Shown here: positions 1-64,000 of the stretch, piece after piece
How the letters are laid out: every line of letters begins with the position of its first letter
Numbering within the stretch: position 1 is the first letter of the stretch
From: Hamadaea sp.
Lineage (GTDB): Bacteria > Actinomycetota > Actinomycetes > Mycobacteriales > Micromonosporaceae
Assembly (NCBI RefSeq): GCF_013362815.1
Contig: NZ_JABFVK010000067.1
Span: 1 to 64,000, forward strand
Direction: 5' to 3'
DNA length: 64,000 nucleotides
Made by a program: the position numbers and the translations under genes
The notes under the pieces: generated by a model
Told to the model about the DNA's origin: nothing
The model's input: only the letters and a program-made list of their open reading frames with translations
The model's database searches: none

Positions 1-930
1 TTCCCCAGCCACCCACAGGGGGATCGTGAGCGCCGCTTCGCGGAGCGAGCCGGACATGCCGGTCAGCGCGAGCCCGATGCCGACCATTCCCGCGCCGAGC
101 GCGCACACCACCAAAGCCGGTGTACGCAGCAGCCATTGCTGGAAGAGCAGCTGAACGACGACCACGACGAGCGGGTCGAGCGCCAGGAGCAGACCGTATT
201 GCAATGGGGTCGCGCCGACGGAGCTGAACACCACCGGCAGGCTGACCATGCTCTGCATGTGTACGGCGTAGAAGACGGCGGTCACCAGGGTGAAGCCGAC
301 GAGTGCCGGATCTCGCAACGCCGCGCCGAATCCAACATTTCGCCCAGCAGCCGTGCCCGATGGAGTGGCTGGCAATCGCAGCGCAAGAAGTCCGAAGAGG
401 ACGTTGACCGAGGCGTTCACCAGGAAAAGCACGAAGAACGCCCGCGAAGCGAGCAGCCCACCGAGTACGCAGGCGACCATGCGGCTGACGTTCATCACGA
501 GGTAGAGCAGCCCGAGCGCCCGCTTGCGATGATCACCCGGAACGACGTCGGTCAGGTACGCCTGCACCGCCGGCCGATAGAGGTCGAAGGTCAGACCGGT
601 GGCGAAAGCGAGCGCGCAGGTCCACAGCAGACCGTGCACGCCCCCGATCGCCACGTACGCCCCCGCCGCCCCGAACGCGCTCGCGACGATGACGAGGCGG
701 CGGCCGAGCCGGTCGGCCAGCCAGCCGCCGAGCGGCATCGACAGCGTCCAGCCCAATCCGAACGCCGTCATCACGGTCGCGGCCTCGGCCGCGGTGAAGC
801 GCCGGTCCGCGACCAGCCAGAAGGTGAGGAACGGCACGGCGAAGAAGCCCAAGCGGGCCAGGCCGACACCGCTCATCAAGCCCCAGAAGGCACGCGGGAG
901 GCCGCCGAACCGGCGCTGCCACCACTTCAT
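1..930 (-). CDS. MFS transporter (3' end beyond window)
   Basis: Reading the minus strand from the ATG at 930 gives an uninterrupted frame of 310 residues that runs off the left edge, so the C-terminus is missing. It begins MKWWQRRFGGLPRAFWG and has successive hydrophobic segments. The sequence GGWLADRLGRRLVIV after the second membrane segment is the major facilitator superfamily motif A. Its ATG overlaps the TGA of the ATP-grasp gene by one base (TGATG), so the two are translationally coupled. A likely role is export of, or immunity to, the product of the coupled ligase; that is inference from gene pairing. Confidence 0.85.
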   Translation of the reverse strand, partial: MKWWQRRFGGLPRAFWGLMSGVGLARLGFFAVPFLTFWLVADRRFTAAEAATVMTAFGLGWTLSMPLGGWLADRLGRRLVIVASAFGAAGAYVAIGGVHGLLWTCALAFATGLTFDLYRPAVQAYLTDVVPGDHRKRALGLLYLVMNVSRMVACVLGGLLASRAFFVLFLVNASVNVLFGLLALRLPATPSGTAAGRNVGFGAALRDPALVGFTLVTAVFYAVHMQSMVSLPVVFSSVGATPLQYGLLLALDPLVVVVVQLLFQQWLLRTPALVVCALGAGMVGIGLALTGMSGSLREAALTIPLWVAGE

Positions 931-2186
931 CAGGCCTCGACCTCGATCTCGTACCGCTCGGTCACGAGGTCCATCAGCGCCAGCACTTCCTGCGGCGTGT
1001 CGCCGTGCAGCCAGGCGTACCCGGCGAGGCCGCCCCACTGTCCGGACCCGGTCAGCCCGCCCTCGCCGCCGACCTGTGTGACGACGCTCGCGTCGACCAC
1101 ACCCGGCTGCGCGAGCACCTCGTCCCGGCTCGCGATGTGCACGACCCGGCCCGGCGGCACGTAAGGCCCCGCCCAGCCCCAGGCCCCGGGCTCCGGGCGA
1201 GGCTCGACGCGCACCGGCTCACCGGCCCCGAACCGGCCGAGCATCTCCGGCACGTTCACGTGGTACGCGTGAAGCAGCGCGTGCTGAATGCCGCCGCCGC
1301 CCGGCCGAGCGGCGATCTCACCGAGCAGCCAGCGGCCTTCGGTGTCGAGGTAGATCTCGGCGTGCGTGAAGCCCTCGTGGATGCCGAGTGCTCGGGCGGC
1401 CTGTTCGGCCAGGTCGGCGACGGCCATGCCCTCGGGCGCAGCCGGGTCGAGCAGCACCGAGCCGAGCGTGCCACCCATTCCGCGCAGCGGCGGGACGTTG
1501 TAGCGGCCCGGGATCTGATAGATCGAGTCGCCGCCGGACCAGAAGGCGTCGCAGTGGTATTCGTTCCGGATCCGCACGAACTGTTCCACGACGAAGCCAC
1601 CCTGGTCGTCGAGCGGCTGGAAGGCCGGCTCGGCCCGGAAGAACGCCGAGGCGTCCAGCCGGCGGGTGAAGATCTCGGCCCGCATCCGCTCCAGGTCCAG
1701 CCGGTCCCGGATCACGTGGGTGTTGGTCGACCCGAAGCCGGTGAGCGGCTTGACGACGACCGGGAAGCCGCCGAGTTCCGCGGCGGCGGCCGGGATCTCC
1801 GCGGCCTCGTGCACGACCCGGTGGGCCGCGACCGGGACGCCTGCTGCGTGGAGGACCGACTTCATCACCGCCTTGTCGGTGAACCGCACGGCTTCGGCCG
1901 TGGCCTGGCCCGGCAGGTTGAGCAGGTCGCGCAGGAATCCGGCGGCGACCATCGCGCCCTCCCACAAGGTGGCCACGGCGTCGATCCGGCCGCGCACCTC
2001 CTGGGCCAATGCGGCCAACTCGGTGAAGTCGGTCCAATGAGTCACCGACCGGATCGGATAAGGCGGGTTCTGCGCGGCACGCAGCGCCGCGTTCGGCTTG
2101 GACAGGCAGACGACGACCTCGTGACCGGCGGCCATCAGCGCCTGCTCCATCACCGCGGTGTGGTTGGACAGGACGAGCACCCTCAT
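930..2186 (-). CDS. ATP-grasp domain carboxylate-amine ligase-like protein
   Basis: 418 residues. The N-terminus (MRVLVLSNHTAVMEQAL) resembles the pre-ATP-grasp fold. The middle shows the ATP-grasp lysine strand GFPVVVKPLTGFGSTN, the EQFV segment, and a metal-binding end GRWLLGEIAARPGGGG. ATP-grasp ligases join a carboxylate to an amine through an acyl-phosphate. Free-standing members coupled to an exporter often make small peptides (BacD-type) or peptide-like metabolites, but the substrates cannot be read here. An AGGGGAGA ribosome site lies before the ATG at 2186. It is followed without a gap by the MFS gene. Confidence 0.85.
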   Translation of the reverse strand: MRVLVLSNHTAVMEQALMAAGHEVVVCLSKPNAALRAAQNPPYPIRSVTHWTDFTELAALAQEVRGRIDAVATLWEGAMVAAGFLRDLLNLPGQATAEAVRFTDKAVMKSVLHAAGVPVAAHRVVHEAAEIPAAAAELGGFPVVVKPLTGFGSTNTHVIRDRLDLERMRAEIFTRRLDASAFFRAEPAFQPLDDQGGFVVEQFVRIRNEYHCDAFWSGGDSIYQIPGRYNVPPLRGMGGTLGSVLLDPAAPEGMAVADLAEQAARALGIHEGFTHAEIYLDTEGRWLLGEIAARPGGGGIQHALLHAYHVNVPEMLGRFGAGEPVRVEPRPEPGAWGWAGPYVPPGRVVHIASRDEVLAQPGVVDASVVTQVGGEGGLTGSGQWGGLAGYAWLHGDTPQEVLALMDLVTERYEIEVEA

Positions 2187-2224
2187 CGGTTCTCCCCTCT
2201 TTCGGCACGTTCAGGACAACCGCT

Positions 2225-2241
2225 AAAACGTAATATGTTTT
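2225..2241. promoter_or_regulatory. Imperfect palindrome upstream of ATP-grasp gene
   Basis: AAAAC and GTTTT arms flank a TA-rich centre, with 14 of 16 symmetric positions matching. It lies 39 bases upstream of the ATP-grasp start in otherwise GC-rich DNA and contains TAATAT, which could serve as a -10 box. It may be a repressor operator and promoter for the ligase-exporter pair. No regulator gene is adjacent. Confidence 0.4.
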
Positions 2242-2372
2242 CGAGGTCGCCTCCCTCCTCCGTTCGTACACATGTTCGGGTAGGCTGTACGCTTCCACAT
2301 CGGGACTTGGGGGGATATGCCTTGCTCTATGTGACGAGCGTCGTCCGGACACATGTCGTGCCGAAAGGAGCG

Positions 2373-2759
2373 ATGCGGCGGCTGGCCCTGCGGTTTCCCG
2401 GGCGGCTCACCGCGACGTGGTGGCCCGAATCCGATCGGCCGCTGCTCGTCGCCGAGGTGGAGGATCCGATCCTCGCCCGGCTACGACCCTGGTTCGCCCG
2501 CCAGCTCGACGACCATCTGGAGATCCCCCGCCACCCCGACGCCCACGTACGCTCGGGGCTGCGGCAGGCGTACCTCCACATCGGACACACTCGGGTGGGC
2601 CGGGCGGTGGTGGCCGAGCGCCGCTGGCTCGCCGAGCGGTCGTGCACGGTCGGCCTGCTGTCCAGCGGGCTGACCAGCGATCGCTGGACGATCGGGGCAC
2701 AGTTCGCGGTGCTGCTCGACCTCGGGCACGCGGTCGCCGCCGAAGTCCCGATCTGCTAG
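2373..2759 (+). CDS. Hypothetical protein (128 aa)
   Basis: A short protein beginning MRRLALRFPGRL and ending in VAAEVPIC, with no family I recognise and no membrane segment. Coding character is supported by high third-position G+C, convergent packing against the next gene and absence of a better overlapping frame. The start is uncertain: ATG 2373 has AGGAG only two bases upstream, GTG 2358 is in frame just before it, and upstream in-frame TTG/GTG codons near 2321-2333 follow a GGGGGG run. Its TAG at 2757-2759 shares the CTAG tetramer with the TAG of the convergent gene. Confidence 0.6.
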   Translation: MRRLALRFPGRLTATWWPESDRPLLVAEVEDPILARLRPWFARQLDDHLEIPRHPDAHVRSGLRQAYLHIGHTRVGRAVVAERRWLAERSCTVGLLSSGLTSDRWTIGAQFAVLLDLGHAVAAEVPIC

Positions 2760-3289
2760 CCCGCCCGGTTTTTGAGGTCGTCCATCATCTCGGCGTACTC
2801 GCGGCGTACGTCGTCGGGGTCGAGCGGCGGCTGCCGGTCCAACCGCCACAGCATCATCTCGATGAGGGCGTTGAGGTTCCGCCCCTCGATCTCGGCCCGG
2901 GCCACCAGGCGCGCCATCAGCCGGGGCGGCAGGCTGATCGAGGTGACTTCCTTCGCCTTGTCCCGGGCCGGCAGCTCCCGCGGCAGGAGGTCGGTCAGCG
3001 CTTCGTCCAATGTGGGCGGTAGACCGCGTTGTTCGAGCACTCGCGGTTCGGACTCGGCGTACATGCGAGCCAGCTGAGCGCCCTTACGGCGGCGCAGGAC
3101 GCCGAGCGCCTCGTCGTCGGTCACCGGCCCCCGGCCGGGTTCGTACGCCAGCGCGCCGGTCTCGCCGGGCAGTGCCACCTCGTCCGGGACGGCCACGATG
3201 TACCTGGGATCCAGCGAGGTCGGATCGCCCGGCTTCAGCTGGACCTTGCGGTAACCCTTGGCACGTTCCCCGTCTGCCATACGCCCCAT
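2756..3289 (-). CDS. Hypothetical protein with C-terminal ribbon-helix-helix-like segment
   Basis: 177 residues from ATG 3289; an internal ATG at 3280 (MADGERAKGYRK) is an equally good start. The charged N-terminal half describes no known domain. Residues about 115-150 (TSISLPPRLMARL then EGRNLNALIEMMLWRL) look like the strand-helix-helix of ribbon-helix-helix DNA-binding proteins or of antitoxin-like proteins. No toxin gene is adjacent. It ends tail to tail with the 2373 gene, the two stop codons overlapping in CTAG. Confidence 0.7.
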   Translation of the reverse strand: MGRMADGERAKGYRKVQLKPGDPTSLDPRYIVAVPDEVALPGETGALAYEPGRGPVTDDEALGVLRRRKGAQLARMYAESEPRVLEQRGLPPTLDEALTDLLPRELPARDKAKEVTSISLPPRLMARLVARAEIEGRNLNALIEMMLWRLDRQPPLDPDDVRREYAEMMDDLKNRAG

Positions 3290-3364
3290 CGTATAGACAT
3301 GCGCGGGGGCGTTTCCGCCGTGCGTTGCGGCGCGGTGTCGGACCCGGATGGTTGACTGGGAGCC

Positions 3365-4432
3365 ATGAGACTGCCGCTCACGCCGCCGCTGGAGCCCATG
3401 CTCGCCACCGCCGTCCCGGAGATTCCCGTGGCCGAGGGGATGAGCTACGAACCCAAGTGGGACGGCTTCCGATGCATCGTCTTCCGGGACGGCGACGAGG
3501 TTGCCCTGGCCAGCCGGGGCGGCAAGGACTTCACGCGCTACTTCCCCGAGGTCATCGACCAGGTCAAGGCGCAGCTACCGGAGCGCTGCGTCGTCGACTG
3601 CGAACTCGTGGTCATCCGGCGCGAAGAGGGCAAGCTGCCGCGCCTCGACTTCGAGCTGCTCGCGCAACGGATTCACCCGGCCGCGAGCCGCGTCCGCAAG
3701 CTCGCTGAGGAGACTCCGGCCGAGATGGTGGCCTTCGACCTCCTCGCGATCGGCGACGAGGACCTCACCCAGACGCCCTTTCCCGAACGCCGGGCTCGGC
3801 TGGAGGCCGAGCTGTCGGGCGTACGCCCCCCGGTTCACGTCACGCCGTTGACAACCGACCCCGAGACGGCGCGCCGCTGGTTCGTTGAGTTCGAGGGAGC
3901 CGGTCTCGACGGGCTGATCGCCAAGCCGGCCGACCTGCTCTACGTGCCGAACAAGCGGCTCATGCGCAAGATCAAGCACGCCCGGACGCTCGACGCCGTC
4001 GTCGCGGGATTCCGCTGGCACAAGTCCGGCCCGATCGTGGGATCGCTGCTGCTCGGCCTCTACGACGACGACGGTCTGCTGCACTCGATCGGGGTGACGT
4101 CCGCCTTCTCCGCCGCGCGCCGCAAGGAGCTGCTGGACGAGATCGCCGAGCTGCGCGATCCGGCCGAGCACCCGTGGCTCGACCCGAAGGAGGGCCAGCG
4201 CCTGCCGTCGGCCCCCAACCGGTGGAACTCGACCAAGGACACCTCGTGGGAGCCGCTCGCGCCGAACTGGGTGGTCGAGATCGGCTTCGACGCGATGGAG
4301 GGCGACCGGCTGCGGCATACCGGGCAGTTCGTGCGCTGGCGGCCGGAGCGCGACCCCCGGTCCTGCACCTATGAGCAGCTCGACCGCCCGATCCGGCTGG
4401 ACGTCGAAGAGGTCCTCGCGAGCGGCAAGTAG
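3365..4432 (+). CDS. ligC: ATP-dependent DNA ligase, LigC type
   Basis: 355 residues, the usual LigC length. The adenylation motif I is KWDGFR near residue 36, where the lysine receives AMP. Motif III/IV-like segments (VVDCELVV, AFDLLAIG) and the lysine pairs GLIAKPAD and MRKIKHARTLDAVVAGF of motifs IV-V follow, then an OB-fold domain. It seals nicked DNA; in mycobacteria LigC backs up LigD in non-homologous end joining and acts in excision repair. A GGGAG ribosome site precedes the ATG. A LigD-type polymerase lies about 3 kb away, which supports a shared repair role. Confidence 0.95.
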   Translation: MRLPLTPPLEPMLATAVPEIPVAEGMSYEPKWDGFRCIVFRDGDEVALASRGGKDFTRYFPEVIDQVKAQLPERCVVDCELVVIRREEGKLPRLDFELLAQRIHPAASRVRKLAEETPAEMVAFDLLAIGDEDLTQTPFPERRARLEAELSGVRPPVHVTPLTTDPETARRWFVEFEGAGLDGLIAKPADLLYVPNKRLMRKIKHARTLDAVVAGFRWHKSGPIVGSLLLGLYDDDGLLHSIGVTSAFSAARRKELLDEIAELRDPAEHPWLDPKEGQRLPSAPNRWNSTKDTSWEPLAPNWVVEIGFDAMEGDRLRHTGQFVRWRPERDPRSCTYEQLDRPIRLDVEEVLASGK

Positions 4433-4471
4433 GCTCACGGGGTCGACGTCGATCACCGGGAGGGACCCCAC

Positions 4472-5974
4472 GTGCGCCGGATCGTGCTGTTGGTAGTGGC
4501 CGCGCTGTTCTCGGCCGCCTGCTTCCTGCCGGGAGGCCTCGGCGGTTCCGACGAAGGGGCCGCGCCTTCGCCGACGAAGGACGGCATCTGGACGCCCTGC
4601 ACCGACGAGGCTCGCAAGATCTATCCGCAGGCCTCGCGCAGCTTCCAGTACCACTGCGCCAAGGTCGACGTCCCCAAGGACTGGGCGAAGCCGGACGGCC
4701 CGAAGATCCAGATCTCGCTGATCCGCGCCCGCATCGGCAGCCAGACCGATCGCATCGGATCGCTGCTGGTCAACCCGGGCGGTCCGGGCGGGTCCGGTGT
4801 GGACACCGCGGTCTATCTGACCAGCGCGCTGCCGGTCGAGGTGCTCCGCCGGTTCGACCTCGTCGGCTTCGACCCGCGCGGGGTCGGCCGGTCCGCCCCG
4901 ATCAAGTGCATGACCGACGAAGACCTCGACGCGTCGTTCGGCTCCGAACCCGACCCGGTCGAGCAGTCACAGTTCGACCAGATCGTGACGCTGACCAAGC
5001 GGATGGACGCGGGCTGCAAGAAGGAGTACGGCGACGACCTCAAGCTCTACGGCACCGTGCAGGCGGCCAAGGACATCGACGCCATCCGGCAGGCCGTCGG
5101 CGACGAGAAACTCACCTACCTGGGCTACTCCTACGGCACGCTGCTCGGTGCGACCTACGCCCAGCTGTTCCCGAAGAACATCCGGGCGATGGTGCTCGAC
5201 GGCGCGGTCGACCCGACGATGAGTTCCGTCGAGGCGAGCGAGTCCCAGGCCAAGGGCTTCGAGCGCGCCTTCACGAACTTCGACTCGTGGTGCAAGAACC
5301 ACACGTCGCGCTGCTCGATCGCGCCGGACGCCCGGGGCGCGATCACCAAGGCGCTGGACGAGGCGCGGGCCAACCCGGTGACCTACGAGGGACGCAAGGC
5401 CACCTCCGGCTGGGTGTTCTACGCCGTCATCTCGGCTCTGTACACAAAGGACCGGTGGACCGATCTGTCCGACGCCATCGACTCCCTGCACGACGGGGAC
5501 GCCGAGCAGGTGTTCGACCTGGCCGACGCGTACGCCGAACGCACCCCCGGGGGCAGTTACAGCAACCTCTTCGACGCGAACGCCGCCGTGAACTGCACCG
5601 ACGACGAGGCGCCGCCGAGCCTCACCGAGATCCGGTCCCTGCAATCGCAGTGGCGCGCGAAGTATCCGCTGTTCGGAGCGCCGCTCGCGATCGGTTCGAT
5701 GACGTGTTCGCTCTGGTCCGGCGGCCGCGACCCGGTCCCGACCGGGAAGGCGATCGGCGCGCCGCCCATCGTGGTGGTGGGCACCAAGGGCGACCCGGCC
5801 ACTCCCTACGAGCAGACGCCGGCCCTGGCGAACATGCTGGGCGTCGGGCACGTGCTGACCTGGGAGGGCGAGGGGCATACGGCGTACCCGGAGACTTCGT
5901 GCATCTCGAGCGCCGTCAACGCGTACCTGATCAACCTGACCGTCCCCGCCGACGGCAAGACCTGCCCCGCCTAG
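4472..5974 (+). CDS. Secreted alpha/beta hydrolase, tripeptidyl aminopeptidase family lipoprotein
   Basis: 500 residues from GTG 4472 with GGGAGGG upstream. The N-terminus is a lipoprotein signal ending in the lipobox SAAC. The oxyanion segment NPGGPGGSG, the DPRGVGRS strand, the nucleophile elbow GYSYG (Ser) and the C-terminal GEGHTAYPETSC with the catalytic His match the TAP-like (S33) family of actinobacterial secreted peptidases such as SlpD/SlpE and CaeA-like esterases. It probably trims peptides or esters outside the cell membrane. It appears to be a single-gene unit, followed by a palindromic repeat. Confidence 0.9.
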   Translation: MRRIVLLVVAALFSAACFLPGGLGGSDEGAAPSPTKDGIWTPCTDEARKIYPQASRSFQYHCAKVDVPKDWAKPDGPKIQISLIRARIGSQTDRIGSLLVNPGGPGGSGVDTAVYLTSALPVEVLRRFDLVGFDPRGVGRSAPIKCMTDEDLDASFGSEPDPVEQSQFDQIVTLTKRMDAGCKKEYGDDLKLYGTVQAAKDIDAIRQAVGDEKLTYLGYSYGTLLGATYAQLFPKNIRAMVLDGAVDPTMSSVEASESQAKGFERAFTNFDSWCKNHTSRCSIAPDARGAITKALDEARANPVTYEGRKATSGWVFYAVISALYTKDRWTDLSDAIDSLHDGDAEQVFDLADAYAERTPGGSYSNLFDANAAVNCTDDEAPPSLTEIRSLQSQWRAKYPLFGAPLAIGSMTCSLWSGGRDPVPTGKAIGAPPIVVVGTKGDPATPYEQTPALANMLGVGHVLTWEGEGHTAYPETSCISSAVNAYLINLTVPADGKTCPA

Positions 5975-5990
5975 CCCCCTTGTCCTTCTG

Positions 5991-6072
5991 GTTGATCATG
6001 AACTTACGGTCCTGCTCGACGGCGTGTCGGCGTCCTTAGGCCCGTGATCAACTCCCCAAGGTAATGATCAAC
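5991..6072. repeat. GTTGATCATGAAC-family palindromic element, copy D1
   Basis: Starts GTTGATCA (5991-5998) and ends TGATCAAC (6065-6072), with an inner GTGATCAAC at 6044-6052. It fills the gap between two convergent genes. The terminal TGATCA provides the TGA stop of the sulfotransferase (bases 6068-6070 on the minus strand). The left part, GTTGATCATGAACTTACGGT then GGCGTGTCGG, closely matches the ends of the larger element at 29271-29459. Confidence 0.75.
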
Positions 6073-7036
6073 GAGGCGTGAGCCGGCTCGTCAGGTCCCG
6101 TACGCGCTGCCGGACCAGCCGCGCCCGCCGCTCGGAATCGGCGACGGCGTACCGCAGGCGCTGGCCAAGTCGTGGTGAAGGGCAGTCGGACGGCTCGTAA
6201 CCCAGCGCGGTCAACCGGCCCCGGAGGACCGACTCGCACAGGGCGATCTCGTCAGGCGTCAACCGGGTCCGCCAGGACCCGGTTCGAGCCTGGCCCACTG
6301 GCTGGTGCGTACGCGAGTGCCAGCGTTTGCCGGTCGGCACCGCGTCGGCAGCGATCTCCGACGGCCGGGTCATCGCCGGATCGAACTCCTCTCCCAGGTA
6401 CGCACACAGCTCCCGCAAAGTCCCGTCCGGATCCGCGACGAGGTCTTCGTATCGCAGCTCGTGATAGGAGTCGGCGGGCAGAGTGCGGGCCGCTCGGCGG
6501 GAGCAGTCGACCGCGTACGCCCACTGCGCGGCGAGCGACGCGATGTCCTTGCGGGTCTGCCAGGGCATCTCCTTCAACGAAGCGCAGCAGTCCCGGCCGT
6601 CGCGGACGATGGTGACCAGCTGCGCCGTCGGGAACAGCCGCCGGATCATGTCCACGTTGTTCACGTACGCCGGCCGCTTGTCACCCCAACGCGGCTTGCC
6701 GAACCGCTCGGCGTACGCCCGCAGCACGATCGCGAAGAGCGAGCCGAGGTCGGGCGGACCGTCGACGAGACGCGCCCGGATGTCTTCGGCGTCGAGCCGC
6801 AGATCCTGGAACTTCGACTGCGGCCGGTCGACGATCCAGCTCGCGAGCCGGGCGCGATTCGCCGTGAGACGCAGGTCGCCGAACGTACGCCGGGCCAGGT
6901 ACCCGGATAGCACGAACCGGTTCTCCGGCGGGATGGCGATCCGGGGATGCCGATGCAGCATGAGCTGCAGCATGGTGGTGCCCGAGCGAGGGCACCCCAT
7001 CACAAAGATCGGACGTTCCGTACCATTATCGGCCAT
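6068..7036 (-). CDS. Sulfotransferase family protein
   Basis: 322 residues. GCPRSGTT at residues 14-21 is the 5'-phosphosulfate-binding loop of PAPS-dependent sulfotransferases, and IVRDGRD with the following Ser (CASLKEM) matches the 3'-phosphate-binding region. The fold resembles the Sulfotransfer_3 group that modifies carbohydrates, lipids or proteins; the acceptor is unknown. GGGGG precedes the ATG. The stop codon is inside palindromic element D1. No sulfate activation genes are nearby. Confidence 0.9.
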   Translation of the reverse strand: MADNGTERPIFVMGCPRSGTTMLQLMLHRHPRIAIPPENRFVLSGYLARRTFGDLRLTANRARLASWIVDRPQSKFQDLRLDAEDIRARLVDGPPDLGSLFAIVLRAYAERFGKPRWGDKRPAYVNNVDMIRRLFPTAQLVTIVRDGRDCCASLKEMPWQTRKDIASLAAQWAYAVDCSRRAARTLPADSYHELRYEDLVADPDGTLRELCAYLGEEFDPAMTRPSEIAADAVPTGKRWHSRTHQPVGQARTGSWRTRLTPDEIALCESVLRGRLTALGYEPSDCPSPRLGQRLRYAVADSERRARLVRQRVRDLTSRLTPR

Positions 7037-7113
7037 TGCCCCCGAATTGTCGGCGACAAGCCTCGCCGCTCACTGGAAGCGCGCCCGATCCGCGTTAACA
7101 AAAAGTTCAAGAC

Positions 7114-8121
7114 TCACTCGGACGGCGTGCGCGCCCGGCTGGGCTGCACGCGCATCGGCTCGCCGGGCATCTTCGGATAGTCCGGCGGGTAGGGCTGCTC
7201 GACCGGATCAGCCGCCCACCACTCCATCAGGGTCTCCAACCCGAAGACTTCAGCCTCGCGGTCCGCCCACGGATCGCCCGACTCGGCCAGCCGCTTCGGC
7301 ACGGTACGCAGATCGAAGTCGTTCGGGTCGACGCCCCGCAGTTCCTCCCACGTCACCGGAGCACTGACCGTCGCCCGTTCGTTGGCCCGCAACGAGTACG
7401 CCGCCGCGATGGTCCGGTCCCGGCACATCTGGTTGAAGTCGATGAAGATGCGTTCGCCGCGCTCTTCCTTCCACCACGCCATCGTCACGCGCTCGGGGTG
7501 CCGCCGCTCCAGCTCCCGGCCGAAGGCGATGGCGGCATGCCTGGCCTCGATGAAGTCCCACTCCGGGCGTACGCGGACGAACAGGTGGATGCCCCGCCCG
7601 CCGGAAGTCTTCGGGTACGCCGTCAGCCCAGCCTCGGCGAACAACTCCCGCGCGAGGTACGCGACCTCGACCGCGTCGGAGAAGTCGGTACCCGGCTGGG
7701 GGTCGAGGTCGATCCGCAGCTCGTCCGGATGATCCGGCTTTTCGGAGCGCACCGGCCAGGGGTGGAACACGATGGTCCCCATCTGGGCCGCCCAGACGAG
7801 GTGCGCGACCTCGGTCGGGCACAACTCGATCGCCTTGCGCCCGCTCGGGAAGGTGATCTGGGCGGTCGTCAGCCAGTCCGGCGCCCCTCGTTCCGGTACG
7901 CGTTTCTGGTAGAACGCCTCGCCTTCGATGCCGTCGGGGAACCGCTGCAAGGTCGTCGGCCGGTCGCCGACGGCACGCAGCATCGCCTCCCCCACGGCCT
8001 GGTAATACTCGAAGACGTCCCGCTTGGTGTACCCCGCTCGCGGAAAAACGATCTTGTCAGGACTGCTCAGTCTTACGGATCGCTTACCGACCTCATACGT
8101 CTGCGCCTCGGCCTTGGGCAT
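7114..8121 (-). CDS. LigD-type DNA polymerase (PrimPol family)
   Basis: 335 residues corresponding to the polymerase domain of LigD without ligase or phosphoesterase domains. The metal-binding pair RIDLDPQPG (Asp138, Asp140), the [12 protein letters not shown] strand and a later IDFNQ aspartate are the catalytic signature. Such stand-alone enzymes (PolD1/PolD2 of mycobacteria) fill gaps, prefer ribonucleotides and act with LigC or Ku-LigD in repair. The start ATG is preceded by TAGCGT with six bases between, suggesting a leaderless transcript. The promoter region is shared with the divergent msrB, 29 bases apart. Confidence 0.93.
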
Positions 8122-8150
8122 ACGGCGACGCTACCCCGTACCGTGAAGGC

Positions 8151-8543
8151 ATGGAGAAGATCTCGGAGGACGAGTGGCGTGTCCGGCTGAGCCCGGCGGA
8201 GTACCGCGTACTCCGTGAGGCGGGCACCGAACCGGCGTTCACCGGCGAGTACGTGGACACCAAGACCAAGGGCGTCTACCGCTGCCGGGCCTGCGGAGCC
8301 GAGCTGTTCAGCAGCGACACCAAGTTCGACTCGCATTGCGGCTGGCCCTCGTTCTACGACCCGAAGGACGCCGCCGTCACCCTGCGCGAAGACCGCTCGT
8401 TCGGCATGGTCCGCGTCGAGGTGCGCTGCGCCAACTGCGATTCCCACCTCGGGCACGTCTTCGAGGGCGAGGGCTACCCGACGCCGACCGACCAGCGGTA
8501 CTGCATCAACTCGATCAGCCTGACGCTGGAACCCGCCGAATAG
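8151..8543 (+). CDS. msrB: Peptide-methionine (R)-S-oxide reductase
   Basis: 130 residues, full length. Two zinc-binding CxxC pairs (Cys45/Cys48 and Cys93/Cys96), HCGWPSF and the catalytic Cys118 in [10 protein letters not shown] are all present. It repairs methionine-R-sulfoxide in proteins using thioredoxin. TACCGT lies six bases upstream of the ATG, and there is no ribosome site, so a leaderless mRNA is likely. It is divergent from the LigD-type polymerase gene; both could be stress repair functions. Confidence 0.97.
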
Positions 8544-8564
8544 CCACTCATCGGACGCCTTCGT

Positions 8565-8666
8565 GATCGTCGGAAGCCGACGATCAACGCACGTATACGC
8601 CCACGATTGTCGGCTTCCGACGATCATGGAAGCACGCAGCCCCAAGAATGTCGGAAGCCGACGATC
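8565..8666. repeat. Three small GATC palindromes (family C)
   Basis: Units at 8565-8585, 8605-8625 and 8646-8666. The first is GATCGTCGG-aag-CCGACGATC with perfect nine-base arms; the second is in opposite orientation (loop ctt) with one arm mismatch; the third has a decayed left end. They sit between the convergent msrB and permease genes, spaced about 40 bases. The region 8544-8690 holds nothing else. Confidence 0.85.
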
Positions 8667-8690
8667 ATGAAAGCGCGAACGCGAAGACGC

Positions 8691-9668
8691 TCACCAAACC
8701 GCAGGAGGAGCGGCGGGAGCGGGAGCGGGCGGAGCCGACACCTTGTCCAGCAAAGCGCCGACGACCGCCCCGATCAGGATTGCGATCGAAGCAGGCAGCA
8801 CGATGCTCGCCCACGTCGCGATCCCGTTGATCATCAGCGAAGTGGTGAGGGCGACCACTACAAGGGTGGCCAGAACGGTGCCGAGTACGCCGCCACGCCC
8901 GGTCGCGGCGCTGACGCCGCCCAGCAGGACAACCGCCGCCGCTTCGAGCAGGCGTAGGCCGTCGCCGGTGGCGGCGGCGTATGCGATGTAGCCGATGTAC
9001 ATCACGCCGGCCACGCCCGCGATCAGGCTGGACAGGCCGAACGCGCCGATCGACCGCAGCACACGGGAGCCGAACGAGGCGCTGTCGCGGGGGAGGCCGG
9101 AGACCAGAAATACGACCGCGCCCCCGATCGAGCCGAGCACGAACACGAGGGCCCAGACCGCGACCAGCCACACCGCGTAACGGCCTGCGCCGTGGACCAT
9201 GACGCCGCGCGCGTCCGACAGCGCGTACGAGATCGCCTCCGCGAGCCCGAGCCCGCCGAGCGAGACGGCCCAGGCGGGCGCGCCGGTCAGCCCGGTGATC
9301 GCTCCCAGGATCAGGCCGAGGAACAGCACCGCGAGGACGCCGACTGCGCCGGCGACTACCGCCGGCCAGTCTTCGGCGACGAGTTTGGCGTAGATGATTC
9401 CGGCCAGCATCGCCTGGGCGGCGACTGCGAGATTCACCGCACGGAGGCGTACGGAGAGGGCGAGCGCGCTCGACAATAGGCCGATCGAGGCGAAGTTCAG
9501 CCAGACGCCGCGGCCGATGGCGTCGATGCCCTCCTGCAGCACGATGTAGCCGAAACCGGCCAGCGCGAGCAGGAGGAGGATCGCCTCCCAGCCAAGGTGC
9601 GCAATCAGTCCCGTGCCACGACGGGGACGAGGGGCCTCCGGGGCGATCGGAGGGGCGAGGACCGTCAT
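8691..9668 (-). CDS. ABC-type sugar/amino-acid permease (RbsC/LivH superfamily)
   Basis: 325 residues from ATG 9668, with a short cytoplasmic N-terminus and about nine hydrophobic segments. The segment EAAAVVLLGGVSAATGRGGVLG matches the conserved GG-rich cytoplasmic loop of BPD_transp_2 permeases (ribose and branched-chain amino acid importers). The C-terminus is rich in Ala-Pro. No ATPase or solute-binding gene is adjacent, so the substrate is unknown and it may be an orphan. TATAGT lies six bases before the ATG (9675-9680) and overlaps the stop of the upstream kinase gene. Confidence 0.8.
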   Translation of the reverse strand: MTVLAPPIAPEAPRPRRGTGLIAHLGWEAILLLLALAGFGYIVLQEGIDAIGRGVWLNFASIGLLSSALALSVRLRAVNLAVAAQAMLAGIIYAKLVAEDWPAVVAGAVGVLAVLFLGLILGAITGLTGAPAWAVSLGGLGLAEAISYALSDARGVMVHGAGRYAVWLVAVWALVFVLGSIGGAVVFLVSGLPRDSASFGSRVLRSIGAFGLSSLIAGVAGVMYIGYIAYAAATGDGLRLLEAAAVVLLGGVSAATGRGGVLGTVLATLVVVALTTSLMINGIATWASIVLPASIAILIGAVVGALLDKVSAPPAPAPAAPPAVW

Positions 9669-9674
9669 GCGGCC

Positions 9675-9680
9675 ACTATA
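9675..9680 (-). promoter_or_regulatory. Putative -10 box of leaderless permease transcript
   Basis: TATAGT on the minus strand, six bases before the ATG at 9668 and overlapping the TAG stop of the preceding kinase gene. There is no ribosome site before this ATG. The spacing matches other TANNNT-N6 start contexts in this window and helps choose this start. Confidence 0.5.
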
Positions 9681-10590
9681 GAGGTCGATGGCGAATGGCT
9701 TCGGCCACAAGCATCTGAGCGCTTTCGAGCCGATCCGCACCGTCTTCGATCGTCCACAGTGAATTCTGGAGCGTACGGCCGAGGGTCCAGAGCACCGCCC
9801 GTTCCCGGTCCAGCCCCATGACCTCGACCATCGCGTCGAAGCGGCGGCGTACCACGCGATGCGGATCGCCGCTGGCGAGCACTTCGTCCCAGCGATTGTG
9901 CAGTGCGGGCAACAGTTCGAATTCCGGGTCGCCGGACAGCGGCTTCGGGTCGATCGCGAGCCAGTCCGCCCGGTCCGCGGCCAGCACGTTCTCGAAATGC
10001 AAATCCCAGTGCAACAGCTGATCGCCGCACTCGCCCGCCACTTCGCCCACGGCCGCGGCCCAGCCCCGGATCAGCTCGGCCTCGGCGGGATCGGCCAGCT
10101 TGCGGGCCGCCTCGGGCGCGAAATCCAGCATGCCCGCGGCGATCTCACTCAGCGTCCGGATTCCTTCCGGCGACTTGTACGCGTTAAGGCGTACCAGTAG
10201 CTCTGCAATGATCTGTGCGGCCTGGACGTCATCGCGGAGGCTGAGCAGGTCGCGGCCTGAGTCGAGGCGCTCCAGCAGCATCGTGCCCGCGACCGGATCC
10301 TCGCGGAGCAGACGCACTGCCCCGTCACCGTGCCAGGTGCGCAGGGCCGCAGCCTCGCCGGGGTGATCAGGATCGTCGATCTGCAGCTTGAGCGCGGCCG
10401 GGCCGTCCGCGGTCTGGACCGGGACGACCAGCGCGACCACCCCGTTCATGACCGGGCCGTCCACCGTGAGCTCCCATTTGTCCAGGTGCTCGGCGACGAC
10501 GCGCGGGGCGTCGGCGATCCAGGCGCGGCCGCGGTCCCCGTAGTACTTGGGCAAGGTGGCGACAAGCTGCTCGGGAACGGTGATCAGCAC
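9676..10590 (-). CDS. APH(6)/hydroxyurea phosphotransferase family kinase
   Basis: 304 residues with a protein-kinase-like fold. The catalytic loop HWDLHFEN (194-201) carries the aspartate base and metal-binding Asn, and the DPKPLSGDPEFE segment (from 214) is the Mg-binding motif typical of the streptomycin/hydroxyurea phosphotransferase family (APH_6_hur). Members inactivate aminoglycosides or phosphorylate unknown small molecules; resistance is possible but not shown. The next gene follows seven bases after its stop. Confidence 0.88.
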   Translation of the reverse strand: MLITVPEQLVATLPKYYGDRGRAWIADAPRVVAEHLDKWELTVDGPVMNGVVALVVPVQTADGPAALKLQIDDPDHPGEAAALRTWHGDGAVRLLREDPVAGTMLLERLDSGRDLLSLRDDVQAAQIIAELLVRLNAYKSPEGIRTLSEIAAGMLDFAPEAARKLADPAEAELIRGWAAAVGEVAGECGDQLLHWDLHFENVLAADRADWLAIDPKPLSGDPEFELLPALHNRWDEVLASGDPHRVVRRRFDAMVEVMGLDRERAVLWTLGRTLQNSLWTIEDGADRLESAQMLVAEAIRHRPL

Positions 10591-10656
10591 ACCGCGAGGC
10601 TAACCGAAACGCGAGGGTCAGCGGTACGCCCCGCTGACCCTCGGCCAGTGCCTCAC

Positions 10657-11115
10657 CTACTCGGCCGCTTCGATTGCCGGGGTTTCGGCGGTCGACGTGA
10701 TCTCGATGCGCTTCGCGGCAGTGCCGGCGTACGCGCCCGCGACCTTGATGGTCAGGATGCCGGCGTCGTACTCGGCGGTGATCGCCTCCGACGTCACATG
10801 TGCGGGCAGCGCGAACGACCGGCGGAAGCTGCCGTAGCGGACCTCGCGCAGCGTACGGCCGTCGTTCTCGGTGGCTCGCTCGTCCCGGCGCTCGCCGCGG
10901 ACGACGAGGTGACCGCGCTCGATCTCGACGACGACGTCCTTGGCGACGTCGAGACCGGGCAGCTCCAGGCGGACGACCGCGTCGTCACCGTCGCGGTCGA
11001 TCTCGGCGGCCGGGGTGAAGCCGCTGGTACGCACGGTCGGGCCGAACGCCCGGCGAACGATCTGGTCGAACTCGGCGAACGGGTCCCGGCGGGTCCAGAG
11101 CGAAACGTTGTTCAT
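10657..11115 (-). CDS. hsp20: Hsp20/alpha-crystallin family small heat shock protein
   Basis: 152 residues. The alpha-crystallin core runs from about residue 35 to 135 with LELPGLDVAKDVVVEIE, RRSFALP and the conserved A-x-x-x-x-G-I-L-T-I strand (AEYDAGILTIKV). A short charged tail follows. It is a cytoplasmic holdase that binds unfolding proteins. GGAGA is spaced well before the ATG. A HAIR operator lies 38 bases upstream, so HspR repression with release on heat shock is the expected control. Confidence 0.95.
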   Translation of the reverse strand: MNNVSLWTRRDPFAEFDQIVRRAFGPTVRTSGFTPAAEIDRDGDDAVVRLELPGLDVAKDVVVEIERGHLVVRGERRDERATENDGRTLREVRYGSFRRSFALPAHVTSEAITAEYDAGILTIKVAGAYAGTAAKRIEITSTAETPAIEAAE

Positions 11116-11152
11116 CGATGTCTCCTCAAGTCTCGGTGGCTATCTGGCACAA

Positions 11153-11173
11153 CTTGAGTCGCATCGACTCAAT
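11153..11173. promoter_or_regulatory. HAIR operator (HspR binding site) for hsp20
   Basis: CTTGAGT, seven bases, ACTCAAT. This matches the HspR-associated inverted repeat CTTGAGT-N7-ACTCAAG at 13 of 14 arm positions. It is 38 bases upstream of the hsp20 ATG and overlaps the stop codon of the upstream monooxygenase gene. No hspR or dnaK gene is in the window. Confidence 0.9.
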
Positions 11174-12353
11174 TCCGGGCGGTGACCGGGGTCACATAGC
11201 TCGGCAGTTCGATCTTGCTGCTGACCTCCTGACCCACCTTCAGCATCAGGTTGAGCAGGATCTTGCGGCTGAGCAGCCCGTCACGGGCGACCCGGCCGAA
11301 CGTGGTGGCCGGCGCGAGGAACTTGCCGGTGCGGTCGCCGCCGACCTGAGTGCCTTGGGCGTACGGGCGGACCAGGCGCTCGTAACGCTCGAAGGCGGCC
11401 CGATGGTCGCCTCCGGCTTGGGCCAGCTCTCCCGCCAGCACATACGCCGCCACCGTCCCCGTGCCGGTGCCCATGCCACCGATCGTCGCGCCGCAGGCGG
11501 CGTCACCGACCAGCGCCACGCGACCCGTCGACCAGGGCTCGATGTCGACCCGGCTGATCGAGTCGAAGTACAGCTCTTTGGCGTCGGCCAGGCTGGCCAG
11601 CAGCCGTGGCGTCTCCCAAGCCAGGTCGCCGAACGCCCGCCGCAAGATGTCCTTCTGCTGCTCCACGTCATGCCGGTCGTACTCGATCGGATCCGACTTG
11701 AACATCACGAAGGCGCCCGCTCGAGCGGAATCCCGGTACGCCCGCCCGACCGACACGAGCCGCCCGGGCACGTTGTAGTTCAGCGAACCCGGGGGCAGCC
11801 CGAGGTAGTTCGGCAGTTCCCAGGTGGCGACGTAGTAGCCGAGATGGGTCTCGTACCGGCCGTCCGGGAACGCCAGCCGCCGCACGTTGGAGTGCACGCC
11901 GTCGGCCCCGATGACCAGGTCGTACGCCTCCCGCATGCCCGAGGCGAAGACGACGTCCACCTTGTCCTCCCGCTGGGTCAGCTCGGCGATCGAGTCGCCG
12001 AAGGCGTACCCGGCACCGGCTCGGATGCCGTGCTCGTAATACACCCGGGCGATGTCCTCCCGCAGCACCTCCAACTCGCCCGCGGCGAAGTCGCTGGGGA
12101 GGTGCAACCGCGTCCGGCCGCGCTCGTCGACGAAGGTCATCGGGCTGCCGTGCGTACGCCGGGCGCGCAGATCGTCGAGGACGCCCATCCGCTCCAGGAC
12201 CGTGAAGTGCGCCGGACCCCGGAAGTCCACCGCCTGCCCGCCGCCACGCAGGTTCGGAGCGATTTCGACGACGGTCGGCTCGAACCCGTATCGCGCCAGC
12301 CATAGGGCCAACGCCGGCCCGGCGATGCTCGCGCCCGAAATCAGGATCTTCAT
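11169..12353 (-). CDS. FAD-dependent monooxygenase (aromatic hydroxylase family)
   Basis: 394 residues from ATG 12353 (GGGAG upstream). The N-terminal dinucleotide fold GASIAGPALALWLARYG, the DG motif LVIGADGVHSNVR and the FAD-ribityl GD motif VALVGDAACG are those of class A flavoprotein monooxygenases related to TetX/PHBH. It likely hydroxylates an aromatic compound or antibiotic using NAD(P)H and oxygen. It is divergent from a TetR gene, with three matching half-sites between, which suggests an inducible detoxification or catabolic enzyme. Confidence 0.9.
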   Translation of the reverse strand: MKILISGASIAGPALALWLARYGFEPTVVEIAPNLRGGGQAVDFRGPAHFTVLERMGVLDDLRARRTHGSPMTFVDERGRTRLHLPSDFAAGELEVLREDIARVYYEHGIRAGAGYAFGDSIAELTQREDKVDVVFASGMREAYDLVIGADGVHSNVRRLAFPDGRYETHLGYYVATWELPNYLGLPPGSLNYNVPGRLVSVGRAYRDSARAGAFVMFKSDPIEYDRHDVEQQKDILRRAFGDLAWETPRLLASLADAKELYFDSISRVDIEPWSTGRVALVGDAACGATIGGMGTGTGTVAAYVLAGELAQAGGDHRAAFERYERLVRPYAQGTQVGGDRTGKFLAPATTFGRVARDGLLSRKILLNLMLKVGQEVSSKIELPSYVTPVTARN

Positions 12354-12362
12354 GACTCCCCC

Positions 12363-12414
12363 AAAACTGTGTCTGCTGGATACAGTTATTAGTGTGTACG
12401 CTGGATACAGTTTT
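12363..12414. promoter_or_regulatory. TetR-type operator cluster between monooxygenase and regulator
   Basis: An inverted repeat AACTGTGTC-N5-GATACAGTT (12365-12387) is followed by a third half-site GATACAGTTTT (12404-12414). The half-sites lie in the 88-base gap between the divergent monooxygenase and TetR genes, so the regulator probably represses both. Confidence 0.65.
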
Positions 12415-12441
12415 CGCAACCCTGATTTCGAGAGGTTCTCC

Positions 12442-13128
12442 GTGGACGGTCTTGAGCTGCTCTGGAACGCTCGCCCTCAGCCGAAGCGCGGCCCCCGGCC
12501 GGCGCTGACGACGGAGCAGATCGCTCTCAAGGGCATCGAGATCGCCGACGCCGAAGGGCTGGCCGCCGTGTCGATGCAGCGGGTCGCGGCCGACCTCGGC
12601 TACACGAAGATGTCGCTCTACCGGTACGTGCCGGGCAAGGCGGAACTCGTCGCCCTCATGGCCGACCTGGCGATCGGGGCACCGCCTTCGCTGCCCGGCG
12701 ACGGCTGGCGTGAGCAGCTGAGTGCCTGGGCTCAGGCTTTACTGCCGGGATTCGCCCGGCACCCCTGGGCCATCGAGGCGACGACCGGGCCCCGGATCAT
12801 CGGGCCGAACGAAGTGGCCTGGCTGGAAGCGGCACTGTCGGCGTTGGACGGCACGGGTTTGGCGGGCTGGGAGCGCATGGACGTGGTCGTCGTCCTCTCC
12901 GGTCACGTACGCACGATCGCCACCCAGCTCTCGGCCACCCCGAACGGCGATCCCGAGCGTCAGTTCGGCATCGTTCTCTTCGAGATCATGCGTGAGCACG
13001 CCGACCGGTTCCCGGCTGTCAACGCAGCGTTGACGTCGACCCTGACCGAGGGAGGTCAGGACGACGCGCTGGACTTCGGCCTCGCCCGCATCCTCGACGG
13101 GATCGGCGCTCTGATCGCCACCCGCTAG
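12442..13128 (+). CDS. TetR/AcrR family transcriptional regulator
   Basis: 228 residues from GTG 12442 (AGAGG upstream). The TetR N-terminal helix-turn-helix is at about residues 20-70 (AADLGYTKMSLYRYVPGKAEL, given here as AADLGYTKMSLYRY), and the rest is a helical ligand-binding domain resembling the TetR_C of tetracycline-type repressors. It probably controls the divergent FAD monooxygenase through the GATACAGTT half-sites in between. Confidence 0.9.
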   Translation: MDGLELLWNARPQPKRGPRPALTTEQIALKGIEIADAEGLAAVSMQRVAADLGYTKMSLYRYVPGKAELVALMADLAIGAPPSLPGDGWREQLSAWAQALLPGFARHPWAIEATTGPRIIGPNEVAWLEAALSALDGTGLAGWERMDVVVVLSGHVRTIATQLSATPNGDPERQFGIVLFEIMREHADRFPAVNAALTSTLTEGGQDDALDFGLARILDGIGALIATR

Positions 13129-13186
13129 CCGCCGCGTCGCGCTTGAGCCCTGCCGCGTCCCGCTCGCTGCCGCGGCCTCAGCACTG

Positions 13187-13239
13187 GATCAGGGTTCTGG
13201 GCCGAATCTTGCGCGATGATTCGACCCAGAAACCTGATC
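13187..13239. repeat. Palindromic element family A, copy A1
   Basis: Arms GATCAGGGTTCTGGGCCGAATC and its near-complement (20 of 22 positions) around a nine-base loop. It lies between the convergent TetR and thioesterase genes. The surrounding 13129-13270 region shows no other feature. Confidence 0.85.
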
Positions 13240-13270
13240 TGCCGCCGTCGGGAGCGCCCCGAAGGGCGGG

Positions 13271-13729
13271 TCAGCGATTGGGCCGCAGTGTCCAGGTCAC
13301 CGTCATCTCGGCGGCCACCGCACCGTCGCCCCGGGTGATCGCGACCGCCACGTCGAACTCCGGACGGGAGCCGCCCACGAGTTCGGCGACGACGTCGGCG
13401 ACCGGGCGGGTCAGGCGGGCGGTTGCGCGTACCGCGCCGACGGCGAGCTTGCGATAGGCGATCTGGGCGTTGACGGCCAACGGGACCGCTTCCGTGAGCT
13501 GCTCGCCGAAGGCCGCCAGCACGACGCCGCCCGAAGCGGTCTCGCCCAGGGAGAACATCGCCCCGGCGTGCGGGCCGCCGACGTGGTTGTGCAGATCCGG
13601 CCGGTCCGGCAGATCGGCCACCACCTCGGTGCCGTCGGGCGATACCGAGGCGAACGTGATGCCGAGGGTCTTCACCAGCGGCACCGACTGCGTCATGCCG
13701 TCGGCGAGGGCGGCCACGTCAAGGGTCAT
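13271..13729 (-). CDS. PaaI-like hotdog-fold thioesterase (DUF4442)
   Basis: 152 residues. The central helix segment HNHVGGPHAGAMFSLGETASG has the HGG/Asn-His pattern of hotdog thioesterases, and the strand IAYRKLAVGAVRATA follows. It likely hydrolyses acyl-CoA thioesters or acts as a housekeeping thioesterase. TAACTT is six bases upstream of the ATG, so a leaderless transcript is likely. A TTACC-N4-GGTAA palindrome overlaps that -10 box. Confidence 0.85.
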   Translation of the reverse strand: MTLDVAALADGMTQSVPLVKTLGITFASVSPDGTEVVADLPDRPDLHNHVGGPHAGAMFSLGETASGGVVLAAFGEQLTEAVPLAVNAQIAYRKLAVGAVRATARLTRPVADVVAELVGGSRPEFDVAVAITRGDGAVAAEMTVTWTLRPNR

Positions 13730-13738
13730 GCCGATAAG

Positions 13739-13752
13739 TTACCTGCCGGTAA
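13739..13752. promoter_or_regulatory. TTACC-N4-GGTAA operator at thioesterase promoter
   Basis: Perfect five-base arms TTACC and GGTAA around TGCC, nine bases upstream of the thioesterase ATG and overlapping its putative -10 box TAACTT (13736-13741, minus strand). A repressor bound here would block transcription. Similar GGTAAC half-sites occur before fadA at 54941-54968. Confidence 0.55.
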
Positions 13753-13762
13753 CCAGCGGCCG

Positions 13763-14863
13763 CTACCCGGCGGTCGTGAACCGGACGTCGTGCTCCGCCC
13801 CGGGGACGAGGAACTCCAGCAACCGCCGCCCCTCCGCCTCGACCGCAGACCGTTGCCGGGTCGGAAACGGCTGGTAGGAGATGACCGTCAGGTGCGCCTT
13901 GCCCTTGCTCTTCTCCGGCCTCCAGCTGGCCCGGACGAAGCCGTCGACCAGTACGCTGCCCAACGCCGTGTTGCTCTGCGGCCACAACAACGGCCGGTAC
14001 GCCGGATCGAGCACACGGGTGCGGTCGGCGTGCGACAGCAGGAGATTGTCGAAGTCGTAGAGGAACCGGACCGGTGCTTCGACGTCGGCCTCCGGCCGAG
14101 GACCTTCCGGGACGTCGAACAGCTCCCTCCCCTGCTCGTCGGCGTACGCGATGAGCCGTGGCCGGAGCCGCTCGAACACCTCGCCGAGCCGCGTGAGCCC
14201 GGACCAGGTCTGCGCGTCTTGCACGGAAGCCGGACCGAACGCGGTCAGATACCGGACGATGAGCTCGTCGATCGAGGGGTCGACGGCAAGCGGGCGGCCG
14301 AGGTACTGCTCGGCCGGAACGTGCACCGCCAAACCGCTGCGGCCCCACAACCCGCGCGGCGGCGGCTGAACGAGTGCGGCGAACGTACGCACAGCCTGCG
14401 CCATCGCCGGTCCGTCGCGATCGGGCCAGACCTCGGTCAGCCGCTTGCCGAGGTCACTGAAGGTCATCGGCTGCTGCTCGAGCAGCTTCACCCCGGCGGT
14501 GACGACTTCGGCCAGCTCGACGCCGGGCAGGAACTTGGCCCAGTTCGAGGCGAAACTCCGCTCGCCGACCGACTGCACCAACGGCCGCATCGTCAGGGCG
14601 TCGGCGGCGGTCACGAGGTGGATCGTGGAGCGCTGCACCGCTATCCGGACCAGTGCCCGGTCCGCCATCAGAGTGACGACCTGCTGCGGATCGAACTTCG
14701 CCAACCGGCCCCAGAGTCCGGCGTACCAGCTGTGTGTGGTCTGAGCCTGTAAGCCGCACAGGTGCGTGACGGCCTCGACCACGGACAGGCTGGAGCGACG
14801 CAGCAAGAGCTGGCGGTCAAGGGTCGCGCGGTTGAGATCGCGCAGGGAAAGCACACCGGGCAC
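13763..14863 (-). CDS. Winged-helix DNA-binding protein, AlkZ/YcaQ (HTH_42) family
   Basis: 366 residues with tandem winged-helix character. The QAQ motif (residues 39-41, CGLQAQT) corresponds to the catalytic QxQ motif of AlkZ-type DNA glycosylases, which unhook crosslinks and confer resistance to azinomycin-like genotoxins. RSTIHLVTAADAL and VLVDGFVRASWR are family-typical segments. This family has many housekeeping members, so a glycosylase role is inference. It ends 33 bases before the thioesterase gene on the same strand. Confidence 0.82.
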   Translation of the reverse strand: MPGVLSLRDLNRATLDRQLLLRRSSLSVVEAVTHLCGLQAQTTHSWYAGLWGRLAKFDPQQVVTLMADRALVRIAVQRSTIHLVTAADALTMRPLVQSVGERSFASNWAKFLPGVELAEVVTAGVKLLEQQPMTFSDLGKRLTEVWPDRDGPAMAQAVRTFAALVQPPPRGLWGRSGLAVHVPAEQYLGRPLAVDPSIDELIVRYLTAFGPASVQDAQTWSGLTRLGEVFERLRPRLIAYADEQGRELFDVPEGPRPEADVEAPVRFLYDFDNLLLSHADRTRVLDPAYRPLLWPQSNTALGSVLVDGFVRASWRPEKSKGKAHLTVISYQPFPTRQRSAVEAEGRRLLEFLVPGAEHDVRFTTAG

Positions 14864-14915
14864 GATCCAGATCTACCAGCACCCCCTGACAATCGGCGAG
14901 CTATCGTTGCGTGCC

Positions 14916-15350
14916 ATGACGGCCCGGGAGGACGACGACTGGCGACAGCGGCGTGACGACGCCGTGGCCAAGCATGCCGCGGCGGTGGCGCGGGCCCGGG
15001 AGATCGAGACGACGCAAGCGCGCAAGCTCGTCACCGAGTTCGTCGAGGAGGCCCGGCGGAGACTCCTTCCGCCGGAGCGGCTGATGGCGTTCGCCTTCAA
15101 TGGCCGATCGCACTACCGGACCGGGCTGCACGGCTGGTACATCCACCCGAATCACTCGCTCGCGATCGGGGTCGACGGCGAGTTCTACGTGCTCGGGGTG
15201 CCGGCTTCGCTGCGCTCGCGGCTGCTCGGCGCCCGCCCCGCACCGAGCGACCCGATGCTGGTCATCGGCCGGGGCGCCAAGGACGGCGAATCGATCTCGC
15301 TGCGTGAGCTTCTCCACAGAAGGCTCGCGGCGAACACCGGTGACGCCTAG
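14916..15350 (+). CDS. Hypothetical protein (144 aa)
   Basis: No family recognised. The N-terminal half is a charged helix (REDDDWRQRRDDAVAKHAAA), followed by a compact part with YRTGLHGWYIHPNHSLAIG and a conserved-looking LVIGRGAKDGESISL strand. The long upstream extension of the frame overlaps the divergent AlkZ-like gene and is unlikely. ATG 14916 was chosen because TATCGT lies eight bases before it, a leaderless pattern. It is divergent from the AlkZ-like gene and 22 bases upstream of mscL. Confidence 0.7.
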   Translation: MTAREDDDWRQRRDDAVAKHAAAVARAREIETTQARKLVTEFVEEARRRLLPPERLMAFAFNGRSHYRTGLHGWYIHPNHSLAIGVDGEFYVLGVPASLRSRLLGARPAPSDPMLVIGRGAKDGESISLRELLHRRLAANTGDA

Positions 15351-15372
15351 TCCGACCCGTTAGGGTGGCGGA

Positions 15373-15840
15373 ATGCTCAAGGGCTTCCGAGACTTCATCA
15401 TGCGCGGCAACGTCGTCGATCTCGCGGTCGGCGTGGTCATCGGCGCGGCGTTCGCCACGCTCGTCACCTCGTTCACCGACACCTTCCTCACCCCGTTGAT
15501 CAACATGATCGGCACGGGCGATGACAAGATCGGCGGCTTCATCAAGCTCCCCGGCCAGACCGCCAAGGGTGAGCCGAACGGCATTCCGGTCGGCAGCTTT
15601 GTCAGCGCGATCGTCGCGTTCCTACTGACGGCGGCGGTGGTCTACTTCCTCGTCGTCCTGCCGATGAACAAGTTCGCCGAGCGCTTCAAGAGGAACGGCA
15701 GCCAAGCCGCGCCGGCGCTGCCGACCGAGGAGATCCAGCTGCTGCGCGAGATCCGGGATGCCCTGGTGGCCGGAAGCCGTACGCCGTCGCCGCGCAAGCC
15801 CGAACCGGCCGCGGATACCTCAGCCGTCACCGACCGCTAG
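15373..15840 (+). CDS. mscL: Large-conductance mechanosensitive channel
   Basis: 155 residues. The N-terminal MLKGFRDFIMRGNVVDLAVGVVIG helix is MscL-typical (quoted start MLKGFRDFIMRGNVVDLA). TM1 spans about 15-45, TM2 about 75-100 (FVSAIVAFLLTAAVVYFLVV), and the C-terminal helix EEIQLLREIRDAL is present, with an extra Pro-rich tail. It forms the pentameric safety valve opened by membrane tension on osmotic downshock. TAGGGT is six bases upstream of the ATG, suggesting leaderless translation. Its 3' end overlaps the convergent phosphatase gene by 21 bases. Confidence 0.97.
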   Translation: MLKGFRDFIMRGNVVDLAVGVVIGAAFATLVTSFTDTFLTPLINMIGTGDDKIGGFIKLPGQTAKGEPNGIPVGSFVSAIVAFLLTAAVVYFLVVLPMNKFAERFKRNGSQAAPALPTEEIQLLREIRDALVAGSRTPSPRKPEPAADTSAVTDR

Positions 15841-16653
15841 TTCGGCCACGACGCCGTAGTGATCGCTGCCCGGCCCGGTCGCGTCGCCGATGCCGAACAG
15901 TGAGCACGCGACGATCGCCGCGGTCGGACCATGCGGTCCACATCGGACCATGATGTAGTCGATTCGCCGGGGAAGTGGCTGAGCCATGTCCCCGGCGAGG
16001 ACGAGCCGGTTGCGCGGGGTGAAGGTGTAGCCGGGGTCGACCGGGTGCAGCGACTCCCACGCGTCCCGATAGCAGACGCTCAATCCGTCCAGCGACTGGC
16101 GGCCGGTCCAGAAGCGTACGCTCGCCGAATCGGGCGTCGCGTCGAAGTCGCCTGCGAGGATCACATGCCGCGGGCTCCCATCCGCCCGGGTGTCCCCCGC
16201 CAGCTCCAGGACCGCCCGCGCAGTCGTCACCGCTTGCAGCTCGCGCTCGCGTTCCAGGCCGACCTCCCAGCTCGGTTTGTGGTGCACGAACAGCAGACGG
16301 CCGATCGGTTCCGGCGCTTCGACCTCGGCGAGCGTGGCCGACCCGATCCAGCCGACAGCAGCATCCACCCGCTCGGTGACGTGCAGGTCGACGTGGCGTA
16401 CCTCGCCGAGCGGCCAGCGGCTCGCCAGGCTCGCTCCGCAGCCGTCCGCGGTCGCGCCCGGCTGACGTACGAGGTGATATCCCTCACCGAGGATCTCGCT
16501 GGCCTGGTCCGAGTACGCGGTCTCCACCGTCTCCTGCAACGCGACGAGGTCCGGCCGCAGCCGGAGGAACTCGGTCCGGAGGACGTCCCGGCGGCGCGGC
16601 CAGTCGGCGTGATGACCGAACAGGTTGAGGGTGGCGACGCGGAACACGTCCAT
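15820..16653 (-). CDS. Endonuclease/exonuclease/phosphatase family protein
   Basis: 277 residues from ATG 16653 (MDVFRVATLNLFG). The EEP fold motifs are LNLFG, LVALQET (metal-binding Glu), LAGDFDATPD and GSDHYGVVAEL (catalytic Asp-His). In most relatives the third motif is GDFN; here the Asn is Asp, which could alter phosphate binding. The substrate could be nucleic acid, phosphoinositide or lipid phosphodiester. The longer upstream frame overlaps the aro leader region and was rejected. It is divergent from that leader. Confidence 0.85.
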   Translation of the reverse strand: MDVFRVATLNLFGHHADWPRRRDVLRTEFLRLRPDLVALQETVETAYSDQASEILGEGYHLVRQPGATADGCGASLASRWPLGEVRHVDLHVTERVDAAVGWIGSATLAEVEAPEPIGRLLFVHHKPSWEVGLERERELQAVTTARAVLELAGDTRADGSPRHVILAGDFDATPDSASVRFWTGRQSLDGLSVCYRDAWESLHPVDPGYTFTPRNRLVLAGDMAQPLPRRIDYIMVRCGPHGPTAAIVACSLFGIGDATGPGSDHYGVVAELAVGDG

Positions 16654-16683
16654 TCGGCTGGCATACCCCTGCGCGGCGTCGGG

Positions 16684-16689
16684 TATGCT
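16684..16689 (+). promoter_or_regulatory. Putative -10 box for the DAHP synthase leader transcript
   Basis: TATGCT, seven bases before the GTG of the 20-residue leader peptide. There is no ribosome site before that GTG, so transcription probably starts at or next to it and the leader peptide would be read from a leaderless mRNA. Confidence 0.5.
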
Positions 16690-16696
16690 TCCGGAC

Positions 16697-16759
16697 GTGG
16701 CACGTCGGTATTGGCGCTTTACGCTGGCTCTGGGTGGAGCCGGCGGTCTCATGCGCTGA
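16697..16759 (+). CDS. Leader peptide of DAHP synthase attenuator (20 aa)
   Basis: GTG 16697 to TGA 16757 encodes MARRYWRFTLALGGAGGLMR. Tyr, Trp and Phe, the three end products of the aromatic pathway, fall at residues 5, 6 and 8, as expected for ribosome-mediated attenuation of a DAHP synthase gene. The codons for residues 10-14 form one arm of a 14-base perfect stem with 16766-16779, and a terminator-like hairpin follows at 16781-16808. The ORF is short but its codons, position and hairpins argue that it is real. Confidence 0.8.
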   Translation: MARRYWRFTLALGGAGGLMR

Positions 16760-16779
16760 CCGACACCACCCAGAGCCAG
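16724..16779 (+). promoter_or_regulatory. Pause/anti-antiterminator stem of the aro leader
   Basis: CTGGCTCTGGGTGG (16724-16737), inside the leader peptide, pairs perfectly with CCACCCAGAGCCAG (16766-16779). A ribosome stalled at the Tyr-Trp-Arg-Phe codons (16709-16720) would cover the first arm. An alternative pairing of GGTCTC (16745-16750) with GAGACC (16787-16792), inside the terminator, could act as antiterminator. The exact switching is inferred. Confidence 0.7.
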
Positions 16780-16780
16780 T

Positions 16781-16808
16781 AAGGCGGAGACCTCCCGGTC
16801 TTCGCCTT
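16781..16808 (+). terminator. Attenuator terminator hairpin before DAHP synthase
   Basis: AAGGCGGAGACC, loop TCCC, GGTCTTCGCCTT: a 12-pair stem with one G-U pair, followed by TCGTCATTCC. It lies between the leader peptide and the DAHP synthase gene, so termination here would shut the gene off when aromatic amino acids are plentiful. The U tract is weak. Confidence 0.75.
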
Positions 16809-16877
16809 TCGTCATTCCAGGACGGGCTGGCGCTGGGTCGACCGGGTCCCGTCCCCCTGAGAACGGGAGTATCGAAG

Positions 16878-17939
16878 ATGACCGTCACCAACGACCTGCA
16901 CGTCGCCGCGTTCGAGCCGCTCGAGCCGCCGTCGGAGCTGCTCGCGGAGTTCCCCCTCGGCGGCGTACGCGCGGAGCTGGTCGAACGCACCAGACAAGAA
17001 GTCCGCGACGTGCTGACCGGCGAAGACGATCGGCTGCTCGTGGTCGTCGGGCCGTGCTCGGTCCATGATCCGAAGGCGGCGCTGGACTACGCCCGCCGTC
17101 TGGCCGCCGCCGCCGAACAGCACTCCCGCGACCTGCGCATCGTGATGCGCGTGTACTTCGAGAAGCCCCGGACGACCCTCGGCTGGAAGGGCCTGATCAA
17201 CGACCCCGGCCTGGACGGCACCTACGACGTACGCCGGGGCCTGCGCATGGCCCGGGAACTGCTGCTGGACATCCTTGATCTCGGGGTGCCGGTCGGTTGC
17301 GAGTTCCTCGACCCGATCAGTCCGCAGTACATCGCCGACGCGGTGACTTGGGGTGCCATCGGCGCGCGTACCACCGAGAGCCAGGTGCACCGGCAGCTGG
17401 CCTCGGGCCTGTCGATGCCGGTCGGGTTCAAGAACGCCACCGACGGCAGTGTCTCGGTGTCGATCGACGCCTGCCACGTCGGCCGAAGCAGTCACGTGTT
17501 CTTCGGCGTCGACGCCGACGGGCGGGCAAGCGTCGTCACGACCACCGGCAACGAGGACTGCCACGTGATTCTGCGTGGTGGCAAGACCGGGCCGAACCAC
17601 CTGCCCGGCCCGGTGGCCGCAACGCTGATCGCCCTGGAGAAGGCGGGCCTGAAGCACCGCCTCGTGATCGACGCCAGCCACGGCAACAGCAACAAGGACC
17701 ACGTACGCCAGTCGGCCGTCGCGGTCGAGATCGCCGACCAGATCGCGGCCGGGCAGGGCGGCATCGGCGGCGTGATGCTGGAGAGCTTCCTGGTCGGCGG
17801 CCGTCAGGAGCTCGAGTCCGGGCGGCCGCTGACCTACGGCCAGAGCGTCACCGACGCCTGCATGAGCTGGGCCGCGACCGAGGAGGCGCTGGCCACGCTG
17901 GCCCGCGCCGTGGTGGCGCGACGGGCGGCAGCCGCCTGA
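16878..17939 (+). CDS. aroH: 3-deoxy-7-phosphoheptulonate synthase, class I
   Basis: 353 residues from ATG 16878 with GGGAG nine bases upstream. GPCSVHD (58-64) contains the metal-binding Cys, KPRTTLGWKGLINDP binds phosphoenolpyruvate, and IDASHGNSNKD holds the catalytic/metal His. It condenses PEP with erythrose-4-phosphate in the first step of aromatic amino acid synthesis. The AroG/F/H paralogue type cannot be told with certainty; the symbol is a convenience. Control is probably by the upstream leader-peptide attenuator. A 62-residue gene ends two bases past its stop on the other strand. Confidence 0.95.
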   Translation: MTVTNDLHVAAFEPLEPPSELLAEFPLGGVRAELVERTRQEVRDVLTGEDDRLLVVVGPCSVHDPKAALDYARRLAAAAEQHSRDLRIVMRVYFEKPRTTLGWKGLINDPGLDGTYDVRRGLRMARELLLDILDLGVPVGCEFLDPISPQYIADAVTWGAIGARTTESQVHRQLASGLSMPVGFKNATDGSVSVSIDACHVGRSSHVFFGVDADGRASVVTTTGNEDCHVILRGGKTGPNHLPGPVAATLIALEKAGLKHRLVIDASHGNSNKDHVRQSAVAVEIADQIAAGQGGIGGVMLESFLVGGRQELESGRPLTYGQSVTDACMSWAATEEALATLARAVVARRAAAA

Positions 17940-17941
17940 GG

Positions 17942-18130
17942 TCAGGCGTTGCCGTGGTAGTAGGGGGATCCGGGGTCGGTGTACGGGACCGGGTCCTCCC
18001 GCGGCGCGGAGGTCTCCACGGTCTCCACCATCTTGTTCGGCGGGACGCGGTCGGGCAGTTGCCCATAGCGGATGAAGCGGAACAGCTCGGCCTCGTCGTC
18101 CGTCATGGGGGTGATCGACTCGGGCTCCAT
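17942..18130 (-). CDS. Hypothetical small protein (62 aa)
   Basis: An acidic protein beginning MEPESITPMTDDEAELF and ending DPGSPYYHGNA; no signal or membrane segment and no family I recognise. ATG 18130 has GGAGG one base away and AGGAG 13 bases away; MTDDEAELF at 18106 is another possible start. It is tail to tail with the DAHP synthase gene (two-base gap). Codon use is typical of the window, so it is probably real. Confidence 0.6.
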   Translation of the reverse strand: MEPESITPMTDDEAELFRFIRYGQLPDRVPPNKMVETVETSAPREDPVPYTDPGSPYYHGNA

Positions 18131-18259
18131 GCCTCCATCGTCACTCCTACGGGCAACTATGGCCATCCGGCGCTCGGACCGACCTCGATCAAGCATCCGA
18201 CCTGTCATGCACGGTCGACCGGTCGGAGGATAGGCGGAGCGTGACAACCTCAGCACACT

Positions 18260-19762
18260 GTGCCCGTGACTGGGGGGCTCTCAAGATCGATCATCGCGCT
18301 GACGGCCGCTTTGTGCCTGATCTCAGCGGCGGCCTGCAGCAATCCCGACGACGTACGCGTACTGCCGGGGGCGAGCACATCACCGACGCCGGGCAGTTCG
18401 GCGGCTCCAGCGGCGTACGCCGGATTCTCCGATCCGGCCGGGGTCGGCAAGCCGTACGGGACCAAGGTGAACGGGCTGCTGACCTTCCGCGGCAACCCCA
18501 CCCGGTCGTACTTCGGCACCGGTCCGGCGCTCCGGACGAAGCCGACGCAGTTGTGGCGGTTCCCCAAGTCAGGCAGCCTGTGCCACCCGTCGACGGATGA
18601 GAAGGGCACCCGGATCTGGTGCGGTTCCGGGTGGACCGGCCAGCCCGCCGTCTTCGAACGCGACGGCCGGACCTGGGTGGTCTTCGGGGCGTACGACGCG
18701 AAAGTGCATTTCCTCGACGCGAACACCGGCGAGCGCATCCTCCCGGACTTCCCCACCGGTGACATCATCAAGGGCTCGGTAACCATCGATCCCGACGGAT
18801 TCCCGCTGGTCTACTCCGGTTCGCGCGACAACTACTACCACATCATCGCGATCGACCGCGGCAAGCCGGTCGAGCTCTGGAAGCTCTCCGCGCACGCGGT
18901 CTCGCCGACCAAGTGGAACGACGACTGGGACGGCGCCGGGCTGATCATCGACGACTACCTCTTCGAGGGTGGCGAGAACAGCCAGTTCCACATCGTCAAG
19001 CTCAACCGGGGCTACGACGCCAACGGCAAGGTCACGGTCAAGCCGAAGCTGGTCTTCAACGCACCGGGCTGGGATTCCGAGCTGCTCAAGGCGATCGGCG
19101 ACGGCATGGTGTCGATCGAGAACTCCGTCGCCATTTATCAGGACACGGTGTACTTCGCCAACTCCGGCGGCCTGGTGCAAGGCTGGGACATCAGCGGCCT
19201 GAAGACCGGGAAGAAGCCCACCCGGGTGTTCCGCTTCTGGACCGGCGACGACACCGACGCTTCCATCACCGTGGACGCCGACGGCTTCCTCTACGTCGGC
19301 TCCGAGTTCGAGCGGAACAACGCGCGCTCCCGGCAGGTCGGCCAGATGATGAAGCTCGACCCACGAAACAAGACCAATCCCCTGGTCTGGAGTCAGAAGG
19401 ACCAGCATCCGCCGAAGTCCGGGATCTGGGGTTCGCCCGCGCTCTACAAAGACATCGTCATCTTCGACACCCATCCCGGCGACGTGCTCGGCATCGACCG
19501 GGCCACCGGCGAAGTCCGCTGGAAGTTCCGCGTACCGGGCGGTGAGACGTGGCAGTCGCCGGTGGTCGTCGACGACGTGCTCTACCTGGGCGACTGCACC
19601 GGCGTGATGCGCGCGTACGACGTCGCGGACACACATGCGGAGCCGAAACTGTTGTGGTCGATGAAGATCGGCGGCTGCATCGAGTCGACCCCCGCTGCCT
19701 GGAACGGCCGCATCTACTTCGGTACGCGCGCCGGCGGCATCGTCGCGCTCGGCAACCGCTAG
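18260..19762 (+). CDS. PQQ-like beta-propeller lipoprotein
   Basis: 500 residues from GTG 18260. A lipoprotein signal ends in SAAAC. The mature part holds repeated blades of the pyrrolo-quinoline quinone-like type (for example VHFLDANTGERI, VLGIDRATGEVRWKF, LYLGDCTGVMRAYD and IYFGTRAGGIVALGN). No PQQ-dependent catalytic residues are evident, so it is more likely a binding or scaffold protein on the outer face of the membrane than a dehydrogenase. It seems to be a single-gene unit, followed at once by a palindromic element. Confidence 0.85.
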   Translation: MPVTGGLSRSIIALTAALCLISAAACSNPDDVRVLPGASTSPTPGSSAAPAAYAGFSDPAGVGKPYGTKVNGLLTFRGNPTRSYFGTGPALRTKPTQLWRFPKSGSLCHPSTDEKGTRIWCGSGWTGQPAVFERDGRTWVVFGAYDAKVHFLDANTGERILPDFPTGDIIKGSVTIDPDGFPLVYSGSRDNYYHIIAIDRGKPVELWKLSAHAVSPTKWNDDWDGAGLIIDDYLFEGGENSQFHIVKLNRGYDANGKVTVKPKLVFNAPGWDSELLKAIGDGMVSIENSVAIYQDTVYFANSGGLVQGWDISGLKTGKKPTRVFRFWTGDDTDASITVDADGFLYVGSEFERNNARSRQVGQMMKLDPRNKTNPLVWSQKDQHPPKSGIWGSPALYKDIVIFDTHPGDVLGIDRATGEVRWKFRVPGGETWQSPVVVDDVLYLGDCTGVMRAYDVADTHAEPKLLWSMKIGGCIESTPAAWNGRIYFGTRAGGIVALGNR

Positions 19763-19845
19763 TCGATCACCTCCTCGCGGAGTCGATCAGGCTCCCGCGG
19801 CCACGACACACCGGCCGATCACGCCCGATAGTTCATGATCGCGCG
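19762..19845. repeat. GTTGATCATGAAC-family element, copy D5
   Basis: GTCGATCACCTCCTCGCGGAGTCGATCAGG begins one base inside the preceding TAG and the element ends near TTCATGATCGCGC. It aligns along its length with the element at 38452-38535 (CTCGCGGAGTYGATCAGG, ACACGACAC, GTTCATGATC), so this pair forms a subfamily. (First motif quoted by position 19762-19791.). Confidence 0.65.
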
Positions 19846-19872
19846 GAAAGGGCGGCGGGATCGCGCGGAAAG
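19837..19872. repeat. Direct repeat GATCGCGCGGAAAG upstream of EF-hand gene
   Basis: Two perfect 14-base copies at 19837-19850 and 19859-19872, 22 bases apart (two helical turns), 65 bases or more upstream of the EF-hand ATG. They could be tandem activator or repressor sites for the EF-hand/terpene synthase operon. The first copy overlaps the end of element D5. Confidence 0.5.
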
Positions 19873-19937
19873 AACCGGTGGGTTGAAGTGGGTCAATATG
19901 TGAGGGAAGGTCGGTTTTGGTCCGGTAGGAAGGAGCC

Positions 19938-20483
19938 ATGGCCAACGACCTGCAGATCGAAAAGCTCGACCGAGCCTTCGACCACATCGACGCAAACCAC
20001 TCCGGCGAGATCGAGCGCGACGACATGCTCGGCCTCGGCTCCCGGGTGCTGCTCGGCTTCGGCGAGTCGCCGACGTCCAGCAAGGGCAGGCAACTGATCG
20101 ACCGGTTCGACGAGTTGTGGTCGGAGATCGTTCAGCACGCCGACACCGATGAGTCCGGATCGATCTCGCCCGCCGAGTTCCGTACCGCGATGATCAGCGC
20201 GTACATCGACGGGCAGAAGTTCGACAAGACGTTCCGCCCGGCGGCCGTGGCGATCGCGGCGCTCTGCGACACCGATTCCGACGGTGCCGTCTCGCTCTCG
20301 GAGTTCCAGGTGCTGCAGTCGGCGTTCGGCACGGGCGACGGTGACGCGATCGCTGCCTTCGAACGGCTCGACCTCGACGCCAACGGCAGCCTGTCGGTGG
20401 ACGAGCTGGTGCAGGCGGCGTACGAGTACTACACCGGCGGCGATCCGAAGCTGCCGGGCAACCATCTGTTCGGTCCGCTGTGA
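19938..20483 (+). CDS. Four-EF-hand calcium-binding protein (calerythrin-like)
   Basis: 181 residues with four canonical 12-residue loops: DANHSGEIERDD (18-29), DTDESGSISPAE (69-80), DTDSDGAVSLSE (111-122) and DLDANGSLSVDE (145-156). All have Asp at position 1 and Asp or Glu at position 12, so each can in principle bind calcium. It is cytoplasmic and resembles actinobacterial calerythrins. Its TGA overlaps the GTG of the terpene synthase gene (GTGA), so the two are translationally coupled. Confidence 0.95.
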   Translation: MANDLQIEKLDRAFDHIDANHSGEIERDDMLGLGSRVLLGFGESPTSSKGRQLIDRFDELWSEIVQHADTDESGSISPAEFRTAMISAYIDGQKFDKTFRPAAVAIAALCDTDSDGAVSLSEFQVLQSAFGTGDGDAIAAFERLDLDANGSLSVDELVQAAYEYYTGGDPKLPGNHLFGPL

Positions 20484-21496
20484 CCACCGCTCCGGCGGCT
20501 GTCCCGGCCGCGCCCACGCGCGCGGCCGGGATGCCCAGCGCGCTCGACCTGTTGCCCCTCGTGGAACGGGTGCCCGCGCTCGCCGCGCCGTGCCGTCATC
20601 ACCGCGACGAGGCCGCGATCGAGCTGGCCGTCCAGGAGTGGGCGCTGCGCAGCTTCCCGGAGCTCTATCCGGCCCGGCTCCGCGCCGCCCGCTTCGGCGA
20701 GATGGCCGCGCGGGCCTTCCCCGAGACCAAGACGCCCGAGGTGATCCTCTTCGGACAGTGGCTGGTCTGGCTGTTCGTCTTCGACGACCTGCGCGATGAC
20801 GGGCCGCTCGGCTGGGACGAGAACGCCGTCGACCGTCTCTACGACGCCGTTCTCAGCTCCTGCGACACACCGCCGGCACTCGACGCTCACCCGGTCGTCC
20901 GGTCCTTCCGCGACCTGTGGGCCCGGACCGCGCCACGCTCCAGCGCGAGCTGGCGGTCCATGTTCCGGGTCCATCTCGCCGAGCATCGGGCCGCGTGCCG
21001 CTACGAGGCGCGCTTCCGGTCCACGCGGCGCATTCCTTCGCCCGACGAGTACGCACAACTGCGCCGGCAGGCCAACGGTTCGTTCCTCTTCGACCTCCCG
21101 GAACCGGTGCTGGGCGCGGAACTGCCGGGCGAGCTGCGTACCTCGGCGGCGTGGCGCGGACTGCTGTCGGCCTGCAACGACGTGACGGCGTGGTGCAACG
21201 ACGTGGCCTCGGCAGCCAAGGAGAGCGCCCGGGGCGACGTGCACAACTACGTCCTAGTTTTGGCGGCCGATCGCGGCATCTCCTTGGCAGCCGCCGCAGA
21301 TGAAGTGCTGGATCGGATCGCCGCCCGGATCGACGACCTGACCGCCGCCGCCCGCGCGCTGCCGGCCGAGTTCACCCGGCTGGATCTGAGCACGGGGGCC
21401 GCGCGGGACGCCAGCAAAGTAGCGATGGTGCTGCTGGGCGCGCCGCGCGGCCACCTGGAGTGGCTCCTCGAATCGGCCCGCTATGCGCGCCCTTGA
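20480..21496 (+). CDS. Class I terpene synthase
   Basis: 338 residues, the usual size for single-domain bacterial terpene cyclases. The first metal motif is DDLRDD (102-107), the NSE motif is NDVASAAKE (240-248), and the C-terminus ends in the RY pair (ESARYARP). It ionises a prenyl diphosphate, most likely farnesyl or geranyl diphosphate, and cyclises it. The product cannot be predicted. No prenyl synthase or P450 gene is adjacent. Its GTG lies inside the stop of the EF-hand gene, an unusual pairing. Confidence 0.92.
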   Translation: MTTAPAAVPAAPTRAAGMPSALDLLPLVERVPALAAPCRHHRDEAAIELAVQEWALRSFPELYPARLRAARFGEMAARAFPETKTPEVILFGQWLVWLFVFDDLRDDGPLGWDENAVDRLYDAVLSSCDTPPALDAHPVVRSFRDLWARTAPRSSASWRSMFRVHLAEHRAACRYEARFRSTRRIPSPDEYAQLRRQANGSFLFDLPEPVLGAELPGELRTSAAWRGLLSACNDVTAWCNDVASAAKESARGDVHNYVLVLAADRGISLAAAADEVLDRIAARIDDLTAAARALPAEFTRLDLSTGAARDASKVAMVLLGAPRGHLEWLLESARYARP

Positions 21497-21498
21497 TG

Positions 21499-21563
21499 GC
21501 GCTGGATCAGGGTTCGCGGTCGAATCTTGGGCCAAGATTCGACCCGGAACCCTGATCCAGCGC
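21499..21563. repeat. Palindromic element family A, copy A2
   Basis: The longest family A copy: 32-base arms (21499-21530 and 21532-21563) match at 30 positions around a single G. The ends extend to GCGCTGGATC / GATCCAGCGC. It fills the convergent gap between the terpene synthase and GH3 genes. Confidence 0.9.
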
Positions 21564-21578
21564 TGAAAGGGTCGGGCG

Positions 21579-23414
21579 CTACGGGTAGGTGAGGCCGTAG
21601 CCGAGCGGGAACAGCGGGGTCTTGCCGTCGCCGTCGTTGATCGGTTGTTGGGAAACGCTGGTCATCCACGTCGACGGCAGCTTCCCGGTCGGCTTGTAGT
21701 CGCCGAAGAGGACGTCGGCCACTCCGGCGCCCTCGGTGCCCGGCAGCCATGAGGCGAGCAGGGCGTTCCAGTTCGGCAGTTCCGTCGCGATGTCCAGCGG
21801 GCGTCCGGAGACGAGCACCACCACGACCGGTACGCCCTTGCCCCGCAACGTGTTGATGACGCGCAAGTCGTCGCGGTCGAGGCTCATGGTGCCGGTGCGG
21901 TCCCCTTGGCCCTCGGCGTACGGGGTCTCGCCGACGACTGCGATCGCCACCTTGTAAGTACTGTCGATACCGCTACCGCGCTGGCTGTAGGTGACCGTCG
22001 TGCCCGGTCCGGCCGCCGCCCGGATGCCTTGCAGGATGGAGGTTCCGGGCGTGATGTTGCCCGACGATCCCTGCCATGAGATCGTCCAGCCGCCGCACTG
22101 GTTGCCGATGTTGTCGGCGTTCTTGCCCGCCACGAAGATCTTGTTGTTGTCCTTCGCCAGGGGCAGCACGTTGCCGGCGTTCTTCAACAGCACCTGCGAC
22201 TGGCGTACGGCTTGCCGGGCGAGCGTGCGGTGGGCTGCGCTCCCCACGGTCGCGGTGAACGACCGGTCGGTGTACGGCTTCTCGAACAGCCCGAGCTCGA
22301 ACTTCTTCGTGAGGATCCGCCGGTTCGCGTCGTCGATCCGGCTCAGCGGCACGTGCCCGTTGGCCACTTCGGCCCGAAGGGTGGTGATGAAGTTCTTCCA
22401 CGCGGTCGGCACCATCACCATGTCGATGCCCGCGTTGACCGCGGCGGTGACTTCGGCCGCAGTGAAGCCGGTCGTGCCGTCGATCTGGTCGATGCCGTTC
22501 CAGTCCGAGACCACGAACCCGGAGAAGCCGAGCTCTCCCTTGAGGACGTCGGTGATCAGGTACTTGTTGCCGTGCATCTTGACGCCGTTCCAGCTGCTGT
22601 AGGAGATCATCACCGAGCCGACGCCCCGCTGGACGGCGGCCTGGAACGGCGGCAGGTGGATCGCCCGGAGGTCGGCCTCGGAGAGCACGGTGTTGCCCTG
22701 GTCGTCGCCGCCCTCGGTGCCGCCGTCGCCGACGTAGTGCTTCGCGGTGGCGAGGACGGACGACGGGCCGTTGAGCGACGTGCCCTGCAAGCCCGTGATG
22801 ATCGTCGACAGCGACGAGGCGATCGAGGGCACCTCGCCGAACGACTCATAAGTACGCCCCCAGCGGTCGTTCCGCGCGACGCAGAGGCAGGGCGCGAAGT
22901 CCCAGTCGATGCCGGTGCCGCTGACCTCCTCGGCCACGGCCTGCCCGATCTGCTGGACCAGCGCGGGATCGCGGGTCGCGCCGAGCCCGATGTTGTGCGG
23001 GAAGATCGTCGCGCCGACCACGTTGTTGTGGCCGTGCACGGCGTCGACGCCATAGATCATCGGGATCTGCAACGGCGTCGCCATGGCTCCCGTCTGGAAC
23101 GAGTCGTACATGTCGGCCCAGCTCGTCGCGGTGTTCGGCGTCGGCGCGGAGCCACCGCCGGACAGGATCGACCCGAGGCGGTAGGTGGTGACGTCGGTGG
23201 CGCTCGCGCTGCCGCGCTCGGCCTGGGTCATCTGGCCGATCTTCTCGTCGAGCGTCATCCGCGACAGCAGATCGGCGACGCGCGTCGCGACGGGCAACGA
23301 CGGGTCCTGGTACGGCAGCCCGGCAGCGTGGACGCTGCCGGGGAGGGTCATCCCGGCTAAAACTAAGACCGGAACAAAGAGCAGGGACGCGCGGGAACGG
23401 GAGACATTGGGCAT
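21579..23414 (-). CDS. Secreted glycoside hydrolase family 3 beta-glucosidase
   Basis: 611 residues with an N-terminal Sec signal ending near VHAAG. The (beta/alpha)8 domain carries KHYVGDGGTEGG (225-236) and the nucleophile Asp304 in GFVVSDWNGID. The C-terminal sandwich domain follows (VAIAVVGETPYAEGQGDR). It resembles secreted exo-beta-glucan glucosidases of plant and actinobacterial type, releasing glucose from beta-glucans. It is monocistronic. No LacI operator is seen near its ATG at 23414. Confidence 0.93.
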   Translation of the reverse strand: MPNVSRSRASLLFVPVLVLAGMTLPGSVHAAGLPYQDPSLPVATRVADLLSRMTLDEKIGQMTQAERGSASATDVTTYRLGSILSGGGSAPTPNTATSWADMYDSFQTGAMATPLQIPMIYGVDAVHGHNNVVGATIFPHNIGLGATRDPALVQQIGQAVAEEVSGTGIDWDFAPCLCVARNDRWGRTYESFGEVPSIASSLSTIITGLQGTSLNGPSSVLATAKHYVGDGGTEGGDDQGNTVLSEADLRAIHLPPFQAAVQRGVGSVMISYSSWNGVKMHGNKYLITDVLKGELGFSGFVVSDWNGIDQIDGTTGFTAAEVTAAVNAGIDMVMVPTAWKNFITTLRAEVANGHVPLSRIDDANRRILTKKFELGLFEKPYTDRSFTATVGSAAHRTLARQAVRQSQVLLKNAGNVLPLAKDNNKIFVAGKNADNIGNQCGGWTISWQGSSGNITPGTSILQGIRAAAGPGTTVTYSQRGSGIDSTYKVAIAVVGETPYAEGQGDRTGTMSLDRDDLRVINTLRGKGVPVVVVLVSGRPLDIATELPNWNALLASWLPGTEGAGVADVLFGDYKPTGKLPSTWMTSVSQQPINDGDGKTPLFPLGYGLTYP

Positions 23415-23479
23415 GATCTACGTGTACGCGTGACTTCGATCGGTGTCAATCGGGTGATCTCCTGCGCCCCCTGCGGCGG

Positions 23480-24595
23480 TCATGACACGGATCGGGCGAT
23501 CCGCAGCGCCTCGTCTATCGTCGGCACCCCTTCGAGCCGGTAGGTGACCGAACCGCGCTGCCACACCAGGCAGGGCCCGGACAGCCGGGCGGTCTCCTGA
23601 TGCGATCTCCCCCAGCGGTCCACGTAGACGATGGGGTGCGGCTTGCTCACCCAGATCATGTCGGCGCCGACCCATTCGACCCCGTCGGCGGTCTTCGAGA
23701 AGGCCAGATCCAGTTGGCCGTCGAACTCGTCGAGGCGTACGCCGGAATAGACGAGCGTCACCACGCGCGGATGTCCGTCGGGACCGGGATCGGCGAGCTC
23801 CACCCGCTGCGGATCGCCGAGAGCCGCCGGTACGCCGATCGGGAACGCCGCCTGCGCTCGGGCCCGCGCCAGATCCCCGCTGGTCAGGTTCGGCAGCGGA
23901 CTCGGGGTCGGTGCGATGCTCGGCGCGGGTTCGCCTCGGCGTACCTCGACGCCGCCGAGCCGGAGGATCGAGGTCACGACGTCGGCGACCGCTGTGCGTA
24001 CGGGTGGGACGAAGACGACCGTCAAGACGGTGGCGATCACCAACCCGGCGACGATCAGCTGCGTACGCAGTTTGGCGAGCGCCCGGCTGGCCCGAGACTT
24101 CACCGTGCCCTTCGGCCGGTCGAGCAGTTCGGCCGTCTCCGCCTCGGACATGTCCAGCAGATAGCGGTAGACCAGCACGTCCCGATCGGCCGGGCTGAGC
24201 TGCTGAAGCGCCGAGACCAGCTCCGCCCGCCGTTCGGCCGACAACGCGCCGTCGACGGCGTCGTCGTGTTCGATCGGCGGCCCCTCGACGGCCGCCGCCC
24301 GTTCCAGCAGCCCGGCCCGACGCTGGCGGGTGCGATGCAGATTCCGGGTCTCGTTCGCGACGATCGTCAGCAGCCACGACCGGAACGACGATTCGCCGCG
24401 GAAGGTCGTCAGCCGCCGGTACGCCTTGACGTAGGCCTCCTGCACGACGTCTTCGGCGTCGTCACCCGCCCCGAGCAGGGTCGCCGTACGCCGGGCGAGC
24501 GCGCTCGTGCGGGCGACCAGCTCCGCGTACGCCTGCTGGTCGCCGGCCGCGGCCCGCTCGACGAGCGCGGCCTCGGTGACGGCTTGCGATTCCAT
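23480..24595 (-). CDS. ECF sigma factor with C-terminal transmembrane and extracytoplasmic domain
   Basis: 371 residues from ATG 24595. Sigma region 2 lies at about 20-90 (DAEDVVQEAYVKAYR) and region 4 at about 125-178 (LSPADRDVLVYRYLLDMSEAE quoted by position). Then a membrane helix (180-198, LIVAGLVIATVLTVVFV) leads to about 170 residues outside the membrane with no domain I recognise. Such fusions put the sigma factor and its sensor or anti-sigma-like part in one chain. The divergent lipoprotein gene is preceded by an ECF-like promoter that this factor may read. Confidence 0.9.
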   Translation of the reverse strand: MESQAVTEAALVERAAAGDQQAYAELVARTSALARRTATLLGAGDDAEDVVQEAYVKAYRRLTTFRGESSFRSWLLTIVANETRNLHRTRQRRAGLLERAAAVEGPPIEHDDAVDGALSAERRAELVSALQQLSPADRDVLVYRYLLDMSEAETAELLDRPKGTVKSRASRALAKLRTQLIVAGLVIATVLTVVFVPPVRTAVADVVTSILRLGGVEVRRGEPAPSIAPTPSPLPNLTSGDLARARAQAAFPIGVPAALGDPQRVELADPGPDGHPRVVTLVYSGVRLDEFDGQLDLAFSKTADGVEWVGADMIWVSKPHPIVYVDRWGRSHQETARLSGPCLVWQRGSVTYRLEGVPTIDEALRIARSVS

Positions 24596-24638
24596 GGACT
24601 CCAGGATGACGCCTCTCGACACATGACATGACACCGCG

Positions 24639-24664
24639 GGAACCCGGATGGTTCCACCGGTGTC
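24639..24664 (+). promoter_or_regulatory. ECF-type promoter (GGAACC-N16-TGTC) for the Tat lipoprotein
   Basis: GGAACC at 24639-24644 and TGTC at 24661-24664 are separated by 16 bases, close to ECF promoters of the GGAAC-N16/17-GTC type. The lipoprotein ATG is eight bases past the -10 element. The divergent neighbour encodes an ECF sigma factor, so it may recognise this site. GGAACC is also mirrored by GGTTCC at 24650-24655. Confidence 0.55.
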
Positions 24665-24672
24665 GGCAGAAC

Positions 24673-25881
24673 ATGACGACACGACGGAACCTGCTCATGC
24701 TCGCCGGAGCCGCGGCTGCCGCGGCCGCGACGGCTGCCTGCAAAGCAACCGACGAGACCCGGCCCGCTGCTTTACGCGTACCAGATGTGCTTGTCGTGAA
24801 GACTCGCGACGGCCTGGCAGTGGCCCGCGACGGTGGCCTGACCCCGGGGCGGGCCGGGGCCCTGTCGGCGACCGGCTCGATGTTGTGCCTGGCCACGGCG
24901 ACTGACAAGACGACGCGGCTGGACTTCACGACCACCTTGGCCGGTACGCACCTGGGCGGGTATGCCGTCGACGGCCGGTGGACGCCGCGGGTCGTGCACG
25001 CGGGCGGCAGCCTGGTCGCGCTGGTCGCACCGGAGGGTGATCCACTGAAGCCGCAAGCGCGGGCGAAGACCACGATCGTGATCGCGGACTCGGCGAAGAT
25101 CCGGCAGAAGATCACGGTGCCGGGAGTCGTCGAGCCGGATGCCTTCACCGCCGATCAGACCGGCCTGTTCGTGCTGGAATGGCTGCCCGCCAACGCCCCG
25201 GACCATTACCGAGTACGCCGCCTCGACCTCGCTACGCAGCGCCTGGAACCGCTGTGGACCCGCGACAAGGTGCCCGTTCCACCGGGCGCGGAGGAGGAGA
25301 TGCGCGGCGAGGGCCGGACCGCGGTGGCGTCGCCGTCCGGGCGCGTGCTCTACACGCTCTACACCCACCAACCTGGCCACCAGCACACCCGCGACCTGCT
25401 GTCGGGCCGCCCCGGCAACGTGCACGCGTTCGTGCACACCTTGGAAACCGAGCAGAACTGGGCGTACTGCATCGACCTGCCCGACCCGTTCGGGCACTCG
25501 CCGAGCAGCGCCTATTCGATCACGCTGAGCGCCGACGGGACGCTGTTGTTCGTGGTCGACCTCGCCGCCGGCGCGCTCGCCCGGATCTCCACCGAAACTC
25601 TGAAAGTGCTCGACGTCGTCAAGGTCACCGCCGACTCCGGGACGGCGTACGCCACCGCCTCGGACAAACAGCTGTATCTGGGCGGTGACCAGGGAGTTCA
25701 AGTTCTCGACCTGGCCGGTACGCCGATCGAGAAGTGGTCCACACCGGCCGTACGCGGATTGGCCGTGTCCCGCGACCTCACCCGGGTGTACGCCGCCCGC
25801 GAAGGGGGCGTGACCTGGCGTGGATCGTCTCTTGGGGACGTCGCCTTGCCGGGCCTCACCGGCCTGATCCGGGTGGCGTGA
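24673..25881 (+). CDS. Tat-type lipoprotein with beta-propeller-like repeats
   Basis: 402 residues from ATG 24673. MTTRRNLLMLAG has a twin-arginine, and the signal ends in the lipobox TAAC. The mature chain has WD/YVTN-like strands (LFVVDLAAGALARIST, LYLGGDQGVQVLDLAG, LTRVYAAREGGVTW), suggesting a propeller. The function is unknown. It is divergent from the membrane-anchored ECF sigma gene 77 bases away and has an ECF-like promoter, so it may be the sigma factor's target or partner. Confidence 0.8.
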   Translation: MTTRRNLLMLAGAAAAAAATAACKATDETRPAALRVPDVLVVKTRDGLAVARDGGLTPGRAGALSATGSMLCLATATDKTTRLDFTTTLAGTHLGGYAVDGRWTPRVVHAGGSLVALVAPEGDPLKPQARAKTTIVIADSAKIRQKITVPGVVEPDAFTADQTGLFVLEWLPANAPDHYRVRRLDLATQRLEPLWTRDKVPVPPGAEEEMRGEGRTAVASPSGRVLYTLYTHQPGHQHTRDLLSGRPGNVHAFVHTLETEQNWAYCIDLPDPFGHSPSSAYSITLSADGTLLFVVDLAAGALARISTETLKVLDVVKVTADSGTAYATASDKQLYLGGDQGVQVLDLAGTPIEKWSTPAVRGLAVSRDLTRVYAAREGGVTWRGSSLGDVALPGLTGLIRVA

Positions 25882-25926
25882 CGGTTCCCGCGTACTTCCC
25901 GAGCGTCCCGCAGTAGGGTCGTGACT

Positions 25927-26355
25927 ATGCCTATCCGCTCATCATCGGCCCGCTGGCAGGGCACGCTCACCGAAGGTTCCGGCACGATCCGCACCGGCAA
26001 GGGCGGCTTCGAGGGGAACTACTCGTTCAAGTCGCGCTTCGAGGAGGGCGAGGGGACCAACCCCGAAGAACTCATCGCCGCCGCGCACGCCGGCTGCTTC
26101 TCGATGGCGTTCAGCAAGGCGCTGTCGGACGCGGGCTTCCCGCCCACCTCCGTCGAGACCACGGCCAGCGTGCACCTCGACAAGACCGACGCCGGGATGA
26201 CCGTGACCCGGATCGACCTCGACACCGTCGGCACCGTACCCGGCATCGACGACGCTCAGTTCCAGTCGCTGGCCATTGGCGCCAAGGAGAACTGCCCGAT
26301 CTCGCGGCTGCTGTCGCCGGGTGCGGCCATCTCCCTGAACGCCAAGCTCAGCTGA
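25927..26355 (+). CDS. osmC: OsmC family peroxiredoxin
   Basis: 142 or 144 residues depending on start. Cys in HAGCFSMAF and Cys in KENCPISRLL are the redox pair of OsmC-type organic hydroperoxide reductases, and the N-terminal strand-rich part carries the Arg of SFKSRFEEGEG. TAGGGT lies seven bases before ATG 25927, suggesting leaderless transcription; the GTG at 25921 would start before the predicted transcript. A strong terminator hairpin follows at 26362-26384. Confidence 0.93.
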   Translation: MPIRSSSARWQGTLTEGSGTIRTGKGGFEGNYSFKSRFEEGEGTNPEELIAAAHAGCFSMAFSKALSDAGFPPTSVETTASVHLDKTDAGMTVTRIDLDTVGTVPGIDDAQFQSLAIGAKENCPISRLLSPGAAISLNAKLS

Positions 26356-26361
26356 CTCTAC

Positions 26362-26384
26362 GCCCGGGGCCACCGGCCCCGGGC
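26362..26384 (+). terminator. Terminator hairpin after osmC
   Basis: GCCCGGGGCC-ACC-GGCCCCGGGC, a perfect ten-base-pair stem seven bases past the osmC stop, followed by TCCCTTT. It is a good intrinsic-type terminator for a GC-rich genome. Confidence 0.85.
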
Positions 26385-26385
26385 T

Positions 26386-26424
26386 CCCTTTCGCGTTGCC
26401 CTTTCGCGTTGCCCTTTCGCGTTG
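26386..26424. repeat. Three perfect 13-bp tandem repeats
   Basis: CCCTTTCGCGTTG at 26386-26398, 26399-26411 and 26412-26424, with no mismatch. The last copy runs into GTTGATCATGAAC of element D3. The identical copies suggest recent slippage. Confidence 0.9.
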
Positions 26425-26512
26425 ATCATGAACTAACCGGGGTGATCGACAGCGTTTTCGCAGGTCGCCAATCCCACTCGTGGGTGATCGACTCCGCGCA
26501 GTCATGATCGAC
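26421..26512. repeat. GTTGATCATGAAC-family element, copy D3
   Basis: The ends GTTGATCATGA (26421-26431) and TCATGATCGAC (26502-26512) are inverted repeats at 10 of 11 positions. Inside are GGTGATCGACAGCG and GGGTGATCGACTCCG, a degenerate direct repeat. It lies between osmC and the tetR gene. Confidence 0.65.
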
Positions 26513-26516
26513 CCGC

Positions 26517-26529
26517 CTTACCTTGTAAG
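26517..26529. promoter_or_regulatory. TetR operator CTTAC-N3-GTAAG upstream of tetR
   Basis: CTTACCTTGTAAG, perfect five-base arms, ten bases upstream of the -10 box TAAGAT (26540-26545). The same CTTAC-N3-GTAAG word occurs three times before the downstream oxidoreductase gene, so this is likely the autoregulatory site. Confidence 0.75.
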
Positions 26530-26551
26530 ACGGCCGCGATAAGATGGCCGC

Positions 26552-27226
26552 GTGTCGAGACCTGCCCTGAGCCGGGACCGGGTCCTCCGGGCCGCGGTCG
26601 AGCTCGCCGACTCCGCCGGGATCTCCGCCGTGACGATGCGCCGGCTGGCCGAGGAGCTGGGCGCCGAGGCGATGTCGCTCTACCACCACGTGGCCAACAA
26701 GGAGCAGGTCCTCGACGGGATCGTCGACGTGATCGGGGCGGAGATCAACGAGGCCGCCGCGCGGGTCGAGCTGCCGAGTCACGGCGACGGCTGGAAGAAG
26801 GCGGCACGCGTACGCATTCTTGCCGCGCGTAAGGTGTTGTTGCGCCACCCGTGGGCCCCCGCGGTGATCGAGTCGCGAACGAATGCGAGCCCCGAGATCC
26901 TGTTGCACATGGACGCGCTCGTCGGGATCATGCGCAACGGCGGGTTCACCCACGATCAGACCCATCACGCGTTGCATGCCCTGGGCAGCCGCGCAGTCGG
27001 ATTCAGCCAGGAGCTGTTCACCCCGGGAGCACCGGGGAACGGGCCCACCACCGGCGAACCCGATCCGATCATGGCCGCCATGGCGGCGAGACTGCCGAAC
27101 CTCGTCGGCATGCTGTCGGAGATCGCTCACGACGATCCCGACTCGACCCTCGGCTGGTGCGACGACCAGGCCGAATTCGAGTTCGGGCTCGACATCGTGC
27201 TCGACGGCCTCGATCGGCTGCGCTGA
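26552..27226 (+). CDS. TetR/AcrR family transcriptional regulator
   Basis: 224 residues from GTG 26552, six bases after TAAGAT and without a ribosome site, hence probably leaderless. The helix-turn-helix is at about residues 23-57 (RRLAEELGAEAMSLYHHVAN). The C-terminal part resembles TetR_C domains of tetracycline-repressor type. Matching operators before its own gene and before the next gene suggest it represses both. Confidence 0.92.
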   Translation: MSRPALSRDRVLRAAVELADSAGISAVTMRRLAEELGAEAMSLYHHVANKEQVLDGIVDVIGAEINEAAARVELPSHGDGWKKAARVRILAARKVLLRHPWAPAVIESRTNASPEILLHMDALVGIMRNGGFTHDQTHHALHALGSRAVGFSQELFTPGAPGNGPTTGEPDPIMAAMAARLPNLVGMLSEIAHDDPDSTLGWCDDQAEFEFGLDIVLDGLDRLR

Positions 27227-27252
27227 CTTTCTCCGCCTGACCTCTTGACCGC

Positions 27253-27299
27253 CCTTACGGCGTAAGGCTACCTTACAACGTAAGACTTACAACGTAAGG
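27253..27299. promoter_or_regulatory. Three tandem TetR operators before the MDR oxidoreductase
   Basis: CCTTACGGCGTAAGG (27253-27267), CCTTACAACGTAAG (27271-27284) and CTTACAACGTAAGG (27286-27299). All share CTTAC-N3-GTAAG with the site before tetR. They end 13 bases before the oxidoreductase ATG, so repressor binding would block initiation or elongation. Confidence 0.8.
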
Positions 27300-27312
27300 T
27301 CAGGAGTTCTCG

Positions 27313-28302
27313 ATGAAGGCGTACCTGCTCCACGCGTACGGATCGCCGGAGAATCTGCTGCTCAGTGAGGTTCCGAAGCCGGAACCCGCCCCCGGCGAGG
27401 TGCTCGTACAGATCCGCGCAACGTCCATCAATCCCTACGACTGGCACCACATGCGCGGCGAGCCCATCGCGGCCCGGTTCGTGCCGGGCGGGTTCGGCAA
27501 GCGCCGCCCCACCCACTCGATCCTCGGCTGCGATCTCGCCGGCGTCGTCGAGGCGGTCGGCGACGGCGTCACCGGCTTCCACCCAGGCGACGAGGCGTAC
27601 GCCCTGGTCAAGCACGGCAGCTACGCCGAGTACGCGTGCGTACCGGAGGAGTTGCTGGCGCTGAAGCCGCGCAGCCTGTCCTTCGAGGAGGCGGCCGCAG
27701 TGCCGATGGCCGCCGCGACCGCCCTCCAAGCCGTACGCGACGACGCGAAGGTGAGCAGCGGCCAGCGGGTGCTGGTGAACGGAGCCTCCAGCGGAGTGGG
27801 CACGTTCGCAGTGCAACTGGCCCGAGCCGCCGGCGCGGAGGTCACCGGTGTCTGCGGCGGGCGCAACGCCGACCTGGTCAAGGGCCTCGGGGCGTACGCC
27901 GTCATCGACTACACCGCCGAGGACTTCACCAAGACCGCGCGGGACTTCGACGCGCTCATCGACATCGCGGGCAGTCCCCGTATCGGAGCGGCGAAACGCG
28001 TATTGCGCCTGGAGGGGTCCTATGTGGTGATCGGTGGGCAGGCGGGCCGCTGGTTCCGGCCGATGGATCACCGGATCGCGGGCGAATTGGTCGGCCGGTT
28101 CAGTTCCCAGCGCATCGTGGGCACCGACACGAAGATCGGGGCGGACAGCGCGCGCAACCTCACCGAACTGGCCCGGTACGCCGATGACGGCGACCTCAAA
28201 CCGGTGATCGACCGGCGGTACGACTTCGCGGAGCTGCCGACCGCCATGCGTTATGTCGAGGCCGGACACGCCTCGGGCAAGGTCGTCGTCACCGTCGGCT
28301 GA
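27313..28302 (+). CDS. NAD(P)-dependent zinc-independent MDR oxidoreductase (quinone reductase-like)
   Basis: 329 residues. The GroES-like N-terminal domain has EVLVQIRATSINPYDWHHMRG (first 20 shown by position 29-49) and the nucleotide fold shows VLVNGASSGVGTFAVQLARA. Structural and catalytic zinc cysteines are absent. It likely reduces quinones or enones with NADPH. AGGAG precedes the ATG. Three operators directly upstream match the one before the tetR gene, so it is probably the regulated target and responds to an electrophile or quinone. Confidence 0.9.
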   Translation: MKAYLLHAYGSPENLLLSEVPKPEPAPGEVLVQIRATSINPYDWHHMRGEPIAARFVPGGFGKRRPTHSILGCDLAGVVEAVGDGVTGFHPGDEAYALVKHGSYAEYACVPEELLALKPRSLSFEEAAAVPMAAATALQAVRDDAKVSSGQRVLVNGASSGVGTFAVQLARAAGAEVTGVCGGRNADLVKGLGAYAVIDYTAEDFTKTARDFDALIDIAGSPRIGAAKRVLRLEGSYVVIGGQAGRWFRPMDHRIAGELVGRFSSQRIVGTDTKIGADSARNLTELARYADDGDLKPVIDRRYDFAELPTAMRYVEAGHASGKVVVTVG

Positions 28303-28363
28303 ACCCGCCCGCCCGCTTTCCCACCTGATCACGCGGCCCCACCGGACCACGCAGGCGCCACCG

Positions 28364-28416
28364 GATCACGGATATGCAGGCCTCCGATGCCCCAGGAAGC
28401 ATGCACATCCGTGATC
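28364..28416. repeat. Palindromic element family B, copy B3
   Basis: Arms starting GATCACGGATATGCA and ending TGCACATCCGTGATC match at 19 of 22 positions, and the sequence TGCAGCT follows as in copy B1. It is the most diverged family B member. It lies in the 250-base convergent gap 28303-28552, which otherwise holds only the double hairpin. Confidence 0.75.
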
Positions 28417-28501
28417 TGCAGCTCAAAGAGGCCGCGCAAACGCGCAAAGAGGCCGAGGTGCCCGGCGACGGAGCCCGCCGCAGCCTGAGGCGACGGCGTA
28501 C

Positions 28502-28549
28502 GCGGTGGCACCAGCCCGCCTGCTGGTGCCACCGCCCTTCTTCGGGCGG
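28502..28549 (-). terminator. Overlapping double hairpin after small membrane protein gene
   Basis: GCGGTGGCACCAGC (28502-28515) and its perfect complement (28522-28535) form a 14-pair stem with a six-base loop. A second hairpin CCGCCC-TTCTTC-GGGCGG (28532-28549) overlaps it. They lie just past the end of the minus-strand gene and probably terminate it. No U tract is present. Confidence 0.75.
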
Positions 28550-28552
28550 AGG

Positions 28553-28762
28553 TTACCGGCGGCGGTTGCGGGTGATCAGGTAGATCGCGGCGACGATACC
28601 GCCGACCACGACGATGCAGCAGACTGCACTGCAGCCCCAGAAGCCCATGCCACGGCCGCGACGCAGGTACTCGTCCTCGGCGGCATAGGCGACCCCGGGC
28701 AGGGCCAGCACGGTGAACAGGCCGGCGACCAGCGCGGCCCACAGGCGGGTGATGCGGTTCAT
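28553..28762 (-). CDS. Small secreted or membrane protein (69 aa)
   Basis: Begins MNRITRLWAALVAGLFTV with a signal peptide ending near AYAAEDE, then a short RRGRGMGFWGC stretch and a single membrane helix (about 45-63) ending in RNRRR. No known family. The start at 28762 was chosen because the nine residues upstream add nothing and overlap the divergent GNAT promoter. A double hairpin follows its stop. Confidence 0.7.
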   Translation of the reverse strand: MNRITRLWAALVAGLFTVLALPGVAYAAEDEYLRRGRGMGFWGCSAVCCIVVVGGIVAAIYLITRNRRR

Positions 28763-28815
28763 GACAACCAGCGTAGGAAACCCGATCAAGGCGGCAGGCC
28801 GATATCGTCCAAGCC

Positions 28816-29277
28816 GTGACTGATCTTGCGATACGCCGCGCCACCGCAGCCGACCTGCCCGCCATCGTGGCCATGCTCGCCGATGACCACTTGGGAGCGA
28901 CCCGGGAGGGCTCGCCCGACGATCCGGCGTACGCCGAAGCCTTCGCGGAGATCGACGGCGATCCGCATCAGCGCCTCGTCGTCGGCGAGTTGAACGGTGA
29001 GGTGATGGCGACGATGCAACTCACCATCATCCCCGGCATCGGGCGCAAAGGAGCCCGCCGCGCGCTCATCGAAGCGGTACGCGTCCGCTCCGACCTGCGC
29101 GGCGGCGGGCTCGGCAAGCAGCTCATCCGCTGGGCGATCGACACCGCCCAGACGGAAGGCTGCGCAATGGTGCAGTTGACCAGCGACAAGTCGCGGACGG
29201 ACGCACACCGGTTCTACGACCAACTCGGGTTCACGCAGAGCCACGTCGGCTACAAGCTCACCCTGCCGCCGCGTTGA
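28816..29277 (+). CDS. GNAT family N-acetyltransferase
   Basis: 153 residues from GTG 28816, seven bases after TATCGT, so likely leaderless. The acetyl-CoA-binding segment VRVRSDLRGGGLGKQLIRWA has the R-x-x-G-x-G/A pattern (here RGGGLG), and the C-terminal HRFYDQLGF strand is typical. The acceptor is unknown. Its TGA (29275-29277) is inside the left end of palindromic element D2. Confidence 0.9.
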   Translation: MTDLAIRRATAADLPAIVAMLADDHLGATREGSPDDPAYAEAFAEIDGDPHQRLVVGELNGEVMATMQLTIIPGIGRKGARRALIEAVRVRSDLRGGGLGKQLIRWAIDTAQTEGCAMVQLTSDKSRTDAHRFYDQLGFTQSHVGYKLTLPPR

Positions 29278-29459
29278 TCATGAACCTAAGGTTCCGCCGG
29301 GCGGCGTGTCGGCCCCACAAGCCCGTGATCAACACGGCGTGGCGCGCCGGTGATCACGGCGCGGCGCGGCGGGTTGATCACGGCGCGGCGCGCCGGTTGA
29401 TCACGGCGTTCGGGGGCGTGACACGCCGCCGAGGCGGACCTTAGGTTCATGATCAACGC
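29271..29459. repeat. 189-bp element D2: 40-base inverted ends around four 23-bp tandem repeats
   Basis: The left end (29271-29310) and the right end (29420-29459) are inverted repeats: the first 22 bases are identical and the inner 11 too, with a one-base shift between. Inside are four tandem units of GTTGATCACGGCGCGGCGCG type at 29325-29349, 29350-29372, 29373-29395 and 29396-29418. The TGA stops of the two convergent neighbours lie in the ends. No coding frame fits it. It may be a miniature mobile element or a structured RNA/terminator. Confidence 0.85.
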
Positions 29460-31501
29460 GCGATGAAGAGGTCGCCGGAGGGGGACGAGGCGAAGGTGAG
29501 GCCGCTGATCAGGAGGCGGCCGTCCGGCGCTGCGGCCGCATAGAGGTTGGGCTCCGCGAAGGCGTCGACGACCTCGTCCCGGGGTGAGCCGAACTGGCTC
29601 TTGGCCAGCACCGCCCCCTTGGCCGAGAGGCGTACGCACAACACGTCGGAACCTCCGGCCGCCACGGTCACCCGTCCCCGGGTGTACCCGACGAGGTCGA
29701 CTCCGCCGTCCGCGCGCGCCACCACAGCCACACCGCCGTCCGCCGCACCGCTGTCCACAGTGGTGGTCCAACGCTCGGAACCGTTGCTGCTGAACGAGAC
29801 TGCGATCAGGTCGCCGTTCGCCGCTCCAGTCGCCACGGCGTACCCGCCGCTGACGGTGACTCCGTCGAGCCGGTCGTCTCCACTGCCGCCGACGGCCTTG
29901 ACCCAGCTCAGCGCGCCCGCATCGGTGTACCGCGCGACGAAGCCGTCGTAGCCGCCCAACCCGGATGTGCCGGGCAACGGCGATCCGGCGGTTCCCGAGA
30001 CGTAGACCTCTGAGATACCAGCGGTCACTGCGAATGCCTTGTCCTCGCCCGGTCCGCCCAGTTGGCGTACCCATTGAAGCTGACCGGAAGGAGCCACGCG
30101 GGCCAGGAACGTGTCCTTGTCGCCCGCGTTGGCGCCGTCGAGCGCGCCCTTGGTGTAGCCGGTGACGTAAGCGCCGCCGTCGGGGCTCGCGGCCAGGCCG
30201 TAAGCGCGGTCGGCGACCCCCGCGGACCCGAATTGCGTGATCCAGCGGATCGATCCCGAAGCGTCGAGACTGGCCACGAAGGCGTCGTCCGCGGCATTGC
30301 CCGCGTGCTGTCCGTCCAGGTCGCCCTTGGTGTAACCGGCGACCAGCACGCCACCGTCCGGCTGCGCGGCCACGCCGTAGAGACGCTCGTCCACCGCGGT
30401 CCCGAACTCGGTGGTCCAGCTCCCCGGCCTGGTCACGACCGCGTCGAGTTTCCCGTGGTACGCCTGACCGTCCACACTGGCGCTCGCCGCGAAGCCGACG
30501 GTGTACGCGTCGCCACCGACGCTCGCGATGCCGCCCGCCCAATCGGTGCCGGCCGTGCCCAGCAGCGGAGTCGGCAGCGGCTGCGGCGGAACAGTGCTCA
30601 GCGTCGGACCGAGATGCTGGATGGCCTGGGCGAACGCGGGCGCCCACACGGTCCAGTCGTGTCCGCCGTCGAGGATGCGCATCTGCGCGCTCACGCCGGG
30701 TGCGCGGCGGGCGGCGTTGTAGAGCGCCTCGGATTCGAAGTCGAGGTCGTGCCGCGCGTCGGCCGGATCGGGGTTGGCCCACTCGTCGTCGCCGACCGCG
30801 ATGAACAGCTGCACCGGAAGGTCGGGACTGGTCTTGGCAAGTAGCGCTGGGTAATTCAGGTCTTGATAGCGCTGGTCGTCGAAGAGCTGATCGCCGACCC
30901 CGTACGCCCCGAATTCGCGAGCCGAGGAGTCGGCGGGCGGCAACGGGGTGTAGACCGCCGGGCTCAGCACGATCGCCGCGCTGAACACGTCCGGGTGCGC
31001 GAGAGCGAAGCGGAGCGCGCCCGCTCCTCCCATCGAATACCCCCCGACCAGTCTCGCCTGCCTGATCGGAGCGGTCCTCCAGGTGCTGTCGACGTGCTTG
31101 ATCAGATCGCGCGTCAGGGCGGTCTCGACGGACTTGCCGCTCTGGTATCGGGAATCGACGTACCAGCTGCCCCGGTCGCTCCACGGCGCGTCGGGGAGGA
31201 TCGCGATCAACGCCGGAATCTTCTTGGCCTGGATCAACTCGTCCAACGTGGACTTCACGGTCGTCCACGCCGTCATCGTGTCGCCCCGGCCGTGCAACAG
31301 GTAGAGCACGGGGTACCGCTGTGTTCCGGCTTCGTACCCGTACGGGAGATAGGCCGTGTAGTCGATGTCCTCGCCCAGCGCTGCGCTCGGGGCGCTGCCG
31401 GTCACGAGCTCGCCGGGACGCGTACGCCCCGCTTCCGCAGTGCCGACGCCGCCGATCAGCAGCACGAGGACGGACAGGACGGGGATGAGGAAACGCTTCA
31501 C
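29453..31501 (-). CDS. Secreted esterase fused to SBBP-type beta-propeller repeats
   Basis: 682 residues from GTG 31501 (GAGGAG upstream) with a Sec signal (cleavage near AEAG). Residues about 35-310 form an esterase-D/CE1-like alpha/beta hydrolase: LYLLHGRGD, nucleophile Ser156 in GGYSMGG, and His in DGGHDWTVW. Residues about 320-682 hold repeated units of the form GVAAQPDGGVLVAGYTKG, LAASPDGGAYVTGYTKG and similar, i.e. seven-bladed-bundle SBBP repeats. It probably cleaves ester bonds on polysaccharides, using the propeller to bind. The stop lies in element D2. Confidence 0.88.
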   Translation of the reverse strand: MKRFLIPVLSVLVLLIGGVGTAEAGRTRPGELVTGSAPSAALGEDIDYTAYLPYGYEAGTQRYPVLYLLHGRGDTMTAWTTVKSTLDELIQAKKIPALIAILPDAPWSDRGSWYVDSRYQSGKSVETALTRDLIKHVDSTWRTAPIRQARLVGGYSMGGAGALRFALAHPDVFSAAIVLSPAVYTPLPPADSSAREFGAYGVGDQLFDDQRYQDLNYPALLAKTSPDLPVQLFIAVGDDEWANPDPADARHDLDFESEALYNAARRAPGVSAQMRILDGGHDWTVWAPAFAQAIQHLGPTLSTVPPQPLPTPLLGTAGTDWAGGIASVGGDAYTVGFAASASVDGQAYHGKLDAVVTRPGSWTTEFGTAVDERLYGVAAQPDGGVLVAGYTKGDLDGQHAGNAADDAFVASLDASGSIRWITQFGSAGVADRAYGLAASPDGGAYVTGYTKGALDGANAGDKDTFLARVAPSGQLQWVRQLGGPGEDKAFAVTAGISEVYVSGTAGSPLPGTSGLGGYDGFVARYTDAGALSWVKAVGGSGDDRLDGVTVSGGYAVATGAANGDLIAVSFSSNGSERWTTTVDSGAADGGVAVVARADGGVDLVGYTRGRVTVAAGGSDVLCVRLSAKGAVLAKSQFGSPRDEVVDAFAEPNLYAAAAPDGRLLISGLTFASSPSGDLFIAR

Positions 31502-31520
31502 TTGGGCTCCTCGGGGGTTT

Positions 31521-31557
31521 CGGAAACGTTTACAGCACAGTTCCGTAATCGTTTCCG
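31521..31557. promoter_or_regulatory. LacI-like operator pair upstream of esterase gene
   Basis: CGGAAACGTTTAC (31521-31533) and GTAATCGTTTCCG (31545-31557) are inverted at 12 of 13 positions, 20 bases upstream of the start. Each contains the GGAAACG/CGTTTCC half-site common in LacI-family sugar repressor operators. This suggests carbohydrate-responsive control. No lacI gene is in the window. Confidence 0.6.
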
Positions 31558-31608
31558 GCGAGTGTCGTCCTCGTGATCATCGGTGTCAAGGTCGCTCCCT
31601 TCCGGCCG

Positions 31609-31667
31609 CCAGATCAGGGTTCTGGGTCGAATCATGGCGCGAGATTCGACCCAGAACCCTGATCTGG
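31609..31667. repeat. Palindromic element family A, copy A3
   Basis: Perfect 25-base arms (31609-31633 and 31643-31667) around a nine-base loop. Unlike the other copies it lies in a divergent promoter region, between the esterase and merR starts, which argues against a pure terminator role. Confidence 0.9.
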
Positions 31668-31714
31668 CGCGCAAAGCGGCGGTCGCGGCGAGGAGCCCGA
31701 GCTACCGTTGGCCG

Positions 31715-32050
31715 GTGAAGATCGGCGAGGTCGCCCGGCAGACCGGAGTAAGCGTCCGTTCCCTGCGGCACTACGAGGCGGAGGGCCTGATCGAACCCGG
31801 CCGCTGCGAGAACGGCTATCGCGACTACTGCACGCCCACCGTCGACCGCGTACGCCAAGTCCACGGGCTGATCGAGGCGGGTCTCCCGACGCGGATCATC
31901 CGCGACGTCCTGCCGCATCTCGGCGCTTCCGCCCTCCCGACCGAAGTGGTCGATCAGCTCGCCAAGCAGAAGGCCCAGCTCGACCACCGCATCGATGTGC
32001 TGTCCCGCAACCGGGATGCGCTGGCGGCTTACTTGGCTGCGGTCGCTTGA
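31715..32050 (+). CDS. MerR family transcriptional regulator
   Basis: 111 residues from GTG 31715, six bases after TACCGT (likely leaderless). The winged helix-turn-helix is at the N-terminus (VKIGEVARQTGVSVRSLRHY) and a dimerising coiled coil follows (VDQLAKQKAQLDHRIDVL). There are no cysteines in a metal-binding arrangement at the end, so it is a redox or drug-sensing type rather than a metal sensor. It probably controls the quinone oxidoreductase 35 bases downstream. Confidence 0.92.
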   Translation: MKIGEVARQTGVSVRSLRHYEAEGLIEPGRCENGYRDYCTPTVDRVRQVHGLIEAGLPTRIIRDVLPHLGASALPTEVVDQLAKQKAQLDHRIDVLSRNRDALAAYLAAVA

Positions 32051-32071
32051 CCTTGCGGTAAGTGTCAGGGT
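32050..32071. promoter_or_regulatory. MerR-type dyad before quinone oxidoreductase
   Basis: ACCTTG at 32050-32055 and CAGGGT at 32066-32071 are inverted at five of six positions. They overlap a TTGACC -35-like box at 32047-32052. MerR regulators bind such dyads inside long-spacer promoters. It overlaps the merR stop codon. Confidence 0.5.
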
Positions 32072-32085
32072 TTTACCGTCGGCGC

Positions 32086-33015
32086 ATGCGAGCACTTCAG
32101 CAGACTTCGCGGCACGGCCCGGCCGACCTGCGCCTCGTCGATATCGCCAGGCCGACCGCGGGTCCGGGCGAGATCCTCGTCCGGGTCACTGCGGCCGGGG
32201 TCAACTTCGCCGACGTCATGCAAACCTATAGCACCTATGTGGACGGTCCTACTGCGCCCTATGTGGCAGGCTTCGAAGCCGCCGGTGAGGTCGTCGCGCT
32301 CGGCCCCGGCGTGACTTCCTTCGCCCACGGTGACCAGGTTCTCGGCATCGGCCCGGGCGCGTTCGCGGAATACCTCGTCCTCTCCACCTCGGCCGCCATG
32401 CCGCTCCCCCGCGGCTGGTCCGGCGAGCAATCGCTCGGACTCATGCTCAACTGGGCCACCGCCCTCGCCGCGCTCCGGCTCGGCCGCGTCGCCGCCGGCG
32501 AGACCGTCCTGGTCCAGGCCGCGGCGGGCGGGGTCGGCCAGGCCGCGGTCCGGCTCGCGCGTCACTTCGGCACCACCGTGCTCGCGACCGCCTCTCCCGC
32601 CAAACATCAACTGGTACGCACAGCGGGCGCGCACGAAGTCTTCGCGACGGTACCGGACCGGCGGATCGATGTGATCCTCGAATCGGTCGGCGGACCGGAC
32701 TTCGCCCGCAGCCTCGCCGCCGCCCGCCCGATCACCGGTCGCGTGGTCGTCTACGGTATGGCGGGCGGCGACGCCACGGTCACCAACCGGGCGCTGAACT
32801 TTCGTCCGGTGCAGCTCATCGGCCTGCATCTCGGCGTACTCATGGCTGAGGCGCCCGATCTGTTCGCCGAGTTGCTCGACGAGCTGACCGGCCTCATCGC
32901 CGCCGGCGTCATCCCGCCCGGCTCTCCGACCACGTACGCCCTCGCCGACGGTCCGGCCGCGCTGGCCGCCCTGGAGTCTCGGTCCACAGTGGGCAAACTC
33001 GCCCTCCGCCCCTGA
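32086..33015 (+). CDS. Quinone oxidoreductase-like MDR family protein
   Basis: 309 residues from ATG 32086. The N-terminal domain has ILVRVTAAGVNFADVMQTY and the NADPH fold has VLVQAAAGGVGQAAVRLAR, both typical of zinc-free quinone reductases. It likely reduces quinones in a detoxification response. A MerR gene and a MerR-type dyad lie directly upstream. Its stop is the second base before repeat B1. Confidence 0.9.
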   Translation: MRALQQTSRHGPADLRLVDIARPTAGPGEILVRVTAAGVNFADVMQTYSTYVDGPTAPYVAGFEAAGEVVALGPGVTSFAHGDQVLGIGPGAFAEYLVLSTSAAMPLPRGWSGEQSLGLMLNWATALAALRLGRVAAGETVLVQAAAGGVGQAAVRLARHFGTTVLATASPAKHQLVRTAGAHEVFATVPDRRIDVILESVGGPDFARSLAAARPITGRVVVYGMAGGDATVTNRALNFRPVQLIGLHLGVLMAEAPDLFAELLDELTGLIAAGVIPPGSPTTYALADGPAALAALESRSTVGKLALRP

Positions 33016-33100
33016 CACCGCGCGTTCCCTGCGGATCACGGTTGTGCATGCTTCCGCTGCCGCTTGAAGCATGCACAACCGTGATCTGCAGCTGTCGGGG
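33014..33100. repeat. 87-bp direct repeat copy 1, with palindromic element B1
   Basis: The core palindrome GATCACGGTTGTGCATGCTTC (33034-33054) pairs perfectly with 33066-33086. The whole segment 33014-33100 recurs at 37074-37160 with four mismatches and no gaps. It lies exactly between the stops of the quinone oxidoreductase and pnkp genes. Confidence 0.92.
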
Positions 33101-35608
33101 CTAGAGGCGGGGGTCCACAGGTTCGGACTCGCTCGCCAGGATGGCGAAGACGAGTTCGTGCACCCGCCACAGCGGCCCGTCCGACGCGACGGCGTCGAGC
33201 GCCGCGAGCCCGAGCGCGTGTTCGCGCAGGGCGAGACCGCGCTTGCGGCCGAGACTGCGCTGCCGTAGCCGGGCGAGCTGGGTCGGCTCGGTGTAGCCGG
33301 GTCCGTAGATGATCCGCAGGTACTCCCGCCCCCGGCACTTGAGGCCGGGCTGATGCAGACCTCGTTCGCCGGTGACAGTGAGTCCGGCGTAGGGCTTGAC
33401 GACCATGCCTTCGCCGCCGGATTCGGTCAGTGACAGCCACCAGTCCGTCACGGCGGCCACGTCAGCCGGTGACTTCGGATCGGCGACAAGGCGACGGGTC
33501 GGCGTGAACGTCTTCGGGTCGGCGGCCACGAGGCGGTCGGCGATGGACAGGTGCCACCCGTGGTCGCGGTCGTAGAAACCCGGCCCCAGGACGGCGAACG
33601 GAGCCAACGTGACTCCGTCCAGACCGGACGTCGGGCGTACGTAGGCGCGGTAGGCCGAGGTAAATGCCTCCACATCGGACAGGCCGTCGGCCAGCCGAGC
33701 CTGGAGCGCCGAGATATCCAAGCCACGAGAAGCCGCCGACGACAGAACGGACAGGGCAGCGGGGAGCACCGACCGCCCAGCCGCACCGACCGCGGCGTAC
33801 TGCTGAATCAGCGTGTCGGCCTTGGCCGACCAGGGCAGCAGTTCGCAGTCGAGCAGCAGCCAATCGGTGCCCAGTTCGTCCCAAAGTCCGGCCGACTCCA
33901 CGGCGGTACGCACCGACGCCAGCAGTTCCTCGGTCATCTCAGGCCCGAAGAACGATCGCCCCGTACGCGTATAGATCGCCCCGGAAGCCCCATCCTCGGG
34001 AAAGCGCGACGGGACGTCGGCCGACTTGCTCACGAGGACGACCGCACGGGAGCCCATGTGCTTCTCCTCGCAGACGACGCGGTCGATCCCGGCTGCGGCG
34101 TAGTCGGCCAACGCCGCCGTCGGATGTTCGAGGTATCCGTCGACTGTGGACGTCGAGGCCGGGGCCATTGTCGGAGGCAGCCACATCAGCCAGCGCGGGT
34201 CGACGGCGAACCGGCTCATCACCTCCAGCGCCGCAGCCGAGTGCTCCGCGCGTACGGTCATCGTGCCGTGCCCGGTCTCGATGTGACGGCGACCGGTCAC
34301 CGACTTCAAGTCGAGCGCGCGAGCGACGACCGGCTCGGCGGGCGCGAGCGGCCGGGCCGGCGCGTAGTGCTCGCGTACTGCGGGCACGGTGACGAGCTGC
34401 CGCTCCGGGTAGCGCAATGCGGTCAGCTTGCCACCGAACACGCAGCCGGTGTCGAGGCAGATCGTGTTGTTGACCCATTCCGGCTCGATCGTCGGCGTGT
34501 GTCCATAGACGACCATTGCCTTGCCGCGGTACTCCTGCGCCCACGGGTACCGCACCGGCAGGCCGTATTCGTCGGTCTCCCCCGTCGTGTCGCCGAACAT
34601 CGCGAAGCTGCGGACCCGGCCGGACGCCCGCCCGTGGTACTCCTCCTTCAGCCCGGCGTGCGCGACCACAAGCCGTCCCTCATCCAGGACGTAGTGGCTG
34701 ATCAGACCGGTCAGGAACGGCTCCAGGCCGTCGACCGGGTCCCGGTCGAGCTGCTCCAGCGTCTCCGCGAGGCCGTGGCGTACCTGCACGTTGCGGCCCT
34801 GCAGCTTCTTCAGGAGCTTCGCTTCGTGGTTACCCGCCACACACAGTGCGGTGCCGGCCGCGACCATGCCCATGACCAGGCGCAAGACCGCAGGCGAGTC
34901 CGGTCCGCGGTCCACCAGGTCGCCGACGAACACGGCGATACGCCCAGCGGCGTGCACGGCGTTCACCACCCGGCCGCGCTCGTCCCGTTCGACGGTGTAG
35001 CCGAGTTCGGCCAGCAACGAGAGCAGCTCCTCGAAGCAGCCGTGCACGTCGCCGATCAGGTCGAAGGGCCCGGTCAATTCCCGGCGGTCGTTGAAGAGCT
35101 TCTCGTATCGCAGCTCGATGCTCTCGACCTGCTCTGGGCGTACAATATGGATCTTCCGAAACCCTTCACGGCCGAGAGAGCCCAGCGAGCGCCGCAGGTC
35201 ACGATGCTGGCGGCGGACCACCTCACGGCCGAAGGTGCGATCGGGCCGCTCCTGGGTACGTTCCCAGCAGGTGGCCTCGGGGGTGTCGAGGACGATCGCG
35301 ACCGGCAGGACGTCGTGCTCGCGCGCGAGTTTGACCAGCTCGGCCCGGGCGTGGTGCTGCACGTTCGTGGCGTCGACTACGGTGAGGCGACCACCACGCA
35401 GCCGCTTGCCCGCGATGTAGTGCAGCGCCTCGAAGGCGTCTTTGGTGATGGTCTGGTCGTTCTCGTCATCGGCGAGCAGACCGCGGAAGGCGTCGGAAGA
35501 AAGCACCTGCGTCGGCCGGAAATGGCGGCGGGCGAAGGTCGATTTGCCGGAACCGCTCACGCCGACCAGGACCACGAGCGACAGCTCGGGAATGTCCAAT
35601 GTAGTCAC
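33101..35608 (-). CDS. pnkp: Polynucleotide kinase-phosphatase-ligase of bacterial RNA repair
   Basis: 835 residues from GTG 35608 (GGAGG upstream). The kinase P-loop is GVSGSGKS (16-23). The metallophosphatase motifs are GDVHGC (186-191), GDLVDRGP (229-236) and GNHE (259-262). The adenylyltransferase has EEKHMGSR with Lys516 as AMP acceptor. It heals and seals broken tRNAs together with Hen1, whose gene overlaps by four bases (GTGA). The upstream frame extension to 35752 is inside hen1 and was rejected. The operon sits between two 87-bp direct repeats. Confidence 0.96.
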   Translation of the reverse strand: MTTLDIPELSLVVLVGVSGSGKSTFARRHFRPTQVLSSDAFRGLLADDENDQTITKDAFEALHYIAGKRLRGGRLTVVDATNVQHHARAELVKLAREHDVLPVAIVLDTPEATCWERTQERPDRTFGREVVRRQHRDLRRSLGSLGREGFRKIHIVRPEQVESIELRYEKLFNDRRELTGPFDLIGDVHGCFEELLSLLAELGYTVERDERGRVVNAVHAAGRIAVFVGDLVDRGPDSPAVLRLVMGMVAAGTALCVAGNHEAKLLKKLQGRNVQVRHGLAETLEQLDRDPVDGLEPFLTGLISHYVLDEGRLVVAHAGLKEEYHGRASGRVRSFAMFGDTTGETDEYGLPVRYPWAQEYRGKAMVVYGHTPTIEPEWVNNTICLDTGCVFGGKLTALRYPERQLVTVPAVREHYAPARPLAPAEPVVARALDLKSVTGRRHIETGHGTMTVRAEHSAAALEVMSRFAVDPRWLMWLPPTMAPASTSTVDGYLEHPTAALADYAAAGIDRVVCEEKHMGSRAVVLVSKSADVPSRFPEDGASGAIYTRTGRSFFGPEMTEELLASVRTAVESAGLWDELGTDWLLLDCELLPWSAKADTLIQQYAAVGAAGRSVLPAALSVLSSAASRGLDISALQARLADGLSDVEAFTSAYRAYVRPTSGLDGVTLAPFAVLGPGFYDRDHGWHLSIADRLVAADPKTFTPTRRLVADPKSPADVAAVTDWWLSLTESGGEGMVVKPYAGLTVTGERGLHQPGLKCRGREYLRIIYGPGYTEPTQLARLRQRSLGRKRGLALREHALGLAALDAVASDGPLWRVHELVFAILASESEPVDPRL

Positions 35609-36999
35609 CGGTTTGCCTCCTTCGTGAACAGGGCGAGCTGGGTCGGAGTACCTACCTCGGGGTCGTCGTCGCCGACGCCGCGGAACTCGACGCGATAGCC
35701 GTGGCGCGCCGAGACGCCACCGGCCCAGGCCGCGAACTGCGCACGCGTCCACTCGAACCGGTGGTCGCCGTGCCGATGACTGCCCTCGGGCAGCGACTCG
35801 TAGCGGACGTTGTACTCGACATTGGGCGTGGTCACGACGACCGCGCCGGGCTGGGCGTGGGCGAACACCGCATCCTCCAACGCGGGCAGCCGCGCCTCGT
35901 CGACGTGCTCGATGACCTCCATCAGCACGGCCGCGTCGTAACCGCGCAGCCGGTCGTCGCGGTAGGTCAGCGCCGACTGAATGAGCTTGATCCGGGCCTT
36001 CTGCCGATCGGGCAGCCGGTCGAGCCGAATGCGGCGGGCGGCAATCTCGAGCACCGCCGGCGACACGTCCGCCCCGACGATCTGGGTGAACCGCCGATCA
36101 CGCAGCAAGTCGCCGATCAGCGCGCCCGGACCGCAGCCGAGGTCGAGCACCTTCGTCGCGCCCGTGTCCGCCAGCGCGGCCAGCACAGCCGCCCGCCGCA
36201 CGGCGTTGAGCGGCTTGCGCTTCTCGTCGGGCTCCTCCTTCTCCGGCTCGACCGAATCGGGTTCGTCGGTCGCGAGCTGGTTGAGGGCGCGTTCGGTGAG
36301 CGCACGGCTGTGTACCAGGTAGCGCCGCGTGATCAGGGCGCGCTCGGGATGAGTGGCGAGCCAGCCGTCGCCCGCGCGCAACAGCTTCTCGATCTCGTCG
36401 GGCGCGACCCAGTAGTGCTTGGCATCGTCCAGCACCGGCAGCAGCACATAGAGGTGGTTGAGCGCGTCGGCTAGGCGTACGCGTCCGGTCAGGCGGATGT
36501 CGGCGTAGCGGCTCGTGCCCCACTCGGGCAGCTGCTCGTCCAGCGGGATGGACGAGGCTTCGACGACCCAGCCCAACGGCGCGAACAATCGCTCGGCGAC
36601 CGCCGGCCCGCCCTTGCACCGCAACACCGGTACGCGAATCTCCAGCTGGACCGGGGTTTCCGCCAACTCCGGGCGATCCTTCGAACTGCCCCGCATCGCC
36701 GACCGGAATGCCCGGTTCATCGCCGCCACCAGCAGGCTGGACGCCGCGTACGCCCGATCGTTGACGTATCGGTTGAGTTGCCCCGCCGCGTCCTTCCGAG
36801 TCTCCGCCAGTGCCTGCGGATCGACCTCCAGGAGCAGGGCCGCCGTGCAGCGCTGCGGCGTCGCCTCCGGGAACAGGACCGTCGCCTCGCCCCACGGCAG
36901 ATCGAAACGATGCACCCGATCGGGGTGCTTGACCAGCAGGTAGCCGAGATCGGTCCCGGGTGTCTCCGGGGTCCCCGTCATCGTGATCGTCAGCAGCAC
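35605..36999 (-). CDS. hen1: 3'-terminal RNA ribose 2'-O-methyltransferase
   Basis: 464 residues, standard bacterial Hen1 length. The N-terminal half is the Pnkp-interacting domain. The SAM-binding motif is DLGCGPG (286-292), and the Mg-binding set is EVIEH (Glu361, Glu364, His365) with the later HRHGDH cluster (about 408-413). It methylates the 2'-OH at the break before ligation so that the repaired RNA resists recutting. The start is GTG 36999 or ATG 36981 (MTGTPETPG). It is the first gene of a hen1-pnkp operon. Confidence 0.95.
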   Translation of the reverse strand: MLLTITMTGTPETPGTDLGYLLVKHPDRVHRFDLPWGEATVLFPEATPQRCTAALLLEVDPQALAETRKDAAGQLNRYVNDRAYAASSLLVAAMNRAFRSAMRGSSKDRPELAETPVQLEIRVPVLRCKGGPAVAERLFAPLGWVVEASSIPLDEQLPEWGTSRYADIRLTGRVRLADALNHLYVLLPVLDDAKHYWVAPDEIEKLLRAGDGWLATHPERALITRRYLVHSRALTERALNQLATDEPDSVEPEKEEPDEKRKPLNAVRRAAVLAALADTGATKVLDLGCGPGALIGDLLRDRRFTQIVGADVSPAVLEIAARRIRLDRLPDRQKARIKLIQSALTYRDDRLRGYDAAVLMEVIEHVDEARLPALEDAVFAHAQPGAVVVTTPNVEYNVRYESLPEGSHRHGDHRFEWTRAQFAAWAGGVSARHGYRVEFRGVGDDDPEVGTPTQLALFTKEANR

Positions 37000-37073
37000 C
37001 GGGCAATGGTGCGGGTTATCTTCGCAGCTTGCAAACCCTTTCGGCGCCTCTTCCCGCGCCGCCTTCCGCGCTG

Positions 37074-37160
37074 GACACCGCGCGTTCCCTGCGGATCACA
37101 GTTGCGCATGCTTCCGCTGCCGCTTGAAGCATGCATAACCGTGATCTGCAACTGTCGGGG
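37074..37160. repeat. 87-bp direct repeat copy 2, with palindromic element B2
   Basis: It matches 33014-33100 at 83 of 87 positions. The palindrome arms 37094-37114 and 37126-37146 match at 18 of 21. It lies between the hen1 start and the stop of the SRPBCC gene. Together with copy 1 it brackets the RNA repair operon. Confidence 0.92.
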
Positions 37161-37161
37161 G

Positions 37162-37620
37162 TCAGCGGGTGGGGCGATGCCGGGCGGCCAGCTCGTCGGT
37201 CAGCCGTCCGGCGGCCACCGCCCACAGCCGCTGGAAGCGCCGCCGCAGAAGCCAGGCGAGTAGCGTACGGTCGAACAGGCCGACGAAGCCGCGGCGCGGC
37301 TCGTAACGGGCGTAATTCTGCAGCCAGGTGCCGTCGGCGAGCTCGGCGAAGACTCGCTCGTGCTCGATCTCGGGCAGCCCGTCGGACCGGGCGACCTCTC
37401 GCAGCAGCCGCGGCTGGTCGAAGTCGAGCAGCTCATGATGTTGCGTCCGGCCACCCCGCAACCGCAGTACGCAGCGCCCGCCCGGTTTGTCCCAGCCGTC
37501 GAGGTCGTCGATCGCCTCGATCTCCGGTTGTAGTGCCGGCCAGTTCCGCGGGTCGGCCAGGTAGGCGAAGACCTCGTCACGCGGGAACGGCACGATCGAT
37601 CCGAACGGGAACTCGGGCAT
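37162..37620 (-). CDS. SRPBCC family protein
   Basis: 152 residues from ATG 37620, with GGGGGAGG five bases upstream. PEFPFGSIVPFPRDEVFAYLADPRNW (by position 2-27) is the START-like N-terminal strand-helix of polyketide cyclase/dehydrase-type SRPBCC proteins. The C-terminal helix FDRTLLAWLLRRRFQRLW is amphipathic. It probably binds a hydrophobic ligand; no enzyme role is assignable. It is not linked by overlap to other genes. Confidence 0.8.
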   Translation of the reverse strand: MPEFPFGSIVPFPRDEVFAYLADPRNWPALQPEIEAIDDLDGWDKPGGRCVLRLRGGRTQHHELLDFDQPRLLREVARSDGLPEIEHERVFAELADGTWLQNYARYEPRRGFVGLFDRTLLAWLLRRRFQRLWAVAAGRLTDELAARHRPTR

Positions 37621-37695
37621 GCATGCCTCCCCCGTGGTCCGCACGGTCTAGGGATGCGCGGCTTCCTCTTAGGATGCGCACCTTCCCCGTCGCCT

Positions 37696-37739
37696 GGATC
37701 GGCCGAATGGTCGCCCGGCCCGGCAGGATCGGCCGAATG
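37696..37739. repeat. Direct repeat GGATCGGCCGAATG upstream of SRPBCC gene
   Basis: Two perfect 14-base copies at 37696-37709 and 37726-37739, three helical turns apart, in the 180-base gap between the tetR stop and the SRPBCC start. GGATGCGC is also repeated at 37647-37678. They may be regulator sites. Confidence 0.5.
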
Positions 37740-37800
37740 CGTTCTCCCACAGCGACAGCCGGGCGGGCGCGCGGCGAGCGGGACGGCCGGTCGAGGCCGT

Positions 37801-38418
37801 TTAGAGGGACGGCCGGCTGCGCAGGACCGCGACGAGCCCGGCCTGGACTTCCTCGACCGGACGCTCGGGCGAGAAGATCAGCCAGTCGAGCGCGACGACC
37901 AGACCCGCTCCGAACAGCGCCGACGCCGAGATCCGGGGGTCCAGCTCCGGCGGGAAGTCGCCCGACTCCACTCCCGCTTGGAGCACTTCTGCGATCACGC
38001 TGATGGCTTGTTCGCGTACCAGGAGGATGGTCTGCTGCCATTCGCGGTTGGTCCGCCACATCTCGGCCAGCAGTAGTTGCGCGAAGGCTTGATAGCGCTG
38101 GATGTAGGACAGCTGCGCGCCGATCAGCGCGGTGATCGCCTCCCGGGGCGGCAGGCCTTCGATCGCGGCTCGCGACTCCTCCGCGAGCAGCCCGACGCCG
38201 TAGCGCAGCAGTTCCTCGTAGAGCGCGGTCTTGGACGCGAAGTTGTAGAACACCGTGCCCTTGGCGACGCCGGCTCGCTCGGCGATCTCGTCGACGGTGG
38301 TCGCGGTGAAACCCTGCTCCGCGATGAGCCCGACGGCGGCCTCGAAGATCTTCAGCCGAGTCGCGTCGCGTCGCCGAGTACGCCCGTCAGGCGAGTTGGA
38401 GAGGGTACGCCGTTCCAC
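37801..38418 (-). CDS. TetR/AcrR family regulator of the YhgE operon
   Basis: 205 residues from GTG 38418. The helix-turn-helix is at about residues 20-65 (TTVDEIAERAGVAKGTVFYN). The C-terminal helical domain ends in LIFSPERPVEEVQAGL. The start is weak (GGGGG is one base away), and in-frame GTGs exist upstream inside element D4. It follows the YhgE-like and ATPase genes in the same direction and probably represses them through the operator at 41399-41412. Confidence 0.88.
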   Translation of the reverse strand: MERRTLSNSPDGRTRRRDATRLKIFEAAVGLIAEQGFTATTVDEIAERAGVAKGTVFYNFASKTALYEELLRYGVGLLAEESRAAIEGLPPREAITALIGAQLSYIQRYQAFAQLLLAEMWRTNREWQQTILLVREQAISVIAEVLQAGVESGDFPPELDPRISASALFGAGLVVALDWLIFSPERPVEEVQAGLVAVLRSRPSL

Positions 38419-38451
38419 ACCCCCAGTCTCACATGCCCGGTTTCCGACGGA

Positions 38452-38535
38452 GTCGATCACCCGCTCGCGGAGTTGATCAGGGAGCCCGGGACACGACACG
38501 CCGGACGACCGGGACCACAGGTTCATGATCAACGC
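38452..38535. repeat. GTTGATCATGAAC-family element, copy D4
   Basis: Ends GTCGATCA (38452-38459) and TGATCAAC (38526-38533), with GTTCATGATCAACGC next to the stop of the YhgE-like gene. It is the closest relative of element D5 (19762-19845). It lies between the YhgE-like and tetR genes of one operon. Confidence 0.65.
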
Positions 38536-40679
38536 TAAGGGAGGGTGGGGTGGAGGGTGCGAAGGGTGAGGCGGCGCGAGCGACGCGCGGCGTACGCCGT
38601 CAGAGCGAAGCAAGCGAAGCCGAAAGAGGCGAGCACAGCGAGCGCAACCCCGACGGAGGAGAGGGAACCGCCGACGGTCAGCCGCCGCAAGGCTCCGATG
38701 ACGTAGGTCATGGGCAGCCAAGGGTGCAACGCCTGGAAGAACCCGGGTGAGGTCTGCACCGGATACGTGCCGCCGGACGAGGTCAGCTGCAACATGAGCA
38801 GTGCCAGCGCGACGAGCCGGCCCGGCGTACCGAGGACGGCGCCCAGCATCTGCAGGATCGCGGTGAACGTCAGGGACGTGGCGACGAGCAGCCCGAGTGT
38901 GCCGAGCGGGTGGACCGGGATCAGGCCGAGGGCGTACCGGAGGACCAGGTAGAGCACGATCGCCTGGGCGGTGCCGACGACGGCGGCGGGGACGAATCCG
39001 GCGTACGCCACGCGCCAAGCGGGCGCGCCCGAGATGGCATGCCGCCGGGTCAGCGGACGCAACAGCATGTAGGTGAGCATCGCGCCGACCCACAACGCCA
39101 GCGACAGGAAGTACGGCGCGAAACCGACGCCATAAGTAGCGGCCGCATGCCGGGTGTCACGCTGAAGCGCCACCAGATCGCCGAGCACACCGGATCGCGT
39201 GGCCCGATCGTCGGCGTCGTAACCGGGAATCCGTGCAGCTCCGTCGGCCAGCCCGTCGGCCAGTCGCGCCGCGCCGGAGTCCAGCGTCGCCAAGCCGGTG
39301 GCCAGGGTGCGCGTGCCGGTGGCGAGGTCGGCCAATCCGCCGTCCAGCTGCCGGGCTCCCGACGAGAGCCGGTAAAGCCCGCCCGACAACTGGTGCGCGC
39401 TGGTCGCTGCGGTGTGCGTACCCTCTTGCAATTGAGAAGCGCCACTGGCTAGTGCCGTAAGTCCGGCGGCCAGCTGGTCCACTTGGGACCGGGCGGCGGC
39501 GACGCGGTCGGCGAGCGTGGGCGCTGCCTCAGCCACGGCGCGGGCTTGCGCCGCCACGCTGCGCAACTGGCCCGCGAGCCGGTCCAAGTCCGCGGACTGG
39601 AGCCGTCCGCGCAGGTCACGGGCGGTCTGCGCGGCTTCGGCGGCGGCCTGGCGGGTGGCGATGAAGGCCGCGTCGTGCGCGAGCTCCGGGTTCGCCGCGA
39701 CCAACGAGTCCAGTTTCGCCTCGACCTCAGCGGTACGCACAACGGCGCGGTCGGCGACCGTAGGCAATTCGTCGAGGTGATCGGCGATCGCTTCGGCTCC
39801 GGCGGCGATGGCGGTCGCAGCCGCCGCGATGTCGTCGGCGTGCTCGCGGAGGACCGGTTCGGCGGCGTTGGCCGCCTTGTCCACGAGCGCCGCGAGCTGG
39901 CGACCACCGGCCGCCGCTTTCGCCGTGCCATCGGCGAGCTGGTCGGAGCCGGCGGCCAGAGTGTCCAAACCGGACGCCAGCTGAGCCGAGCCGGAGGCCG
40001 CGGTGGCGGTGCCGTCGGCCAGCTGCCCGGCGCCGTTCTCCGCCTGACCGGCGCCGTCGGCGAGCTTGCCTGCGCCCGCGTTCGCGTCGTCCGCGCCGTC
40101 GGCGAGCCGGGCGGCACCGTCGGCGGCCTCGGCGGTCTGCGTCTTGAGGTCGGTGAAGCCGAGCAGCATCCGGTCGAAGTACTTCACGGCGGCGCTGCTC
40201 GCCGCGGCCGCCCGGATCTCGGTGAACGCGCTGCGAGCCAGCAACCCGGACAGGTAGTTGGTGCTGTCGTCGCTGGTGACCTCCAGGCGACCGGCCAGCG
40301 CAGTACGACCGGGGTCCGGCGCGTCGGCCAAATGCTGCGAGAAGTCCGCCGGGATCACGAGGACGAGGTGGTACTCCCCGGCCGCCAGACCGCGCTCGGC
40401 GTCGGCCCGAGTGGTCGGAACCCAGCCGAAGACCTGGCGATCCTCGAGCTCGTCCGCGAGGTCTTGTCCCGCGTGCACGATGTCCCCGTCGCTCGTCGCG
40501 GCCGGCCGATCCTCCTGGACCAACGCGACCGGGATGCGCTTGAGGTTGCCATAGGGATCCCAGAAGGCGGCAAGGTAGAGCGCGCCGTAGAGCAGCGGTA
40601 CGACGGTGAGGACGGCGAGCGCGGCCCGGGTCAGCCGATGACGGCCGAATCGGCGCAGCTCCGAGCGAGCAGGGCTCAT
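38535..40679 (-). CDS. YhgE/Pip-like membrane protein (ABC-2 type)
   Basis: 714 residues. One N-terminal membrane helix (about 18-40) is followed by a long extracytoplasmic part. The start of that part is the YhgE N-terminal domain (AFWDPYGNLKRIPVALVQED). Then come many LADGA/LASGL-type short repeats (about 190-440) forming an extended coil. The C-terminus has about five or six membrane helices of ABC-2 type. Relatives act in export of proteins (ESAT-6-like) or as phage receptors (Pip). Its ATG overlaps the ATPase gene's TGA (ATGA). Confidence 0.88.
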   Translation of the reverse strand: MSPARSELRRFGRHRLTRAALAVLTVVPLLYGALYLAAFWDPYGNLKRIPVALVQEDRPAATSDGDIVHAGQDLADELEDRQVFGWVPTTRADAERGLAAGEYHLVLVIPADFSQHLADAPDPGRTALAGRLEVTSDDSTNYLSGLLARSAFTEIRAAAASSAAVKYFDRMLLGFTDLKTQTAEAADGAARLADGADDANAGAGKLADGAGQAENGAGQLADGTATAASGSAQLASGLDTLAAGSDQLADGTAKAAAGGRQLAALVDKAANAAEPVLREHADDIAAAATAIAAGAEAIADHLDELPTVADRAVVRTAEVEAKLDSLVAANPELAHDAAFIATRQAAAEAAQTARDLRGRLQSADLDRLAGQLRSVAAQARAVAEAAPTLADRVAAARSQVDQLAAGLTALASGASQLQEGTHTAATSAHQLSGGLYRLSSGARQLDGGLADLATGTRTLATGLATLDSGAARLADGLADGAARIPGYDADDRATRSGVLGDLVALQRDTRHAAATYGVGFAPYFLSLALWVGAMLTYMLLRPLTRRHAISGAPAWRVAYAGFVPAAVVGTAQAIVLYLVLRYALGLIPVHPLGTLGLLVATSLTFTAILQMLGAVLGTPGRLVALALLMLQLTSSGGTYPVQTSPGFFQALHPWLPMTYVIGALRRLTVGGSLSSVGVALAVLASFGFACFALTAYAARRSRRLTLRTLHPTLP

Positions 40680-41377
40680 CGGGTGATCTCCACGATCTGA
40701 TCGGGGGCGTACGCCGTCGCTTCGCGCACGGTCAGCACGACGGCGCAGCCGGTGGCTCGCAACGCGTCGGCCAGCTCGGCCTGTTCGTCGGCGGTGAGCT
40801 GGACGTCGGCGTCGTCGACGGCGATCACCGCCGGGTCGGCGAGCCGGGCCAGCTCGATCATGAGCAGATGGCGGTCCAGCGGCGTGAGGTCGCGCGCCTT
40901 CGTGCCCGGGTCGAACGGCAGCCGCCGCTCGGCGTCGGCCAGCCTGGCCTGGCGTTCTTCCCGGCGCGCCCGCGTGGGCAGGCCGACCGGGCGGAGCAGC
41001 CGGAGGCGTTCGCCGAGGTGTTCCCGGGCGGTCAGCATCGGCTCCGGCTCGTGTACGCCCCGGACCAGCCCGAGCGCGGTCTTCGCCCGTTCGACGGCGC
41101 CGTCGCTGTGGCGGAAGTTCCCCATCAGGGAGAGCAGGGCGGCCGTCCGGCCGCTGCCGGGTGCTCCCGAGAGCGCCACCAGCTCGCCGGGCCGGACCGC
41201 CAGGTCGAACGGCCGGAACACTGTCCCTTTCGTCCGGTCGGCGCGCCTCGCACGGCCGGGGGCTTGATGACCGAGCCCGCGGGCCGCCAGGACCGGGGCG
41301 GGCACCGCGGGCTCTGCAGTTTCGTCCTCCTCGAGCGGCTGTTCGACGTCGACGCGTCCCTCATCGCTTGACGCCAT
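40676..41377 (-). CDS. Degenerate ABC-type ATPase paired with YhgE-like protein
   Basis: 233 residues from ATG 41377 (GGAG upstream). The P-loop is GAPGSGRT (71-78), with Arg where the Walker A Lys is expected. No LSGGQ signature is visible; the aligned segment reads LTPLDRHLLMIELARLAD. A Walker B-like strand ends VIAVDDAD. It may bind rather than hydrolyse ATP, or be a structural partner of the overlapping YhgE-like gene. The upstream frame extension crosses the operator and was rejected. Confidence 0.8.
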   Translation of the reverse strand: MASSDEGRVDVEQPLEEDETAEPAVPAPVLAARGLGHQAPGRARRADRTKGTVFRPFDLAVRPGELVALSGAPGSGRTAALLSLMGNFRHSDGAVERAKTALGLVRGVHEPEPMLTAREHLGERLRLLRPVGLPTRARREERQARLADAERRLPFDPGTKARDLTPLDRHLLMIELARLADPAVIAVDDADVQLTADEQAELADALRATGCAVVLTVREATAYAPDQIVEITR

Positions 41378-41398
41378 CACCGCTCCAGAGAAACTTAA

Positions 41399-41412
41399 AC
41401 TGACTGGTCGGT
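41399..41412. promoter_or_regulatory. TetR-type operator before the ATPase-YhgE-tetR operon
   Basis: ACTGACTGGTCGGT is an imperfect palindrome (10 of 14 symmetric positions), of the common TetR type, 22 bases upstream of the ATPase ATG. A further GGTA-N8-TACC dyad overlaps its right end. The third gene of the operon is a TetR regulator, the likely binder. Confidence 0.6.
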
Positions 41413-41567
41413 ACAGAAACATACCGCACGGTCGTCCCATTCGCCACACGGGGCGCGTAGTTGAGCCGTTGCTGCTGGTAAACATGGCCACAGACCGATG
41501 TTTCCGACCGGTAACTTTCGACCGAACGGCTATGGCAGCAGGCCTTTTCGCCGTCAACACTGGTTCG

Positions 41568-43283
41568 GTGCCAGGCCGACACCGTCCACCTCGACGCCCC
41601 GTCCGCGCCGTCGCCCTCACGACGGCGGTCCTCGCCGTGGCCGCCGCCGGTGCGTACGGCGTCGTCCGGCTGACCGGTGACGACGCGTCCGACTGCAACC
41701 CGTCCGGTACGCCGATCCGGGTGGCCGCCGCGCCGGAGATCGCCGACGCCGTACGCCAGACGATCAGCGGGCTCTGCCTGCCGGCGGAGGTCACCGCGAC
41801 CGACCCGGCCGACGTCGCCGCGATCATCGCCGGTCAGCGCAGTGTGACCTTGGCCGGTGTCGGGCAACCCGACGGCGACGCCAAGGCCCCCGACATCTGG
41901 ATCCCGGACTCCTCGACCTGGCTGGCCCGGCTCTCCAACGCCTCACCGACGCTCGCCGCGACCGACACGGTCTCGATCGCCCGCAGCCCCGTCGTGGTCG
42001 CGATGCCGGAACCGGTTGCCAAGTCGCTCGGCTGGCCGACGGCCAAGCTGACCTGGCAGGCGCTCCTGCAGAAGATGACGACCGACACGAAGCTGCACGT
42101 CGGGACCTCCGAACCGGCCCGCGATGCGGCCGCCCTGTCCGGGCTGCTGGCCCTCGGTCAGGCCGCGTCCACCTCGGCGGGCGGGCAGACGGCGACGACG
42201 GCCGCCCTGCGGGCGCTGTCGGCCGGCCGGTCGGCGCTGCGCTCGGACATCCTCGCCCGGTTCCCCCGGTCGGCCGAACCGGCCGCACTGGCCTCCGGCC
42301 TGTCTGCCGCACCCATGTCGGAGCAGGCCGTGCTGGCGTACAACGCGACCAAGCCGCCGGTGAAGCTCGCCGCGCTCTATCTCGACCCCGCGCCGGTGGC
42401 GCTGGACTATCCGCTCACCGTCCTGCCGGGCGCCGACGCCGGTCGCAAGTCCGACGCCGAGCAGATCCGCACCGCTCTCCAGTCGGAGACCTTCCGCTCG
42501 AAGCTGGCCGCGGCCGGGCTCCGCCTGCCGGACGGTACGCCCAGCACCGGGCTCACCCTGCCGCAAGGTGCACCGGCACCACAGGTCACGACACCGCCTA
42601 GCGCCACTCAGCGGGCCGCCGTCGCCGCCGGAGTCGACAAGGCGCTGTCCACCTGGATCGCCGTCACTCTCCCGGCCCGGATGCTGGCCGTCATCGACGT
42701 CTCCGGCTCGATGCTGGAGCGCGTACCGACGGCGGGCAACGCCACCCGGGAGCAGGTCACCCTGGAAGCCGCTCGGCGCGGTCTCGGGCTCTTCGACGAC
42801 TCGTGGGCGGTCGGACTCTGGACCTTCTCCACCGAGCTCGAAGGCACCAAGGACTACCGGCAGCTCATCCCGATCGGTCCACTGTCGTCGCAGCGCACGT
42901 CGCTGCTGGCCAAGCTGGAGACGATCCAGCCCAAGCAGACCGGCGACACCGGGCTCTACGACACGCTGCTCGCGGCGTACCAGACGGTGCAGCACGACTG
43001 GGACCCCGGCCGGGTGAACTCGATCGTGATGATGACCGACGGCGACAACGACGACGCCAACGGCATCTCGCACGCCGACCTGCTCGCCAAGCTCAAGCAG
43101 CTGGCCGATCCGAAGCGCCCGATCCAGGTGATCATCATCGGCATCGGCCCGTCGGTGAACGCCGCGCCGCTCAAGCAGGTCACCGATCTGACCGGGGGTG
43201 GCGTGTTCACCGCCAAGGACCCCGCCAAGATCGGCGAGATCTTCCTGCAGGCGATCTCACTCCGCGCTGCCGGCCTCCACTGA
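41568..43283 (+). CDS. Substrate-binding-like plus von Willebrand factor A domain protein
   Basis: 571 residues from GTG 41568 (VPGRHRPPRRPVRAVAL); ATG 41532 is an alternative. A membrane anchor lies at about 12-32. A periplasmic binding protein-like domain (SBP_bac_11) covers about 50-330 and a VWA domain about 365-570. The MIDAS is DVSGS (377-381) with later Thr and Asp (TGDTGLYD; MMTDGDNDD). It probably binds metal-dependent ligands on the outside of the cell. It is divergent from the ABC/YhgE operon. Confidence 0.88.
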   Translation: MPGRHRPPRRPVRAVALTTAVLAVAAAGAYGVVRLTGDDASDCNPSGTPIRVAAAPEIADAVRQTISGLCLPAEVTATDPADVAAIIAGQRSVTLAGVGQPDGDAKAPDIWIPDSSTWLARLSNASPTLAATDTVSIARSPVVVAMPEPVAKSLGWPTAKLTWQALLQKMTTDTKLHVGTSEPARDAAALSGLLALGQAASTSAGGQTATTAALRALSAGRSALRSDILARFPRSAEPAALASGLSAAPMSEQAVLAYNATKPPVKLAALYLDPAPVALDYPLTVLPGADAGRKSDAEQIRTALQSETFRSKLAAAGLRLPDGTPSTGLTLPQGAPAPQVTTPPSATQRAAVAAGVDKALSTWIAVTLPARMLAVIDVSGSMLERVPTAGNATREQVTLEAARRGLGLFDDSWAVGLWTFSTELEGTKDYRQLIPIGPLSSQRTSLLAKLETIQPKQTGDTGLYDTLLAAYQTVQHDWDPGRVNSIVMMTDGDNDDANGISHADLLAKLKQLADPKRPIQVIIIGIGPSVNAAPLKQVTDLTGGGVFTAKDPAKIGEIFLQAISLRAAGLH

Positions 43284-43297
43284 GTCTTTGGGCGCTG

Positions 43298-43350
43298 GAT
43301 CAGGGTTCTGGGTCGAATCTTGGCCCAAGATTCGACCCAGAACCCTGATC
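43298..43350. repeat. Palindromic element family A, copy A4
   Basis: Perfect 26-base arms (43298-43323 and 43325-43350) around a single C. It lies between two genes in the same orientation and is the copy with the longest perfect arms. Confidence 0.9.
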
Positions 43351-43411
43351 TGCTGGGGTTGAGGCGGGGTCGAGCCGAGCTCATAATGGAACACGTGTTC
43401 GGAAGACGTGC

Positions 43412-44497
43412 ATGACCCCGGCCGAGCAGGAGGCGATTCAACGGATCGCCCTCAGCGCCGCCGCATCCTGGGGCTTCGCGCTCGGCGGTGGCCGGGCGCT
43501 GGTGGCGTACGGAGTCGCCGAGCGCCCGACCGAAGGCGTGGACCTGTTCACCGCAGACGACTCGGCCGTCCGCCCGGCCGCGGAAGCGGTGATGGACGCC
43601 TTGGCCGACGCCGGTTTCTCCGTCTGGGAGGTCGGCGACGAGACGGATCTGTTCGACGATCTCGCCGACATCCTCATCGAGCTGGCGGTCACCGGCCCCG
43701 GCGGCGGCTTCCTGCCGGTGTCGCTCGGCGTACAGCCACGGTCGGCGCCACCGACCGATTTCGGCGCAGGTCCGATCACCTCATTGGAAGATCTGGCCGC
43801 CATCAAGGTCGCCGCCATGGTCAACCGGGCCGAGATCCGCGACTTCATCGACGTCGCGGCCTTCCTGCGGCGGTTCGACCGTGCCCGGTTGCTCGACCTC
43901 GTGAGCGCGATGGACCCGGCGCTCACCGGCGAGGACTACGCAGCTTGCGTACGGCAGCTCGACACCTGCCCCGACGAGCACATCCGCCGCTATGGAGCCG
44001 ACCCCGTCGCGGTACGCACAGCGTTCGCCGACTGGCCGCGTGACTACCATGACGACGTGGAGACGATCTTCCGGTCCGCCCGGTTCGCCGAGCTCGACGC
44101 GGCCACCCTCTATCGGCTGCTGAAACTCCGGGTCGACGTCTTCGTCGTCGAGCAGGAGTGTGCGTACCCGGAGCTGGACGGGCGCGATCCCGAGCCGGGC
44201 ACCCGCCACGTCTGGGCCGCCGACGACGCCGGCGACATCCTCGCGTACCTGCGGATTCTCGACGACGGCGACGAGCTGCGGATCGGCCGGGTGGTGACGT
44301 CGCCGAAGGCGCGCGGTCGCGGCCTCGGCGGCCGGTTGATGGAGCGGGCGCTGGAGATCGTGGGCGACCGGCCGAGCGTGCTCGACGCACAATCCCATCT
44401 CAGCCGGTTCTACGAACGCTTCGGGTACGCCTCCGCCGGGCCCGAATTCGTCGAGGACGGCATTCCGCATACGCCGATGCGACGCGCAGCACGTTAG
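43412..44497 (+). CDS. AbiEii-like nucleotidyltransferase fused to ElaA-type GNAT
   Basis: 361 residues from ATG 43412 (GGAAG upstream). Residues about 20-205 resemble the nucleotidyltransferase fold of AbiEii/MenT proteins (LGGGRALVAYGVAERPTEGVDLF, positions 24-46). From about 216 on, the chain is an ElaA-type acetyltransferase (LRVDVFVVEQECAYPELDGRD; RGRGLG acetyl-CoA loop). No stop separates the two. An internal GTG at 44057 has TACCAT six bases upstream, so the acetyltransferase may also be made alone. No AbiEi antitoxin gene is adjacent. Confidence 0.82.
   Translation: MTPAEQEAIQRIALSAAASWGFALGGGRALVAYGVAERPTEGVDLFTADDSAVRPAAEAVMDALADAGFSVWEVGDETDLFDDLADILIELAVTGPGGGFLPVSLGVQPRSAPPTDFGAGPITSLEDLAAIKVAAMVNRAEIRDFIDVAAFLRRFDRARLLDLVSAMDPALTGEDYAACVRQLDTCPDEHIRRYGADPVAVRTAFADWPRDYHDDVETIFRSARFAELDAATLYRLLKLRVDVFVVEQECAYPELDGRDPEPGTRHVWAADDAGDILAYLRILDDGDELRIGRVVTSPKARGRGLGGRLMERALEIVGDRPSVLDAQSHLSRFYERFGYASAGPEFVEDGIPHTPMRRAAR
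44045..44050 (+). promoter_or_regulatory. Possible internal -10 box for a separate GNAT start
   Basis: TACCAT followed by six bases and GTG 44057, inside the fused ORF. This is the same TANNNT-N6-start pattern seen at many leaderless starts in this window, and the GTG falls where ElaA proteins normally begin. Confidence 0.45.
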
Positions 44498-44560
44498 ACG
44501 GTTTCTCCGGCGCGCTCTCAGACCCCGAGTTAGCGTCGGAAGATCGAACGCTGGGGCAAG

Positions 44561-47392
44561 GTGCTGTATCCGACCGTGATGATCGGGCTGATCATCGCGT
44601 ACTACCTCATACCTCCGTTCCAGACGACGGCCTTGGTCCTCGTCGGGCTGGGCGGCGCGAGCGCGATCTTGATCGGCGTACGCCGTCATCGGACCGACCG
44701 TTGGCTGGCTTGGGTCCTCCTGGCGGCCGGGATCGTCATGATCAGCCTCGGCGAGGCCGTTTACGGGATACAGGGCGACGCCCGGAGCTTCCCCGGCGCA
44801 CCCGAGCTGCTGTTCGTGGCGGCGTATGTGCCCCTGGCGCTGGGTTTGATCCTGATGGGGCGTCCGCGCACCCTCTCGTCCGATCTGATGCTGATCCTCG
44901 ACACGATCGCCGTAGGGCTGGCCGCGACGCTCGTCGTATGGATCACCCTGGTACGCCCGGCCGTATTGAGCCTGCACCTGTCCGGGTACGCGAAATACAT
45001 AGTGATCGCAGGGAATGTCGGGTACGCCGCCGTCCTCGCCAGCGCGGCTCTCGTGGCCGTCGCCTGGCGGGCGAACGCAGCCCTCCGAGTTCTCGGCGTC
45101 GGCCTGGTGGCCTTCCTGATCGCCGACTACGTCTACGGCACGGAGATCATCGCGGGCACCTGGACTCCGGGTGGACTGGCCGACTTGGGCTTCCCGATCT
45201 TCTTCGCGCTCAGCGGAGCGGCCGCGCTGATGCCGTCGATGAGCGAGGTCGCGTCGCGTACGCACGCCCGCAACATGCTCGGTGCCCGCCTCGTGATGGT
45301 GGCGATCGGACTGCTCGTCGCGCCGACGGTGCTGCTCGTGGCGGCCACGTCGGGTCCGGTCACGACCGGGCTGGCCATCGCGCTCACTGCGGTGGCGATC
45401 GGCATCGTCATGATCACGCGGATCTACTTGTCGGCGCGTGCGTACCAGCAGAAAGCCTTGCGGGAGAGCAGCCTGCGGATGGCCTCGCGGGCCTTGATGC
45501 TCGCGACCGATCGCCGGCAGATCGAGGCGGGCGTGACCGCGGCACTCCGGCAGCTGGTGCCGACCGCGACCGTCGCGATCACCGAGCCCGGCGGGCCGGT
45601 CCCCGAAGGTCTCGCGCTGAAGCTCCAGGGCGGCGAGCCACCGTGCGCGCTGGGAAAGATCGTGTTCCGCGGGCCGACCGCCCGGCTGGACGAGCTCACG
45701 CCGACCCTGCAAGCGCTCGCCGACCAGGCCGCGTCCGCCTACAGCCGGGTACGCACCGTCGAGGAGCTCGCCGCCGAACAGCGCGAGCAGTACTTCCGCA
45801 CGCTCGTGCAGACCAGCACCGATGTCACGTTGATCAGCCGGCAGGGCGTCATCGAGTACGCGACTCCGTCGGCCCACGTCCTGTTCGGTCTCGAAGTCGT
45901 GGGCGCGAACCTCGACGATCTCGTGGCACGGCGCGGTGGTGCGGGCTGGCCGGACACGGTGGAGGCGGAGGAAGGCGAGGTTCACCGAGACGGCCGCAGT
46001 CTCGCAGTGCTGGTGCATCGGCGAGATCTCGCCAGTGATCCGACCGTCGCCGGGGTCGTGACGACGTTGCGGGACGTGACCGCCGAACGGGATCTGCGCC
46101 GCGACCTCGCGCATCAGGCCAGCCATGACGTGATCACCGGACTGGGCAATCCGCGGCTGTTCCGGCACGCGCTCGCCGAAGCGGTACGCACCCCGGGCGC
46201 GGCCGTGCTGCTGCTCGACATCGACGACTTCAAGCTGGTCAACGACACGTACGGGCATCCCATCGGCGATCAGCTACTGGTGGCCTCGGCCCGGCGGATC
46301 GAGTCCGTGATCGGCCCGGCGGACCTGGCCGCCCGCATCGGGGGCGACGAGTTCGGCGTGGTGCTCGGCGACTGCACCGACGTCGGAGTCGCCCGCGACG
46401 TCGCGCAACGGCTCGCCGACCTGCTGGCCGAACAGATCGAGGTGGAGGACATGGTGATCGAGTGCCGGGCCAGCATCGGGCTCGCGCACGCCGCGAACAC
46501 TGAAGACGACAGTCTCCTGATGCGCCAGGCCGACATGGCCCTGTACGCCGCGAAGTCGGGCGGCAAGGGCCGCTGGCGGCAGTACGACGGGGAGATGAGC
46601 ATCCCTGCGCGCAACCACGCCGAAGTGGGTCGCCGGCTGCGCTCGGCCATGGCGTCCGGTGAGCTGATCCTGGTCTACCAGCCGATCGTCGATCTCGTCA
46701 CGGGCGAGACCGCCGGTCTGGAGGCGTTGCTCCGGCTGGAGGACGACGGCGATCACATGCCGCCGCCGCAGATCATCGCAGCCGCCGAAAGTACCGGGCT
46801 GATCGGCCAGCTCGGCGAGTGGATCCTCGACCGGGCGCTGGCCGATCTGCCGTCCTTCCAGCTGCCCGACCGGGATCCGTGCTATGTCAGCGTCAACGTC
46901 TCGGCTCGCCAGCTCCGGCGCAGCGACTTCACGGCGACCGTACGCCGAGCGCTGAAGAGCAGCCGGGCCGATCCGCGCCTGCTCGTCCTCGAGGTGACCG
47001 AGAACATCCTCATCGAGAACGACGACGAACGGCCGTGGGCTTACCTGGACGAGTTGCACGAGCTGGGCGTACGCATCGCCATCGACGACTACGGCACCGG
47101 GTACGCCTCACTCGGCTACCTCCGCCAGGACAGCGTCGACATCGTGAAGATCGACCGCAGTATGCTCAGCGACCTGACGCCCCGGGCGAAGCGCTTGATC
47201 GAGGGCGTCTCGGCGACGCTACGCCGGATCGGGGTCGACCAGATCGCCGAAGGGGTCGAGACCGACCACGCGCGGGCGGTCCTGGTCGACGCCGGTTGTC
47301 CCTACGGACAGGGCTTCCTGTTCTCCCCGCCGATGCCGCTCGACGAAGCCGTCCGCTGGCTGCGGTCGCCCGCCGTCACGGCAGGTTCGTGA
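44561..47392 (+). CDS. Membrane diguanylate cyclase/phosphodiesterase with PAS domain
   Basis: 943 residues from GTG 44561. The N-terminus has about eight to nine membrane helices. A PAS-like domain at about 405-500 follows, then GGDEF (594-598, intact) and an EAL domain with ExLxR (EALLR, about 720), [15 protein letters not shown] and EGVET, i.e. all catalytic residues present. It makes and/or degrades cyclic di-GMP at the membrane. The start codon is uncertain, since no good ribosome site precedes it. Its 3' end overlaps hemQ by 17 bases tail to tail. Confidence 0.93.
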
Positions 47393-48116
47393 TGATGTCG
47401 GCGATGTCGCGCCGCCGGCCCGTGTAGAACGGGACCTCCTCGCGTACGTGCCGCCGAGCCCGCGAGGCGCGCAGATCCCGCATCAGGTCGACGATGCGGT
47501 ACAGCTCGTCGCCCTCGAAGGCGAGCATCCACTCGTAGTCGCCGAGCGCGAACGAGGCGACCGTGTTGGCCCGCACGTCAGGGTAGCCCCGAGCCATCCG
47601 GCCGTGCTCGGCCAGCATCTCCCGGCGCTCCTCGTCGGGCAGCAGGTACCACTCGTAAGACCGCACGAACGGGTAGACGCAGATGTAGTTCCGCGGCTCC
47701 TCACCCGCCAGGAACGCCGGGACGTGGCTGCGGTTGAACTCGGCCGGGCGGTGCAGAGCCGCCTGCGACCAGACCCCGGTCAGGTTCCGGCCCACCGCCG
47801 TCCGCCGGAACAGCGAGTACGCCTCCTGCAGCGCGTCGGCTGAGGACGAGTGCCACCAGATCATCAGGTCGGCGTCGGCGCGCAGACCCGAGACGTCATA
47901 CGTGCCCCGGATCGTGACGTCCTTCTCGGCGAGCCGGTCGAACAGGCCGGTGACCTCGGAGATCAGATCTTCCCGGAGGGTCGGCAACGGGCTGCTCGCC
48001 CGGAAGACCGACCACATCGTGTAGCGGATGGTGGCGTTCAGCTCGCGCAGCCGCGCGGCGTTGGTCTGCGCCGGTTCTTCGGTGACGACGACCTGTTCGG
48101 TGCTCTGCTCGGTCAC
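47376..48116 (-). CDS. hemQ: Coproheme decarboxylase
   Basis: 246 residues from GTG 48116. [18 protein letters not shown] carries the conserved Tyr of the reaction, and [14 protein letters not shown] holds the proximal heme-ligand His. It converts coproheme III to heme b in the coproporphyrin-dependent pathway. GTG overlaps the hemY TGA (GTGA). It is last in hemE-hemY-hemQ. No ferrochelatase (cpfC) gene is in the window. Confidence 0.95.
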
Positions 48117-49444
48117 TTGACGAATTCTCCCAGATCAGCGGCGGCTTTCTCGCCGGAGGTGATGCAGACGGGCAGGCCGACGCCGTCGAAGGCGGCTCCG
48201 GCCAGGACGACGGGCTTCGGTCCGGCTTCACGTCCGGCTCTGTGCTCGGCTTCGAGCAGCGACCGCGCTTCGGCGACCCGCTCGACGTGCCCCGGGGCGT
48301 ACTGCGGCAAGGCTCCGCCCCAGCGGGTCACGCGTACCGCCGAGGCAGCCGGTAGCGGGCCGAGCACCTTGGCGAGGTCGGCCTGCACCGCCTCACCCAG
48401 CGCCTCGTCAGTCAGCGCGAGCGCGCCGACTTCGCCGTAGCGGCCGACGGAGACGCGGACGGCGGGCTCCGGTTGCCCGGAAAGGTGCTCCCACTTGCGG
48501 GAGAAGAAGGTGGCGGCCTTGATCGAGAGGCCCTGGTCGGCCGGGACGAGGAAGCCGGTGAGCTGCGGCAACTCCGCGCCGGGCAGCCGCAGCGTGACGA
48601 GGCCGACGCTGGCGTAGTCGAGCACGCTCACGCGCTCGGCGACCGGGGCGGGCAGCAGCGCCGCCGCCGGCTTGGCCGGGCAGGCCAGCACGTATCCGTC
48701 CGCGTCGACGTCGTCGAGGGACCGTAGCGGCTTTCCATAGTGGATGGTCACGCCGAGGTCGAGCAGCCGCCCGGTCAACGCCTCGACCAGCGAGGACAGT
48801 CCACCTCGGAGGGTGCCGAAGACCGGTCCGGCCGCCGATCGCTTGACCAGCGAGGCCCCGACACCGTCCCGCAAGGTGTGCGCTGTCTGCAGGGCCGCGT
48901 ACAGGTTGGGGATGGTGGCCCGCAACGAGAGCAGGTCGGCTTGGCCGGCGTACACCCCGCCGAGGAGCGGGTCGACCAGATGCTCCACCACTTCCCCGCC
49001 GAGCCGGGATCGCACCAGCTCGCCGACCGCGACGTCCTGACCCGCCAGCACCGGTACGCCGAGATCACGGTCGTCGTCGGCGAGCGTCGCGACGCCGTCC
49101 AGCGCGGCCGAGAACCCCGGTACGCCCATCAGCGTGCCCGGCGGCATGGACTGCAACCGGCCGCCGACCCACAGGCCCGCCGCGCTCAACGCCGGATGCG
49201 TCAACCGGTCGCCCAGCCCGAGGTCGGAAACCAACCGGGCCGCCCCGCTGGGGCCGCCGTCCGGCGTACGCATCAAGAACTGCTCGGCACCGGTCTCGAT
49301 CCCGTCGTCGGCCGTCCGGATCTTGCCGCCCAGCCGGGCGGTCGCCTCGATCAGCGACACGCGTACGCCGGACTCGGCAAGCCGCAGGGCTGCGGTAAGC
49401 CCCGCGATCCCACCGCCGACGACTACGACGTGACGACTGCTCAT
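48113..49444 (-). CDS. hemY: Coproporphyrinogen III oxidase (HemY/CgoX type)
   Basis: 443 residues from ATG 49444. The FAD fold [21 protein letters not shown] starts the protein (first 20 residues after MSSRH), and [10 protein letters not shown] and ETGAEQF are typical of HemY. The C-terminus has the [12 protein letters not shown] and [13 protein letters not shown] flavin motifs. It oxidises coproporphyrinogen III to coproporphyrin III. It overlaps hemE by ATGA. The upstream frame extension into hemE was rejected. Confidence 0.95.
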
Positions 49445-50535
49445 CGGACGCTGATCTTGTGGACGAGTTCGACGATCCGGGTCAGCATCACCGGATCGGC
49501 GTCGGGCGGCACGCCATGACCCAGGTTGAAGACGTGCCCGGGAGCCGCCTCGCCTTCGGCCAGCACCCGGCGTACCTCGTGATCGACGACCTCCCACGGC
49601 GCGCCGAGCAACGCGGGGTCGAGATTTCCTTGCACCGTACGCGATCGCGCTCCCAGCCGCGGCGCGCCCTCGACGGGCAGGTCGACGACGTCGGCCACCA
49701 GCGACGCAGCCTGGTCGAGCGGCGTACGCCAGTCGACGCCGACGACGTCCGCGCCCGCCTCCGCCATCGCCGTGAGCAGGTGGGCCGTCCCGACGCCGAA
49801 GTGGATCCGCGGTACGACCGGGCCGATGCCCTGCAGGACGGCGGCCGAGTGCGGCAGCACGAACCGCCGGTAGTCGGCCTCGCTCAACGCACCGGCCCAC
49901 GAGTCGAACAGCTGCACCGCGCTCGCCCCCGCGTCGATCTGCACCCGCAGGAACGTCGAGGTGATCTGGGCGAGGCGCTCGGCCAGCCCGTGCCACAGCT
50001 GCGGGTCGCTGTGCATCAGTGCCTTGGTCTTGGCGTGGGACTTCGAGGGTCCGCCCTCGATCAGATAGCTGGCCAGGGTGAACGGCGCCCCGGCGAAGCC
50101 GATCAACGGCGTGCCCTCCAGCTGCGGGATCAGCATCCGGACGGCTTCCTCTACAAAGGAGAGATCGGCCGGTTCGGCGCGCCCGATCCGGGCGAGGTCG
50201 GCGGTGGACCGGATGGGGTCGGCGACCACCGGTCCCGTCCCGGCGACGATCTCCACGCCGACTCCAGCCGCTGCGACGGGCACCACGATGTCGCTGTAGA
50301 AGACGGCCGCGTCCACGCCGTGACGGCGTACCGGTTGCAGGGTGATCTCGGTGACCAGATCCGGGCGGCGGCAGGCCTCCAGCATCGACAGCCCGGCCTC
50401 GGCCCGCAGTTCGCGGTATTCGGGCAACGACCGCCCCGCCTGCCGCATGAACCAGACCGGAGTGTGTTCGACCGGCTCGCCCCGGCACGCACGGACGAAG
50501 ACTGAGTCGACCGGGTCAGCTGCAATGCTGGTCAT
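49441..50535 (-). CDS. hemE: Uroporphyrinogen decarboxylase
   Basis: 364 residues. [20 protein letters not shown] contains the FMRQAGR signature Arg, and [17 protein letters not shown] is typical of HemE. It removes four carboxylates from uroporphyrinogen III to give coproporphyrinogen III. It is the first gene of the tightly overlapping hemE-hemY-hemQ operon and is divergent from a DUF3000 gene, a usual actinobacterial arrangement. Confidence 0.96.
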
Positions 50536-50671
50536 TCCACAGATCGTGCCACGTTTGCCCCGTGCCGCGAGCGGTGGGGCGCGCCGGTGAGGAGTACGCC
50601 ACTGCGAGCGCGTCGCACCGCACGGCGTGCCGCACCACGCAAGGGAAGGCGATGCGCCCTAGGGTTGCGCT

Positions 50672-51283
50672 ATGCCGACCACGCTTCGCACGCCACCGGA
50701 CGTCTTCACCCGGGCGGTCGAAGCACTGCGATCCGCCGCCATCCGCCGGGAGATCTCCCTCGAAGAGGTCGGTGCGCCGACCCGCCTCGCGCCGTACGCC
50801 CACGCGCTGGGCGCGACCGTGCTGCGCGACGGCGAAGAGGTGGCCACCGGCCGGTTGATCCTGCTGCACGACCCGGCCGGGCACGAGGCGTGGCACGGGA
50901 CGATGCGGCTGGTCACCTACGTGACCGCGGAGCTGGAACCCGAGTACGCCGCCGACCCGCTGCTGCCGCAGGTCGGCTGGTCGTGGCTGGTGGACGCGCT
51001 GGACGCGCACACCGGGCCGGGTCGCGAGCAGGGGTACACCGCGATCGCCGGCACCGTGACGCAGACGCTGTCGACCCGGTTCGGCGACCTCGCCCGGGTG
51101 ACCGAGGAAGAAGAGCCGCCCGGCTCACCGACCGCCGCGGACCTGGAGATCCGGGCGTCGTGGACGCCGCTCGGCCCGAATCTCGACGATCACATGCTGG
51201 CCTGGTGCACGCTGCTGGCCTCGACCGCCGGACTGCCGCCCGAGGGCGTCACCGCGCTGCCCAACCGCCGCCGGGAAAGCTGA
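50672..51283 (+). CDS. DUF3000 domain protein
   Basis: 203 residues. DVFTRAVEALRSAAIRREISLEEV (quoted by position 10-33) and PLLPQVGWSWLVDAL match the actinobacterial DUF3000 family, normally found next to hemE. Function is unknown; co-location suggests a link to heme synthesis. TAGGGT lies six bases before the ATG, suggesting leaderless translation. A terminator hairpin follows. Confidence 0.9.
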   Translation: MPTTLRTPPDVFTRAVEALRSAAIRREISLEEVGAPTRLAPYAHALGATVLRDGEEVATGRLILLHDPAGHEAWHGTMRLVTYVTAELEPEYAADPLLPQVGWSWLVDALDAHTGPGREQGYTAIAGTVTQTLSTRFGDLARVTEEEEPPGSPTAADLEIRASWTPLGPNLDDHMLAWCTLLASTAGLPPEGVTALPNRRRES

Positions 51284-51285
51284 AA

Positions 51286-51315
51286 CGGCCGGGCCCCCGT
51301 CGGGGAGCCCGGCCG
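51286..51315. terminator. Bidirectional terminator hairpin
   Basis: CGGCCGGGCCCCCG and CGGGG-A-GCCCGGCCG arms form a very stable stem with one bulged base, between convergent DUF3000 and proline-rich genes. It can serve both strands. Confidence 0.8.
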
Positions 51316-51331
51316 CCTACCGCTGAAGTGC

Positions 51332-52201
51332 TCAGTTGGTCGCGATGTTGGCAGCCGCGCAGGCAGCCCGCATCGCCGGGAACGCCTTGTTGAAGGCCGC
51401 CTGGGTGGTCGAGGACATCATCTTGTCCACCGCGTCGACGCACGCGGTGAGCAGCTTGATCTTCTCGGCGTTGGCGTTCTTCGCGCCCTCGAGGTCCTGC
51501 TTGAGCTTCTCCGCCTCGGTCTTGCTGGTGCTCAGCTGCGCCTTGAGGTCTTCGAGGCTCTTCGCGTCGGTCGCCGCCTGGGTGGCCGCCGCCTTCTCCT
51601 TCTTCGACGCGTCACTCGACTTCACGAGGTACAGCGTCGTGACCGTGCCCAGGGCCAGCACGAGCACACCGACCAGGATGGACAGAATCAGGACCGCCGG
51701 GCCCTTCTTCGGCGCAGCCGGGCCCGCGGGAATCGCGGAGTAAGGCGCGCCGGTCGCGGGGAACGACGAGGTCGGCGCGGCCGGGTAACCACCCGAGCTG
51801 ACCGGCTGCGTCGGGATCGCGCTGGTCGGGTAACCGGCCGGCGGGTTCACCGCAGGCTGCGCGGTCGGCACGGCCGCGGCACCTTGCTGGTACGCGGGCT
51901 GCACGGCCGTCGGGGCGGTCGTCTGCGGGTACGCCGGCGTCGCGGGCGGCGTCACCGGCGGGTACGCCGCGGTCGGCTGAACCGGAGCGGCCGGCTGAAC
52001 CGGGGTGGCCGGCTGCACGGGAGCAGCGGGAGCCGGGTACGCAGGCTGCGCGGGCTGGCTGGGCGGAGTCCACCCGCTCAGCGGCGCGGTGGCCTCGGCG
52101 GCCGGGGCTTCCGGCTGAGCCGGGACGACCGGCTGGACGGGCGCCGGGGTCGCGGGCGGGTAGACCGGAGCCTGCGAGGGCTCCGGCTCAGGACTGGTCA
52201 T
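51332..52201 (-). CDS. Proline-rich single-pass membrane protein
   Basis: 289 residues from ATG 52201 (GGAGG upstream). Residues 1-170 are Pro/Ala/Gln-rich and low in complexity. A membrane helix lies at about 180-200 (AVLILSILVGVLVLALG). Then comes a coiled coil (KSLEDLKAQLSTSKTEAEK) and a short C-terminal region with two Cys. It shares this layout with the protease encoded just upstream, so the two may work together at the membrane. No enzyme motif is present. Confidence 0.75.
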   Translation of the reverse strand: MTSPEPEPSQAPVYPPATPAPVQPVVPAQPEAPAAEATAPLSGWTPPSQPAQPAYPAPAAPVQPATPVQPAAPVQPTAAYPPVTPPATPAYPQTTAPTAVQPAYQQGAAAVPTAQPAVNPPAGYPTSAIPTQPVSSGGYPAAPTSSFPATGAPYSAIPAGPAAPKKGPAVLILSILVGVLVLALGTVTTLYLVKSSDASKKEKAAATQAATDAKSLEDLKAQLSTSKTEAEKLKQDLEGAKNANAEKIKLLTACVDAVDKMMSSTTQAAFNKAFPAMRAACAAANIATN

Positions 52202-52276
52202 AGGGGTTCCTCCGTGTGGGGTTGGCACCGGCTGGCGGCCGGTTGCCGAGACTGTGCGCCCGCTGGCTCGTGAGGG

Positions 52277-53443
52277 CTAGCAGATCTTGAACATGTCGCA
52301 GGCGATCTTGATCGGGATCGCCAGCCCGAGCCCCTCGGCATCGGTGAACTTCGCCGAGGCGATCCCGATGACCTCATAGCTCGCGTTGATGACCGGCCCG
52401 CCCGAGTTGCCGGGGTTGATCGGCGCGTCGAACTGGATGTACGGGCCGTGCTGGGTGTTGGCCTCGCGGAAGGCGCTGACCACGCCGCTGGTGACGGTGT
52501 CCTTCAGGCCGAGCGGCGAGCCCACGACCAGGATTTCCTGGCCGGACTTGGACTCAACCGGGGCGACCTTCAGACCCGGGATCTTCGCCGTGGTGTGCAG
52601 CTGGGCGATGTCGGCCTTCTTGTCGCCCGCGACGACCGTGGCGTCGTACAGCTGGTCGGCGTGCTCGATCTTGACCTTCTTCGTGCCGTCGTCCCAGACG
52701 TCTTCGATCACGTGGAAGTTGGTCAGCAGGTTCGTGCCGCCGTCGGAAGCCGCGGTGCCGACCGCGAAGGCGGAGCCGATGCTGTCCGAGGTGCGTACGC
52801 GGAACACGCTGGGCAGCGTCTTCGCCGCGATCTTCTCGGCGTTGAACTGCGTCGCGAGCTGGTTCTCGACCGCGTCGACCCGCTTGTCGGCGTCGGTCGC
52901 CTCCTGTGCCAGCTGCGCTCGGGTGGCGTCCAGGTCGTTGCTCAGGCTGTGCACCTGGTACGCCTGGAATCCGGTCACTCCGAGCAGCACCACGGCAAGC
53001 ACGAGCGCGACGATGCCGGGCCAGCTGAGCCGGCGTACCGGGGTGGCGGGCGCGCCCGTCGGCGAGACCGGTCCGGCCGGGAAACCGGACATCGGGGCGG
53101 TCGCCGGGACGGACGACTGCGGCACCGGCGGTGCGTACGCGGGACGCTGCGCCGGCTGGGACAACGTCGCCTGCGACAAGGTCGACTGCGTCTGCTGCTG
53201 CGGCGGCATCACCTGCGGCTGAACCGGCTGCGGCTGCGCGGGCTGCGGCTGAACCGGCTGCGCAGGGGCTTGGTAACCGGTACCGGTGACCGGCGGCGGC
53301 GCGTACGCGGGACGCTGGTTCGGAACCGGAGATTGCCCCACTTGCGGCGACTGAAATCCAGTTTCCACCTTCGGTGGATAGGGCCCCGGCGGTGAGTATG
53401 GCGGCTGGGCCTGTGGTTGCGTCGGATCCGAGCCCGTCGTCAT
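52277..53443 (-). CDS. Membrane-anchored trypsin-like serine protease (S1C)
   Basis: 388 residues. A Pro/Gln-rich cytoplasmic part (1-140) is followed by a membrane helix (143-163), a short coil and an HtrA-like protease domain. The triad is His244 (LTNFHVIED), Asp278 (KKADIAQLH) and Ser347 (NPGNSGGPV). There is no PDZ domain. It probably cleaves misfolded or signal proteins outside the membrane. The next gene starts 75 bases on in the same direction. Confidence 0.9.
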   Translation of the reverse strand: MTTGSDPTQPQAQPPYSPPGPYPPKVETGFQSPQVGQSPVPNQRPAYAPPPVTGTGYQAPAQPVQPQPAQPQPVQPQVMPPQQQTQSTLSQATLSQPAQRPAYAPPVPQSSVPATAPMSGFPAGPVSPTGAPATPVRRLSWPGIVALVLAVVLLGVTGFQAYQVHSLSNDLDATRAQLAQEATDADKRVDAVENQLATQFNAEKIAAKTLPSVFRVRTSDSIGSAFAVGTAASDGGTNLLTNFHVIEDVWDDGTKKVKIEHADQLYDATVVAGDKKADIAQLHTTAKIPGLKVAPVESKSGQEILVVGSPLGLKDTVTSGVVSAFREANTQHGPYIQFDAPINPGNSGGPVINASYEVIGIASAKFTDAEGLGLAIPIKIACDMFKIC

Positions 53444-53619
53444 GTCAGAGCCTCCCCATCGTGATCACTGACCCGCCAGAAGGTACCGGTTACCGGCCAT
53501 TCTGTCTTCCCCTTTCAAGTCCTGCATCGGCCCCGTTCCGAGTGAGCTTCGCAACTCGGCGGGCCGACGCGCCGCACCGGCTGACCCACCACCGCATGGC
53601 GTACCCGTAGGTTGTTCAT

Positions 53620-54933
53620 GTGACCGACGACGAAACCGTGCTGCGGCGTCGAGTCCGCACGCGCGACGGCGGCGGCAACCCCCTTGACGCAGCAGCCCCG
53701 CAAGGGGTTCCTTCGACGCTGCTCACCGAGCCCGCCGAGGGGACACCGCAGCCGGTGACCAGCCCCGCCGAGCTGGAGCAGGTGATCGCGAGGTTCGCGG
53801 CCGGCACCGGTCCGGTGGCGATCGACGCCGAACGGGCCTCGGGCTACCGCTACAGCCAGCGCGCCTATCTGGTGCAGCTTCGCCGCCAGGGTGCCGGGAC
53901 CGCGCTGATCGATCCGATCCCGTTGGGCGATCTGTCCGGTTTGGACGCCGCGCTCGCCGACACCGAATGGGTGCTGCACGCCGCGAGCCAGGACCTGCCT
54001 TGCCTGGCCGAACTGGGCTTGCGCCCGCGGAAGTTGTTCGACACGGAACTGGCCGCCCGGCTGGCCGGATTCGAGCGGGTCGGACTGGCCGCGCTGACCG
54101 AAAATCTGCTCGGCTACACGCTGGAGAAGCACCACTCGGCCGCCGACTGGTCCAGCCGTCCCCTTCCCGAGTCCTGGCTGACCTACGCGGCGCTCGACGT
54201 CGAGCTGCTGGTGGAGTTGCGCGACGCGCTCGTCACCGTGCTCGCCGAGCAGAGCAAGACCGAGTACGCCGATCAGGAGTTCGCCGCCCTCGTGGTGAGC
54301 GGGGCGCAGCCGCCGAAGCCGCGTACCGATCCGTGGCGGCGCACCTCCGGGATGCACCGCGTCCGGGGCGCCCGGGCTCAGTCCCGCGTCCGGTCCCTCT
54401 GGTACGCCCGCGACCAGATCGCCCAGCGCCGGGACACCGCGCCCGGCCGGGTGCTGCCCGACTCCTCGATCGTGGCGGCCGCCGAGATGGACCCGAAGAC
54501 GGAGCGGGAACTGTTGCTGCTGCCCGGTTTCGGCGGCCGGTCGACTCGGCGGCTGGCCGGGACCTGGCTGGACGCGCTGGCCGAGGCGCGGGCGCTGCCG
54601 GACACCGCGTTGCCGACGACTCCGCCGTACGAGGGACCGCCTCCGCCGCATCGGTGGGCCGAACGGGATCCGGCCGCGGCCGCCCGGCTGGCCCGCGCCC
54701 GGGAGGTCGTCGCCCACGTCGCCGGGGAGCTGTCGATGCCCCCGGAGAACCTGATCACCCCCGAGTACGTGCGCCGCCTGGCCTGGGAGCCGCCCGCCGA
54801 CCTGAGCACCGTCGGCGAGCTGCTCGCCAAGTTCGGGGCTCGCCCCTGGCAACGGGAGCTGCTGGCCGACGAGCTGGCCAAGGCGCTCGCCCCGGTCGAG
54901 GAGAGCCCGGCGGACGCAGAAACCTCACAGTGA
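53620..54933 (+). CDS. rnd: Ribonuclease D with HRDC domain
   Basis: 437 residues. The DEDD nuclease residues are Asp69 and Glu71 (VAIDAERASG), the Asp in HAASQDLPCL and the YAALDVELL motif. A C-terminal HRDC region follows. It trims tRNA and other RNA 3' ends. TAGGTT lies six bases before GTG 53620, so translation is probably leaderless. An alternative ATG precedes it by two bases out of frame. It precedes the fadA-fadB operon by 68 bases, so it may have its own terminator or run through. Confidence 0.93.
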   Translation: MTDDETVLRRRVRTRDGGGNPLDAAAPQGVPSTLLTEPAEGTPQPVTSPAELEQVIARFAAGTGPVAIDAERASGYRYSQRAYLVQLRRQGAGTALIDPIPLGDLSGLDAALADTEWVLHAASQDLPCLAELGLRPRKLFDTELAARLAGFERVGLAALTENLLGYTLEKHHSAADWSSRPLPESWLTYAALDVELLVELRDALVTVLAEQSKTEYADQEFAALVVSGAQPPKPRTDPWRRTSGMHRVRGARAQSRVRSLWYARDQIAQRRDTAPGRVLPDSSIVAAAEMDPKTERELLLLPGFGGRSTRRLAGTWLDALAEARALPDTALPTTPPYEGPPPPHRWAERDPAAAARLARAREVVAHVAGELSMPPENLITPEYVRRLAWEPPADLSTVGELLAKFGARPWQRELLADELAKALAPVEESPADAETSQ

Positions 54934-54940
54934 CCCGACC

Positions 54941-54968
54941 TACCTACCGGTAACTACTCGCGGGTAAC
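54941..54968. promoter_or_regulatory. TACC/GGTAAC half-site cluster before fadA
   Basis: TACCTACCGGTAAC (54941-54954) is followed 14 bases on by a second GGTAAC (54963-54968), 33-60 bases upstream of fadA. TACCGGTA is palindromic. The thioesterase promoter at 13739-13752 has a similar TTACC/GGTAA dyad, so a common fatty-acid-linked repressor is possible. Confidence 0.5.
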
Positions 54969-55001
54969 ATCGGGAGTGTCCAACCACTCCTAGGAGGCGC
55001 T

Positions 55002-56198
55002 GTGCCCCGCAACGTCCGCGATGTCGTCTTCGTCGACGGCGTACGCACTCCGTTCGGCAAGGCCGGGGGTGTCTACGCGCAGACTCGCGCCGACGACCTC
55101 GTCATCCGATGCATCCGTGAACTGCTCGCCCGCAATCCGCAGCTGCCGCCCGAGCGCGTCGAGGAGGTGGCCGTCGCCGCGACCACCCAGATCGGCGACC
55201 AGGGCCTGACCCTGGGCCGGACCGCCTCCCTACTGGCCGGTCTGCCCAAGACCACTCCCGGCTACTCGATCGACCGGATGTGCGCGGGCGCGATGACCGC
55301 CGTCACGACCGTCGCGGGCAGCATCGCGATGGGCGCCATCGACGTCGCGATCGCGGGCGGCGTCGAGCACATGGGCCGCCACCCGATGGGCGAGGGCGTC
55401 GACCCGAACCCGCGGTTCCTGGCCGAGAAGGTCGTCGACCAGTCCGCCCTCGTCATGGGGTCGACCGCCGAGAACCTGCACGACCGCCTCCCGGAGATCA
55501 CCAAGGAGCGCACCGACCGGTTCGGCCTGCGCTCGCAGGAGAAGACGGCCGCCGCGTACGCCGCGGGCAAGCTCCAGCCGGACCTCGTGCCGATCGCCGT
55601 ACGCGACGAGAACGGCGCCTGGGGTCTGTCGACTGTGGATGAAGCACCTCGGCAGACCAGCCTGGAGAAGCTCGCCACCCTGAAGACCCCGTTCCGTCCG
55701 CACGGCCGGGTCACCGCGGGCAACGCCGCCGGCCTGAACGACGGTGCGACCGCCTGTCTGCTCGCCTCCGCCGAGGCGGCCGAGGAACTCGGCCTGCCGG
55801 TCGCGATGAAGCTGGTCAGCTTCGGCTTCGTCGGCGTGGAGCCGGAGGTCATGGGCTACGGCCCGATCCCGTCCACCGAGAAGGCGCTCAAGGTCGCCGG
55901 GCTCACCATCGACGACATCGGCCTGTTCGAGCTGAACGAGGCGTTCGCCGTGCAGGTCCTGGCGTTCCTGGACCACTACGGGATCAAGGAGGACGATCCC
56001 CGGGTCAACCCGTGGGGTGGTTCCATCGCGGTCGGGCACCCGCTCGCGTCCAGCGGCGTACGCCTCATGACGCAGCTCGCCCGCCAGTTCGCCGAGCACC
56101 CCGAGGTCCGCTACGGCATCACCGCCATGTGCATCGGCATCGGCATGGGCGGCACGGTCATCTGGGAGAACGCGCACTGGAATGGAGAGTCGAAGTGA
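55002..56198 (+). CDS. fadA: Acetyl-CoA C-acyltransferase (thiolase)
   Basis: 398 residues from GTG 55002, TAGGAGG upstream. The acyl-accepting Cys94 is in DRMCAGAM, the NEAFAVQ and GGSIAVGHPLASSG motifs give the catalytic His, and CIGIGMGG gives the second Cys. It cleaves 3-ketoacyl-CoA in the last step of beta-oxidation. Its TGA overlaps the fadB GTG (GTGA), so thiolase and multienzyme subunit are made together. Confidence 0.96.
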   Translation: MPRNVRDVVFVDGVRTPFGKAGGVYAQTRADDLVIRCIRELLARNPQLPPERVEEVAVAATTQIGDQGLTLGRTASLLAGLPKTTPGYSIDRMCAGAMTAVTTVAGSIAMGAIDVAIAGGVEHMGRHPMGEGVDPNPRFLAEKVVDQSALVMGSTAENLHDRLPEITKERTDRFGLRSQEKTAAAYAAGKLQPDLVPIAVRDENGAWGLSTVDEAPRQTSLEKLATLKTPFRPHGRVTAGNAAGLNDGATACLLASAEAAEELGLPVAMKLVSFGFVGVEPEVMGYGPIPSTEKALKVAGLTIDDIGLFELNEAFAVQVLAFLDHYGIKEDDPRVNPWGGSIAVGHPLASSGVRLMTQLARQFAEHPEVRYGITAMCIGIGMGGTVIWENAHWNGESK

Positions 56199-58258
56199 CC
56201 TTCCCCGCTGAGGTCGTCACGCAGGCCAAGCTTCGGTTGACTGCGGTACCCGGTCTGGACAAACCGGCCGCGATCATCACGCTCGACAACGGCTTCGACC
56301 ACACCAAGCCCAACACCATGGGACCCGGTGGGCTGGCCGGCCTGAGCACCGCCATCGACGAGGCGCTCGCCGCCGAGCCCGCGTTCCTCGCGGTCACCGG
56401 CAAGCCGTACATCTTCTGCGTCGGTGCCGACATCACCGGCATCCCGTTCGTCACCGAACGGTCCCAGGCCGCCGAGATCGAGGCCCTGGGCCACCAGGTG
56501 TACGCGAAACTGCGTACGGCGCCGGTGCCCACCTTCGCATTCGTCAACGGAGCCGCGATGGGCGGCGGTCTGGAGCTGGCCCTGCACTGCCAGTACCGCA
56601 CGCTGTCCGCAGGCGCGGCGGCGCTCTCGCTCCCCGAGGTGGGCCTCGGCCTCATCCCGGGCTGGGGCGGCTCCCAGCTCCTGCCGAATCTGATCGGCGT
56701 CGTCGGCGCGGCTCAGGTGATCGTGCAGAACCCGCTCATGATGAACAAGCAGCTCCGCCCGAAGCAGGCGGTCGAACTCGGCATCGCCGACGCGCTGTTC
56801 GAACCGGCCGACTTCCTGGAGCGGTCGCTGCTTTGGGCGGCGTCCGTCGTCACTGGACAGACGACGGTTCAGCGGCCGGAGATCGACCGCGACATGTGGG
56901 ACGCGGTCGTCTACTTCGCGCGTACCGAATTGGACAAGAAACTCCATGGAGCCTCGCCGGCCGCGACCAAGGCGCTGGACCTGCTGGCGCTGGCCAAGGA
57001 CGGCGTGACCGAGGCGGGCCTGACCGCGGAGCGCGAGGCGGCCACCGACCTGATCATGTCCGACGAGCTGCGCGCCGGCATCTACTCGTTCGACCTGGTG
57101 CAGCGGCGAGCCAAGCGCCCGGCCGGCGCTCCCGATCGCTCGCTCGCTCGGGACGTCAGCAAGGTCGGTGTCGTCGGCGCAGGTCTGATGGCGTCGCAGC
57201 TGGCGTTGCTGTTCGCTCGCCGACTCGAGGTGCCGGTGGTGATCACCGACCTCGACCAAGAGCGCGTGGACAAGGGGCTGGCCTACGTCCAGGCCGAGAT
57301 CGCCAAGTCGGTCGCCAAGGGACGGCTTTCGGAGCTCAAGGCGGCCAAGCTGCGTACGCTGGTCACGGGCACGGTCGACAAGGCGGCCGGGTTCGCTGAC
57401 GCCGACTTCGTCATCGAGGCGGTCTTCGAGGAGCTCGGCGTCAAGAAGAAGGTCTGGGCCGAGATCGAGGAGATCGTCTCGCCGGAGGCCATCCTCGCCA
57501 CCAACACCTCGTCGCTGTCGGTCAGCGCGATGGGCGCCGAACTGAAGCACCCGGAGCGTCTGGTCGGCTTCCACTTCTTCAACCCGGTCGCGGTGATGCC
57601 CCTGCTGGAGATCATCCGGGCCGAGCACACGAACGACGTCACCCTGGCGACCGCGTTCGCGCTGGGCAAGCAGCTGAAGAAGTCGTGCGTACTGGTGAAG
57701 GACGCGCCCGCGTTCGTCTTCAACCGCATCCTGACCCGGTTCTTCGGGGAGATCTACAACGCCATCGACCTCGGTACGCCGCTCGACGTGGCCAACACCG
57801 CGCTCGACCCGCTCGGCCTGCCGATGCGGCCGCTGGAGCTGCTGCAGCTGGTTGGACCGGCGGTCGCGGCGCACGTCGGCAAGACGATGCACGTGGCGTA
57901 CCCGGATCGGTTCAAGGTCTCCCCCAGCATGGAGAAGATCGTGACCGCCGGGCTGCCGCTGCTGGTCGACGACGAGATCAACCCGGCCGTGGTCGAATTG
58001 CTGGCGGGCGGACAGACGCCGCTCACCGCCGACGAGGTACGCGAGCGCGCGCTTGCCGCCCTCGCCGAGGAGATCCGGATCATGCTGGACGAGGGCGTCG
58101 TGGCCGACTCGGCCGACATCGACCTCTGCCTGATCCTCGGGGGCGGCTGGCCGTTCTGGCTCGGCGGCATCACGCCGTACCTGGACCGGACCGGCGTCGC
58201 CGAGAAGGTCACCGGCCGCCGGTTCGCCCCGGCCGGAGTGGCGACCCTCCCCGCATAA
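56195..58258 (+). CDS. fadB: Enoyl-CoA hydratase/3-hydroxyacyl-CoA dehydrogenase
   Basis: 687 residues from GTG 56195 (GGAGAG upstream). The hydratase domain holds Glu127 (GGGLELALHC) and Glu148 (LPEVGLGLIPGWGG). The dehydrogenase domain begins VGVVGAGLMASQLALLFARR (NAD fold) and has FHFFNPVAVMPLLEII with the catalytic His. It does steps two and three of beta-oxidation. It forms a complex or pair with the overlapping FadA. A terminator follows. Confidence 0.96.
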   Translation: MTFPAEVVTQAKLRLTAVPGLDKPAAIITLDNGFDHTKPNTMGPGGLAGLSTAIDEALAAEPAFLAVTGKPYIFCVGADITGIPFVTERSQAAEIEALGHQVYAKLRTAPVPTFAFVNGAAMGGGLELALHCQYRTLSAGAAALSLPEVGLGLIPGWGGSQLLPNLIGVVGAAQVIVQNPLMMNKQLRPKQAVELGIADALFEPADFLERSLLWAASVVTGQTTVQRPEIDRDMWDAVVYFARTELDKKLHGASPAATKALDLLALAKDGVTEAGLTAEREAATDLIMSDELRAGIYSFDLVQRRAKRPAGAPDRSLARDVSKVGVVGAGLMASQLALLFARRLEVPVVITDLDQERVDKGLAYVQAEIAKSVAKGRLSELKAAKLRTLVTGTVDKAAGFADADFVIEAVFEELGVKKKVWAEIEEIVSPEAILATNTSSLSVSAMGAELKHPERLVGFHFFNPVAVMPLLEIIRAEHTNDVTLATAFALGKQLKKSCVLVKDAPAFVFNRILTRFFGEIYNAIDLGTPLDVANTALDPLGLPMRPLELLQLVGPAVAAHVGKTMHVAYPDRFKVSPSMEKIVTAGLPLLVDDEINPAVVELLAGGQTPLTADEVRERALAALAEEIRIMLDEGVVADSADIDLCLILGGGWPFWLGGITPYLDRTGVAEKVTGRRFAPAGVATLPA

Positions 58259-58274
58259 GCCCCATCCCCCTTCC

Positions 58275-58303
58275 GCCGCGCGGCTCCCGGTGAGCCGCGC
58301 GGC
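58275..58303 (+). terminator. Terminator hairpin after fadA-fadB
   Basis: GCCGCGCGGCTC-CCGGT-GAGCCGCGCGGC, a perfect 12-pair stem with a five-base loop, followed by ACTTTCG. It begins 16 bases after the fadB stop. Confidence 0.88.
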
Positions 58304-58333
58304 ACTTTCGTCGCAGGGCCTAGAGTCGATCTC

Positions 58334-59125
58334 GTGACGATCGTGGACGCATGCCTACGGGACGGCCGGGGCGGCTCGCCCACCGTGGTGCTCCCCGAGA
58401 CGGGTCTGTCCGATGAGGAGCGCCGGGCGATTCCCGAGCAGCTGCGGACCTCGCACGCCGTCTTCGTCGACATCGGCGAGACCGAGGTGGCCTTGCGGTT
58501 CTTCACCAGCACGGGCGAGTTGCCGTCGTGCGGGCACGGAACGGTCGCGGCGTTGGCGTACCTGGCCGATCGGTTCGGCGACCGCGACTTCCAGCTGCGT
58601 ACGCGGGACCGGAGCTTCCTCGGGCGGGCGGACAGCGGTAGATACCTCTTCGACGCCGGACAGGTCCAGCTGCGGGAACCCGCCTCCGGAGAGTGCGACG
58701 GCGTACTGGCCGCGCTGGGCGCGACTCCGGTGGCCGGGTTGTGCGTCGCCTCTGTCGGGCGTGAGCGGCTGCTCGTCCCCGTCGCCACCCCGGTCGTCCT
58801 CGCCGGGCTGACGCCCGATCTCGACCGGCTCCGGTACGCCTGTGACCACTTAGGACTGCTCGGCTGCTATGTCTACTGCCAGTCCCCGCCCGGCCGGTAC
58901 GCCGCCCGGATGTTCGCCCCGTCGATCGGCGTACCGGAGGACATCGCGAACGCCAACAGCACCAGTTGCCTGGCGGCGTACCTGGCTGATCGCTCCGGCG
59001 GGGACGTCACGCTCACCGTCGACATGGGCGATGCTTTAGGCGTACCAGCTGCAATTGATGCTCTTGCCGAACGAACCGCGACCGGGCCGCGAGTGTGGAC
59101 CGGCGGCGCGGCGGTTGTCAGGTAG
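58334..59125 (+). CDS. PhzF-like isomerase with altered active site
   Basis: 263 residues from GTG 58334, seven bases after TAGAGT (likely leaderless). It has the two-domain diaminopimelate epimerase/PhzF fold (RFFTSTGELPSCGHGT). PhzF enzymes have a catalytic Glu in a segment of the form SExxF; here the aligned segment is SHAVF, with His41 in its place. A Cys sits in SCGHGT (66). The reaction is unknown. Its 3' end overlaps the convergent marR gene by eight bases. Confidence 0.85.
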   Translation: MTIVDACLRDGRGGSPTVVLPETGLSDEERRAIPEQLRTSHAVFVDIGETEVALRFFTSTGELPSCGHGTVAALAYLADRFGDRDFQLRTRDRSFLGRADSGRYLFDAGQVQLREPASGECDGVLAALGATPVAGLCVASVGRERLLVPVATPVVLAGLTPDLDRLRYACDHLGLLGCYVYCQSPPGRYAARMFAPSIGVPEDIANANSTSCLAAYLADRSGGDVTLTVDMGDALGVPAAIDALAERTATGPRVWTGGAAVVR

Positions 59126-59555
59126 GCAGGCCGTTCTCCGCGGCCAAGTGGCCGAGCGCACCGGCGAGCTGATCCCGCTGATCCGCGGAGAGTGAGCCGG
59201 TGAGCTCGGCGTCGAGATCGCGGGCGAGCCCGGCGCACTTCGCGAGCAGCTTGCGCCCAGGCGGCGTGAGCGTGAGCACCATGCGCCGACGATCCCCCGG
59301 ATCCCGAGTACGCGCGATGGCCCCGATGCTCTCCAGATGATCGGCGAGCGAGACGATCAGGCTCGGCGCGACCCCCATGAGCCCGGCCAGCTCCTGCTGG
59401 CTGGTCGGCGGACCGCCCGCGAGCACGGTCAGCACGCCGACGTGTTTCGGCTTGAGGTCCAGGTCGGCGAGCTTCGCCGTGAACCGCTCCGTCACCAGCG
59501 CGCCGAGCGTGCCGAGCCGGAAGGTCACAGTCGCCGGCATCCCGATGTCGCTCAC
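59118..59555 (-). CDS. MarR family transcriptional regulator
   Basis: 145 residues from GTG 59555. Winged helix at about 45-100 (SQQELAGLMGVAPSLIVSLA; RTRDPGDRRRMVLTLT). TAGCAT seven bases upstream suggests a leaderless transcript in addition to readthrough from the membrane protein gene 54 bases upstream. It probably binds the AGAATCATTC palindrome at 59978-60004 and responds to a small molecule. Confidence 0.92.
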   Translation of the reverse strand: MSDIGMPATVTFRLGTLGALVTERFTAKLADLDLKPKHVGVLTVLAGGPPTSQQELAGLMGVAPSLIVSLADHLESIGAIARTRDPGDRRRMVLTLTPPGRKLLAKCAGLARDLDAELTGSLSADQRDQLAGALGHLAAENGLPT

Positions 59556-59609
59556 GCTCGTAATGCTAGGGCGACGTCTGCCCACCATCGCGACGACTTG
59601 GCGTACGCG

Positions 59610-59966
59610 TCACGCCGCCGCCACGTAGACCGCGGAAGCCAGGTGCACCACCGCGCCGACGGTGGACGCGATCGTCATGCCCAAGATGCGCCGCCGGAAC
59701 CCGATCACTCCGTCGCCCGCCTGCACGAGCCCGAGCAGCACCAACATCGCCGCCAACGCCACGCCCTCCGGACGCGCCGCGAAGAGGACCAGCGCCACCG
59801 CACTCAGCGGAACCGCGCGCACGGCGTACGCCTGAGCGAAGAACGTGACCCCCGGCGTCACCACCTCGGCCGGGCTGAGCACGAGCGTCGGCCGCAGTAC
59901 GCCGAGCACCCCCGACACTCCGGAACCCAGGACCAGCAGCGCGTTCAGGATCAGAACCGCAGTCAT
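59610..59966 (-). CDS. Small integral membrane protein (DUF4267-like)
   Basis: 118 residues with four hydrophobic helices (MTAVLILNALLVLGSGVSGV at the start). Length and four-helix layout resemble DUF4267-type proteins; I am not certain of the family. It lies in an operon with marR and has a strong palindromic operator 12 bases before its ATG, so it may be the target of that regulator. Function unknown. Confidence 0.75.
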   Translation of the reverse strand: MTAVLILNALLVLGSGVSGVLGVLRPTLVLSPAEVVTPGVTFFAQAYAVRAVPLSAVALVLFAARPEGVALAAMLVLLGLVQAGDGVIGFRRRILGMTIASTVGAVVHLASAVYVAAA

Positions 59967-59977
59967 CGCGTACCTCC

Positions 59978-60004
59978 AGAATCATTCTCTTGCTGAATGA
60001 TTCT
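59978..60004. promoter_or_regulatory. MarR operator AGAATCATTC-N7-GAATGATTCT
   Basis: Perfect ten-base inverted arms (59978-59987 and 59995-60004), followed by a partial third copy GAATGATTTT (60011-60020). It lies directly before the membrane protein-marR operon, as expected for autoregulation. AT-rich in GC-rich surroundings. Confidence 0.8.
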
Positions 60005-60036
60005 GAGCATGAATGATTTTGGCCGCGCCGTCAACC

Positions 60037-60116
60037 CCGGTGATTGATCCACAGCCCGATACGTGTCATTTGGCGGCCCCGTTTCGACACGTCAAGGGAT
60101 GTGGATCAATCACCGG
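60037..60116. repeat. Nested 80-bp palindromic element (family E)
   Basis: The outer arms CCGGTGATTGATCCACA (60037-60053) and 60100-60116 are perfect over 17 bases. An inner ACGTGTC/GACACGT stem (60061-60067, 60086-60092) is nested inside. The right arm includes the stop codon of the glycosyltransferase-PlsC gene (60110-60112). Only one copy is seen here. Confidence 0.8.
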
Positions 60117-61894
60117 ATCGCGTCGCGGACGTGGTGGTGGGCCAGGTCTAGGCGGATGGCCTCATCGCTTTGCGGATCGGTCTCCGTCGGCGCGATCGGC
60201 TCGCCCCGCGCGATGACCATCGTCGGTTTGCGGCGGAACAAACGGCCAAAGCCGGACGGGGTGATGAAGCGGATCGACAGCGGCACCACGGGTACGCGCG
60301 CCTGGGCGGCGAGGTGGAACGCTCCGCGTTTGAAGGGCCGCAGGGTCGTGTCGTAGGGAATCAGCTCGCCTTCGGGGAAGAAATGCACGATACGGCCCTG
60401 GGCGAGGAAGAGCTCCAGTTCGGCGAAGAACAGCGGCAACTTCGACAGCTCCGTCGGCACCGCGACGCCGCCCAGGAATCGGACGAGGCCGCCGTACCAG
60501 GGGTGCTGGAGATTGACGGGGGCTGAGGTGAAGACGACGCGACGCGGGAACATCGCGATCGCGACCAGTGCGCTGTCGAGGAAGTGCACGTGATTGCATA
60601 CCGTCAAGGCTCCGCCCGGCAACGAGAGCCGGTTCCGGCGTTCTGCACGTACGCCGAGGAACACGCGCGTCCACCCGAACAGCACGGGAATGACGATCGC
60701 GTAGTAGAAGGCGGCCGACAGCGTCCGGTAGAGCCAGTGGGCGTACCCGGCCGGGCGTTCCGCGGGCTCGTCGGCCTTGGCGTACACCCGCTCGATCGCC
60801 TTGACGCTGCGGTCGACTTCGTAGAGTTCACCGAGGCGGGCGTACGCGGACGACGCCTGGGCCCGAGCGTCGGGATGGTCGATCCAGTAGTCGATCCGGT
60901 CGGCGAGTGAGGACGGATCGCCGGAGCGGAACAGGTTCTCCGAGCCGAGCGCGAACTGCCCGGTCGCGCTGCGGCGACTGTCGGAGATGACCGGGACGAG
61001 CCCGCAGGAGAACGCCTCCATGCAGGACAGTCCCTCGATCTCGACGTCGGACGCGTGCACGTAGAGGTCGGAGTGCCGGATGAGCTCGATCAGCTCGTCT
61101 TGGGAGTAGTAGCCGAACACCGCCGGATTCGGCAGTTTCGCGGCCATCCGGCGGAGGCGTTTCTCGGTCGGGCCGTGCCCGGCGAAGCACACCTGTACGC
61201 GGTCGGCATGCCGCGCTCGGCGTACCGCCCGGATCAGCACGTCCTGCCGCTTCTCCGGGGAGAACCGGCCCACCATCAGGATGCGGAACGGTTCGTCCCG
61301 CGTACGCTCCCGGCGAGGCCCCGGCCGGAAGGCGGCGTCCACACCATTGGAGATCACGTGGAGCCGGGCCCGGTAGCCGTGGCGGCGCAGCTGAGCGGCG
61401 ATGAAGGTCGACGGGCAGTGGATGTCGGCGAAGCGGCCGTAGAAGGTGAGCCGGAGCAGGAGGTACACCAGGTGCGCAGCCGGCCGGAACCAACCCAGCC
61501 CGATGTTGTAAGTGACGTTCTCGGGCTGGATGTGGAAGGCGGCGACGGCCGGTACGCCCAGCTTGCGGGCGATCCGCTCGGCGGACCGACCCAACGGCCA
61601 CGGCTGGTAGATGTGGACGACGTCGGCACCCTTGATCGCAGTCGTCAGCACTTCCGTGTCCGGCTTGGCGAACAGGGTGTTCTGCCGATGCGCGAGCCGG
61701 CTGGCGATCGGCACGACGAGCTCCGGGACATAGAAGACCTCCAGTCCGTCGGGCACCGGATCTCCGGGATCGCCGCAGGCCACGACGCGTACGGTGTGGC
61801 CACGGTGGACGAGGGCCTCGGCGAACCGGGTCGCCGACAAGGTGGTCCCGTTGTTGTTGACGTTGAACGTGTCGATGACCAACGTGATGATCAT
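60110..61894 (-). CDS. Glycosyltransferase family 4 fused to PlsC-like acyltransferase
   Basis: 594 residues. Residues 1-375 are a GT4 (GT-B fold) enzyme: GTTLSATRFAEAL near the N-terminus, FRILMVGRFSPEKRQDVL, and the EX7E pair Glu285/Glu293. A membrane helix (about 396-415) leads to a PlsC domain with NHVHFLD (434-440) and FPEGE (506-510). It probably glycosylates and acylates a lipid, such as a glycolipid or phosphatidylinositol mannoside-like product, at the cytoplasmic face. The order glycosylation then acylation is inferred. Confidence 0.9.
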   Translation of the reverse strand: MIITLVIDTFNVNNNGTTLSATRFAEALVHRGHTVRVVACGDPGDPVPDGLEVFYVPELVVPIASRLAHRQNTLFAKPDTEVLTTAIKGADVVHIYQPWPLGRSAERIARKLGVPAVAAFHIQPENVTYNIGLGWFRPAAHLVYLLLRLTFYGRFADIHCPSTFIAAQLRRHGYRARLHVISNGVDAAFRPGPRRERTRDEPFRILMVGRFSPEKRQDVLIRAVRRARHADRVQVCFAGHGPTEKRLRRMAAKLPNPAVFGYYSQDELIELIRHSDLYVHASDVEIEGLSCMEAFSCGLVPVISDSRRSATGQFALGSENLFRSGDPSSLADRIDYWIDHPDARAQASSAYARLGELYEVDRSVKAIERVYAKADEPAERPAGYAHWLYRTLSAAFYYAIVIPVLFGWTRVFLGVRAERRNRLSLPGGALTVCNHVHFLDSALVAIAMFPRRVVFTSAPVNLQHPWYGGLVRFLGGVAVPTELSKLPLFFAELELFLAQGRIVHFFPEGELIPYDTTLRPFKRGAFHLAAQARVPVVPLSIRFITPSGFGRLFRRKPTMVIARGEPIAPTETDPQSDEAIRLDLAHHHVRDAIR

Positions 61895-62011
61895 TGGCGC
61901 GCCGCCGCTCCCAGGGTCGCTCCCGCCGCCACGCCCTGTGGCAGGTTCGGTCTACTCCCTCAACTGACGAAGACCGCCGCAGGCTGCGTACCCGTGGCTG
62001 GAAAGCGTGCG

Positions 62012-62035
62012 CGGACGCGGATCAGACCGCGTCCG
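62012..62035 (-). terminator. Hairpin at the end of the FtsX permease gene
   Basis: CGGACGCGG-ATCAGA-CCGCGTCCG: nine perfect pairs with a six-base loop. The TGA of the permease gene (62022-62024) is in the loop. It may terminate the ABC operon; there is no U tract. Confidence 0.55.
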
Positions 62036-63794
62036 ACTTGAGGAACACCCCAGCCGGCCTGCGGGTATGCGCCCAGGCGGGCAGCGCGGCCGTCGCCGCG
62101 ACGGTGAGCAGGAGGGCCAGCGCGGCGATGACCAGCGACGTCACCGGTGGCGGCGGCATCTCGACGCTGACGATCCAGTAGAGGAAGAGGCCGGTCGGCA
62201 CGCCCACCGCGAGGCCGGGCAGCGCGGCCAGCACCTGGACCACGCACAGCGCCGTGACGATCTGGCCGGGAGTCGCGCCGAGGGTGCGGGCGACGGTGAG
62301 CGGACGGCGGGCCTGATGAGCCGCGCTCCAGCCGATCACCAGTGTGTTCAGTATGGACAGTGCGCCGAGCGCGAGCGTGACACCGGTCAGCACGTGGCTG
62401 AGGGCGACGCCGCGGACGTCTTCGAGCGACGACACCCCGAAGCTCAACGGCCGGATGGTTTGCGTCCGGAAGATCATCAACGCGGTCACCATGGCCGCCG
62501 TTGCCGCCGTCCCGAAGCAGGCCGACAGTGCCCGGCCCGGACGGCGAGCGATCAATTGCATGCCGAGCAGCAGCGACGTGGGTAGATGAGCCATCACCCC
62601 GGAGAGGCCCAACGCGTGCGAGGACTCGGCGCTGCCGTCGGCCAGGGCCGAGACGGTGCTCCGCCGAGCCGCCCGGACGACCGGCCCGAGCGTACTGGCG
62701 AGCGCGATCAGAAGCGCGAGAACGGCTGCGGCGACGATCGTCCCGAAGGTGGGCGCGCTGACCGTGCTGATCAGCCCGGCACTCGGATCGGTCAGCTGTG
62801 GGGCCACGAACGTGCCCACCACCAGGCCGAGCACTGCCGCCGCGGTGGCCGAAGGCAGAGTCTGGGCCAGCAGCACTGCCGCGACCGTGCTCGGCGTCGC
62901 GCCGACGGCTTTGAGCAGTCCGGCACGCCGGTTGTAGCGCGCGGCACGCAACGTTACGAGCGCCGCCAGCCCGACCGCGGCGGCGATCGCGATCAGCCAG
63001 CCACCGACCACGAGCGTCGGCACCATGAACCGGATCATCCGGGTGTCCTCTTCCACGACCTGCTGCCAGGTCGCGTAATGCGTCCAGGTGTCACCCCGGA
63101 AGTCCGCGGTGGAGATCGATCGGACGAAGTCCTTCGTCGCGGCGGGATCGGCCAGCTTCAGATACAGCAGGCGTACGCCGACAGCACCGCCCGAAGCCGC
63201 TCGGGCGTCGGCGGCGGTCACCCAGATCTTGCCGCCCCGGTCGGTCGGCCCTCGTCCCTGTGCGTTGTCCGAACCCGGGTAGACGCCGCTCGCGGCGCTC
63301 ACGGCGATGCCGACGATCGTCAGGCTGCGGCCGTTGACCGTGACGACGTCGCGGACGCGTACGCCCATCACCTGGGCGAAGCCGCGCTCGATCACCGCAC
63401 CGCCGTCCTCGACCCAGGTCCCCTCGGTCACGACGGGTTGATCCACCGCCGCAGCAGTCTTGTCGCGCCCTTCGACCGCCGAGCGCACCTCGAAACCGCG
63501 TACGCGGATGGTGGTGGAGAACGCGAAGTAGGGTCCGGCGTACGCGACGACGCCGGGGGCGTGACTGAGCTTCTCCGGCAACGGCGTGTCCCCGACCGTC
63601 GTTGCGATGACGTCCGGTCCGGCGGTGGCCTCCTTCGTCGCGACGTACGCCGTCTCGGTCGAAGTCGTCAGCCCCAGCCCGACCGTCAGAGTGGCGACCG
63701 CCACCGTGACGGCGATCAGCGGGATCAGCGCCTCGACCGGATAGCGCCGGATGTCGCGTACGGCGAGCCGCCAGATCACCAGCAGGTGTCCCAC
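62022..63794 (-). CDS. FtsX-like ABC transporter permease
   Basis: 590 residues from GTG 63794 (GGGAGG upstream). One N-terminal helix (about 22-45) is followed by a large extracytoplasmic MacB-PCD-like domain (50-255), then about seven further helices in two FtsX-type blocks (VTLRAARYNRRAGLLKAVGATP and VIGWSAAHQARRPLTVARTLGATP, given by position). It pairs with the ATPase ending four bases upstream. Such exporters move lipids, peptides or act as mechanotransmitters. Confidence 0.9.
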   Translation of the reverse strand: MGHLLVIWRLAVRDIRRYPVEALIPLIAVTVAVATLTVGLGLTTSTETAYVATKEATAGPDVIATTVGDTPLPEKLSHAPGVVAYAGPYFAFSTTIRVRGFEVRSAVEGRDKTAAAVDQPVVTEGTWVEDGGAVIERGFAQVMGVRVRDVVTVNGRSLTIVGIAVSAASGVYPGSDNAQGRGPTDRGGKIWVTAADARAASGGAVGVRLLYLKLADPAATKDFVRSISTADFRGDTWTHYATWQQVVEEDTRMIRFMVPTLVVGGWLIAIAAAVGLAALVTLRAARYNRRAGLLKAVGATPSTVAAVLLAQTLPSATAAAVLGLVVGTFVAPQLTDPSAGLISTVSAPTFGTIVAAAVLALLIALASTLGPVVRAARRSTVSALADGSAESSHALGLSGVMAHLPTSLLLGMQLIARRPGRALSACFGTAATAAMVTALMIFRTQTIRPLSFGVSSLEDVRGVALSHVLTGVTLALGALSILNTLVIGWSAAHQARRPLTVARTLGATPGQIVTALCVVQVLAALPGLAVGVPTGLFLYWIVSVEMPPPPVTSLVIAALALLLTVAATAALPAWAHTRRPAGVFLKSDAV

Positions 63795-63798
63795 GGCG

Positions 63799-64000
63799 TC
63801 AGCCCTCCCAGCTCAGGAGGGTGCCGAGCGGTCGACCGCCGGGGTGGTGGCCCGTGTCGCTGGTGACCATGCCGTCGCGCATCGAGACCACGCGGTCGGC
63901 CGTGGCGGCGACCCGTTCGTCATGCGTGACCAGCACCAGGGTCTGGCCGCGGGCGCGCAGGTCGGCGAACAACCGAAGGATCTCGTGGGTTGCGGCACTG
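63799..64000 (-). CDS. ABC transporter ATP-binding protein (5' end beyond window)
   Basis: Only the last 66 residues are inside the window: LVLVTHDERVAATADRVVSM carries the H-loop His of MacB/LolD-type ATPases. The stop at 63799 is four bases before the permease GTG, so it is the ATPase partner of that permease. The N-terminus with the Walker A motif is missing. Confidence 0.85.
   Translation of the reverse strand, partial: SAATHEILRLFADLRARGQTLVLVTHDERVAATADRVVSMRDGMVTSDTGHHPGGRPLGTLLSWEG

Follow-up and report, generated by a model that had tools for sequence, protein, structure and literature searches.

A dispersed, probably mobile REP/MITE-like palindrome family at gene 3' ends in Hamadaea and other Micromonosporaceae

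We analysed a 64-kb stretch of the genome of Hamadaea sp., hereafter the window, in which a 185-bp element separates two convergent genes and supplies the stop codon of both. The element is a head-to-head dimer of two palindromic units of about 61 bp that has gained further units on the inside, the two ~61-bp units remaining outermost. We favour, as a somewhat probable reading, that it is an enlarged copy from a mobile REP/MITE-like palindrome family whose members likely serve as bidirectional end-of-transcript hairpins at gene 3' ends. An end-of-transcript hairpin is the most likely effect to judge from the placement of the copies, the capture of stop codons and the covariation of the two arms.

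The window element and its two neighbours are laid out as follows.

28816..29277, + strand: GNAT acetyltransferase gene (PF00583), whose stop is the TGA of the left unit (29275-29277)
29273..29457, no strand: whole 185-bp element, predicted to form a single long hairpin
29273..29333, + strand: left unit of ~61 bp, matching family model R1 with 73.1 bits
29326..29403, no strand: inner expansion with four TGATCA boxes, starting at 29326, 29351, 29375 and 29398
29396..29457, - strand: right unit of ~62 bp, inverted relative to the left one, matching model R1 with 78.3 bits
29453..31501, - strand: esterase gene (PF00756), whose stop is the TGA of the right unit (29453-29455)

The left unit consists of a GTTGATCATGAAC arm, a GGCGTGTCG core and a TGATCAAC inner end. 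A first-pass annotation of this locus had described inverted ends, internal repeats of 23-25 bp and stop codons of both neighbours within the ends, and each of these features was recovered. Indeed, the inverted arms (29270-29310 and 29420-29460) are 41 nt long and 88% complementary, and the inner TGATCA boxes are spaced by 25, 24 and 23 bp. With the outer boxes at 29275 and 29450 there are six TGATCA starts in all, and the GNAT and esterase stop codons lie inside these two outermost boxes. The annotation was also right to suppose an internal expansion, because the window element is a dimer to which inner units have been added: ordinary dimers of ~140 bp carry two inner boxes, against four here. 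The structure prediction that it had proposed was run, and the element folds as one long hairpin at a predicted -153.5 kcal/mol, against a mean of -84.8 kcal/mol for 60 mononucleotide shuffles. When up to 3 mismatches were allowed, a 21-nt end pattern matched the window four times and 100 shuffles not once. Searches of the window against Rfam 15 at the gathering score, of the 189-bp sequence against phages and plasmids at E 1e-5, and of viral contigs for an exact 19-nt end pattern gave no match.

The ends of this element recur throughout the genome (7.45 Mb in 124 contigs). We counted 200 exact copies of the 13-mer GTTGATCATGAAC (96 + 104) and 189 matches (92 + 97) to a 22-nt end pattern with up to 2 mismatches; the reversed patterns gave 0 in both cases. 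The other three Hamadaea genomes gave 21, 19 and 1 matches to the 22-nt pattern, and exact GTTGATCATGAAC was present in 23 and 18 copies in two genomes of the genus and absent from the fourth. Outside the genus, exact GTTGATCATGAAC reached 14-87 copies in each of 11 genomes sampled from a second genus (g17) and 63 copies in the genome G022, while the remainder of the 200 Micromonosporaceae genomes held 0-7, mostly 0 or 1. In a named collection, from which near-self records may be absent, the exact 22-nt pattern was found only in Hamadaea sp. Bin8.36, in 3 stretches. At least 10 contigs of G022 start or stop about 30-170 bp from a family member. The palindromes may break short-read assembly, in which case copy numbers taken from drafts may be underestimates.

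To describe more distant relatives we used model R1, built from 74 units and 62 positions long. At E 0.01 it matched 23 of 61 Micromonosporaceae genomes, and at E 1e-4 it matched 16. At the looser threshold 14 of the 61 genomes, our own included, had at least 14 matches and nine had 1-6, these numbers being lower bounds drawn from 88 scored candidates; some matches in the nine sparse genomes may be due to chance. The other 38 of the 61 genomes had no match, and neither had any of 118 genomes from other Actinomycetota at E 1e-4, with 45 candidates scored in each. Counting the 14 richer genomes, related palindromes are found in about a quarter of the Micromonosporaceae genomes sampled, in a family that is rich in antibiotic producers. 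The annotation had suspected a dispersed family and had named the lack of a second copy as evidence to the contrary; with 200 exact ends and 189 pattern matches in its own genome, and relatives in 16 of 61 Micromonosporaceae, a dispersed family is what we observe.

The basic unit is about 61 bp long (60-62), with inverted ends of the G(T/C)TGATCATGA type around the GGCGTGTCG core. Among 108 elements sampled in the Hamadaea sp. genome, 52 have two strong ends and 56 have one strong end with a degenerate partner. The two-ended elements comprise 37 of 61-62 bp, 12 head-to-head dimers of 139-142 bp, and one each of 100, 185 and 259 bp, so that the 185-bp form of the window occurs once in the 108. 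A lone unit is a near-perfect hairpin of 61-62 bp. The foot consensus of the ends reads (C/T)C(G/C)C|GTTGATC, and unlinked sites, as well as different genera, have near-identical ends and core. A unit length of 60-62 bp is kept in eight genera despite differing stems, although the 62-position model favours that length. Predicted folding energies were -45.2 kcal/mol for eleven 61-bp forms (-13.0 in mononucleotide shuffles) and -108.6 kcal/mol for twelve ~140-bp forms (-51.8 in such shuffles).

The supposition of a structured family gained support from covariation between the arms in dimers, in palindromes and in a set from eight genera. In the dimers (12 own and 4 from other genera) we counted 36 cells changed on both sides, against 11.3 after shuffling and at most 8 with a slid partner. 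The corresponding counts were 21 against 9.6 (slid, at most 4) in 13 own palindromes of 61-62 bp, and 71 against 30.6 (slid, at most 26) in the eight-genus set of 34, whose alignment holds 30 of 31 units (L233 omitted, L239 read on the opposite strand) together with two from our genome and two from G001, a relative. None of 500 shuffles matched any of these three counts; such an excess over shuffles can be obtained from kinship without structure, while the slid controls retain relatedness. Two weaker measures gave a more mixed picture. For dimers, palindromes and the eight-genus set, respectively, the number of pairs changed on both sides was matched by 1, 26 and 31 of 500 shuffles, and the number of further pair types by 6, 62 and 3. 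The free base of CTANGG is equal in both arms in 22 of 25 two-armed own copies, where 37% would be expected (P 1.6e-7). The asymmetric monomers, taken by alignment alone, showed 7 consensus pairs and no compensatory change, so the structural claim draws on the palindromic and dimeric forms and the cross-genus set. Copying between arms by template switching could be another source of the covariation.

We then considered where the elements lie relative to genes, which were called with a home-made GC-frame gene caller. One of the 108 sampled elements lacked two neighbours; the other 107 fell into 46 convergent, 50 tandem and 10 divergent positions, with 1 inside a gene. Spacer length, with the elements removed, would predict 13.5 convergent, 56.1 tandem and 36.4 divergent. 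The bias is strong whether judged by spacer length (chi-square P 6e-22) or by spacer count (P 3e-8), with control spacers that come from loci chosen for holding elements and are not a genome-wide sample. Among tandem copies 44 of 50 are closer to the 3' end of the upstream gene, and 80 of the 107 elements have a stop codon no more than 30 bp away. Purifying selection alone could produce such a bias.

In many cases the stop codon of a neighbouring gene is the terminal TGA of the element itself. The element supplies a neighbour's stop at 31 of 107 loci, and at three of them, the window element included, it supplies both. Gene ends fall exactly on the element's TGA in 34 of 142 neighbouring ends, the next commonest distance being represented by 6. 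At one locus (C66:31367) the Hamadaea sp. reading frame runs into the element's TGA, and the G001 gene, free of the element, stops on its own TGA, as judged by eye. The placement is similar in other genera, where 32 of 34 loci could be scored (L236 and L243 lacked a neighbour): 14 are convergent, 16 tandem, 1 divergent and 1 inside a gene, a stop is no more than 30 bp away in 23 of the 32, and the element's TGA is the stop in 5 of 32.

The window holds four further members of the family, all at places that the annotation had picked out as bearing ends of the same type. Their counterparts in G001 were judged by eye from alignments.

5991..6072, + strand: 82-bp family member, flanked by convergent genes; G001 has a counterpart at this site
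19762..19845, - strand: 84-bp family member; counterpart of equal length at the same site in G001
26421..26512, + strand: degenerate family member; G001 has a counterpart at this site
38452..38533, - strand (to 38535 in the annotation): family member; G001 has a counterpart at this site

Most of the window aligns collinearly with G001, in blocks of about 79-91% identity, and each of the five window sites is occupied by a family member there. At the site of the 185-bp element G001 has a form of about 84 bp in another arrangement. The site is thus old, though the 185-bp form is not shared. The annotation had seen a conserved position in relatives as an argument against a mobile element; the position does prove to be shared with G001, but the enlarged form does not.

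A different picture was obtained with a lineage-specific subfamily present at 77 other sites of the Hamadaea sp. genome, 36 of which were compared with G001. Flanks of 34 were found there and two had no usable match; four were represented by one flank only. The 30 sites with both flanks gave 14 short junctions, 10 relatives of the element, 3 unrelated hairpins and 3 unscorable cases, so that the element is missing from 17 of the 27 scorable sites and represented by a relative at the other 10 (two of them, #7 and #24, judged by eye). At the short junctions the gap is 9-40 bp; 11 of the 14 are shorter than the Hamadaea sp. site by 58-81 bp, about one element, and three by 111-165 bp. Thirteen of the 14 lack a strong hairpin (z above -2; the other has z -3.1), which speaks against a general need for a hairpin at those gene ends. 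The three unrelated hairpins are strong (z -9.3, -3.5 and -4.5). Many copies must be old, since the five window sites and 10 of 27 others are occupied in G001. At the sites that differ, gain is favoured over loss because the subfamily is uniform in our genome (189 ends against 21, 19 and 1). The empty sites in relatives that the annotation had recommended looking for do exist, in the form of these 14 short junctions and 3 unrelated hairpins, and a mobile family is supported by the 17 of 27 scorable sites without an element. From these empty sites and the lineage-specific subfamily we infer that the family spreads within genomes.

Other repeats were noted besides this family. A second high-copy palindrome family of about 66 bp, with the form GCGCTGGATCAGGGTTC..GGTCGAATC - loop - GATTCGACC..GAACCCTGATCCAGCGC, is present in the window at 31607-31672 and also near 13187, 21505 and 43298. 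With up to 3 mismatches it gave 20 matches in 0.55 Mb of Hamadaea sp. sequence, 2 of the 14 displayed being non-members by eye. Nineteen copies with two neighbours comprised 10 tandem, 5 convergent, 3 inside or overlapping a gene and 1 divergent. At one Hamadaea sp. site (C124:90053) G001 has, by eye, a copy of this second family in place of the GTTGATCATGAAC element. A further short palindrome, AAGATCGTCGGCTTCCGACGATC, occurs near elements in our genome (contig C91 at about 66.65-66.75 kb, and locus L040) and in Hamadaea sp. Bin8.36, and a tandem CCCCGTCTCTCC-like array lies between a stop codon and an element on contig C28 at about 114.45-114.50 kb.

A mobilising gene was looked for among RAYT homologues and between nearby ends, and none could be linked to the family. 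PF01797 (Y1_Tnp/RAYT) was missing in all four Hamadaea genomes; of 11 other carriers two have it and nine do not, and the control for this search gave matches in 5 of 14. The textbook REP mechanism is ruled out by this absence of RAYT/IS200 from 4/4 Hamadaea and 9/11 other carriers. In our genome and in g17 we looked between 11 pairs of ends separated by about 0.36-1.7 kb and found no transposase: the pairs enclose ordinary genes or none, namely 8 proteins, 2 of them without a Pfam match, with three pairs lacking a called gene. No consistent target-site duplication was seen by eye in 16 alignments with G001, in which the spacers have diverged.

The flanks of the elements were examined around 159 strong ends. 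The 25 bases before the ends contain on average 66% pyrimidines, compared with 53% over the 30 bases that follow 328 other stops, and C occupies position -1 in 87%. Since the flank before the ends is pyrimidine-rich and the element is symmetrical, purines follow the hairpin. Mirrored to the other side, the flank profile gives 3-8% T at the first five bases downstream, and no U-tract was found, so the element is not a canonical intrinsic terminator. The palindromes share with intrinsic terminators a stable predicted hairpin shortly after the stop codon. U-poor terminators that are long and stable, lack A-tracts and show covariation are reported for Streptomyces in sections of PMC12207403, so a terminator role would be compatible with what we see. 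The C-rich upstream stretch might suit Rho.

We propose that a palindrome of about 61 bp would spread within genomes by means of some mobilising enzyme, that its copies are retained at the 3' ends of genes, a neighbour's stop codon often being the element's own terminal TGA, and that the hairpin would act strand-symmetrically, as a bidirectional terminator without a U-tract and/or as a block at the mRNA 3' end. The main rival dispenses with the last step. The family may be purely selfish REP/MITE-like DNA that survives where it does least harm, after stops and between convergent genes, which we regard as possible though unlikely. Its lineage-specific expansion and patchy distribution agree with this, as do the few copies in coding or promoter-side spacers (1 inside and 10 divergent of 107) and the 13 of 14 short G001 junctions without a strong hairpin, where evidently none is needed. 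Neutral decay, however, would not lead to arms that covary within a genome and across genera, even if arm-to-arm copying could mimic this, and the unrelated strong hairpins at three non-family G001 sites hint that some slots keep a hairpin. At the other extreme, the elements could be ordinary terminators that evolved in place and are alike through shared function only. Orthologous occupation of the five window sites and of 10 of 27 others in G001 would fit, but the near-identity of ends and core across unlinked sites and genera contradicts it and element-free sites exist in G001, so that we consider it highly improbable.

A site for a DNA-binding protein, serving the nucleoid, chromosome segregation or uptake and co-opted at gene ends as inverted pairs, appears improbable to us, if less so than evolution in place. 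It would account for the 60-62-bp unit in eight genera, a length that the model favours, and for the conserved GGCGTGTCG core, which pairing within the unit does not explain. The 38 of 61 Micromonosporaceae genomes without a match, on the other hand, show the palindrome to be dispensable, and the unit is far longer than uptake signals of 9-11 nt. Terminators formed by uptake signals offer a printed precedent in sections of PMC1852404, where such signals generally number at least 1,000 copies, against about 200 ends here.

Returning to the mobile family with an end-of-transcript hairpin, we also considered a bolder form of it, which we put forward tentatively and rather doubt: a portable stop-and-terminate cassette, in which a palindrome of ~61 bp (about six helical turns) would be placed at or over stop codons by a non-RAYT enzyme, its own TGA and hairpin bringing both translation and transcription to an end in one neighbour or in both. 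If this were true, a transposing gene-end module would have re-formatted gene ends repeatedly across Micromonosporaceae. More generally, if the palindromes both move and terminate, operon ends and C-termini would be rewritten in a lineage-specific manner; this would be relevant to how high-GC actinomycetes end their transcripts when strong U-tracts are lacking, and would suggest that a mobilising enzyme awaits discovery. Sites that have the element here and lack it in G001 are ready natural tests.

How does this family compare with known systems? The annotation had known of no description of the element, and this stands: among the papers listed by searches of an open-access library we saw no description of this palindrome family, and no paper there joined Micromonosporaceae with REP, or Micromonospora with palindromic repetitive elements. 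The family is best called REP/MITE-like, although the tests for the REP tag and for RAYT fail. Like REP sequences, its members are high-copy, intergenic and palindromic. PMC3733652 and PMC2817692 describe REP/BIME as high-copy extragenic palindromes that also occur in inverted arrays, as here, and for which transcription termination or mRNA stabilisation has been proposed. REP/BIME units measure 20-40 bp, against ~61 bp in this family, and carry GTAG/CGTC tags and are mobilised by RAYTs, whereas here RAYT is mostly absent and the tag is rare: in the 6-bp foot flanks we found GTAG in 1 and CGTC in 5 of 159 ends. The main text of PMC3733652, which deals with REP families and RAYTs, names no Actinobacteria, Micromonospora, Salinispora or Streptomyces, and the RepRanger paper (PMC12306157) names neither Micromonospora nor Streptomyces and mentions Actinomycetota once.

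Terminal inverted repeats and a non-coding, dispersed nature are what the family has in common with MITEs in general. Correia-type MITEs are small, non-coding and intergenic, with inverted terminal repeats and size variants, and the family resembles them in all these respects. As a difference from MITEs, no target-site duplication was seen in the 16 G001 alignments, with their diverged spacers, and no parent transposon between the 11 end pairs. We know of no DNA-uptake role in Micromonosporaceae. In Neisseria and Pasteurellaceae, according to sections of PMC1852404, DNA uptake sequences form terminators as inverted pairs at gene ends; they share with our palindromes a repeated motif, the inverted pairs and the position at gene ends, and differ in that the palindrome unit is longer, has a core and is present in fewer copies. 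The U-poor intrinsic terminators of actinobacteria, as presented in sections of PMC12207403, are likewise long stable hairpins just after genes. Unlike those terminators, the palindromes described here bear the same primary sequence at many loci, and their presence differs between related species.
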